35,544 nucleotides of DNA from Bdellovibrio sp. (GTDB lineage: Bacteria > Bdellovibrionota > Bdellovibrionia > Bdellovibrionales > Bdellovibrionaceae): positions 1 to 35,544 of the forward strand of contig JABWCO010000020.1 in assembly GCA_013360185.1 (NCBI GenBank), in the 5' to 3' direction. The notes beneath the pieces are model-generated. The model was not told the DNA's origin, searched no databases, and saw only the letters and a list, made by a program, of their open reading frames with translations. A program made the translations under genes and the position numbers. Positions 1-35,544 of the stretch are shown one piece after another (position 1 is the first letter of the stretch; each line of letters starts with the position of its first letter).

Positions 1-156
1 CCTGATTTGGGGCATTCGGGGGTCCTTTTGCTAAAATATTTTGTGGTAAAAACATTCTAGCAGATTCCCTGACTGCCCCTGTCATTGAGGGAGAACCTTA
101 ATATTTTATAGACACTTTTATAAAACCTGAGTATGAACTAGCTCCGAGGTGCTCCT

Positions 157-807
157 ATGAAAAATATCTTTTTTAGCGTTTTAATGGGTTTTTTCTTAGT
201 TAGCTGTTCAAAAGAAAACTCCTCCACCAACACGACTCCTCCGCAAGGTCAGCCAGGGACTGTTGTTGAACTTTCAAACAAATCCACAAGCGAAGTCTTA
301 GCGACAAAATATAATAAGGCAGAATTAAAATGCACCCTTTGGGCCCAAGGGTCGCAAAAGGTCGACCTTTCCTTGCCTCCGACTGAAACTGTCACCTTGG
401 ACTTGATGAAAGACATTCAGCTCCCACACGAAATCTTGCTCAAAACATTTTCAGCAAATCATGACCTTCAACTATCGCTCAAAATAACAAAACTGTCTCA
501 CTATGGGGTATTGGATTACACAGACGCAAACGGAAAGGTTTTAGCGAAATTTTCCCCTTATGTTGAAATTGATTACTCTCACACTTACAGAACTACCTTC
601 GAGGCGGGCCGTTCGAGTGTAGGCTCAGGATCATCACGTCTTTGGGTCAATGAGAAAATATATTCCACTATCCTTGATCAATCGATCGTAAGTGGTCCCG
701 ACAACAATTTGATTCAGACGGCTATTCATGATTACGCAACTTGTGTCGTGGCTACAGATATTAAACCTGAATACCAAGATCAATTTGTCTTTAAGCCTGC
801 AAAATAA
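157..807 (+). CDS. Predicted lipoprotein of unknown function
   Basis: The 216-residue product begins with a short hydrophobic signal ending in a lipobox (L-V-S-C, lipidation site Cys17), so it should be exported, lipidated and anchored in a membrane. Residue +2 is Ser, not Asp, which favours the outer membrane if Lol sorting applies. A Ser/Thr/Pro-rich flexible linker (about residues 18-36) follows, then a globular part with no motif I recognise. The start is supported by a GAGG element 9-10 bases upstream. The gene stands alone, convergent with the metalloprotease gene, and its stop codon lies in the loop of a terminator-like hairpin. Function is unknown; the lipoprotein call is firm, anything beyond it is not. 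Confidence 0.85.
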   Translation: MKNIFFSVLMGFFLVSCSKENSSTNTTPPQGQPGTVVELSNKSTSEVLATKYNKAELKCTLWAQGSQKVDLSLPPTETVTLDLMKDIQLPHEILLKTFSANHDLQLSLKITKLSHYGVLDYTDANGKVLAKFSPYVEIDYSHTYRTTFEAGRSSVGSGSSRLWVNEKIYSTILDQSIVSGPDNNLIQTAIHDYATCVVATDIKPEYQDQFVFKPAK

Positions 808-818
808 CTTGCAGGCTT
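793..818. terminator. Bidirectional terminator-like hairpin between convergent genes
   Basis: A perfect 10-bp inverted repeat (AAGCCTGCAA / TTGCAGGCTT) with a 6-base loop lies between two convergent genes. The loop contains the plus-strand stop codon. The following bases are only moderately T-rich, so termination efficiency is uncertain, but position and symmetry fit a shared terminator. Confidence 0.7.
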
Positions 819-821
819 TGA

Positions 822-2288
822 TTATTTACAGGCGTTCCTTGTTTTATCAGGCACGCATCCCAGGGCCTTTTGCAGGCCGGGATTTGCTAGGTAAATGGAA
901 TTCACACGATCTGCCATTTTTGGATGAGAATGATCGTGGTCCGGCTTAAGTTCTGCTTTCGCTAAAGCCTCATCCACAGTTTCACATTTTTTACCCATAA
1001 TCTTTTTGGCTTTTGCATTCATGGCCTGGGATAAGTTTGCGCAGGATCGGCCGAAGGAATAAGCCTGGGTTTCAAACGCAAATCGTTTGGCATCCGCACT
1101 GGATGGAATTTCAACTATCTTCTTTTCTACAATCTGTACAGCCAGCCAATCCGCAAAAGCTTCTTGAGCATGGCCGTTACCAGTAATGGGACCACAGAAT
1201 TGTAAATCTTTGTGATGCTTTTCAAAAAATTCCTTCTCGCTTTGTAAACGAGACATCTGAGCATCGGAATTTTTCTCTTCCCCTGATTCGCTGTCTTTTT
1301 CTTGGATGAAAGACATTTTATCATCTACTCTTTTTAAGACTGAGGCCCGTGACGGAGTCTGCACATTCATAACTTTAGGACTATTCAGGCAAGCGATAGC
1401 TTCCTTAAAAGGGTGCTCGTCAACCCCCACGGAATCAGCAAACCTATTATAGCCCTTATGGGACTCCTCAGAGTATTCGGACTCGGGCATACTTGTGCGG
1501 GGATCTAATATAAAAGTACCTTTATCAGATTGCAAATACCCATAACTTGAATTGCACGGGTCGATAGCGTGGGACAGCTCATGGGCAATGATCAAAAACA
1601 AACTAGCATCTGGAAGTCCCAAAAACTGCGGACACACCGTCACCGCCATAGTTTGGGCGACATAAAAAGCATTGGGCATTTCACAGCCCGTTTTCAAAAG
1701 AACCTCGTCGTTTAAAGACAGTTGATTCATACTGACGATTTCAATTTTTCTGATCGAAGCTTCAATAGCCGCGCTATTATCCGCAGTCCGCTGAGACTGT
1801 AAATAAGCAATCAAGCGCTTTTGCACGTCTTTAAAAATCCCATTAGCTCTAGCAAATTCGCTGTTGTATCTTTTTTGATTTTCTTTGAGTTGCGCTTTTC
1901 CGCCCGCGGCTTTTTCTGTAAAAAGTTTTTCTGGATTCAAAAGAGGATCCGTAAACAAGTCTTCTTTAAAGGGCTTCTTTAAGCAGGCGTCCACCGTTTG
2001 CATATTCACTAACATGCTGTAGTTTGGAACTGCCTGGCCGCTGGCATTCGTATATAAATACATGCTTTGCGTTTTGCTGGAAAAATTTCCGCACAGACTG
2101 GCGAATGAGCAACTTTTTACCGCAGGCACTTCACAACTAACATTGTTAGAGGCCTTTTTGATCGCCGAACGAACTTGCGTCAGCTGTTCAATCACCTCAA
2201 AATCACCCGGTGCTGCGTGTGCGCTGGGTAAGACAGTGCCCGCAACAACTAAGACCAGAAGAATGGATCGTCCCCACGGCAATTTCAC
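822..2288 (-). CDS. Secreted zinc metallopeptidase (HExxH, M48-like)
   Basis: The 488-residue product has an N-terminal signal peptide with a likely cleavage after A-H-A near residue 25. The zinc site is visible: HELSH at 236-240 gives two His ligands and the catalytic Glu, and EAFAD at 376-380 gives a third Glu ligand in the gluzincin style. A late S-H-P-x5-R-V segment (about 454-462) recalls the C-terminal part of M48 peptidases. About ten Cys residues suggest disulfides in the periplasm or outside the cell. The GTG start overlaps the stop of the upstream gene in a GTGA arrangement, which implies translational coupling. The substrate is unknown; prey-protein or envelope-protein degradation is only an inference. 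M13-like or another gluzincin family is possible instead of M48. Confidence 0.8.
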   Translation of the reverse strand: MKLPWGRSILLVLVVAGTVLPSAHAAPGDFEVIEQLTQVRSAIKKASNNVSCEVPAVKSCSFASLCGNFSSKTQSMYLYTNASGQAVPNYSMLVNMQTVDACLKKPFKEDLFTDPLLNPEKLFTEKAAGGKAQLKENQKRYNSEFARANGIFKDVQKRLIAYLQSQRTADNSAAIEASIRKIEIVSMNQLSLNDEVLLKTGCEMPNAFYVAQTMAVTVCPQFLGLPDASLFLIIAHELSHAIDPCNSSYGYLQSDKGTFILDPRTSMPESEYSEESHKGYNRFADSVGVDEHPFKEAIACLNSPKVMNVQTPSRASVLKRVDDKMSFIQEKDSESGEEKNSDAQMSRLQSEKEFFEKHHKDLQFCGPITGNGHAQEAFADWLAVQIVEKKIVEIPSSADAKRFAFETQAYSFGRSCANLSQAMNAKAKKIMGKKCETVDEALAKAELKPDHDHSHPKMADRVNSIYLANPGLQKALGCVPDKTRNACK

Positions 2289-2668
2289 GGGCGTCCCTTT
2301 GCGTATTCACGCACGACTTCGATATTTTTCACAAGGGCCGCATAGTTGTCCCCTTGTGTGCACCCGTTTACTTGAATCTTTTTGTTTTTAACTTGTTTAA
2401 CAAATGAATACGTTCCTGCTGAACAAGCTAAATACTTTTCACCTGCCGGTCCTTTTTCAAGGGATTGCCATGAGCGCAAAATTTCTGCTGGCAACTTTTT
2501 TCCCAACAAGATGTTGTTATAAAAATAGACACCGTTTTCTTTTTTTAAGATATCGGTTTTGCGAAAGCCATGATGATTGGTGCGATCAAGAATTAAGACC
2601 GAAGCCATTACAGGCCCAGAAAGTCCAAATGTCAGAACAAATAGCAAGAACGACGAGACAAGCTTCAT
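2285..2668 (-). CDS. Small secreted protein of unknown function
   Basis: The 127-residue product has a clear signal peptide (hydrophobic core residues 4-20, likely cleavage after V-M-A at 20-22). The mature part is about 105 residues and contains just two Cys, in L-A-C-S and N-G-C-T, which could form one disulfide. I recognise no domain. Its TGA stop overlaps the GTG start of the HExxH protease gene by four bases, so the two are almost certainly cotranslated. It could be a cofactor, inhibitor or chaperone of that protease, but this rests on position alone. Confidence 0.7.
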   Translation of the reverse strand: MKLVSSFLLFVLTFGLSGPVMASVLILDRTNHHGFRKTDILKKENGVYFYNNILLGKKLPAEILRSWQSLEKGPAGEKYLACSAGTYSFVKQVKNKKIQVNGCTQGDNYAALVKNIEVVREYAKGRP

Positions 2669-2696
2669 GCACTCAGTTTAAGCGAAAACCCAAACC

Positions 2697-2722
2697 CTTG
2701 TCCGCAACGAATCACGGACAAG
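2697..2722. terminator. Inverted repeat, possible terminator of the YiiX-like gene
   Basis: A perfect 8-bp stem (CTTGTCCG / CGGACAAG) with a 10-base loop lies in the gap downstream of the minus-strand lipoprotein gene and upstream of the small secreted protein gene. On the minus strand it is followed by a G/T-rich stretch, not a clean U tract, so it may be a weak terminator or a leader element of the next gene. Confidence 0.45.
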
Positions 2723-2755
2723 AATTTTAGCGCGACCTTAGTCTTATTGGTAAAA

Positions 2756-4279
2756 CTATCCCTCACCCTGCGGCAGCTGTTTTAAGCTGGCAGGACGGAA
2801 ATACAAGTGCACATCCGCACGCTTGCGGTGGATATAATTTACGCGGTCTCTTTCAATGTAATCGTTCAACCACTGCGAGATTTCTTGGTTTGTATAGATC
2901 TTACCAGGGTTCTTAGCTTGCCAATCGCGCAAAGCCTGTAAAAAGATCCCCGCGGATTTATAAAGTTTTGCGGTGATGGTGATTTGCTGCAAAGGAATGT
3001 CCTCTGGCAAGTCATTAAGCCCGCCAAATCCTCCCAGCAAACTCCAGAGCGGTTTAATACCACGCGATTTCCAAATCACACGAGCCGCGATGGAACTTAA
3101 ATTTTCTTGAATTTCGTAATCCTGATTTTCAATTAAGTCGAACATCTTTCTGACCAGCAAGTCCTTATTGCGCTGATCTTGTGACAAACGATAGTCCGTC
3201 CAATCTAAAACCATTTCAAAGCGATCATCGGTTTCTAAATTAAAGGGCGAAAAGATCGGTCCTGGGGTCACCTTTAAGCCTTGGGTCAGGTCTTTCTTTT
3301 GCAACATCATGTTAGACGTGGCCTGTGGCATAATGACTTTGCCATTTGAAGCCCATTCATAAGCTGCATAAGGAATCTCAATACACGTTAAACGACTGTG
3401 GTCTTTAATATTCGCATCGTAATCGTAAGCGACACTAGGACCTTTTACCTCTAGGCGACTTTTGATTTCTTTCCCCATAAGGTCATTCGCTAACTGCGCC
3501 ATCTTTGCGTCTTTGGCGCGAAAAACCATAATGCGCGCATTTTCATTTTTTAAAGCGTCTTCTATGGTAAAAAAAGAAACGCCGGAATTGATATAGGATT
3601 CAATGGTTTGAAATTTACCAGAGCCATCACCGTACACAAAAACACCGTGACTGAATTTCGAAGGTAAAGTGGTGCTTTGTGCGATGCCCGCACTCATAAA
3701 AGAAATTCCCCGTGTGATCATGATGTCGCCGGGTTGAAATGCAAAACTTTTATACTTGGAATTTAAATGATACGGATTGTATTTACCAGACTCGAACAGC
3801 GGTACAGCCTGTGTTTTAAAATCTAACTTATCACCCACAAGAGGTTGAATTTTATAGTAGGTTTCACCTAAATAATCTTCAATATCACGCAGTTTACCAA
3901 AAACGTCGCCCGCATAAACTCGACAAGACAACGGAATCGATTTTAAATTCCCATTTACCATCATGCGAAATCCTGCAAGATCTCTGATGGCCGTCTGTCC
4001 GTAAGAATCAATCCATGATTTTTTTAAAAGTGCAGGGTTAAAATTCCCTAGAGCTTTAGCAAGACTTCCCATATCTGCTGCGCAAACCGCCGACTGGGTC
4101 GCCGCCTCAAATTGATTTTCGAGATTGCGTATCCACTGAATGTTCGCCTCTTGGAAATTGGCCTCGGATAAAACTTCTGAATAAGAAGCCACTGAACGGG
4201 ACTGGATTTCTTTTTCTGGTTTATGTGAGCAACTTAAAAACGAAATCAACACCAGCGACAAAAGAACATATCTTAGCAT
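2756..4279 (-). CDS. YiiX-like papain-fold (permuted NlpC/P60) lipoprotein
   Basis: The 507-residue product begins with a lipoprotein signal ending in F-L-S-C (Cys17). Its central part matches the permuted papain-like YiiX/YebB group: a GDI-type strand (G184-D-I) opens the domain, F-S-H-G gives a candidate catalytic His211, I-E-S-Y supplies an acidic residue at 227, and L-T-C-I-E supplies a candidate nucleophile Cys299 followed by helical A-A-Y. Known relatives are thought to act on amide or acyl bonds in the envelope; the exact substrate is not known. About 190 residues after the domain are not recognised. The start has a strong AAGGAG element, and that element can pair with an upstream CTCCTT segment (see the regulatory feature). 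It is probably its own transcription unit. Confidence 0.8.
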   Translation of the reverse strand: MLRYVLLSLVLISFLSCSHKPEKEIQSRSVASYSEVLSEANFQEANIQWIRNLENQFEAATQSAVCAADMGSLAKALGNFNPALLKKSWIDSYGQTAIRDLAGFRMMVNGNLKSIPLSCRVYAGDVFGKLRDIEDYLGETYYKIQPLVGDKLDFKTQAVPLFESGKYNPYHLNSKYKSFAFQPGDIMITRGISFMSAGIAQSTTLPSKFSHGVFVYGDGSGKFQTIESYINSGVSFFTIEDALKNENARIMVFRAKDAKMAQLANDLMGKEIKSRLEVKGPSVAYDYDANIKDHSRLTCIEIPYAAYEWASNGKVIMPQATSNMMLQKKDLTQGLKVTPGPIFSPFNLETDDRFEMVLDWTDYRLSQDQRNKDLLVRKMFDLIENQDYEIQENLSSIAARVIWKSRGIKPLWSLLGGFGGLNDLPEDIPLQQITITAKLYKSAGIFLQALRDWQAKNPGKIYTNQEISQWLNDYIERDRVNYIHRKRADVHLYFRPASLKQLPQGEG

Positions 4280-4284
4280 GAAGG

Positions 4285-4337
4285 CTCCTTGCTACCTCTC
4301 TATTCTGACTGTTCAAAGCGTAGAAAGCAGCAAGGAG
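4285..4337 (-). promoter_or_regulatory. Candidate SD-sequestering hairpin before the YiiX-like gene
   Basis: In the minus-strand leader, CTCCTTGCT (4337-4329) is the exact complement of AGCAAGGAG (4293-4285), which contains the AAGGAG ribosome binding site five bases before the ATG. A few more G-U and G-C pairs can extend the stem inward; the loop is about 30-35 nt. If formed, it would hide the ribosome binding site. No U tract follows, so a terminator is less likely. Confidence 0.5.
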
Positions 4338-4389
4338 ATGGGGAAATCTGGACCTCACGCCAAGACCAGCGTAAGGTTCTATTTGTCAG

Positions 4390-5679
4390 TTATTTTTCAA
4401 CAATAGCCACAACACCCATGCCGCCTGCCGTACAGATTGAAATCAAACCACGGCCACGGCCTTTTTTATTCAACATCTTGGCAAGACTTGCCACGATACG
4501 TCCGCCCGTTGCAGCAAAAGGATGTCCCAAAGCCAAGCTGCCACCGTTTACGTTGAGCTTTGATCGATCTATGGAACCCAATGCACTTCCACCAAAAGCT
4601 TTCTGACAATACTCTTCAGACTCCCACGCTTTCAGTGTGCAAAGGACCTGCCCTGCAAAAGCTTCGTGAATTTCATAAAAATCAAAATCCTGCAGCGTTA
4701 AACCGTTGCGCTTCAACATACGGCCCACAGCCACGGCTGGCGCCATCAAAAGTCCCTCGCCATTGACGTAATCTACAGCTGCATATTCGGCGTCCACAAA
4801 GTAAGCCAAAACTGACAAGTTGTGTTGTGCTGCAAAGTCTTCAGAGCCTAACAAAACCGCAGAAGCCCCATCTGTTAAAGGCGTACTGTTACCCGCAGTC
4901 AAAGTGCCCGTTCCCGTGAAATCGAAAGCAGGTTTTAGCTTTGCAAGCTTTTCGATGCTTGTATCCCCACGCACGAAGGTCTCTTTAGAAAGGCCTTTAA
5001 AATCGAACACAAGGTCTTTATAAAATCCTTCATCATAAGCTCGCGCCGCGTTCTTATGACTATGAAATGCCAGCTCATCTTGGGCTTCTCGGGTGATCTT
5101 CCAGTCTTTGACCATTTTTTCTGTGTGTTGTCCCATCGACAAACCTGTGCGCGGCTCTTGCACATTAGGGAAGCGTGGTTTCAAATAGGATAATTTTAAT
5201 TCAGTGAATCTTTTTAACTTCCCTAACAAAGATTTCTCTTTTTGTGCATCCAACATCACCCAAGTAAATTCACGCGGCAATACGCCAGCGATATCACTGT
5301 TGGTGTCAGTGCCCCCGCCAATACCGCTGTCGATTTGGCCAGAGGCAATCTTAAGGGCAATGTGAGCCAATGTTTCTAAACCTGTTCCACACGCTCTTTG
5401 CACATCATAACCTGGCGTGTGCGGATCAAGACCAGAACTTAATAAGGACTCTCTAGACAAATTCCAATCTGCGGCATTTTTCATCACGGCACCAAGGGCT
5501 ACATCTCCTAAGCGCACACCTTGAAGATTGGATTTCATGACCAGGTCCTTTAAGGTTGCTGTCATAAGATCGCGATTTGAGGTGCGCGCATAGTGCGTGG
5601 AAGACTTTGTAAATGGCGTGCGAGAACCCCCAAGAATGGCAACGGGTCTCATTTTTTTGTCGTTTCTGATGTTACTCAT
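4390..5679 (-). CDS. fadI: Acetyl-CoA acyltransferase (FadI/HADHB-type thiolase)
   Basis: This 429-residue thiolase should cleave 3-ketoacyl-CoA with CoA to acetyl-CoA and a shortened acyl-CoA in beta-oxidation. The nucleophile is Cys97 in Q-R-A-C-G-T-G; other active-site elements are H-E-A-F at 338-341 (the FadI/HADHB form, unlike N-E-A-F of AtoB), G-H-P at 385-387 and the proton-shuttling Cys416 in S-I-C-T-A-G-G-M-G. Length fits FadI. No FadJ partner lies next to it, so the hydratase/dehydrogenase subunit must be elsewhere. The gene is divergent from a TetR regulator, with an operator-like dyad between them. Its SD (AAGGA) lies seven bases before the ATG in the loop of a small hairpin. The family call is firm; chain-length preference is not visible. 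Confidence 0.88.
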   Translation of the reverse strand: MSNIRNDKKMRPVAILGGSRTPFTKSSTHYARTSNRDLMTATLKDLVMKSNLQGVRLGDVALGAVMKNAADWNLSRESLLSSGLDPHTPGYDVQRACGTGLETLAHIALKIASGQIDSGIGGGTDTNSDIAGVLPREFTWVMLDAQKEKSLLGKLKRFTELKLSYLKPRFPNVQEPRTGLSMGQHTEKMVKDWKITREAQDELAFHSHKNAARAYDEGFYKDLVFDFKGLSKETFVRGDTSIEKLAKLKPAFDFTGTGTLTAGNSTPLTDGASAVLLGSEDFAAQHNLSVLAYFVDAEYAAVDYVNGEGLLMAPAVAVGRMLKRNGLTLQDFDFYEIHEAFAGQVLCTLKAWESEEYCQKAFGGSALGSIDRSKLNVNGGSLALGHPFAATGGRIVASLAKMLNKKGRGRGLISICTAGGMGVVAIVEK

Positions 5680-5680
5680 A

Positions 5681-5697
5681 TATACGTCCTTCGTATA
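5681..5697 (-). promoter_or_regulatory. Hairpin presenting the thiolase SD in its loop
   Basis: TATACG and CGTATA form a perfect 6-bp stem around a 5-base loop that is exactly the AAGGA ribosome binding site of the thiolase gene. The stem is AT-rich and short, so it may be marginal; an SD displayed in a loop would be accessible. Confidence 0.4.
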
Positions 5698-5703
5698 AAA
5701 ATC

Positions 5704-5732
5704 TTGATTCTACCTACCGATAGGTAGATAAT
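5704..5732 (+). promoter_or_regulatory. Predicted tetR promoter, probably leaderless
   Basis: TTGATT and GATAAT are separated by 17 bases. Transcription would begin about 7 bases after the -10, which is the ATG itself at 5739, and no Shine-Dalgarno sequence is placed to serve that ATG. A leaderless message is therefore likely. This is a reading by eye against the sigma-70 consensus. Confidence 0.55.
5710..5727. promoter_or_regulatory. Operator-like dyad for the divergent TetR regulator
   Basis: CTACCTA-CCGA-TAGGTAG is an 18-bp dyad with 7-bp arms, the usual size for TetR-family operators. It fills the spacer between a -35-like TTGATT (5704-5709) and a -10-like GATAAT (5727-5732) of the tetR promoter. 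On the other strand TATTAT (5733-5728), with TTGCTT (5756-5751) 17 bases upstream, is a candidate thiolase promoter whose start site would fall inside the dyad. Binding here could block both directions. Confidence 0.7.
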
Positions 5733-5738
5733 ATAACA

Positions 5739-6323
5739 ATGAACAAAGTAAAGCAAGCCCCTCTAACGACCACAAAAGCTCAAGCCTTGGATCTGGGACG
5801 ACATTACTTGCAGACCCTAGGGTACAATGCTTTTAGCTTTCAATTGATTGCAGATGAGTTAGGAATAAAAAAGGCCAGCTTACATTACCATTTTGCCTCA
5901 AAAGAAGACCTGGGCTTAGCCTTGATCGCTGACTATGAAGCTGCCTATATAGAGTCCGTAGAAAAAATGAAGGACCTCTCGGCCCTACAAAAGCTAACAC
6001 GAATGACTCGTATTTTCTGTCGCATGAGTCAGGATCAAAAAAAACTGTGTCCGCTCGGGGTCCTTGCCGTGGATTTCAACACGGTCCCTGCAAAAATGCA
6101 AAAACGCCTGTTGGACTTTCACAAAATCCAACAGAACTGGCTAATAACAACTCTTAAACAGGGCCTTAAAGAAAAGAGCCTAAAAAAAGATCTAGATCTT
6201 AACTTTACGGCCGATCTAATTCTAGCAGCCATTCAAGGCGGATTACTCATGGCGCGCGTTCGCGGTGAAAGTGCGACGCTAGAAAACATGCTAGAAAAGC
6301 TCATCAAAGACATAAAGCGCTAA
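5739..6323 (+). CDS. TetR-family transcriptional regulator
   Basis: The 194-residue product has the TetR layout: an N-terminal helix-turn-helix (about residues 13-60) with the typical I-A-D-E-L-G-I-K-K-A-S-L-H-Y-H-F signature, then a helical ligand-binding part. A C-P-L-G-V-L segment near residue 105 resembles the AcrR/YcdC-like C-terminal domain seen in regulators of acyl or aldehyde metabolism. It faces the FadI-type thiolase gene, so it probably represses that gene and itself, perhaps responding to an acyl-CoA or fatty acid; the ligand is inferred from the neighbour only. The message appears leaderless, with the ATG at the predicted transcription start. Confidence 0.9.
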   Translation: MNKVKQAPLTTTKAQALDLGRHYLQTLGYNAFSFQLIADELGIKKASLHYHFASKEDLGLALIADYEAAYIESVEKMKDLSALQKLTRMTRIFCRMSQDQKKLCPLGVLAVDFNTVPAKMQKRLLDFHKIQQNWLITTLKQGLKEKSLKKDLDLNFTADLILAAIQGGLLMARVRGESATLENMLEKLIKDIKR

Positions 6324-6415
6324 GAGAAATCACGACAGGTATATTAAAAGTTACTCGCCAAGAAGAGTCGAAGGCAAAGTTGAAACTCGCCACTGTTCTT
6401 GAACCTCAGTTTAAC

Positions 6416-7342
6416 CTAATATAGTTCCACACGATCATTTTCACGAAAGCCCGAGCCAGAATGAATAACAGAAATCGCTCCGTCGTTACCAAAATAACTA
6501 ATCACTTCCAATGTGCCCTTAAGGCGCCCCGGCACCCGACCGATATGACCACCACTTTCGGGATCGTACACATCATCACCATCTTCAGTTACTTTTAAAA
6601 GATCACCAACTTGCAAACCTGAGACTCTGCCGACGTTGAGATAGATTCTGTCGCCGTTAATTGCCGCGATACGCCCTTCCCAAGTGACCTTATCTAGGGA
6701 CGCTAAAACCTGCGGAGTAAAGTCCAAGAAGGCATCCTTAACGATTGTTTGAATAACATCCGGATTGTTAGCGAGAAACTTATCTGTTTCAACCCGCTCG
6801 CCCACACGAACTCCTTGTTCTTCCACGGTCACAGTTTTCACGGTATTAAACACTTCCCGACCTGCGCGCCCAGTTACAACGCGGACTTGCGCCACCACTT
6901 CAAAGGCTGTGGTTAAATGGCGGACGACGCCCACGTTGTCAGACTTACGCTTGATACGAATATCAAGGATCTTTCCTTCTAAGACGGCATTCACGCCGAT
7001 TGCTTGCGCGACTTTGGCAACTTCGGCAAGTTTATACTGCCCGCCTTCCATCATTTTCGTAACATCCGCCTTAAGCTCCTTGCTGTCTAAGGCAATCACT
7101 TCACCTGTGCGATTTAAGTCAGTCACGAAAGCTGTGCGCGCGCGGTCTCGTAACTCTTGCGGACGACTGTCTGCTGCATCCAGAAATGGTAAAACCATCA
7201 AACGCTTACGTGGCGAAGAATCCTCTTTGCGCGCTTCATAGTTTACATCCTTCACTTCGCGACGAACGCTCGGTGTGCTGTGATCAAAAGTCGCACATGA
7301 AGCTAAAACAAAAGCCGACAATATAAGAAAAATACTTTTCAT
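6416..7342 (-). CDS. Lipoprotein with CsgG/TolB-like and FlgT-C-like regions
   Basis: I choose the ATG at 7342, 26 codons inside the longest frame, because it gives a clean lipoprotein signal (lipobox L-A-S-C, Cys16) and has AAGGAG just upstream. The 308-residue protein has a middle region typical of CsgG/TolB-N-like folds (L-M-V-L-P-F-L-D start near residue 50, later A-V-L-E-G-K-I) and a C-terminal beta domain (about 215-308) containing G-R-I-A-A-I-N-G-D and L-N-V-G-R-V-S-G-L, resembling the FlgT C-terminal domain. FlgT forms the H ring around the basal body of sheathed polar flagella in Vibrio. The upstream gene, 10 bases away, encodes a partner with a FlgT-N-like start. A role in an envelope ring is inference. 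Confidence 0.75.
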   Translation of the reverse strand: MKSIFLILSAFVLASCATFDHSTPSVRREVKDVNYEARKEDSSPRKRLMVLPFLDAADSRPQELRDRARTAFVTDLNRTGEVIALDSKELKADVTKMMEGGQYKLAEVAKVAQAIGVNAVLEGKILDIRIKRKSDNVGVVRHLTTAFEVVAQVRVVTGRAGREVFNTVKTVTVEEQGVRVGERVETDKFLANNPDVIQTIVKDAFLDFTPQVLASLDKVTWEGRIAAINGDRIYLNVGRVSGLQVGDLLKVTEDGDDVYDPESGGHIGRVPGRLKGTLEVISYFGNDGAISVIHSGSGFRENDRVELY

Positions 7343-7352
7343 TGAGAACTCC

Positions 7353-8528
7353 TTAGTTAGCCCACTTAAGAACAATTTCATCAGAGCCTTCAGATACCTT
7401 TGATAACTTTCGGCCATCAATATCTAAAGCTTCAAGCTTTGCCATTAGGTCTGCCACCGCCGCGGAAGTGTCGACTTCATAACTGATAGAATCCGCGCTG
7501 ACTAAACGCTCACGGATATTCTTAACCTGGGTAATTTGCGAGCGAACTTTATCTTTGAAACCTTCCATCATCGGCAAAGTGCTTTTACCTTTTAACGTCA
7601 AACGAATTACGGAGGTTCCAATTGAACCCCTTTGCCAAGCTTCAAGAACCTGCGAAGCCAAGTCATTGGCGGTAGATTCGATCACTTCGCGTAATTTTTT
7701 ATCCACGGCACTTTCAAAGGATCCGGACTCTGTTTCAAAACGACGAGACACGTCCGCAATCGCCCGTCCATTACTGACCTGGATTGCGGTCATACGGATT
7801 TCAATACGGAAGTTTCGGCGTTCACCTTTGTTTAATAAAACCTGACCATCAATTAAGACCGGTGCATTGAAGTAATGGGCAAAAAATTGAGCATCTTCAC
7901 CACTGGAAACTTTTTCAGTTTGAAAATCCACAGGCACATTAGCACCTAAGTTTGCATCAACAGGTTTAACCACATAGAAATTATTTTTTTGGAACGCGGA
8001 TCTTAAGGCATCCTCTAAAAAACGTCCTTCCTTGACCAAAAAACCTTGCTGGCTGCGATCTAATGGCAACCACCAGCGAAAACTGCGCCCTTGCACACGA
8101 TCCACCCAACTGATCACCGGCAAGACCACCGGTACAGAGTCATTTTCGTTAAGCAAAGAGTTTTCTTGCAACATTTGTTTTAGGTCGCGCAAGGAAACCT
8201 TAACGGCCACGGACATCTTATAGATTTCCCCTTCTTGTAGCAAAGCTGAAGGTTTTGAAAATGGAATAAACCGAGCCGCATTGCGGATGATCTTGGTCGT
8301 AACCAGAGCCTTATTTTTCGCATATCGATCTTCGCCAATAAGCTCCTTAATGATATCCTCTGAAATTTTTCGCGAAGCCTGATCTTGGATATCCTTTTTT
8401 GCCTCTTGCGGCGTCTTTGCTGAAGAAGATCCTGAAAAATTGCGATCCAAAAGTTCTAGCTGCTGCGCCGAAGCCAGGTGAGTAAAAAAAGAAAAAAGCA
8501 AAGCTGTGATCATCATAGTTGTGCGCAT
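7353..8528 (-). CDS. Secreted protein with FlgT-N/LPP20-like N-terminus
   Basis: The 391-residue product has a signal peptide ending near A-S-A (residue 21). Residues about 25-120 follow the pattern of FlgT-N/LPP20-type domains: a charged helix with repeated Ala-Glu/Lys-Asp spacing, then a strand with Y-K-M-S-V-A-V-K-V and a helix ending L-K-Q-M-L. The following section (about 135-290) looks like a TolB-N/CsgG-like alpha/beta domain (V-L-P-V-I-S-W, then a V-L-I-D-G-Q-V strand). The last 90 residues are unassigned. Its AAGGAG lies within the last codons of dnaE, four bases upstream, so it is translated from the dnaE message, and the next gene encodes a lipoprotein with FlgT-C-like character. 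Domain names are my reading, not a search result. Confidence 0.75.
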   Translation of the reverse strand: MRTTMMITALLFSFFTHLASAQQLELLDRNFSGSSSAKTPQEAKKDIQDQASRKISEDIIKELIGEDRYAKNKALVTTKIIRNAARFIPFSKPSALLQEGEIYKMSVAVKVSLRDLKQMLQENSLLNENDSVPVVLPVISWVDRVQGRSFRWWLPLDRSQQGFLVKEGRFLEDALRSAFQKNNFYVVKPVDANLGANVPVDFQTEKVSSGEDAQFFAHYFNAPVLIDGQVLLNKGERRNFRIEIRMTAIQVSNGRAIADVSRRFETESGSFESAVDKKLREVIESTANDLASQVLEAWQRGSIGTSVIRLTLKGKSTLPMMEGFKDKVRSQITQVKNIRERLVSADSISYEVDTSAAVADLMAKLEALDIDGRKLSKVSEGSDEIVLKWAN

Positions 8529-8532
8529 CTTA

Positions 8533-11500
8533 TTAGCTCCTTAATTCAATAAAATCAGTGCGACCGAAAAGGATGTGCACTCCTTCGAAGAAGTCGTTGT
8601 TCACATTGACCCCTTGTGCATCTTCCATTTCCATCAAAACCTTACGACTGACTTCTGGTACATCGATTTCTAAGCTGACTGATGTCGTCCCAGGGTAATC
8701 TTTCATTAAAGATTGTAATCTCGGATAGTCCTCAGGAGCAATTTTATCTAGACGCAAAACCATACGTTTGGTCTTTTTCAGAATGTCTTCCAAGGGTGCG
8801 ACGTTATCGACCATGATCTTAGCGACACCGTCTTCAACCTCAAGCCCCCCACCAATCAAAACCGGCCTTTCATCGCGCAACTGCATTTCAAAGCGCGCAA
8901 AAGAGTCCGGGAAGATCACCAACTCGCAGGCCCCGGTCAGATCCTCGATTTTACCAAATGCCATGCGCGTGCCTTTTTTGGTGATCAGTTCACGCAGTTC
9001 CGTAATAAGTCCGGCTACGACCACACGCTTTTTACCTGCATCACGATTTTTCCAGTCCTTTTTCGCCGCCTTTAAGGCCTCAGCTTCAGGGGTTCCCGGC
9101 GCCGGCATCTGAGCTGGCAAGTCGGCCACTTTACAACTGGTCCAAACTTCCGACAGCGTATCAAAACCTTTTAACGGATGGTCACTTAGGTAAAAGCCCA
9201 AAACTTCTTTTTCATAGGCCAACGACGCCGTTCGCGACCAAGGTTTAACATCCTCCAAAGTCACTTTCGTTTCCGCAGAAGGTCCTAAGTCAAATAACGA
9301 AGACTGCCCCATTTCGCGGTCTTTTTGCAATCCTTGCGCACGGTCCAAATACTTTTGATATCCCGCCATCATTTGCGCACGATGCACACCAAAGCCTTCA
9401 AAAGCACCGGCCTTAGTTAAGCATTCGATCACTTTTTTATTTACACGACGCAAGTCAATGGAGTTAAAAAAATCATCCAACGAGTTAAACTTCTTATCAG
9501 GCAAGCTATTGCGAGCTTCGATAATCGCTTCAACGGCACTTTGTCCGACTCCTTTAATCGCGCCCAAACCAAAATAAATTTCATCGCCATGGACATCAAA
9601 GAAATAGTCCGAGAAATTCACGTGCGGAGACTTTACGGTCAAACCACGTTTTGTCGCATCCTTTGAGTATTTGACGATCTTATCGGTATCAGACAACTCG
9701 GTACTTAAAAGGGCGGCAAAGAATTCCGCGGCATAGTGACACTTCAACCAGGCCGTTTGAATCGTAATCACTGAATAAGCAGCCGCATGCGATTTATTGA
9801 AACCGTAATCGGCAAACTTATACATCAGATCAAACAGATCCGATGATTTTTCTTTATTGTGGCCACGCTCGATCGCGCCCTTCATAAAGCGTTCACGATG
9901 CTGATCCATCTCTTCTTTGATTTTTTTACCCATCGCCCGACGAAGCATGTCGGCTTCACCCAACGAGTATCCGGCAATCTTAGAAGCAATTCCCATAACT
10001 TGCTCTTGGTAAACCATAATTCCGTAGGTTTCCGAAAGCACCTCACGGGTGTCCTCAAGAAGGTACTCCACCGGCGCTTTGCCATGCTTACGATCCGTAA
10101 ACTCAGGAATGTTCGCCATCGGACCCGGACGATACAGCGAGGTGATCGCCGTTATGTCGGCAAAACTTGAAGGACGGATTTTGCGGGTGGCATCGGTGAT
10201 GCCCTCACCCTCGAATTGAAAGACCCCGGCCGTGTCCCCGCGTGACATCATTTCGAAAGTCGCTCGATCGGTCATCGGGATTTGGCGGGTCGTAAGAACT
10301 TCGCCTCTATTTTTTTTGATCAGTTTTAAAGCATGATTGATATGAGTCAGAGTTTTTAACCCCAAGAAGTCGAACTTAATCAGGCCAATTTTCTCGGCAT
10401 GCTTCATGTCATATTGAACAACTTGTTCCCCGTCAGCCCCCTTATACAAAGGCGCATGACGAACCAATTGTCCATCGGCAATAATCACCCCTGCCGCATG
10501 GATCCCCGCATGGCGAACCATACCTTCAATACGCATCGCTAAATCCATCAGTGTGGCCACCGTTGGATTCATCTCCATCATCTCACCAATACGTGGTTCC
10601 ATCTCTTGCGCTTCTTTAAGATTGATTCCCAATTTTTCCGGAATCAACTTAGTCACCGCATCCACTTCGGGGAAAGTCATACCTAAAACACGACCCACAT
10701 CTTTAATTGCCGCCCGTGCTTGCAACTTACCATAGGTGATAATTTGCGAAACAGATTCTTGTCCGTATTTACGAGTCACGTATTGAATCACTTCCTGACG
10801 ACGATCCTGACAGAAGTCGATATCGAAGTCGGGCATAGAAATACGTTCTGGATTCAAGAAACGCTCAAACAACAGGAAATTTGGCAAGGGATCTAGATCA
10901 GTAATTTTTAATGAATAAGCGACTAACGAGCCCGCCCCAGATCCACGCCCCGGCCCCACTGGAATGTCATTAACCTTCGCCCAGTTGATGAAATCTTGGA
11001 CAATTAGGAAGTAACCGTTAAAGCCCATGCGATCAATAATACCAAGTTCGTATTTTAAGCGCGCAAAGTATTCAGGCTTCTTTTCTTCCGGGATCGCTTC
11101 GCCACGCAGTCTGGCTTCTTCAAAACGCTCTTCCAAGCCCTCTTTGGTTTTTTCAGCAATAAACTCGGTTAAGGTCAGACCGTTGTCCGTGGGGAAGGTC
11201 GGCAAGTGATACACGGGCTTGCCGCTGTCGTCTTTAATTCTAAACTTTACATCACAGCGTTCGGCAATTTGCACAGTATTGGCAATCGCTTCGGGCACAT
11301 CCGCAAACAGCTCGGTCATCTGTTCTGGTTTTTTAAAATAAAACTCATCGGTTCCTAAGCGGAAACGCGATTCATCGCTGAGCGTTTTATTCGACCCGAT
11401 ACAAATCAAAACTTCTTGGGCCAACTGGTCGTCTTGGGCCATGTAATGGACATCATTGCTGGCCACCACTGGAACACCAACAATCTTGGAAGCCTCTAGT

Positions 11501-12072
11501 AAAAAGGGATTGATACGATCCCATTCGGGCACACCTGTACGACACATCTCTAAGTACAAACGATCATCGAAAATTTCTTTAAGCTGACGGATTTTTGCTA
11601 ACGCTGCGTCCGGACCTTCCCGTAAAAAAGAATCTGCAACTTCGCCACGCAAGCCCCCCGTAAGACAGATTAAATTTTCTTGGTGCTGACGAATAACTTC
11701 GTAATCAATTCGCGGTTTCCAATAAAAACCCTCTTGATAGCCGATCGTTGAAAGTTTACAGAGATTTTTATAGCCATCCGTATTTTGCGCCAGGAACACT
11801 AGGCGCCGCGGACCCGTTTGCACTTGATCACGATCTTGTTTTTTTTCTAAACGCGATCCTGGAGCTAAATAAGCGTCCAATCCTAACAAAGGTTTCACAC
11901 CATTATCCTTGCAGGCGAAATAAAATTCGACCGCACCAAACATGTTGCCGTTATCTGTTAAAGCCACGGCCGGCATGTTCAGCGCTGCTGCTTTTTTTGC
12001 AATAGCTTTAACCCGACAAGCGGCCTCTAAAAGGGAATATTCCGAGTGGACGTGTAGATGAACAAAAGACAT
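8533..12072 (-). CDS. dnaE: DNA polymerase III alpha subunit
   Basis: This 1179-residue protein is the replicative polymerase. The PHP domain opens with F-V-H-L-H-V-H-S-E-Y-S. The palm carries catalytic Asp415 and Asp417 in P-D-F-D-I-D-F and a third Asp in K-F-D-F-L-G-L. G-P-G-R-G-S-G-A-G-S lies at 373-382. A consensus beta-clamp motif Q-S-S-L-F is at 923-927, and an OB fold follows (about 1016-1090). PHP metal residues are partly replaced: Asn41 where active PHP domains have D-H-G, and Thr179 where Y-L-E-x-x-R-H-G is usual, so built-in proofreading is probably lost and a separate DnaQ would be needed. No SD precedes the ATG; a weak promoter (TTGATC, 17 bases, TATGAA) would place transcription start at the ATG. 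Confidence 0.98.
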   Translation of the reverse strand: MSFVHLHVHSEYSLLEAACRVKAIAKKAAALNMPAVALTDNGNMFGAVEFYFACKDNGVKPLLGLDAYLAPGSRLEKKQDRDQVQTGPRRLVFLAQNTDGYKNLCKLSTIGYQEGFYWKPRIDYEVIRQHQENLICLTGGLRGEVADSFLREGPDAALAKIRQLKEIFDDRLYLEMCRTGVPEWDRINPFLLEASKIVGVPVVASNDVHYMAQDDQLAQEVLICIGSNKTLSDESRFRLGTDEFYFKKPEQMTELFADVPEAIANTVQIAERCDVKFRIKDDSGKPVYHLPTFPTDNGLTLTEFIAEKTKEGLEERFEEARLRGEAIPEEKKPEYFARLKYELGIIDRMGFNGYFLIVQDFINWAKVNDIPVGPGRGSGAGSLVAYSLKITDLDPLPNFLLFERFLNPERISMPDFDIDFCQDRRQEVIQYVTRKYGQESVSQIITYGKLQARAAIKDVGRVLGMTFPEVDAVTKLIPEKLGINLKEAQEMEPRIGEMMEMNPTVATLMDLAMRIEGMVRHAGIHAAGVIIADGQLVRHAPLYKGADGEQVVQYDMKHAEKIGLIKFDFLGLKTLTHINHALKLIKKNRGEVLTTRQIPMTDRATFEMMSRGDTAGVFQFEGEGITDATRKIRPSSFADITAITSLYRPGPMANIPEFTDRKHGKAPVEYLLEDTREVLSETYGIMVYQEQVMGIASKIAGYSLGEADMLRRAMGKKIKEEMDQHRERFMKGAIERGHNKEKSSDLFDLMYKFADYGFNKSHAAAYSVITIQTAWLKCHYAAEFFAALLSTELSDTDKIVKYSKDATKRGLTVKSPHVNFSDYFFDVHGDEIYFGLGAIKGVGQSAVEAIIEARNSLPDKKFNSLDDFFNSIDLRRVNKKVIECLTKAGAFEGFGVHRAQMMAGYQKYLDRAQGLQKDREMGQSSLFDLGPSAETKVTLEDVKPWSRTASLAYEKEVLGFYLSDHPLKGFDTLSEVWTSCKVADLPAQMPAPGTPEAEALKAAKKDWKNRDAGKKRVVVAGLITELRELITKKGTRMAFGKIEDLTGACELVIFPDSFARFEMQLRDERPVLIGGGLEVEDGVAKIMVDNVAPLEDILKKTKRMVLRLDKIAPEDYPRLQSLMKDYPGTTSVSLEIDVPEVSRKVLMEMEDAQGVNVNNDFFEGVHILFGRTDFIELRS

Positions 12073-12077
12073 AATAA

Positions 12078-12106
12078 TTCATATCTTAGCTGCTTTCCAG
12101 GATCAA
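12078..12106 (-). promoter_or_regulatory. Weak candidate promoter for dnaE
   Basis: On the minus strand TTGATC (12106-12101) and TATGAA (12083-12078) are 17 bases apart. The implied start is at or next to the dnaE ATG (12072), which has no ribosome binding site. Each hexamer matches the sigma-70 consensus at only four positions. Confidence 0.35.
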
Positions 12107-12126
12107 TAAAAGGGGCTTGGTGAGGT

Positions 12127-13122
12127 TCAATTCTTCACTGCGTTAAACGTTCTTAACTGCACGATCGGATGAATCACGACGCCCTGTGGAAGCTCCGCCC
12201 CAGTCAAATCAAACTGATCGTTTTTGACTGGAATTTTCACTATCTTCGCACCATTCCCCGCGTCGACAACAAGTTTAAGATAGACACCTGTGATCGCATT
12301 CGCAGCTGTGGTTCCGTCCACATTCCACAACGTCGCATGACCATCCACGATTTCTATTTTCGCACTGTCGACAACGGAAGGGTCTTTATGCAAAGAGACT
12401 TCCAATATGCTCGGCGCAAAACCGGCCGCCACGTCCATATCCAACTGGATTTTTTGTTTTAATGAATCGGCTGCATATTTTATCAAGAGCACGGCTTGTT
12501 TGCCGACAGTCGCATCAACAAAATCAAGATCTCGAGTACTATCTTGGGAAATGACACCGATATAACGTGCCGCCAACGATGAATTAGGGACGCTTAAAAC
12601 ATAAGGTTGAACGACCTTTTCACGCATCAAAAAATCATTGAAAGATAACAGCAGTTGACCGGACTCGATATCAAACAAACGATACCCCGTCTGTTCCGCA
12701 CAACATCCACTAAGGCCAGAAACAATGACCGGTAAATTATTATTCACGTTTAAAGTTGTCGCACTTTCTGTGCGCGACCACAGCTTCTTACTAAAGTCTT
12801 CGCCTTTACGAACACTCCACGAAATAGATCCCGTCACACCATCTGCATCAAGATGATATCGCAAAGTTTTTTGACTGCCGACAAGATAGAACTCCGCGCC
12901 ACTCACTTCCGAGTATTTTACATGGGTCTGATAATCTTGGGAGGTCTGCACCACCGAATGGGTCCCTTGTGGGTCTTTAAAAAGCTGAAACTTCGACGTC
13001 CCCGAACTTTCATAAAGCAGATGCCCGGTCGCGGCCATGGCAGCAAGAACTGTCATCACAATGAAGAACGTTAAAAATTTGGAGGCCTTCGGAACACAAA
13101 ATAGTTTGTTAGATTTTTTCAT
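12127..13122 (-). CDS. Membrane-anchored or exported protein of unknown function
   Basis: The 331-residue product has a Lys-rich N-terminus and one hydrophobic segment (about residues 16-34), acting as a signal anchor or a signal peptide cut near A-M-A-A. The remainder is predicted outside the cytoplasm and rich in beta-type sequence, including C-C-A-E, an adjacent Cys pair, around residue 140; I recognise no domain. An in-frame TGA lies two codons before the ATG, so the start cannot be further upstream. No ribosome binding site is visible. The ATG sits in the 21-base gap of a perfect 18-bp inverted repeat, the second arm of which codes for residues 4 to about 10. The gene lies between guaA and dnaE on the same strand but probably has its own control. 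Confidence 0.75.
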   Translation of the reverse strand: MKKSNKLFCVPKASKFLTFFIVMTVLAAMAATGHLLYESSGTSKFQLFKDPQGTHSVVQTSQDYQTHVKYSEVSGAEFYLVGSQKTLRYHLDADGVTGSISWSVRKGEDFSKKLWSRTESATTLNVNNNLPVIVSGLSGCCAEQTGYRLFDIESGQLLLSFNDFLMREKVVQPYVLSVPNSSLAARYIGVISQDSTRDLDFVDATVGKQAVLLIKYAADSLKQKIQLDMDVAAGFAPSILEVSLHKDPSVVDSAKIEIVDGHATLWNVDGTTAANAITGVYLKLVVDAGNGAKIVKIPVKNDQFDLTGAELPQGVVIHPIVQLRTFNAVKN

Positions 13123-13151
13123 AGATCAAAACGCTAACAAACTATTTTGTG
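13095..13151. repeat. Perfect 18-bp inverted repeat surrounding a start codon
   Basis: CACAAAATAGTTTGTTAG (13095-13112) and its exact reverse complement (13134-13151) flank a 21-base gap that holds the ATG of the membrane-anchored gene. Each arm contains a smaller dyad, ACAAA-N4-TTTGT (13096-13109 and 13137-13150), with centres 41 bases apart, close to four helical turns. It can be read as an RNA hairpin with the start codon in its loop or as a pair of DNA operator sites. A -35-like TTGTAA (13167-13162) and a poor -10-like TAGTTT (13144-13139) on the minus strand overlap the upstream arm. Confidence 0.8.
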
Positions 13152-13186
13152 ATTTTTGTAGTTACAAAGCGATCATGAACGACCGG

Positions 13187-13205
13187 TAACACGAACCAAG
13201 TGTTA
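13187..13205 (-). terminator. Small hairpin just after guaA, possible weak terminator
   Basis: TAACAC and GTGTTA form a 6-bp stem with a 7-base loop directly after the guaA stop codon. No U tract follows on the minus strand, so it may only protect the 3' end or do nothing. Confidence 0.3.
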
Positions 13206-13207
13206 AA

Positions 13208-14728
13208 CTATTCCCACTCAATGGTGCCAGGTGGTTTACTGGTGACGTCATAGACGACACGGTTTACACCTTTTACCTTATTGGTAATCAAGTTAGAAAC
13301 TTCTCTTAAAAATTGAAATTCAAAAGGGTACCAATCAGCCGTCATTCCATCTGAAGACGTCACCGCTCGCAAAGCCAGAACGTGATCATAAGTGCGAGAA
13401 TCCCCCTGGACACCCACCGTCTTCACTGGCAAAAGCACACAGAAAGCCTGCCAAATTTTTTCATACAAACCACGCTGGCGCAGTTCGGAAATAAAAATAT
13501 CATCAGCCTCTTTTAATATTCTCAATTTATCTTCTGTGACTTCACCTAGTACACGAATTGCTAACCCCGGACCAGGAAAAGGATGACGCCACAACATCTC
13601 CTTTGGCAGCCCAAGCTGCGCCCCTAAAGCACGCACTTCATCTTTAAAAAGTTCACGCACTGGCTCTACCAATCCCATTTTCATTTTCTCTGGCAAACCA
13701 CCCACGTTATGATGGGACTTAATAGTCACGCTGCCGCCCACAGAAGAAACACTTTCAATCACGTCGGGATACAAAGTCCCTTGCGCCAACCACTTAATAG
13801 GCAAGGTGTTGTCGTGGCTCTTATCAAAAATTTCAATAAAAACACGACCAATGGTTTTACGCTTATCTTCTGGATCAGTTTTTCCCTTAAGAGCCGACAA
13901 GAATTCTTGAGATGCATCCACACCCTTAACATTCAGTCCGATCTTTTTATAGTTTTCTAAAACCGTTTCATACTCGTACTTACGCAACAGTCCATTATCC
14001 ACAAACACACAATGCACACGTTCTGCGCCCAAGGCTTTTGTTAATAACGTCGCCACCACAGTGGAGTCCACACCACCACTCAAACCCACCAGGACATGAT
14101 CGGTGGAACCGACTTTTTCTTGCGCTTCTTTAATTAACAAATCTTTAATATGCGGAGCATCCCAATCAGGAGTAGCCCGACACATCTCTTGCGCAAAGTA
14201 TTTCAATAAATCAATCCCGTGTTCGGTATGGGCCACCTCTGGATGAAATTGCAAAGCAAAATACCCAGGCCCTTGCATCGCCGCCGGATGATTCCCGTCT
14301 GAGTTCGCGATAATCTGAAAACCTTCTGGAGCGCTTTCAACAACATCACCATGACTCATCCAAACTTTTTGCCTCTGTGGAATACCCTTTACGACCGAAG
14401 TCCATGTTACATAATTTAAGCCGTACTCACGATGCTCCGCCCGAGTCACCTTGCCACCCAACTGATAAGTTAAAAGCTGCATACCATAACAAACGCCCAT
14501 CACAGGACTTATGTTACGAAGCTCGCGGACGTCTCTTTGTGGGGAACCTTCTTCATAAACAGAATTCGGTCCACCGCTCAAAATAATGCCGAACGGATTT
14601 TTTTTTACAATTTCCGAAGTCGGATACTTGTACGAATGAATTTCAGAATAAAAACCCTGTTCGCGCAGGCGACGAGCAATCAACTGCGTGAACTGTGAAC
14701 CAAAATCAAGGATGATAAACCCACGCAT
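13208..14728 (-). CDS. guaA: GMP synthase (glutamine-hydrolysing)
   Basis: The 506-residue enzyme converts XMP to GMP using ATP and glutamine. The N-terminal class I amidotransferase domain shows D-F-G-S-Q, S-G-G-P-N-S, the nucleophile Cys80 in G-V-C-Y-G-M-Q and the F-H-P-E-V partner. The ATP pyrophosphatase domain opens with the PP loop S-G-G-V-D-S (about 221-226). The C-terminal dimerisation domain ends with the typical P-P-G-T-I-E-W-E. Length is normal for bacteria. It follows guaB by three bases, with a GAGAG ribosome binding site at the end of guaB, forming the standard guaBA operon. Confidence 0.98.
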   Translation of the reverse strand: MRGFIILDFGSQFTQLIARRLREQGFYSEIHSYKYPTSEIVKKNPFGIILSGGPNSVYEEGSPQRDVRELRNISPVMGVCYGMQLLTYQLGGKVTRAEHREYGLNYVTWTSVVKGIPQRQKVWMSHGDVVESAPEGFQIIANSDGNHPAAMQGPGYFALQFHPEVAHTEHGIDLLKYFAQEMCRATPDWDAPHIKDLLIKEAQEKVGSTDHVLVGLSGGVDSTVVATLLTKALGAERVHCVFVDNGLLRKYEYETVLENYKKIGLNVKGVDASQEFLSALKGKTDPEDKRKTIGRVFIEIFDKSHDNTLPIKWLAQGTLYPDVIESVSSVGGSVTIKSHHNVGGLPEKMKMGLVEPVRELFKDEVRALGAQLGLPKEMLWRHPFPGPGLAIRVLGEVTEDKLRILKEADDIFISELRQRGLYEKIWQAFCVLLPVKTVGVQGDSRTYDHVLALRAVTSSDGMTADWYPFEFQFLREVSNLITNKVKGVNRVVYDVTSKPPGTIEWE

Positions 14729-14731
14729 TTT

Positions 14732-16195
14732 TTAACTCTCCATACGATAGTTAGGAGCTTCTTTGGTGATGCTAACATCATGCACGTGGGATTCACGTAA
14801 GCCCATCGCCGTGATCTGAACAAATTTTGCCTTTGCTTGCAGATCATCGATATTGCGCGCACCCAGATATCCCATGCCTGACTTCACACCACCAACCAAT
14901 TGATGAATGACAGCCGAGGCGGCACCTTTGTAAGCGACTTTTCCCTCGATCCCCTCTGGAACTAATTTTTCATTTTCATCAATGTCCATTTGCCCATAAC
15001 GATCTTTTGAACCGCGTGCCATGGCGCCAAGACTGCCCATACCACGGTAAACCTTATAGGTACGGCCTTGGAATAAAATCGTCTCTCCCGGTGACTCCTC
15101 AGCCCCAGCTAAAAGATTGCCGATCATCACACTGTTAGCACCTAAGGCCAAAGCTTTGGTAATATCTCCAGAATATTTAATTCCGCCATCGGCAACGATT
15201 GTTTTCCCTCTAGCTTTTGCTACTTTTGCACATTCCATGACCGCAGAAATTTGCGGCATGCCGACTCCAGCAACCACACGAGTAGTACAGATACTACCAG
15301 GCCCAACCCCCACTTTTACGACGTCGACACCCGCATCAATCAAGGCGGACGTTCCGTCTGCCGTTACGACGTTTCCAGCAACGATAATAATGTCTTTATA
15401 TTTTTGTGCGATGTACTTCACCATCTCGATCACATTTTTAGAGTGACCATGGGCCGTATCAATGCACAACACATCCACATTGGCGTTGACCAAAGCTTCT
15501 GCTCTGTCCCGTGCATCAGCCCCCACACCCAGTGCTGCGCCAACAAACAGACGCCCGTGTTCGTCTTTCGTGGCTTGAGGATAGTTTTTTGCTTTTTCAA
15601 TGTCTTTGATCGTGATCAGACCTTTAAGTTTTCCGTGAGCATCCACCACCGGAAGTTTTTCAATACGATGCTTTTGCAAAATCTTTTTAGCTTCTTCCAG
15701 CGTCGTACCCATTTTCGCTGTGACCAGGCTTTCTTTGGTCATTAAATTACGAATCGGCTGATCGAAGTTTTCTTCAAAGCGCAAATCACGATTGGTCAGA
15801 ATTCCCTGCAACACACCATCCACTGTGACAGGCACACCACTGATCGAAAACTTTTCCATTAAGTCGACGGCCTCTTGAACTTTGTGATCGGGCCCCAAAG
15901 TAATAGGATCTAAAATCATTCCAGCTTCGTATTTTTTTACTTTTTCAACTTCTAAAGCTTGTTTGTCGATATCTAGATTTTTATGAATGATTCCTAAGCC
16001 ACCGTTTTGCGCCATAATGCGTGCGATGCGATTTTCAGTCACCGTATCCATCGCAGCAGAGATAATCGGAGTGTTTAAAAACTTTCCGCGCGCAAACGGA
16101 GATCTTGGAACAACCTCTGTCGGGGTGATTTCTGAGTACTGCGGAAGAAGAAGAATATCATCAAAAGTTAAAGCATAAGGAATGGGACGTTCCAT
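14732..16195 (-). CDS. guaB: IMP dehydrogenase
   Basis: IMP dehydrogenase oxidises IMP to XMP with NAD+, the committed step to guanine nucleotides. I place the start at the ATG at 16195, because it has AGGAG seven bases upstream and gives 487 residues beginning M-E-R-P-I-P-Y-A-L-T-F-D-D, as in other bacteria; the open frame runs 19 codons further up through a hairpin. The TIM barrel is interrupted by two CBS domains (about 95-205). The catalytic Cys is Cys303 in G-P-G-S-I-C-T-T-R, and the G-M-G-S and flap elements follow. The next gene, guaA, starts three bases after it. Confidence 0.98.
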   Translation of the reverse strand: MERPIPYALTFDDILLLPQYSEITPTEVVPRSPFARGKFLNTPIISAAMDTVTENRIARIMAQNGGLGIIHKNLDIDKQALEVEKVKKYEAGMILDPITLGPDHKVQEAVDLMEKFSISGVPVTVDGVLQGILTNRDLRFEENFDQPIRNLMTKESLVTAKMGTTLEEAKKILQKHRIEKLPVVDAHGKLKGLITIKDIEKAKNYPQATKDEHGRLFVGAALGVGADARDRAEALVNANVDVLCIDTAHGHSKNVIEMVKYIAQKYKDIIIVAGNVVTADGTSALIDAGVDVVKVGVGPGSICTTRVVAGVGMPQISAVMECAKVAKARGKTIVADGGIKYSGDITKALALGANSVMIGNLLAGAEESPGETILFQGRTYKVYRGMGSLGAMARGSKDRYGQMDIDENEKLVPEGIEGKVAYKGAASAVIHQLVGGVKSGMGYLGARNIDDLQAKAKFVQITAMGLRESHVHDVSITKEAPNYRMES

Positions 16196-16209
16196 GAACT
16201 TGCTCCTGG

Positions 16210-16248
16210 ACTTGGGTTTATTCATTCTCAAATGAAAAAACCCAGAGT
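16210..16248 (-). promoter_or_regulatory. Long hairpin in the guaB leader
   Basis: Bases 16210-16226 pair with 16230-16248 in a near-complete stem (one bulge, one mismatch) with a 3-5 base loop. It fills most of the 64-base gap between the carbonic anhydrase gene and guaB and ends shortly before the guaB SD. No U tract follows on the minus strand. It may be a processing or attenuation element, or a terminator for the upstream genes. Confidence 0.5.
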
Positions 16249-16259
16249 TCAAGAGGAGA

Positions 16260-16775
16260 TCAGTCTTCGTACCAAGTTTTATACAGCAAATAATTATCCG
16301 CCGACTTTTCCAACAGCGCGACTTCGTCTTCCGTCAACGGTCGCTTGACCTTTGCAGGGCGTCCAACAACTAGACTGCGGGGCGGAATCACAGTTCCTTC
16401 GGTCAATAAAGATCCAGCGCCGATTAAACAGTGCTCACCGACCTTTACGCCATCCATAACAATCGACCCCATACCCACCAAAGTACCTGGGCCAATTTCG
16501 CATCCATGCAGCATGACCAAGTGACCGACGGTCACGCGATCATGCAAGGTGGTGCCAAACTTCCCATAAGTCCCATGCACCACAGAGCCATCTTGAATAT
16601 TAACTTCCTTACCCACGCGGATCGGCATCACATCCCCACGCAAAACCACATTATACCAAATCGAAGAGTTATTCCCAACCTCGACATCACTAATCAAACG
16701 AGCATTATCAGCAATAAAAACATCTTCGCCCACAACCGGAGACATACCACGGGCCTTTACAAAAGTATCATTCAC
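16260..16775 (-). CDS. Gamma-carbonic anhydrase family protein
   Basis: The 171-residue protein is a left-handed beta-helix built from hexapeptide repeats, like YrdA/CaiE/Cam relatives. The three zinc-ligand histidines of the gamma class are present: His67 (S-V-V-H-G), His85 and His90 (V-G-H-L-V-M-L-H-G-C). R-G-D (46-48) and N-I-Q-D-G-S (59-64) also match. It lacks the acidic loop of Cam, as many family members do, so carbonic anhydrase activity is plausible but not assured. The GTG start overlaps the stop of the antiporter gene as GTGA, implying coupled translation and possibly a joint role in bicarbonate and pH balance. Confidence 0.9.
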   Translation of the reverse strand: MNDTFVKARGMSPVVGEDVFIADNARLISDVEVGNNSSIWYNVVLRGDVMPIRVGKEVNIQDGSVVHGTYGKFGTTLHDRVTVGHLVMLHGCEIGPGTLVGMGSIVMDGVKVGEHCLIGAGSLLTEGTVIPPRSLVVGRPAKVKRPLTEDEVALLEKSADNYLLYKTWYED

Positions 16776-19015
16776 ACGAAGCCCCCTTCGGCTTTGCGAT
16801 TAGAAACCACCCAGACTAAATCATTTTCCTGCAGAGTGAAACTTGCTCTGGGCCCTAGAACTCGTTCAGGTCCCCGTTCTACTCCAACAACCATACCATT
16901 ATATTTTTCACGAATATTACTATCGCGGATAGAGCGATCTTTGTATTCCGAATCCTCAGTCACCACAAAAGATGTCAGCTTAAAGTCATCTTGTTGATAC
17001 ATGCCCGATTCGGAAATTATCGGCTCTTTACTTTTTTCTTCTTCCAAAGAGGTGTGAAACTTCTGCAGCTCATCTTCACTGCCAAAACAAATCAACTTAT
17101 CATAGGGCCACAAAACGAACTCACCATCCGGCGCAAAATAACGACGAGTGCCGCGAAAAACTGCAGCCACTGTCACGCCGTAAGTTTCCTTAAACGACTG
17201 ATCTTTTAAGGCTTTGCCCACCAACACAGACCCCGGAAAAAGCTCATAACTGCCAAGGCTTGTTTCCCACGGTAAAATGTTTTTTGCGAGGTCGGAACTA
17301 ATTAACTCTTTAAGTTCTTTTTCTGTCAGATTCTTTAGAAAGTTTTTTTCAATAAACTGATACAAGTGACGGACCCACAGTTGTCCGGCAATTAAAATAA
17401 CCGCGACCGCGCCAATTGTTATTCCCGACACCATTTTAAGATTCACAAACCGAGAAACAATAGCGCCTAAAAGAACCAGAGCAATAATCACCCGGGCTAC
17501 AAAAATTCCAAACTGCAGGCCGCGCAACTTTTGCAACTCAGCAAATTCACGCTGCGCCTTCAGTGCAGGCCCCCCCATCACTAAGCCCCAGAAAAAGGGC
17601 GCCGACAACGCAAGGCAAATGAACAAGGAAACAGCTCCGACCCATGGACTTTCTTGCAAGTACGCTTGCACTTCATTCACAAGCAGTGCTTGGTAAGCAC
17701 TGAGTATCGCAACTATCATAACGGTGTTTAAGATAATCTTAACACCATAAGTATTCATGATCAAAGCGCCGACACGGGTCTTGCCCTCTTGAGAGAAAGA
17801 TGAGGAGTAACGATCCAAAACTCCCTTAATCCCCGCAGGCAAACGCGCATCGGTCCATTTATAAACGGGCTCTGAAATTTTAATCAAATACGGTGTCGTA
17901 AACGTCGTGACTGCCGAAACCGCAATTGCCAATGGGTACAAGAAATCACTAGTTACTTTCAACGTCACACCCAAAGAAGCAATGATGAAAGAAAACTCTC
18001 CGATTTGCGCAAGACTCATTCCGGCTTGAAAAGACTTCTTTCGACCTTGCCCCGAAAGCAAGGCCCCGAGGAATGTGCTAATAAATTTACCCACGATCGT
18101 TACAACAGTCACGATCACGACTAAGTCCCATCGCTCAATAAGCACTTTAGGATCAATCATCATCCCGACTGAAACGAAGAAAATAGCGGCAAAAAGATTT
18201 TTAACGGGTTGCAAGATGTGCTCCATCTTGTGACCCTCCGGAGTTTCCGCCAACAGAGATCCCATAACAAAAGCGCCGAGAGCTGGTGAAAATCCTACGC
18301 CCGCAGCAATCATCACCATCATAAAACACAGACCAATTGCCACAAGCAACATCGTCTCATCTTCTAAAAGATTGCGAATTTTCCTTAAGAAAATCGGAAT
18401 TAAGAAGATCCCCACCACGAACCAAAGGGCGATATAAAACAAAAGTCTTAAACCAGAAAATGCCAGCTCCGCGCCAGACACAGCCGCTGTTCCAGAAATC
18501 GCTGTTAATAAAACTAACAAAAGGATTGCTAGAATATCTTCAACAACTAAGATTCCAAAAACCAGCTCTACATACTTCTGCCCCCGCATACCAAGTTCTT
18601 GAAACGCACGAACAATAATCGTCGTGGAAGACATCGAAAGAATCGCCCCGAAGAACAAACTATCGATATTGTTCCAACCAAACACCTTCCCGACTAAATA
18701 TCCAAACCCCATCATAAAAATGACTTCAAAGACCGCCGTAAAACTGGCCGAACCACCGACTTTGAAAAGTTTTTTAAAACTAAACTCTAGACCCAAACTG
18801 AACAGCAAAAAGATCACGCCGATTTCCGACCAGACTTGAATGCTGACTTTATCTGTCACCGTGGGAACAAAGGGCACATGGGGGCTCACTAAAAAGCCCG
18901 CAATCAAATAACCTAAAACTTGAGGTTGACCTAGTTTTTTAAAGAGCAGCGTCGACAACGCCGCGATTATCAGAATGAAACCCAGATCTGTAATTAAGTG
19001 AGGCAGGTGATGCAT
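16772..19015 (-). CDS. CPA2-family cation:proton antiporter with C-terminal TrkA-C domains
   Basis: The 747-residue membrane protein has a KefB/YbaL-like exchanger domain of about 12 membrane segments in the first 400 residues (G-Y-L-I-A-G-F-L near the start, then A-L-G-A-F-V-M-G-S-L). A linker, three more hydrophobic segments (about 425-555) and a cytoplasmic tail follow. The tail carries two TrkA-C (RCK-C) like domains (about 590-660 and 680-745) but, as far as I can see, no Rossmann-type RCK-N nucleotide domain as in KefB/KefC. It probably exchanges K+ or Na+ for H+ across the inner membrane. It lies 18 bases after the DUF151 gene and overlaps the carbonic anhydrase gene. Confidence 0.9.
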   Translation of the reverse strand: MHHLPHLITDLGFILIIAALSTLLFKKLGQPQVLGYLIAGFLVSPHVPFVPTVTDKVSIQVWSEIGVIFLLFSLGLEFSFKKLFKVGGSASFTAVFEVIFMMGFGYLVGKVFGWNNIDSLFFGAILSMSSTTIIVRAFQELGMRGQKYVELVFGILVVEDILAILLLVLLTAISGTAAVSGAELAFSGLRLLFYIALWFVVGIFLIPIFLRKIRNLLEDETMLLVAIGLCFMMVMIAAGVGFSPALGAFVMGSLLAETPEGHKMEHILQPVKNLFAAIFFVSVGMMIDPKVLIERWDLVVIVTVVTIVGKFISTFLGALLSGQGRKKSFQAGMSLAQIGEFSFIIASLGVTLKVTSDFLYPLAIAVSAVTTFTTPYLIKISEPVYKWTDARLPAGIKGVLDRYSSSFSQEGKTRVGALIMNTYGVKIILNTVMIVAILSAYQALLVNEVQAYLQESPWVGAVSLFICLALSAPFFWGLVMGGPALKAQREFAELQKLRGLQFGIFVARVIIALVLLGAIVSRFVNLKMVSGITIGAVAVILIAGQLWVRHLYQFIEKNFLKNLTEKELKELISSDLAKNILPWETSLGSYELFPGSVLVGKALKDQSFKETYGVTVAAVFRGTRRYFAPDGEFVLWPYDKLICFGSEDELQKFHTSLEEEKSKEPIISESGMYQQDDFKLTSFVVTEDSEYKDRSIRDSNIREKYNGMVVGVERGPERVLGPRASFTLQENDLVWVVSNRKAEGGFV

Positions 19016-19033
19016 ACCTCATGATGGCAAAAA

Positions 19034-19591
19034 CTAATTCAGATATCCAGTGCCTTTATTCATAATTCCGATATTTTGCAGGTTTTGCGCGCCGCTCTCG
19101 ATCTCTGCACTCATGATGCGCGAACGACCAATAAAATTCTTTGTCGCAAAAAGTGGCACCTCTAAATAAAGACACAAAGACATCGCCTCATCCGCACGTA
19201 ACTTCAATGAGGTCATTTGTGGGTGGCCACTTAAGTAAAGGCGCAAATATTGATGCGAACCTTTGATCTCAACAAACACCGCCTGCTTGATTTCCATCCC
19301 TAAAGAGCTCATAAGCTGCGCCGTAAATTTATGCGGGGATGACTGCAAGATCATTTTATTCGATTGCGATAGAGCCACGCCCGCATCAATCGCACTGACC
19401 GCCACAGGCAATGTATACTGATGTCCTTCGTCCTTAAATAACAACAACGGTCGCGCCGCATCTGTGGTAACTGACAAAGCATAGGGAAAAAGGCGAACCA
19501 GGTCCTTTTGATGGAAGGTCTCTTCTTCCTCAGACTGTTGCGCAAAAATAATCTGCGCTTTCAGATTGTTAAAATCTAAAATATCTTTCAT
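19034..19591 (-). CDS. DUF151 bifunctional-nuclease family protein
   Basis: The 185-residue protein fits the DUF151 pattern: a strand containing L-P-V-A-V-S, a helix, then H-K-F-T-A-Q-L-M-S-S-L-G, a strand with an aromatic/charged V-F-V-E-I-K-G, and L-R-A-D-E-A-M-S-L in place of the usual R-P-S-D-A-I-A-L. Plant and Thermotoga relatives have been described as RNase/DNase enzymes; the bacterial role is unclear. Its start lies three bases after miaB, a pairing seen in several deltaproteobacterial-type genomes. The variant R-A-D-E motif could mean altered activity. Confidence 0.82.
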   Translation of the reverse strand: MKDILDFNNLKAQIIFAQQSEEEETFHQKDLVRLFPYALSVTTDAARPLLLFKDEGHQYTLPVAVSAIDAGVALSQSNKMILQSSPHKFTAQLMSSLGMEIKQAVFVEIKGSHQYLRLYLSGHPQMTSLKLRADEAMSLCLYLEVPLFATKNFIGRSRIMSAEIESGAQNLQNIGIMNKGTGYLN

Positions 19592-19594
19592 GGA

Positions 19595-20977
19595 CTAAAC
19601 TAGTTCTCCGCGGAATGTTGCTGGGAAAGCTTTGGTGATCTTAACGTCCACCGTTTTTCCGATAAGATCTGCCGAGCCTAAAAAGTGCACAAGTTTATTG
19701 CTGGTACTGCGCCCTTGGATTTTACCAAACTCGCGATCCGCTTGCTCAACCAAGACACGCATCGTTTGGCCTTCATAGCGCTTTACCAAATCAAAAGCCA
19801 TCTTATCATGCGCATCAAACAGGCGATTTAAGCGCTCTGTTTTAACGTCCTCATCCACCTGATCTTCAAATTTTGCCGCTTTCGTGAAGGGACGCGGAGA
19901 ATATTTAAACGCAAAGATCGTCTCAAATCCCACTTCTTCAACCAACGTCACTGTGTCGCGGAATTCTTCTTCAGTTTCACCTGGGAAGCCTACAATTATA
20001 TCCGTCGACAAAACCAAATTCGGGATGGTCTTTTTAAGCATCGCGATTTTCTCTAAATAGTGTTCGCGGGTGTAATTACGATTCATACGATCCAAGATAC
20101 GTGTGTTACCACTTTGGAAAGGTAAATGGACGTACTCCATGATCTTATCTTGATGTGCTGCCATAGTGTCGGCAAGCTTCTGATTAAAGTCCTTCGGATG
20201 CGACGTCGTATAACGAATTCTTTCAATATCCGTATCGGTCGCCACCTTAGCTAGCAAATCAGCGAAATCCAAACCCTCTTCCGCTTTATATGAGTTCACG
20301 TTCTGGCCTAACAGAGTGACTTCTTTCACGCCCCGCTTAACCAAATGGCGAATGTCCGTTAGAATGTGTTGCAATGGACGAGACTTCTCACGACCGCGAG
20401 TATATGGCACCACACAGAACGTACAGAAATTATCGCAGCCCTTGGTGATGTTTACAAAAGTTGCTACACCTGGATTACGCACCATCGTTTCGATGTGATA
20501 AGGCGCGCGGTGTTCAAACTTCGCATTGATTTGGCGACGCTCGCCTTCAAAAGCTTTTGCCACCATTTGTGGCAAGTTATCGATTTGATCTGTCCCGAAA
20601 ACAAAATCGATCATCGGTTGATTCTTGATCAAATTTTCTTTTTCTTGCTGTCCTACACAGCCACCCACGCCGATTTTTAAGTTCGGATTTTTGTCTTTCA
20701 TTTTTCGGAAAGTGCCGACCTCAGAATAAACTTTGTGCACCGGCTTTTCGCGCACGCTGCAGGAATTAATAATAATCAACGATGCGTCTTCAGGGTTTTC
20801 CACTGGCGTGAAGTTTTGCATTTCTAATAATGAATGCATACGCTCGGTGTCGTTGACGTTCATCTGACAACCATAGGTTGAAATGTAAACCCCACGACCC
20901 TGGCCAATATCTTGATTTTGCTGGAAACTTTGAGTCTCTTGCGAAGTGTTTTCCACGGAGCTTACCTCTTGTGTCAT
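19595..20977 (-). CDS. miaB: tRNA-2-methylthio-N6-dimethylallyladenosine synthase MiaB
   Basis: The 460-residue radical-SAM methylthiotransferase modifies A37 of tRNAs reading UNN codons. The UPF0004 domain carries auxiliary-cluster cysteines Cys37 (Y-G-C-Q-M-N), Cys73 (N-S-C-S-V-R) and Cys107 (G-G-C-V). The radical-SAM cluster is Cys181, Cys185 and Cys188 in K-G-C-D-N-F-C-T-F-C. A C-terminal TRAM domain ends the protein. About 28 Gln/Ser-rich residues precede the first domain. No SD precedes the ATG; a near-perfect promoter puts transcription start only 5-6 bases upstream. It is the first gene of a closely spaced minus-strand run. Confidence 0.97.
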   Translation of the reverse strand: MTQEVSSVENTSQETQSFQQNQDIGQGRGVYISTYGCQMNVNDTERMHSLLEMQNFTPVENPEDASLIIINSCSVREKPVHKVYSEVGTFRKMKDKNPNLKIGVGGCVGQQEKENLIKNQPMIDFVFGTDQIDNLPQMVAKAFEGERRQINAKFEHRAPYHIETMVRNPGVATFVNITKGCDNFCTFCVVPYTRGREKSRPLQHILTDIRHLVKRGVKEVTLLGQNVNSYKAEEGLDFADLLAKVATDTDIERIRYTTSHPKDFNQKLADTMAAHQDKIMEYVHLPFQSGNTRILDRMNRNYTREHYLEKIAMLKKTIPNLVLSTDIIVGFPGETEEEFRDTVTLVEEVGFETIFAFKYSPRPFTKAAKFEDQVDEDVKTERLNRLFDAHDKMAFDLVKRYEGQTMRVLVEQADREFGKIQGRSTSNKLVHFLGSADLIGKTVDVKITKAFPATFRGELV

Positions 20978-20989
20978 CTAAAAAAGTGA

Positions 20990-21018
20990 GTTATAGAGGA
21001 CCACTCTCGGAATGTCAA
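20990..21018 (-). promoter_or_regulatory. Strong sigma-70-like promoter for miaB
   Basis: On the minus strand TTGACA (21018-21013) and TATAAC (20995-20990) are exactly 17 bases apart, matching 11 of 12 consensus positions. Transcription would start near 20983, leaving a 5-6 base leader before the miaB ATG. Confidence 0.75.
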
Positions 21019-21046
21019 AAAAATGCAATGACGGAGACCTCGCTGT

Positions 21047-21682
21047 ATGAATCCTCGCCTTAAAAGCTCAAAAAAATGGACAGCTCTTCCAAAAGAATAC
21101 GCAGATCAGATCCAAGCTGTCTTTAAAGACACCTTCGCCCAATACCTTGCAGATGGCGACCTGATCGTCGAGGGGCGCATTTATACCGAGGAAATAGTGC
21201 TTCGCGTCGGATACCTTGAAAAAGGCCGCTTAGTCCAAGCCAATTTCGAAGTTTCCATGAACTATTCTCAGGAAAAGCAGGACGCCGTCAAACGCATCCA
21301 TAACTGTGTCGATGCGGCGGCCAGCATGATGATGGAATATCTGGAAAAAGACGGCGAAGTCGACTTCCCCTATGTATGGAGAGAATTCCCATTCCAAGGC
21401 AATAAACTTTATTTACAGTTCACAACCGAAAACTCTTCTTTAGAAGAAGAGGCCAATAAACTTTTGGGCGTTGAAGAAGGCACATTGCTTGTCGATGAAG
21501 ACGAAACGGACGAGGACGCTTTATCGCGTGCCGAATTGAGTGAAGAGCTTTCACCACCCCGTGACGACGAAGATCTTCCTGCGGACGACGAACTTCTTGA
21601 AGACGACGACGCCGACGAAGAAGATGCCGGACCGCGAATGTTCAGCGGCAAGGGAAAAAAGAAAAAGGATGATTTGCATTAA
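21047..21682 (+). CDS. Acidic-tailed protein of unknown function
   Basis: The 211-residue product has no signal peptide, so it is probably cytoplasmic. Residues 1-140 form a compact alpha/beta region (for example R-I-Y-T-E-E-I-V-L-R-V-G-Y) that I do not recognise. Residues about 140-195 are strongly acidic (many Asp/Glu runs), and the protein ends with a basic patch K-G-K-K-K-K before D-D-L-H. Such charge-segregated tails occur in nucleic-acid or chromatin-associated proteins, but this is only suggestive. It is divergent from miaB; GGAG lies about 10 bases before the ATG. Confidence 0.75.
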   Translation: MNPRLKSSKKWTALPKEYADQIQAVFKDTFAQYLADGDLIVEGRIYTEEIVLRVGYLEKGRLVQANFEVSMNYSQEKQDAVKRIHNCVDAAASMMMEYLEKDGEVDFPYVWREFPFQGNKLYLQFTTENSSLEEEANKLLGVEEGTLLVDEDETDEDALSRAELSEELSPPRDDEDLPADDELLEDDDADEEDAGPRMFSGKGKKKKDDLH

Positions 21683-21838
21683 AAGTCATCCAACGAATGA
21701 GGGCGCATAAAACATTGTGCGCGCCTAAACCAGCTCTCTCCACTTTTGATCTGAACCAATTCCCCAAATATAAAAAGCCCACGATCCCGAAGAACCGCAG
21801 GCTTACCCCCATTGAGAGAGATAAATTTTGATTATAAC
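21683..21838. other. Convergent intergenic region without a clear gene
   Basis: This gap separates the acidic-tailed gene from the HNH nuclease gene, which converge on it. A GCGCA / TGCGC inverted repeat (21703-21722, 10-base loop) is a weak terminator candidate. I see no open frame with a ribosome binding site and no tRNA-like fold. Confidence 0.4.
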
Positions 21839-22318
21839 TTACAAAGAATTTACGTGAGCCGTGATTTCGCGCACTTGATCCAAGTTGTTCTTAGCTTGCA
21901 TGATCAAATCAACAGCGTCTTTTTGCTTCAAACGACCCGCCGCCATTTTTTCGCAGATAAGAGCTTCTAACTTGTCAGTGATTTGGTAAATACTTTCATG
22001 CTGTGGCCACAAGTTTTTAACGTCGTTGCTGCCACCTGCGCACAAAGGAATATAATGGTCGATTTTAAACGCTTGGCGCTTCATTGTACGAGTACGGAAA
22101 CCAAGTTGGTCGTACTTTTGAAAAATACCGCCCTTGGTACCCGTAGACACGTCACGCTCGCAGTATTTAATGTGTTCTGGGTATCTGTAAGTGTCAGCGC
22201 GTTCGCACAGCACACCTGGGGTCAATGCTACGTCCGGCCCCATCGGAAAATTCCCACCAGCGTGAGAAACAGTTGATAAAACCAACATCGACACGAATAG
22301 AGCAAAGCCCTTAAACAT
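21839..22318 (-). CDS. Secreted HNH-type nuclease
   Basis: The 159-residue product has a signal peptide ending V-S-H-A (residue 20), so the nuclease acts outside the cytoplasm. The HNH motif is clear: D-H at 87-88 in K-I-D-H-Y-I-P-L, then G-G-S-N-D-V-K-N-L-W-P-Q-H with Asn102 and His107 as candidates for the central Asn and the metal-binding His. Four or so Cys residues (38, 53, 93 and one later) suggest disulfides. A secreted nuclease with no immunity gene beside it fits degradation of foreign or prey DNA; that role is inference. The ribosome binding site is strong (GGAGGGG). Three small inverted repeats precede it. Confidence 0.9.
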   Translation of the reverse strand: MFKGFALFVSMLVLSTVSHAGGNFPMGPDVALTPGVLCERADTYRYPEHIKYCERDVSTGTKGGIFQKYDQLGFRTRTMKRQAFKIDHYIPLCAGGSNDVKNLWPQHESIYQITDKLEALICEKMAAGRLKQKDAVDLIMQAKNNLDQVREITAHVNSL

Positions 22319-22334
22319 TTCCCCTCCAAATAGA

Positions 22335-22411
22335 CTGCCATTATGGTGGCAGGTAGAAACGTCAGACCAATTTCTGACATATATTTGAGTAATTTCGGTT
22401 AGTCCTACCGA
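22335..22411 (-). promoter_or_regulatory. Three consecutive small hairpins upstream of the HNH nuclease
   Basis: Reading on the minus strand: TCGGT/ACCGA (22411-22395, 7-base loop), GTCAGA/TCTGAC in the reverse sense (22378-22361, 6-base loop) and CTGCCA/TGGCAG (22352-22335, 6-base loop). The last two have identical 6-6-6 geometry and are 8 bases apart. The final hairpin ends about 12 bases before the SD. They could be structured leader RNA or protein binding sites; no promoter could be placed firmly. Confidence 0.5.
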
Positions 22412-22522
22412 TCTGATTTCTTTTTTGCAATATTAAAATCCCGAACAAAGATTTTGCCGCGCCAGCACAAGGCGCATCTCAAGAGAAAAAGGCGATACTT
22501 AAATCTAGATTGGAAGAAAATG

Positions 22523-22554
22523 AAAAAGCCCACGACGCATTGCGTGGGCTTTTT
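22523..22554 (-). terminator. Rho-independent terminator of the H1-like gene
   Basis: A 12-bp perfect stem (AAAAAGCCCACG / CGTGGGCTTTTT, arms 22523-22534 and 22543-22554) with an 8-base loop lies just after the stop of the H1-like gene. The A and T runs at the ends make it usable in both directions. Confidence 0.9.
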
Positions 22555-22583
22555 ATTAAATGTTAACCTATAAAAACAGAGCT

Positions 22584-23501
22584 CTAGTACTCGTCGTCTT
22601 CAACGCTGGAACTGCTGCCTTCACCCATACCGCGCACTTCTTCAATAAAGGCGCTGTTATCCTCTTCAAACTCGTTATCCTGCGCTGATTCATCAATCTC
22701 CAGCTCTTGGATCGCGCCTAAGAAATCTTTTTCTGTGCGTAGATCACGACGGATCATTTCTAGGAACTTATCCGGATAACGCGACGTCAACTCTTCCACG
22801 TAACGCTCAAGTTTTCCGTCAGCCAAAATTTTCTTACGTACTTGGATACGCTTCCAGAAAAGTAAATAGTGGTAACGGCAGTAAGCATCGACGATCGCGG
22901 CCTGATCGCAATCACGCGCACGGCAATATCTGCGACCTTCAGCGTCCGTCAGAATGATTTCTTCATCTGTCTTAGGCTTTTCTTCCGCCGTCCACTCTTC
23001 TTCAACTTCAGATTCTTCGTCCGCCTCTTCAACGGCCTTCAACTCTTCTTCGTACTCACCAATCTCATCACCCATGATGTCGTCATCGGCGATAAAGTCG
23101 TCATCTAAGCCTTCTTCTTCTTTCTCTTTTTCCTTTTTGCCTTTGGCACCTTTTTTAGGTGCTTTCGCATCTTTCTTCGGAGCTTTGTCGACCACAGGCT
23201 GAGGAGCAGAAACTTTCTTATCCTGTTTTTTCTCAACTTCCGCTTTTGCAGATTTTGCGTCTTTCGCAGCCACCTTCGCCGCCGGTTTTACCGGAGCTTT
23301 CGCGGGCGCTTTGGTCTCAACCTTTTTCTTAACTTCTGGCTTTTTAGGCGCTGCCTTTGCAGGGGCCTTATCCGCCTTCTTTTTTACCACGGCTTTAGGC
23401 GCCGCTTTCTTAGGAGCAGGTTTCGCCGCCGCTTTAGCAGGAGCTTTTTTTACAGGTTTTGCAGCTTTCGCCGCAGGCTTCTTTTTAACGATTTTTGCCA
23501 T
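22584..23501 (-). CDS. Histone-H1-like Lys/Ala/Pro-rich protein with a Cys/His domain
   Basis: The 305-residue product has three parts. Residues 1-125 are a very basic, disordered Lys/Ala/Pro repeat region (A-P-A-K-A-A type), like histone H1 tails or AlgP. Residues 125-180 are strongly acidic. Residues about 183-270 form a compact domain with Cys193, Cys198, Cys208 and His211 (C-x4-C-x9-C-x2-H), a plausible zinc site, followed by a helix with W-K-R-I-Q-V-R-K-K-I-L. The tail is acidic and Ser-rich. No signal peptide, so cytoplasmic. Nucleic-acid binding is likely from composition; the role is unknown. A TACCTAGGTA palindrome overlaps the leader near the AGGT that may act as ribosome binding site. 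It has its own terminator. Confidence 0.85.
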   Translation of the reverse strand: MAKIVKKKPAAKAAKPVKKAPAKAAAKPAPKKAAPKAVVKKKADKAPAKAAPKKPEVKKKVETKAPAKAPVKPAAKVAAKDAKSAKAEVEKKQDKKVSAPQPVVDKAPKKDAKAPKKGAKGKKEKEKEEEGLDDDFIADDDIMGDEIGEYEEELKAVEEADEESEVEEEWTAEEKPKTDEEIILTDAEGRRYCRARDCDQAAIVDAYCRYHYLLFWKRIQVRKKILADGKLERYVEELTSRYPDKFLEMIRRDLRTEKDFLGAIQELEIDESAQDNEFEEDNSAFIEEVRGMGEGSSSSVEDDEY

Positions 23502-23506
23502 AATTT

Positions 23507-23516
23507 TACCTAGGTA
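23507..23516. repeat. 10-bp palindrome at the H1-like gene RBS
   Basis: TACCTAGGTA is a perfect palindrome that overlaps the likely AGGT ribosome binding site, five or six bases before the ATG at 23501. It could be chance or a small operator. Confidence 0.3.
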
Positions 23517-23574
23517 TACTTAAACACTGGTGAATATCATTTCATGAATGAATCATTTAAACGAGGGCGTCAAC

Positions 23575-24582
23575 TCATTTCACCGAAATACTGCCGTCTT
23601 GACTGCGCACAAAAATACTTCCTCTTTGCGCATCGCCCCGCAAGCGTCCACGCACCGATCTTTCTGCACTTAATTTTGTCACTTTTAATTCTGTCGGCAC
23701 TAGGATTTCACCTTCAACAGTTAACAGATTAACTGAAGAGCCCGATGATGGTGGTGCCGTAATGCTGATTCGCCCGGACTTCGATTTCACATCCACCTCA
23801 GAATCCAAAGCCATGGCAATATTCACAGAGCCCTCTTGATTCTGCCCTTCCATACGTCCCTGGAAAGCCTGAATATTCAAGGTCCCTTTGCCGTTTTCAA
23901 ACTGAATGGTGCCGCTGCTCAGATTGACCTTGGTCGCCGATTGCTGCGTCGACAAAGATAAAAAACCGCGCACTTTTTCAACGTTTAGCTGACCAGAAAA
24001 CAAACTAGCCTCAACATCCCCTTGAATATTTTTAAGACTCATATTTCCAGAGTAAGAATCCGCGACCACTTTGCCCGTGTGATCAATTACGCTGACATCA
24101 CCTTTTTGCAAATAAACTTGCGCAGACTCCGTGCCATTAAATAAACTCACTCGCCCTTGCGTCATGCTGACTTTTAAATCCTTACTCCACTTTTGTGAAG
24201 TGACCACACCACCCCGCAGCTGCAGCTCCGCCGGAATCGCTACACCGGAAATATCAATTTTCTTAACTTGCGAACCGCCTTTTGGCAAAATCCCCAGCCA
24301 GGTCTTTTTGCCGCTGTGCTCGTTCATACGAATTTCTATAACATTGTCTTTTTTTGTTAAGATGTAAGTTCCTTCAGGGCCTGATTCCTCCACCCCAGCA
24401 ACACGCAATGTTCCTGGGGACTGCCCTGCGGCAGGAACGGCAGAGATCATTACTTGCGCATCAAGACCTTTCAAGACCAAACGATCCCCGTCGCGGACTT
24501 GGACGTCCATGGTCGCGGCCAACACGGGTTGCAAAAAAAGCAATAAGACAGAATTTGCGAGAATGATACGAAGCGCTGACAT
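23575..24582 (-). CDS. Secreted DUF4097-like beta-repeat protein
   Basis: The 335-residue product has a signal peptide (likely cleavage after V-L-A at 20-22). The mature part consists of short beta strands with repeated S-G-x-M-S-L, G-D-V-E-A-S and S-G-R-I-S-I elements about 20 residues apart, typical of the DUF4097 beta-helix/adhesin-like group. No catalytic motif is visible. The ribosome binding site is good (GAGGAG), and a near-consensus promoter lies just upstream. It is followed after 73 bases by the H1-like gene on the same strand and is divergent from atoB. Location is probably periplasmic or surface; the role is unknown. Confidence 0.75.
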   Translation of the reverse strand: MSALRIILANSVLLLFLQPVLAATMDVQVRDGDRLVLKGLDAQVMISAVPAAGQSPGTLRVAGVEESGPEGTYILTKKDNVIEIRMNEHSGKKTWLGILPKGGSQVKKIDISGVAIPAELQLRGGVVTSQKWSKDLKVSMTQGRVSLFNGTESAQVYLQKGDVSVIDHTGKVVADSYSGNMSLKNIQGDVEASLFSGQLNVEKVRGFLSLSTQQSATKVNLSSGTIQFENGKGTLNIQAFQGRMEGQNQEGSVNIAMALDSEVDVKSKSGRISITAPPSSGSSVNLLTVEGEILVPTELKVTKLSAERSVRGRLRGDAQRGSIFVRSQDGSISVK

Positions 24583-24604
24583 GCGTTGACTCCTCTGTTG
24601 CTAA

Positions 24605-24633
24605 AATATAAAAAAGTATCCCGGCAATGACAA
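24605..24633 (-). promoter_or_regulatory. Sigma-70-like promoter for the DUF4097-like gene
   Basis: On the minus strand TTGTCA (24633-24628) and TATATT (24610-24605) are 17 bases apart, with 10 of 12 consensus matches. It lies in the 76-base divergent gap shared with atoB, so the two promoters must overlap or abut. Confidence 0.65.
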
Positions 24634-24658
24634 TAAAATACAAGTATTGAGGTAATGA

Positions 24659-25834
24659 ATGGAAAATGTCGTAATTGTAAGCAGCGTTAGAACTCCCGTA
24701 GCAACTTTTCAAGGAGGCTTCTCCACTCTGCCAGCTCCGAAGTTAGGCGCTATTGCAATCAAAGAAGCTGTTGCTAAAGCCGGCGTCTCCCCTGACGAAA
24801 TCGATGAGTGCATCATGGGTGAAGTTTTAACTGCAGGCGTGGGTCAAGCTCCGGCTCGCCAAGCGGCTATCTATGCGGGACTTAAAAACACAACTCCGTG
24901 CTTAACAATCAACAAAGTCTGCGGCTCAGGACTTAAAGCTGTGATGCTGGCGTCTGATTCAATTGCTTTGGGCCACACGAAAATCGCCGTTGCTGGTGGT
25001 CAAGAAAACATGACCTTGGCGCCGCACTTATTAGAAAATTCTCGTTCTGGATACCGCATGGGTCCAACGCAAATGACGGACTCTATGATCAAGGATGGCT
25101 TGTGGGACCCGTACAACAACTTCCACATGGGCAGTGCCGCAGAAATCTGCGTAAAAGATTATAGCCTGACCCGCGAAGAACAAGATGCCTTCGCTATTGA
25201 TTCATACAAAAAAGCTCAAGACGCTTGGAACAAAGGTGTTTTTAAAAATGAAATCGTCACCGTTGTTATTGAAGGCAAAAAAGGTGCTGTGACGATTGAT
25301 AAAGACGAAGAACCTTTTAATACAAACTTCGATAAAATTCCTGGTTTAAAACCTGCTTTTGACAAAGCCGGAACAATCACGGCGGCGAACGCGTCAAAGC
25401 TCAATGACGGCGCAGCGGCGCACGTTTTAATGTCTGAAACAGAAGCTAAAAAACGCGGCATCAAACCTTTGGCAAAAGTTGTGGCCCATGGCACATTCGC
25501 ACATGAACCAAAGTACTTCACCACGGCACCGGTCGGCGCGATCAAGGGCGCTTTAAGCAAAGCGAACTTAAACGTTGGCGATATCGACCTTTGGGAGATC
25601 AACGAAGCTTTTGCGGTAGTAACTCAAGTGGCGATGAAAGAACTAGAAATTCCGGCTGCGAAAGTCAACGTTCACGGGGGCGCGATTGCGATTGGCCATC
25701 CTATCGGCGCTTCCGGCGCGCGCCTTTTAACGACATTAGTGCACGCTTTACATACGCACAACAAACGTTACGGTCTAGTCACATTATGTATCGGTGGTGG
25801 CGAAGCCGTCGCATTGATCATCGAAAAAGTTTAA
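24659..25834 (+). CDS. atoB: Acetyl-CoA C-acetyltransferase (AtoB-type thiolase)
   Basis: This 391-residue thiolase interconverts two acetyl-CoA and acetoacetyl-CoA. The nucleophile is Cys88 in K-V-C-G-S-G-L-K; I-N-E-A-F, A-I-G-H-P-I-G-A-S-G and the late L-C-I-G-G-G complete the active site. N-E-A-F and the length distinguish it from the FadI-type thiolase also in this window. With scoA and scoB directly downstream it forms a short route from acetoacetate to acetyl-CoA. GAGG six bases before the ATG supports the start. A terminator-like hairpin separates it from scoA. Confidence 0.95.
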   Translation: MENVVIVSSVRTPVATFQGGFSTLPAPKLGAIAIKEAVAKAGVSPDEIDECIMGEVLTAGVGQAPARQAAIYAGLKNTTPCLTINKVCGSGLKAVMLASDSIALGHTKIAVAGGQENMTLAPHLLENSRSGYRMGPTQMTDSMIKDGLWDPYNNFHMGSAAEICVKDYSLTREEQDAFAIDSYKKAQDAWNKGVFKNEIVTVVIEGKKGAVTIDKDEEPFNTNFDKIPGLKPAFDKAGTITAANASKLNDGAAAHVLMSETEAKKRGIKPLAKVVAHGTFAHEPKYFTTAPVGAIKGALSKANLNVGDIDLWEINEAFAVVTQVAMKELEIPAAKVNVHGGAIAIGHPIGASGARLLTTLVHALHTHNKRYGLVTLCIGGGEAVALIIEKV

Positions 25835-25846
25835 CCAGTTTTTCTA

Positions 25847-25872
25847 AATGGGGATGCATAAGTGTCCCCATT
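25847..25872 (+). terminator. Internal terminator or attenuator between atoB and scoA
   Basis: AATGGGGA and TCCCCATT form a perfect 8-bp stem with a 10-base loop, followed by ATTTTT. It stands about 18 bases before the scoA ATG and so may lower scoAB transcription relative to atoB, or mark a message end. Confidence 0.7.
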
Positions 25873-25889
25873 ATTTTTAAGGTGTTATT

Positions 25890-26588
25890 ATGAACAAAAA
25901 AGTCTTTCAAGACGCAAAAAGTGCGCTCTTTGACGTCAAAGATGGCATGACTCTGATTGTCGGTGGCTTCGGCTTGTGTGGAATTCCAGAAAACTGCATC
26001 GCCACACTTCGTGATATGAATGTAAAAAATCTTACCTGCGTTTCTAATAATGCCGGCGTCGACGATTTCGGCTTGGGTCAACTTTTACAACAACGCCAAG
26101 TTAAGAAGATGATTTCCTCCTATGTCGGCGAAAATGCTCTTTTTGAAAAACTGTACATGAACGGTGAACTGGAGCTGGAATTCTGCCCCCAAGGCACTCT
26201 CGCAGAGCGCATTCGTGCGGGCGGCGCCGGGATTGCCGGCTTTTACACGCCAACAGGTGTGGGAACTTTAGTGGCCGAAGGCAAAGAGATCAAAACTTTT
26301 GACGGCCGCGAGTACGTTCTTGAGCGCGGCATTAAAGGTGACTTCGCTTTTGTGAAGGCTTGGAAGGGCGATAAATTCGGAAATTTGATTTTTAGAAAAA
26401 CTGCCCGCAACTTTAACCCCATGGCAGCAACGGCCGGAAAAATCACAGTGGTTGAAGTTGAAGAATTGGTAGAAATCGGCGAATTAGACCCCGATCAAAT
26501 TCACACCCCAGGCGTTTACGTACAACGCATCTTTAAGGGGTCTGGTTACGAAAAACGTATCGAACAACGTACGATTCAAAAAGATTAA
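25890..26588 (+). CDS. scoA: 3-oxoacid CoA-transferase subunit A
   Basis: The 232-residue alpha subunit of succinyl-CoA:3-ketoacid CoA-transferase carries the CoA-transferase class I signature ([10 protein letters not shown] near residue 28-37) and later [10 protein letters not shown]. With subunit B it moves CoA from succinyl-CoA to acetoacetate, giving acetoacetyl-CoA for AtoB. The ribosome binding site is AAGGTG seven bases before the ATG. scoB follows after 17 bases. Confidence 0.95.
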
Positions 26589-26605
26589 TTTCTAGGGACA
26601 CTATT

Positions 26606-27262
26606 ATGCCATTAACAAGAGAACAAATTGCTCAACGAATAGCACAAGAAGTAGAAGACGGTTATTGCGTAAACCTAGGCATCGGCATTCCGACTTTGGT
26701 TGCTAACTACATCCCGAAACAAAAAGCGGTGATGCTACAAAGTGAAAATGGCCTGCTGGGCATGGGCCCATTCCCGAAAGAAAAAGACGTCGATGCTGAT
26801 TTAGTCAATGCTGGCAAACAAACTGTAACCGCCTTGCCTGGAGCAAGCTTCTTTTCGAGCGCTGATAGTTTTGCGATGATTCGTGGCGGTCACATTGACT
26901 TGACCGTTCTGGGTGCGATGGAAGTCGATGAAAGTGGCAGTATTGCAAACTGGATGGTTCCCGGAAAGATGATCAAAGGCATGGGGGGTGCTATGGACCT
27001 CGTGGCCGGAGCCCGTAACGTTATTGTGGCCATGCAACACACCGATAAAGAGGGCAACTCAAAGCTGCGGACAAAATGTACGCTACCGTTAACGGGTGTT
27101 AAGTGTATCAAAAAAATTGTCAGTGATTTCGGCGTGATTGAAGTAACTCCTCAAGGTTTTGTTCTGACAGAATACGCTCCCGACTTAACTCCGGAAAAAG
27201 TTCTAGCGGCAACCGAAGGAAAAATGACTATCGCACCAAATTGCAAAGCTATGACTTTCTAA
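26606..27262 (+). CDS. scoB: 3-oxoacid CoA-transferase subunit B
   Basis: The 218-residue beta subunit holds the catalytic Glu47 in Q-S-E-N-G-L-L-G, which forms the covalent enzyme-CoA thioester. G-I-G-I-P-T (25-30) precedes it and the conserved G-G-H-I-D-L-T segment follows in the middle. Length matches the family. It forms one unit with scoA; a hairpin follows the gene. An acetoacetate:butyrate type (AtoDA) specificity cannot be excluded by eye, but the sequence pattern fits SCOT better. Confidence 0.95.
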   Translation: MPLTREQIAQRIAQEVEDGYCVNLGIGIPTLVANYIPKQKAVMLQSENGLLGMGPFPKEKDVDADLVNAGKQTVTALPGASFFSSADSFAMIRGGHIDLTVLGAMEVDESGSIANWMVPGKMIKGMGGAMDLVAGARNVIVAMQHTDKEGNSKLRTKCTLPLTGVKCIKKIVSDFGVIEVTPQGFVLTEYAPDLTPEKVLAATEGKMTIAPNCKAMTF

Positions 27263-27292
27263 GGGGCTAAAGTCCAGACCACGATTGCCCGG

Positions 27293-27318
27293 GCTCCATT
27301 TTAAAGAGATAATGGAGC
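27293..27318 (+). terminator. Probable terminator after scoB
   Basis: GCTCCATT and AATGGAGC form a perfect 8-bp stem with a 10-base loop, the same geometry as the hairpin before scoA. The following bases (TTCTAG) are only weakly U-rich, so some read-through into the next gene is likely. Confidence 0.55.
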
Positions 27319-27342
27319 TTCTAGAAAAATCGAGGTTGGCGC

Positions 27343-28326
27343 GTGGCAGAAGCAAAAAAAGTGGCAAAAGATACTTACTTGTTCCGTGAGGGTGACGCTC
27401 CGGATGCAATGTACATCATTAAAACCGGATCTTTTGCGATCACCAAAACAAAAGGCAATTCCGAAATCGTTCTTGCAGAAATCAACGCCGGCGCAATGGT
27501 TGGCGAAATGGCTTTATTCGACAACAAACCGCGCAGCGCCAATGTCAAAGCCACTAAAGAGTCTGAAGTGATATCTTTGCCCTACGATTCACTGACGAAA
27601 CAAATGGAACAGCTCCCGGTATGGGTGCGCGCGATCATGAAAACACTGAACGAAAACTTACGTGAAGCGAATAAGAAAATTAAAATCTTAGAAAATTCCA
27701 ATCCTGATGAGGAACGTTTTCCACCTCACATCGTCAATAAATATATTTCTATCTTAAACTTAGTCGGCAACAAGTACGGCAAGCAAGAAGACAACGGAGC
27801 TGTTAGTTTTTCCTCTGGATTGTTGCGCAACTACACCATCCAAATCTTCCAAGAGGCCACCAACAAAATGCAGGCCGTCGTTAACGCACTGACCGACCTT
27901 GGATATATCACACAAGAAGATCGTGGTGATGGTTTTCAAAAAATTATCAATAACCAACCGCAAGAACTTTTTGCCTTTGTCGATTGGTACAATGAATGGC
28001 TTTTCAAGCAAGAAAAGGATCGTTTGCCGATCCTTAGTGATGCCGAGGTAAAGATCCTTAATGGCATTTTACTGTTCGCCCGAAAAGTCGAACCGAATCA
28101 CAAGGGTTTCCGCAAAGTAAACTTAAACGATGTGCAAAACGAATCTATGAAAGAAACCGGCAATCTGATTCGCGCCGATGACGTGAATCCGCTGATCGAG
28201 AAACGATATCTCACCGAAAAAATCATGGACGAACAAGGTGTTTACATTATGATCGCCCTTGAGGACGTCGAGCACTTGGCAAGAAATTGGACTATCGTAA
28301 ATAATCTGAAACGCAAGTTGCGCTAA
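27343..28326 (+). CDS. Cyclic-nucleotide-binding domain protein
   Basis: The 327-residue protein starts at GTG with GAGG eight bases upstream. Residues about 8-110 form a cyclic-nucleotide-binding domain; the phosphate-binding cassette G-E-M-A-L-F-D-N-K-P-R-S-A-N-V (54-68) keeps the Glu and Arg that bind the ribose-phosphate, so real cAMP or cGMP binding is likely. A short helical linker (about 105-125) follows. The rest has a possible winged-helix-like segment (about 155-200, ending A-L-T-D-L-G-Y-I) and an unrecognised C-terminal part. It is therefore either a Crp-like regulator of unusual size or a signalling adaptor. It lies downstream of scoB with an imperfect terminator between. Confidence 0.85.
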   Translation: MAEAKKVAKDTYLFREGDAPDAMYIIKTGSFAITKTKGNSEIVLAEINAGAMVGEMALFDNKPRSANVKATKESEVISLPYDSLTKQMEQLPVWVRAIMKTLNENLREANKKIKILENSNPDEERFPPHIVNKYISILNLVGNKYGKQEDNGAVSFSSGLLRNYTIQIFQEATNKMQAVVNALTDLGYITQEDRGDGFQKIINNQPQELFAFVDWYNEWLFKQEKDRLPILSDAEVKILNGILLFARKVEPNHKGFRKVNLNDVQNESMKETGNLIRADDVNPLIEKRYLTEKIMDEQGVYIMIALEDVEHLARNWTIVNNLKRKLR

Positions 28327-28374
28327 GAAACCTTCAGGCTCCCGAGCGACACTGCTCTGGACATCCAGATAAAC

Positions 28375-28415
28375 AAAAAAAAAAAAAAAACGAGCCATGC
28401 GCTCGTTTTTTTTTT
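28375..28415. terminator. Bidirectional terminator with A16 and T10 runs
   Basis: A16 and T10 flank a CGAGC-CATGC-GCTCG hairpin between the convergent cyclic-nucleotide-binding and pyk genes. It is a textbook intrinsic terminator in both directions. The exact length of the A run is prone to sequencing error. Confidence 0.95.
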
Positions 28416-28437
28416 ATGAAACTGCTAAAATACAAAC

Positions 28438-29925
28438 CTAGGTTATCACTGGATCTGCCTGACAGCGCAGCGGCAAAGCCTCATCGGGGAGCTTTGAATA
28501 ACCTTCTCCGTTGATAGTGTGCACATAAATCGAATTCGTCTTCGCTCCTTGTGCAATTGGCTGCCCCAAAGTCAAAATCACACGATCGCCAGTTTTTGCC
28601 AAACCATGTGTGACCATCAATTGATCAATCTGCGTAAGGATGTCTTCCATCGTTTTATAAGGTTTTACGACATGGGTTTGAATCCCCCACATCAGCTCCA
28701 TCGAATTTAAAACATCCATATGCTGAGTAATTGAAATTATTCGTGCACGAGGACGGAAGCCTGAAATAATATTCGCGGTCTTTCCTGAGGTCGTTAAGCA
28801 AATAATTGCGGTGGCGTTTAACTTCAAGGCCGTTAACGACGCACTGGCAGCAATAGCTCCGGGTGTACTTAAGAACTCATTCTCTAAGGAAAGTTTGTAA
28901 TATTCTTCCTCATTATTTTCGACTTCCGTAATAATTTCGTGCATCGTACGAATACACTTAAACGGATATTTGCCGCTTGCAGATTCTGCTGAAAGCATCA
29001 AAGCATCTGTCCCATCAAGTACCGCATTCGCGACATCGGTGATTTCGGCTCGAGTGGGCCGAGGATTTTCAACCATACTATCCAACATCTGGGTCGCCGT
29101 AATGACGGGCTTCCCTAAGTCATTACATACTTGGATGATACGCTTTTGAAAGCCCGGCAAACGACTCTGCCCAACTTCAACAGCCAAATCACCACGCGCA
29201 ACCATCACGGCATCACTGACGCGACAGATTTCTTCCAGATTTTCTAAAGCTTCGATCATTTCAATTTTTGCAATTATCTTTGTACTTGGATTTTTTGCAT
29301 CAACCAAATCGCGCAGCTTACGCATATCACGTGCGTGACGAACAAAGCTTAGCGCAATATAATCGACCTTGTTCTCTAAGCCAAATTGCAGATCTTCGAG
29401 ATCCTTAGTCGTCATACATTCAACGGGCAGATTCACTCCAGGTAAATTCATACCTTTGCGGTCTTTTAGAATTCCACCATAGACGACTTCTACGTCTACT
29501 TCTTCCCCGCGCACTTGCAAAACCTTCACTTCCAGCAAGCCATCGTCTAAAAGAATTTTTGTCCCTGGCGCGCACGCCAACGGCAATTCTTTAAAGTCCG
29601 AAGGAACCAACCCTGGTTTGCCTAAGACGGGCGCTGTGGTAATGATTAATTTTTCACCGGGCTTAATTTCAATAGACCCGTTTTCAAACTTCCCCACCCG
29701 CACCTTGGGCCCCTGCAAATCCTGCAGAATTGCCACCGGAGCCCGTAGATCTTGGGAAAGTTTGCGCAAAGATTTAATAACCTTAAGGTGGTCCTCATGG
29801 CTGCCGTGAGAAAAGTTAAGGCGAGCCACATTCATGCCCGCCTTAATTGCTTTCTTTAGATTTTCTTCATCCCGTGTCGCCGGCCCAATAGTGGCCACAA
29901 TTTTTGCTCGACGATCTGCTAACAT
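28438..29925 (-). CDS. pyk: Pyruvate kinase
   Basis: The 495-residue enzyme converts phosphoenolpyruvate and ADP to pyruvate and ATP. Signatures are A-T-I-G-P-A-T (11-17), N-F-S-H-G, the barrel segment I-I-A-K-I-E with the catalytic Lys and metal-binding Glu, M-V-A-R-G-D-L-A-V-E, and V-I-T-A-T-Q-M-L-D-S-M. The C-terminal allosteric domain is present. AGGAAGG lies upstream of the ATG inside the preceding gene's end, and only three bases separate the two genes, so it is cotranscribed with the coiled-coil protein gene. Confidence 0.97.
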   Translation of the reverse strand: MLADRRAKIVATIGPATRDEENLKKAIKAGMNVARLNFSHGSHEDHLKVIKSLRKLSQDLRAPVAILQDLQGPKVRVGKFENGSIEIKPGEKLIITTAPVLGKPGLVPSDFKELPLACAPGTKILLDDGLLEVKVLQVRGEEVDVEVVYGGILKDRKGMNLPGVNLPVECMTTKDLEDLQFGLENKVDYIALSFVRHARDMRKLRDLVDAKNPSTKIIAKIEMIEALENLEEICRVSDAVMVARGDLAVEVGQSRLPGFQKRIIQVCNDLGKPVITATQMLDSMVENPRPTRAEITDVANAVLDGTDALMLSAESASGKYPFKCIRTMHEIITEVENNEEEYYKLSLENEFLSTPGAIAASASLTALKLNATAIICLTTSGKTANIISGFRPRARIISITQHMDVLNSMELMWGIQTHVVKPYKTMEDILTQIDQLMVTHGLAKTGDRVILTLGQPIAQGAKTNSIYVHTINGEGYSKLPDEALPLRCQADPVIT

Positions 29926-29928
29926 TCC

Positions 29929-31605
29929 TTACGCCTTCCTGCTATATGAACTCATCTTTACAGATAAGTTTTGCATATCTTCCTGGTGACGTCTATTCAT
30001 TCTGTCCAGCTGATCTTGATGCGCTTCATTCAACTGCGCAATTTTGGCTTCATATTTCATCGCCAACGACTCTTTTTCAGTCTTCACTGACTTCCCAGTT
30101 TCAGTCAGACGCTGCGAAGATAAATTTTCAAGACGTTTGATTTCACGATCTTGCGTTTCTTTCATCTGCGCGATTTTATCTTCATAAGTCTTTACCGTGT
30201 GTTCAAGTTTTGAATTAAAACTTGCTTCCATATTACGGAAACGCTCCGACATGACCCGATTGGTTGCCGTTTGATCAGCAGTGACACGTTCTCGATAGCC
30301 ATCCATACGGTCCATGTAATTAGATTTCACCATCTCTAGAGATTCGTTGTAATACTTTTCCAGTTCCGTTTGATTTTTATTGGTCAAATCTAGAATCTTG
30401 CGTACCCGACCGTCAGCATTGTTGGCGACCTGAGTGACTTGATCTTTATGAGACTGCAACAAACCTTCTCTATCTTCGCGATGTCTCACGTTGGCCATGT
30501 TGGATTGCGATTTACTTTCGCGATCTGCGGCATGCAAAAGCTTGCGATTCTCGTCTAAGACTTTGCCGATGCGTTCGTCGTTAAGATCTTTCATCCGATC
30601 CACAGCATCTTCTTTTTGCTGATTCAGAAGATCGAAGCGACGCTCATAGGCCCCCGTAAGATTTCTTTGCTCAATCCCACGCAGACGCTCGTTCTTAGAC
30701 ATTTCGTTGTTAAGTTTATTCGATAACCGTTGAATTTGACTGTCGCGGGAACGGACTTGCGAATTCACCCGTTCATTGACGGTGTCGCGGAAGTCTTCAT
30801 TTTGCCGATCCATCGTGTCGGTTTTTTTCACTAAAACGTTTTCGTACTTATTGCGTAATGTTTTACGCTCCTCGTCCAAAATCATTTGCTTCATTTGCAA
30901 GTTTTCGCCGTACTCTTCCGATTTATTAACAACCGTGTCCGTGTACTTTTGAGACCAACGCGAATTATCATCTTCTCGACGACGCTCACCTTCCCTTAGG
31001 CGAGCCTCGTAAGATTTACGCATTTCATTTTGAGTCCGCTCTTTAGACTGCATGGTTTCGCCATAACCCTTGATAATGGCGTCGCGCTCTCTGGTGTGTG
31101 CTTCTTGCATTTTTCGCGTATTGCTTTGTACGGCCACTTTAGATTCGTCTTGATTCACTCGAATCATTTTACCAAAACGCTCGTCGCGCTTTTCAACTTC
31201 GCGATTTAACTGACTGACTAAGTTTTCTTTCTGCGATTCAGAAATTTCTTTTTGCTTTGCAATCGCACCTTCATAGCTTTCTTTTTGCGACATACGCGCA
31301 TTATAAGAATCCTCGGTCTTATTTCTTAAGGATTCCCGATAGGCTTGGCGCACTTCCTCAATTTTACGATTGTTTTCACTATCTCTATTGCTGATAGTTT
31401 CACGATTGCGATCTTTGAGCTCAAGAATGCGATTTTCATAGCTATCAGCGATACTACGAATCTCATCTCCGTGTTTCTTTTCAAGGCGTTTTAATTCCTC
31501 GTTGCGCTTTTTAGTGTTCTCGCTTTCACGATTTTCGTACTCCTCACGAGTTTGCCGAACTTTTTCGTCATAGCGATTGCGATCTGAAGATGAAATAGAA
31601 GACAT
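29929..31605 (-). CDS. Long coiled-coil protein, candidate Ccrp-like filament protein
   Basis: Nearly all 558 residues are rich in Glu, Arg, Lys, Asn and Gln with regularly spaced Leu, Met and Ile and almost no Pro or Gly runs, which indicates a continuous coiled coil. There is no signal peptide, membrane segment or Cys. Many Y-E-x-R/K/Y-E-N units recur, suggesting internal repetition. B. bacteriovorus has a described coiled-coil-repeat protein (Ccrp) that protects cell shape; this gene may be its counterpart, but I cannot confirm identity by eye. GGAGG precedes the ATG. It lies directly upstream of pyk. Confidence 0.8.
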   Translation of the reverse strand: MSSISSSDRNRYDEKVRQTREEYENRESENTKKRNEELKRLEKKHGDEIRSIADSYENRILELKDRNRETISNRDSENNRKIEEVRQAYRESLRNKTEDSYNARMSQKESYEGAIAKQKEISESQKENLVSQLNREVEKRDERFGKMIRVNQDESKVAVQSNTRKMQEAHTRERDAIIKGYGETMQSKERTQNEMRKSYEARLREGERRREDDNSRWSQKYTDTVVNKSEEYGENLQMKQMILDEERKTLRNKYENVLVKKTDTMDRQNEDFRDTVNERVNSQVRSRDSQIQRLSNKLNNEMSKNERLRGIEQRNLTGAYERRFDLLNQQKEDAVDRMKDLNDERIGKVLDENRKLLHAADRESKSQSNMANVRHREDREGLLQSHKDQVTQVANNADGRVRKILDLTNKNQTELEKYYNESLEMVKSNYMDRMDGYRERVTADQTATNRVMSERFRNMEASFNSKLEHTVKTYEDKIAQMKETQDREIKRLENLSSQRLTETGKSVKTEKESLAMKYEAKIAQLNEAHQDQLDRMNRRHQEDMQNLSVKMSSYSRKA

Positions 31606-31682
31606 CCTATCCTCCCAGACCTCAGATTATCATGAGCCCGGCCAAGAAACTTCTATTCCCTCACAGTACAAATTAAAATCAC

Positions 31683-31697
31683 GACCCAGGTCGGGTC
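31683..31697 (-). terminator. Terminator of the FecR-like gene
   Basis: On the minus strand GACCC and GGGTC form a 5-bp stem with a 5-base loop, followed after GTG by ATTTTAATTT. The stem is short but GC-rich, and it sits 17 bases after the stop codon. Confidence 0.55.
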
Positions 31698-31713
31698 TAG
31701 AGTGCGCCAAATA

Positions 31714-32454
31714 CTAACGGTCAAAGACGCGGGCGCGATACAACTCTTTTATCTTTTTGATTTCTTCTGCTTCGCGCTCTTTCTTACGTAACAACACAAG
31801 ATCGCGCTCTTCTTGAGAAGCAATCCCCCGCATAACTACAGATTTATATAGGGCGCTGCTTTTTTCAGCCATATCACCCCAATTATATTTTAAACGCGCC
31901 ACAGCTTCGACGAAATCATCTTTACTGCCTTGGAATAGCGAACTCCACAGACTCAAATGATCTTTCAGATCCACAGGCCGCAACATCCCGTAAAGAGATT
32001 TACCTTCGGTGTTTAGGCCCGAGATCCACACTTCAAATCCCTGAGGCAAATCTAAAACCTTTCCATCGCGCAAGGAAATTTTCAAGTCGGCGTCGACATT
32101 GCGAATAAGGACTTTTTTGTCCTGTTCAAGCACCCAGAACTGTCCTTGTTGACCCGTGATATTCCCAAACACAGTTTCAACTTCAAAGCCTGGACCTTGC
32201 TCCACCCACAGGGCCCCACGCACCAAACGCCAGTTTTTTAAGGACTGACGAACCAACGTGGATCCTTTAACCGCATGAATCTTCAAACCATATTGCTGGT
32301 AATGAAACCCCTCTTGAACCGCCTGAAGGGCGCATGAAACTGCCTTTTCCGCCAGACACTGATTCGGTTGCTGCAAGACTTCTGCCGCAGCCCGCACCCG
32401 GATCTCCATTTGGAAAGCAAAGACAAATAAAAGAAGTTTAAAGCCATTTTTCAT
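31714..32454 (-). CDS. Secreted FecR-like protein
   Basis: The 246-residue product has a signal peptide (cleavage probable near V-R-A-A-A, residues 20-24). Residues about 60-150 have the repeated short strands of FecR-type beta domains (G-S-T-L-V-R, then G-A-L-W-V-E, then V-E-T-V-F-G-N-I-T-G). The C-terminal 50 residues are charged and helical. It has no visible catalytic motif. Its ATG shares the A of the upstream gene's TAA stop (TAATG), so translation is coupled to the TPR protein. Role unknown; envelope location likely. Confidence 0.75.
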   Translation of the reverse strand: MKNGFKLLLFVFAFQMEIRVRAAAEVLQQPNQCLAEKAVSCALQAVQEGFHYQQYGLKIHAVKGSTLVRQSLKNWRLVRGALWVEQGPGFEVETVFGNITGQQGQFWVLEQDKKVLIRNVDADLKISLRDGKVLDLPQGFEVWISGLNTEGKSLYGMLRPVDLKDHLSLWSSLFQGSKDDFVEAVARLKYNWGDMAEKSSALYKSVVMRGIASQEERDLVLLRKKEREAEEIKKIKELYRARVFDR

Positions 32455-33134
32455 TATTTGTACTCAACACTCTTCGCCAGCTTTTGCGCCTGACTTTTTA
32501 GATCAGGATTCCTAAACTTGCTCAACACAGTCCTATATATTTCAGAGGCCTCTTCAGTCTGATTATTCACCTCGCTGATCTGCCCCATTCTTAGCAGAAT
32601 GAAACCTGTCAAATCATGTTGAGGATAAAGAGTGACCATGTTGTCGATCTCGCCAAGGCTGCTGCGAAAATCTTTTTTTAAAAAATAACTTTCAGCGATA
32701 AAAAAACGCGCTTCTACAGAGTGTTGTGACAATGGATACCGATCTAATAGCTTATAGAACTCGCGAATCGCCTTATCGTAATCACGATCATTGAAATATC
32801 GTTTCGCTTTCTCGTATGAAGCACCTGAAAGCTCGATCGCATCCGCACTAGCCGGCGCCCGCACAACTGCACTCAGATTTCTAAGGTCATACTTTGCTTG
32901 CAACTGCTTATCATCTGGCAACACTTGCGCTACCGTCTGTTGAAAGTCTTTCAACTGATAAGTAAGTAAAGTGTTATTAAACTTTTCCTTTTCTATCTGA
33001 TGATTCATGTCAGCTAAGCGGCGCTCATACTGCTCCTGACCATTGAAGTGTCGAACGAAGGCCGAATAGGCCCCTAAAAAACCGACTGTTAAACAAAGAC
33101 AGAAAATTAAGAATAAAGAGTTTTGATTCTTCAT
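32454..33134 (-). CDS. Membrane-anchored coiled-coil and TPR protein (YbgF/CpoB-like)
   Basis: I take the ATG at 33134, 51 codons inside the open frame, because it gives a normal inner-membrane signal anchor (hydrophobic residues 6-24). The 226-residue protein then has a short coiled coil (about 35-75) and three TPR-like repeats (about 115-220: A-K-R-Y-F-N-D-R-D-Y-D-K-A, then F-F-I-A-E-S-Y-F-L-K-K, then G-Q-I-S-E-V). This layout resembles YbgF/CpoB, but it has an anchor and not a cleaved signal and there are no tol-pal genes beside it. A scaffold role in the periplasm is inferred. It is coupled with the FecR-like gene by TAATG. Confidence 0.8.
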   Translation of the reverse strand: MKNQNSLFLIFCLCLTVGFLGAYSAFVRHFNGQEQYERRLADMNHQIEKEKFNNTLLTYQLKDFQQTVAQVLPDDKQLQAKYDLRNLSAVVRAPASADAIELSGASYEKAKRYFNDRDYDKAIREFYKLLDRYPLSQHSVEARFFIAESYFLKKDFRSSLGEIDNMVTLYPQHDLTGFILLRMGQISEVNNQTEEASEIYRTVLSKFRNPDLKSQAQKLAKSVEYK

Positions 33135-33392
33135 ATCTGGCTTATCGGAAAAAACCGCTAAAAATTGAGACTTTTCACTCTGAATTCGGAAAAAATGTAT
33201 CGTTTCGATACGGACTTTTAGCACACCCTTGCGCACGAAAACCTCGCCGCAGTCCCAACCCCTTAGTCCTAAGTCCATGAATTTCACTCAAATCCAAGTC
33301 TCTTGGATACTGCAACAAAAGAGGCGCATTTAACTTGACCTCTTAAACGACCAAAATTAGCTTGGGGACTCTTCATTTAAGGACACGCGCTC
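33135..33392. other. Divergent intergenic region between TPR and HU genes
   Basis: This gap holds the HU promoter and leader, a small CTTAG-TC-CTAAG dyad at 33262-33273, and the unproven upstream extension of the TPR frame. I see no RNA gene and no supported small ORF. Confidence 0.5.
33335..33363 (+). promoter_or_regulatory. Candidate HU promoter
   Basis: TTGACC (33335-33340) and TAGCTT (33358-33363) are 17 bases apart. The -35 is good, the -10 poor. A start near 33370 would give a leader of about 23 bases containing AAGGA, nine bases before the ATG. Confidence 0.45.
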
Positions 33393-33665
33393 ATGAATAA
33401 AGCACAACTGATTGATCTTGTTTCCGCAAAAACGAAAACCACAAAAAGCCAATCGGAACAAATTCTGGATGCCACCATCAAGGTGATTCAAGATGCCCTA
33501 AAAAAAGGAGATGAAGTAAAACTCGTCGGCTTCGGGACCTTTTCCCGCAGCGTAAGAAAACCACGGCAAGGAAGAAATCCTAAAACAGGCGAGACGGTCA
33601 AAATTCCCAGCGCTTACGTGCCACGATTTAAGCCCGGCAAAGACCTCAAAGACGCTGTTAATTAA
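33393..33665 (+). CDS. hup: HU family DNA-binding protein
   Basis: The 90-residue nucleoid protein matches HU over its whole length: M-N-K-A-Q-L-I-D start, G-F-G-T-F in the core and the DNA-binding arm signature R-Q-G-R-N-P-K-T-G-E. HU bends and compacts DNA. The last bases of its TAA stop overlap the stop of the facing GYF_2 gene. There is no separate terminator between them that I can see. Confidence 0.95.
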   Translation: MNKAQLIDLVSAKTKTTKSQSEQILDATIKVIQDALKKGDEVKLVGFGTFSRSVRKPRQGRNPKTGETVKIPSAYVPRFKPGKDLKDAVN

Positions 33666-34075
33666 GTACTACTAATAAATTCCGGACGATCCTGAATGCG
33701 ACACCAGCCACTCAATCCCGGTTTCCATACATATTGATTTTGTGAAATCTTTTGTGCCGACAAACCTTCACGCAACTCGTGCAAAGAATAAGGTCCCTCT
33801 TGCAATACCGTGTCACGATCCGGGGCCTGCACCAAAAGAACCCACTCTTTTTCATGTGTTAACAAATCTTGCCCAGGAACATATTCTTGGGCTGCCGGAA
33901 AAAGAGATATCTCAAACTCGCGCCACTCCCGAGCCGCCCGCCACTCCCCGGCCTCTCCGCAAGAAATCAGATCAAAGGGACCAATGGATCCTTTCAGAAT
34001 ATGTTCGCGCATTTCTTGGCGAGTTATCGGACCTTGCGGTTTCAAATTTTGATTATAGTACCAAGCATCCTGCAT
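33662..34075 (-). CDS. Protein with two GYF_2 domains
   Basis: The 137-residue product has two GYF_2-type units. The first (about 5-55) has W-Y-Y and G-P-I and the second (about 78-130) has W-V-L-L, then E-G-P-Y-S-L and Y-V-W-K-P-G-L-S-G-W. GYF_2 domains are usually peptide-binding modules in membrane or signalling proteins. No signal peptide or membrane segment is present. The ATG at 34075 forms TGATG with the stop of the ChaN-like gene; the GTG one codon earlier (34078) is also possible, and AAGGA serves either. Binding a Pro-rich partner is inferred from the family. Confidence 0.82.
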   Translation of the reverse strand: MQDAWYYNQNLKPQGPITRQEMREHILKGSIGPFDLISCGEAGEWRAAREWREFEISLFPAAQEYVPGQDLLTHEKEWVLLVQAPDRDTVLQEGPYSLHELREGLSAQKISQNQYVWKPGLSGWCRIQDRPEFISST

Positions 34076-35544
34076 CACAATTTTTCCTTTTTACTATGAA
34101 AAGGAGTCGGCAAAGACTCGATCACTTCTAGCATATCATAATAGACAATATTAAAACCCTCTTGATCGACCGACTTTTTTAAAAAACTCAACAAGGTTAC
34201 GCTCGACACCAGTTTTTTTCGATATCCGCCAAACAGACGCTCGCCCAACATTCCACCTAACAACTGTGCCGCAATAATATAACTGCCTTTTTTCAAAGGC
34301 CTGGTTTGCGAACGATTTTGCGCCACACCGGTAATCATCATCAGTTCATGCATTTTTTGCGAAATCGCTAACTGCAAAGCCTCTTTTCCTAAATATCCCG
34401 GGCCACGCGACGCAAGACTGGCCTTAATGTCGGCGATAGTGTCTGCCTTACGTTTATGATTGATAATTTTTGAACCAAAGTAGGCCATTCCCTCCGACCA
34501 AATCATTGGCAAAAAGTCTGCGCTTGTCGGCAGCAAAAGCCTTTTTACACCACTTAACTGCGCATGCACATAGCGCATCGCTAAAGAAGCCGCATGATTC
34601 ACGGTTCCTCGGGCCAAGTACGCTGCGCTGATTTCGGGCAGATAAAAAGACACTTCTTCAGCGATCATGAACTCAATCAAAGCCAAAGATTTTGCATCAT
34701 AGACCTGGCGCACTTGACTCCAAAATGAAGGATCGCGCGCGGTATAAACGGACAAGTTCGCCTCTGAAACCGACGCTCCAAGTTCCTCAGAAATGATTTT
34801 GACGTAACGCCCGATATGATCGGTATAATCCAAGGCCACTTCATCTTCGTCGTCCTCATCCAGTTCTAGGTCATAGGCTTGCTCTAAATAAAGCAAATAA
34901 TTTTGCCACTTCACCCAGGGCGGAACGCTCATTAAGCAGAAAATGTTTTGCGACAATCGCACTAACTCTGTCGAAGCTTCAAGCTCTTGTTTCAACAACT
35001 GAAAATAGATACGTTCCGAGTTCTGAAAAATACGTAAAATTTTCTTCGCAAAGGACGGTCCAAGAACCTTGGCGATTTCCTGGGGAATGTGTGGCCCCGC
35101 TAAATGCAAATCCCCGTAAATAACAAATACTAAATGATCCGGATTCTTAAGCACCAATTCGGCGATTTTTTTTCCAGCAAAGATGTCGCGAGACTTTAAG
35201 CTTGCGGCATTGCGTTTTTTATAACCCTTATTCAAACCCTGAATAGAAATCTTATGTTTCTGAGCCCATCGCAACAGCGGACGATAATGCTCCCAGGGGA
35301 ACCCCCACTTTTCCTGCCATTTAACGGACCTTAAGAAATCCTTTTCAGTCATTTTTCCCGACATGAATTGGTCGATCTTGTCTTGGTCTGCGGCTTCAAA
35401 GAACTCCACCGCCAGAATTTTTTTTCGTTCTTTCGGTAGGTGCCGCAAAATACGTACCTGAGCCTTTTGCGATTGATGAAGCGCGTGAAAATCACCCATC
35501 AAAACGACTTGTGACTGGGCAATTTGTTCCCAAAGGGCTTCTTT
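34075..35544 (-). CDS. ChaN-like (DUF399) protein, 5' end outside the window
   Basis: The frame runs open to the window edge, so the true start is outside; 489 residues are visible. The N-terminal 180 residues match the ChaN/heme-binding-lipoprotein domain: L-M-G-D-F-H (for the usual L-G-E-x-H), E-F-F-E-A, S-R-D near residue 105 and V-I-Y-G-D-L-H-L-A-G (for the usual V-x-G-x-x-H). The remaining 300 residues, including an acidic stretch E-D-D-E-D-E, are not recognised; no membrane segment is obvious. Heme or iron-related function is a family-level inference. It overlaps the GYF_2 gene by one base and is cotranslated. Confidence 0.8.
   Translation of the reverse strand, partial: KEALWEQIAQSQVVLMGDFHALHQSQKAQVRILRHLPKERKKILAVEFFEAADQDKIDQFMSGKMTEKDFLRSVKWQEKWGFPWEHYRPLLRWAQKHKISIQGLNKGYKKRNAASLKSRDIFAGKKIAELVLKNPDHLVFVIYGDLHLAGPHIPQEIAKVLGPSFAKKILRIFQNSERIYFQLLKQELEASTELVRLSQNIFCLMSVPPWVKWQNYLLYLEQAYDLELDEDDEDEVALDYTDHIGRYVKIISEELGASVSEANLSVYTARDPSFWSQVRQVYDAKSLALIEFMIAEEVSFYLPEISAAYLARGTVNHAASLAMRYVHAQLSGVKRLLLPTSADFLPMIWSEGMAYFGSKIINHKRKADTIADIKASLASRGPGYLGKEALQLAISQKMHELMMITGVAQNRSQTRPLKKGSYIIAAQLLGGMLGERLFGGYRKKLVSSVTLLSFLKKSVDQEGFNIVYYDMLEVIESLPTPFHSKKEKL

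Follow-up and report, generated by a model that had tools for sequence, protein, structure and literature searches.

The window, i.e. the whole stretch of 35,544 nt analysed from the 3.5 Mb genome of a Bdellovibrio sp. (GenBank contig JABWCO010000020.1), carries on its minus strand the genes guaB, guaA, a gene encoding a protein of 331 amino acids and dnaE, in that order and with the names given from reading the translations (Table 1). Members of the 331-aa gene family are present in 21 of the 24 genomes of the genus, and the named match to the family is a Bdellovibrio MAG. Searches with the 331-aa protein against Pfam and NCBIfam gave no significant match, and its AlphaFold model (pLDDT 88) showed no match in PDB at E <= 0.001. 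A literature search on this gene and on leaderless mRNAs in Bdellovibrio found nothing.

Table 1. Genes and sequence features around the start of the 331-aa gene (window coordinates)
Feature	Position	Strand	Remarks
331-aa gene	12127..13122	-	Exported or membrane-anchored protein, function unassigned; genus-wide family
3' arm, CTAACAAACTATTTTGTG	13095..13112	-	Plus-strand letters CACAAAATAGTTTGTTAG; codons 4-10 of the 331-aa gene
Start codon ATG	13120..13122	-	In the loop of the repeat; no Shine-Dalgarno sequence
Predicted transcription start	13122..13124	-	Leaderless or nearly so; from the position of the -10 element
Probable -10 element, TAGCGT	13131..13136	-	Preceded by TG-T (13139-13137), as in an extended -10
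5' arm, CACAAAATAGTTTGTTAG	13134..13151	-	Minus-strand letters; located between TTTGTAACT and the -10 element
TTTGTAACT	13160..13168	-	Best conserved motif of the upstream region; all 15 orthologs have TGTAACT
Further conserved TTA (13189-13187) and GTnATGA (13180-13173)	13173..13189	-	From the ortholog alignment
guaA (GMP synthase)	13208..14728	-	85 bp upstream of the ATG; presumed source of read-through
guaB	14732..16252	-	Name from reading the translation

The start codon of the 331-aa gene is enclosed by an inverted repeat, the two arms of which are exact reverse complements over 18 of 18 bp with a gap of 21 bp (24 nt at 92% when extended by the inverted-repeat tool). An earlier note on this DNA had described the perfect 18-bp repeat, the only usable ATG in its 21-base gap, the missing Shine-Dalgarno (SD) sequence and the coding downstream arm, and all of this was borne out; no other in-frame start exists near the beginning of the ORF (start 13122, minus strand), and no SD sequence was visible in AAATAGTTTGTTAGCGTTTTGATCTATG. 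In mononucleotide-shuffled flanks (3,000 shuffles) the longest perfect enclosing run had a mean of 5.8 and a maximum of 12, and a related genome, whose 1,086 starts were predicted with a simple script, likewise had a longest run of 12, compared to the 18 observed here. The RNA fold of the region has a z-score of -5.45. The related genome showed no clear genome-wide excess of start-enclosing repeats (at a score of at least 10, 10 of 1,086 starts against 5 of 1,065 internal control codons), so the repeat is not part of a genome-wide device. The 18-mer arm was found nowhere else in the genome with up to two mismatches, the best other sites having three, and the hairpin is a cis element present once, at a gene on the chromosome of a predator. 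It does not have the look of an intrinsic terminator, i.e. a GC-rich stem and then a T-run: no T-run follows the stem (past 13095), and no terminator-like site was found in 12900-13300. Rfam gave no match above the gathering score at the hairpin, the sole match of the window being a purine riboswitch elsewhere (RF00167, 51.3 bits, 22311-22406, minus strand), which either overlaps or closely precedes the start of an ORF of 159 aa (21839-22318) with no Pfam match.

Fifteen orthologs, this one included, share the upstream element, while six others form a related comparison group in the protein tree and show a plain SD sequence in at least three loci (L017, L018 and L020). One of the fifteen, L015, sits on a long branch and is placed nearer to this second group. 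In nine of the 15 loci (L001-L004 and L009-L013), representing about six lineages including the present one, an inverted repeat encloses the start codon, with differing letters; examples of arm pairs are TGCGAAGAAGCTTT/AAAGTTTCTTCGCA, CTTTGGATGTTTT/AAAACATCCAAAG, GCGGAAGAAGT/ACTTCTTCCGC and GGATGTGCTT/AAGCACATCC, the 3' arm being situated within roughly the first 11 codons. When duplex energies were calculated for the 15 orthologs, cognate arms gave -16.4 kcal/mol versus -10.0 for arms swapped between species, and for ten clade representatives the values were -16.2 versus -9.6 kcal/mol, with none of 100,000 permutations as good in either case. The six-sequence comparison group showed no advantage of cognate arms (-6.6 versus -6.8). 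An alignment of seven sequences, six rows of which share the pairing register, revealed changes on both sides in 8 of 11 outer-stem pairs with 89.9% of the cells still pairing, and sliding the register by 1-3 columns cut the paired cells to 43-53%; RNAalifold reported nine pairs changed on both sides in the same alignment. An initial MAFFT alignment with 13 sequences yielded no consensus fold, as the register of the pairing shifts from one species to the next. The inner TTTTC/GAAAA stem barely varies and is evidence neither way, and the synonymous-recoding controls by themselves gave only moderate z-scores, about -1.3 to -2.4 in the paired loci. A covariance model found one strong copy per genome, always at the 331-aa gene; its other matches (L086, L087 and L090), all below 26 bits, were taken as chance. 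It is the pairing of the arms, not their sequence, that is conserved in the genus, and the comparison of relatives which the earlier note had proposed has thus come out for its RNA-pairing reading, the letters changing and the pairing being kept.

When analysing the region upstream of the start codon, 14 of the 15 orthologs were found to carry a -10-like element, TA[G/C]NNT, at a distance of 6-8 nt from the ATG (usually 7 nt, here 8 nt), its TA being invariant and the T at TA+5 present in all but one of the 15. The complete upstream consensus reads TT(A)-N9-GTnATGa-N5-TGTAACT-N22/23-TA(G)NNTT-N6/7-ATG, with the positions between the TA and the T five bases later varying. No recognisable -35 box belongs to the TAGCGT element, and since TTTGTAACT is about 23-25 nt away from it, an activator must be assumed, for which TTTGTAACT is probably the site. 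Plain TTGTAACT was also considered as a -35 for the TAG -10 and was ruled out, as the spacer would be about 24-25. Just before the hairpin, at 13176-13162, lies a four-codon mini-ORF, ATG-NNN-NNN-(T/C/G)TG-TAA, which occurs in 14 of the 15 orthologs and probably arises from the rigid spacing of two DNA motifs; it may also encode a leader peptide, which would be present in read-through RNA.

A TANNNT seven bases before an SD-less start has the look of a leaderless sigma-70 promoter. In 1.2 Mb sampled from a related genome (G006), 28 of 222 SD-less genes have TANNNT 6-8 nt before the start, compared to 13.9 +/- 3.6 in shuffles and with the peak at exactly 6-7 nt, and a leaderless class therefore exists; some of its genes carry a TTGACA-like -35 at 17 nt. 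No paper on such a promoter class in Bdellovibrio was found. The 331-aa gene combines the missing SD sequence with a -10-like element at this distance from its start codon, and the conserved TA(G)NNT 7-8 nt before the ATG suggests that its native mRNA, with a predicted 5' end at or next to the ATG, is probably leaderless. A transcription start at this position would put the 5' arm into the promoter spacer, where the sequence is free to vary, and the native mRNA would consequently lack it. Three bases at the beginning of the -10 also belong to this arm; in the relatives the equivalent arms span about -29 to -16.

We propose, with a probability of roughly 0.6, that the hairpin is a translational insulator against read-through from guaBA, built around a leaderless promoter and working like the one of phage T4 gene e. 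From the gene's own promoter, with its -10 in the upstream half of the hairpin, the RNA would begin at or next to the ATG and would, lacking the 5' arm, stay open and be translated without an SD sequence. Polymerase running through from guaBA, after which no terminator-like site was found before the 331-aa gene in this window, would instead produce an RNA with both arms, in which a hairpin of about -24 kcal/mol would enclose the ATG in its loop and prevent synthesis of the 331-aa protein. Since the native RNA would lack the 5' arm, folding would be confined to read-through RNA, which begins further upstream, and the hairpin would shield the gene from upstream transcription. The predicted cost of freeing -15 to +15 in the read-through RNA is 13.2 kcal/mol and that of freeing the first 15 nt of the native leaderless RNA 1.3 kcal/mol, so that by prediction the start is sequestered in RNA from an upstream promoter, as is typical of gene e (the z-score of the fold being that given above). 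Against the model count the need for an activator and the possibility that an internal AUG lacking an SD sequence gives little translation in any case, so that a hairpin would be less needed. The earlier note had set an mRNA hairpin against a DNA site, with a transcription start near the ATG favouring the latter; the RNA pairing stood, but a third option fits better than this opposition, as the -10 would lie inside the hairpin, the mRNA would start from the ATG and the hairpin would exist in read-through RNA only.

In T4 gene e, long early transcripts from upstream mask the start of translation by folding (as also in soc, 49 and I-TevI), and the RNA from a late promoter within the structure lacks the 5' strand and is translated (PMC3014915). 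The likeness is that in Bdellovibrio, too, upstream RNA is predicted to hide the start, and that the conserved TA(G)NNT may mark an inner promoter whose RNA, devoid of the 5' strand, would stay open; we compare the two without counting the Bdellovibrio hairpin as one of the gene e type. The differences are that the proposed Bdellovibrio message is leaderless and SD-less and comes from a conserved gene on the chromosome of a free-living predator, and that gene e is proven experimentally whereas the present case rests on comparative evidence. The transposase genes of IS10 and IS50 likewise have an inverted repeat around the start, a native RNA lacking one arm and a read-through RNA in which the start is hidden, but there is no transposon here, and the arms, found at this site only, are neither the ends of an element nor repeated in the genome. 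To our knowledge, hairpins silencing read-through are known mainly from phage and transposons; the proposed insulator, if true, would add a conserved chromosomal case with strong covariation and a leaderless promoter, by which bacteria separate neighbouring genes without a terminator. In B. bacteriovorus the attack and growth programmes largely exclude each other (PMC3627812), which suggests why isolation from guaBA might be useful, and the hairpin would then be a post-transcriptional means of separating the two programmes.

When comparing the orthologs, five were found to have a strong terminator upstream, either after guaA (L005-L008) or after an insertion (L014), and in these the pairing is weak and non-significant (-10.5 to -14.6), no better than shuffled, while the nine loci without a comparable terminator show strong pairing (-17.6 to -23.3, spacer-shuffle control). 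The remaining locus, L015, has a separate 11-bp hairpin which again surrounds the -10-like element, its end falling on the A of the ATG. L010 and L011 carry a moderate terminator-like hairpin, yet have a strong start hairpin. L009, where another gene is situated between guaA and the 331-aa gene, also has a strong start hairpin. A plain rank correlation over all 15 loci is not significant (rho -0.35, p 0.20), partly because of the moderate hairpins of L010/L011 and the different structure of L015. The pattern was seen post hoc and rests on about two independent losses; the upstream neighbour in L003 is ambiguous, and L012 is located at the end of a contig. Loss of the repeat in close relatives, which was to count against the earlier note's claim, does occur in L005-L008 and L014, but these are the very loci with strong terminators (G006 and G002 belong to this group), and sister species which have a terminator and have lost the hairpin offer a natural comparison. 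Like the start hairpin, the terminators of L005-L008 between guaA and the gene would separate the gene from guaBA; unlike it, they stop transcription and have a T-run. In L005, L007 and L008 they are very long near-perfect palindromes, GGTACCTGC...GCAGGTACC followed by T-runs, which are absent from this window, and a similar palindrome, GGTACCGCC, was also seen in L022. A wider proposal, put forward tentatively and rather unlikely as a whole, is that the Bdellovibrio hairpin shields a leaderless phase-specific gene from growth-phase guaBA read-through, that hairpin and terminator are interchangeable in evolution and that the device recurs at other leaderless genes for exported proteins in predatory bacteria.

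The pairing would be conserved also if the native mRNA started just upstream of the repeat, with TTAnnn-N17-TGTAAC as -35 and -10 and a start near -31, all messages then beginning with the hairpin and the AUG being presented or hidden by the stem under the control of temperature, a protein or an sRNA. TTA and TGTAAC are always the same distance apart, and such a start would fall where the arms begin, 6-11 nt past TGTAAC. However, TGTAAC lacks the A and the T that matter most in a -10 box, the invariant TA...T just before the ATG is left unexplained, translation from a message with a stem of -24 kcal/mol and no SD sequence would be almost nil, and no reason is given for the loss of pairing in the terminator-bearing loci, which makes this arrangement unlikely. 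Thermosensors, riboswitches and other 5'-UTR RNA switches resemble the present case in holding the start codon in a hairpin, and differ in that no Rfam match was obtained here and in that the native mRNA of the preferred insulator model would lack the 5' arm.

Another explanation for the hairpin being lost where there is a real terminator, and for its position directly after guaA, would be that it stabilises or terminates the 3' end of the guaBA mRNA and overlaps the next gene by chance. This is improbable, as the stem has no T-run, always straddles the start of the 331-aa gene and is strong in L009 despite the gene intervening after guaA. A functionless repeat, kept by template-switch (quasi-palindrome) mutation copying one arm onto the other, has to be considered as well, given that such events are generally known to yield concerted change and perfect repeats, here of 18 bp; but the repeat recurs at one place in about six lineages and other starts show no such excess, which calls for selection or for a local hotspot, and its 3' arm is part of a coding sequence, so we regard this explanation as quite improbable.

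The double operator for a dimeric or looping repressor, as proposed in the earlier note from ACAAA-N4-TTTGT in each arm, is very hard to uphold, as the dyads do exist in this genome (13096-13109 and 13137-13150, centres 41 bp apart) but no ortholog has preserved them or the letters of the arms, in contrast to the pairing. The second copy is not independent evidence, since a self-complementary dyad in one arm necessarily reappears in the other arm, its reverse complement, and a genome scan for the 14-bp dyad gave 15 sites, barely above the 9 for a reversed control pattern, and therefore marks no regulon.

Other genes starting inside an inverted repeat were observed in the genus. A second exported, lipoprotein-like gene with the metalloprotease motif HEIGH does so at L112 (G020:C1:1016334, minus strand), L113 and L114 (G006:C1, about 3157468), and the letters of its repeat in G020 differ from those in G023 and G006. 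The 5' arm in G020 is located in the spacer of a FliA-like promoter (TTAAG-N16-CCGAAA, 7 nt before the ATG), and a T-run is found after the 3' arm. The strongest start-enclosing repeat of the 1.2-Mb sample, AAAAGGTGAACTT..AAGTTCACCTTTT (G006:C1:3153845, plus strand, L193), surrounds the start codon (ATG) of an exported protein of 526 amino acids; a T-run comes after it, and its stem contains an SD-like AGGTGA.
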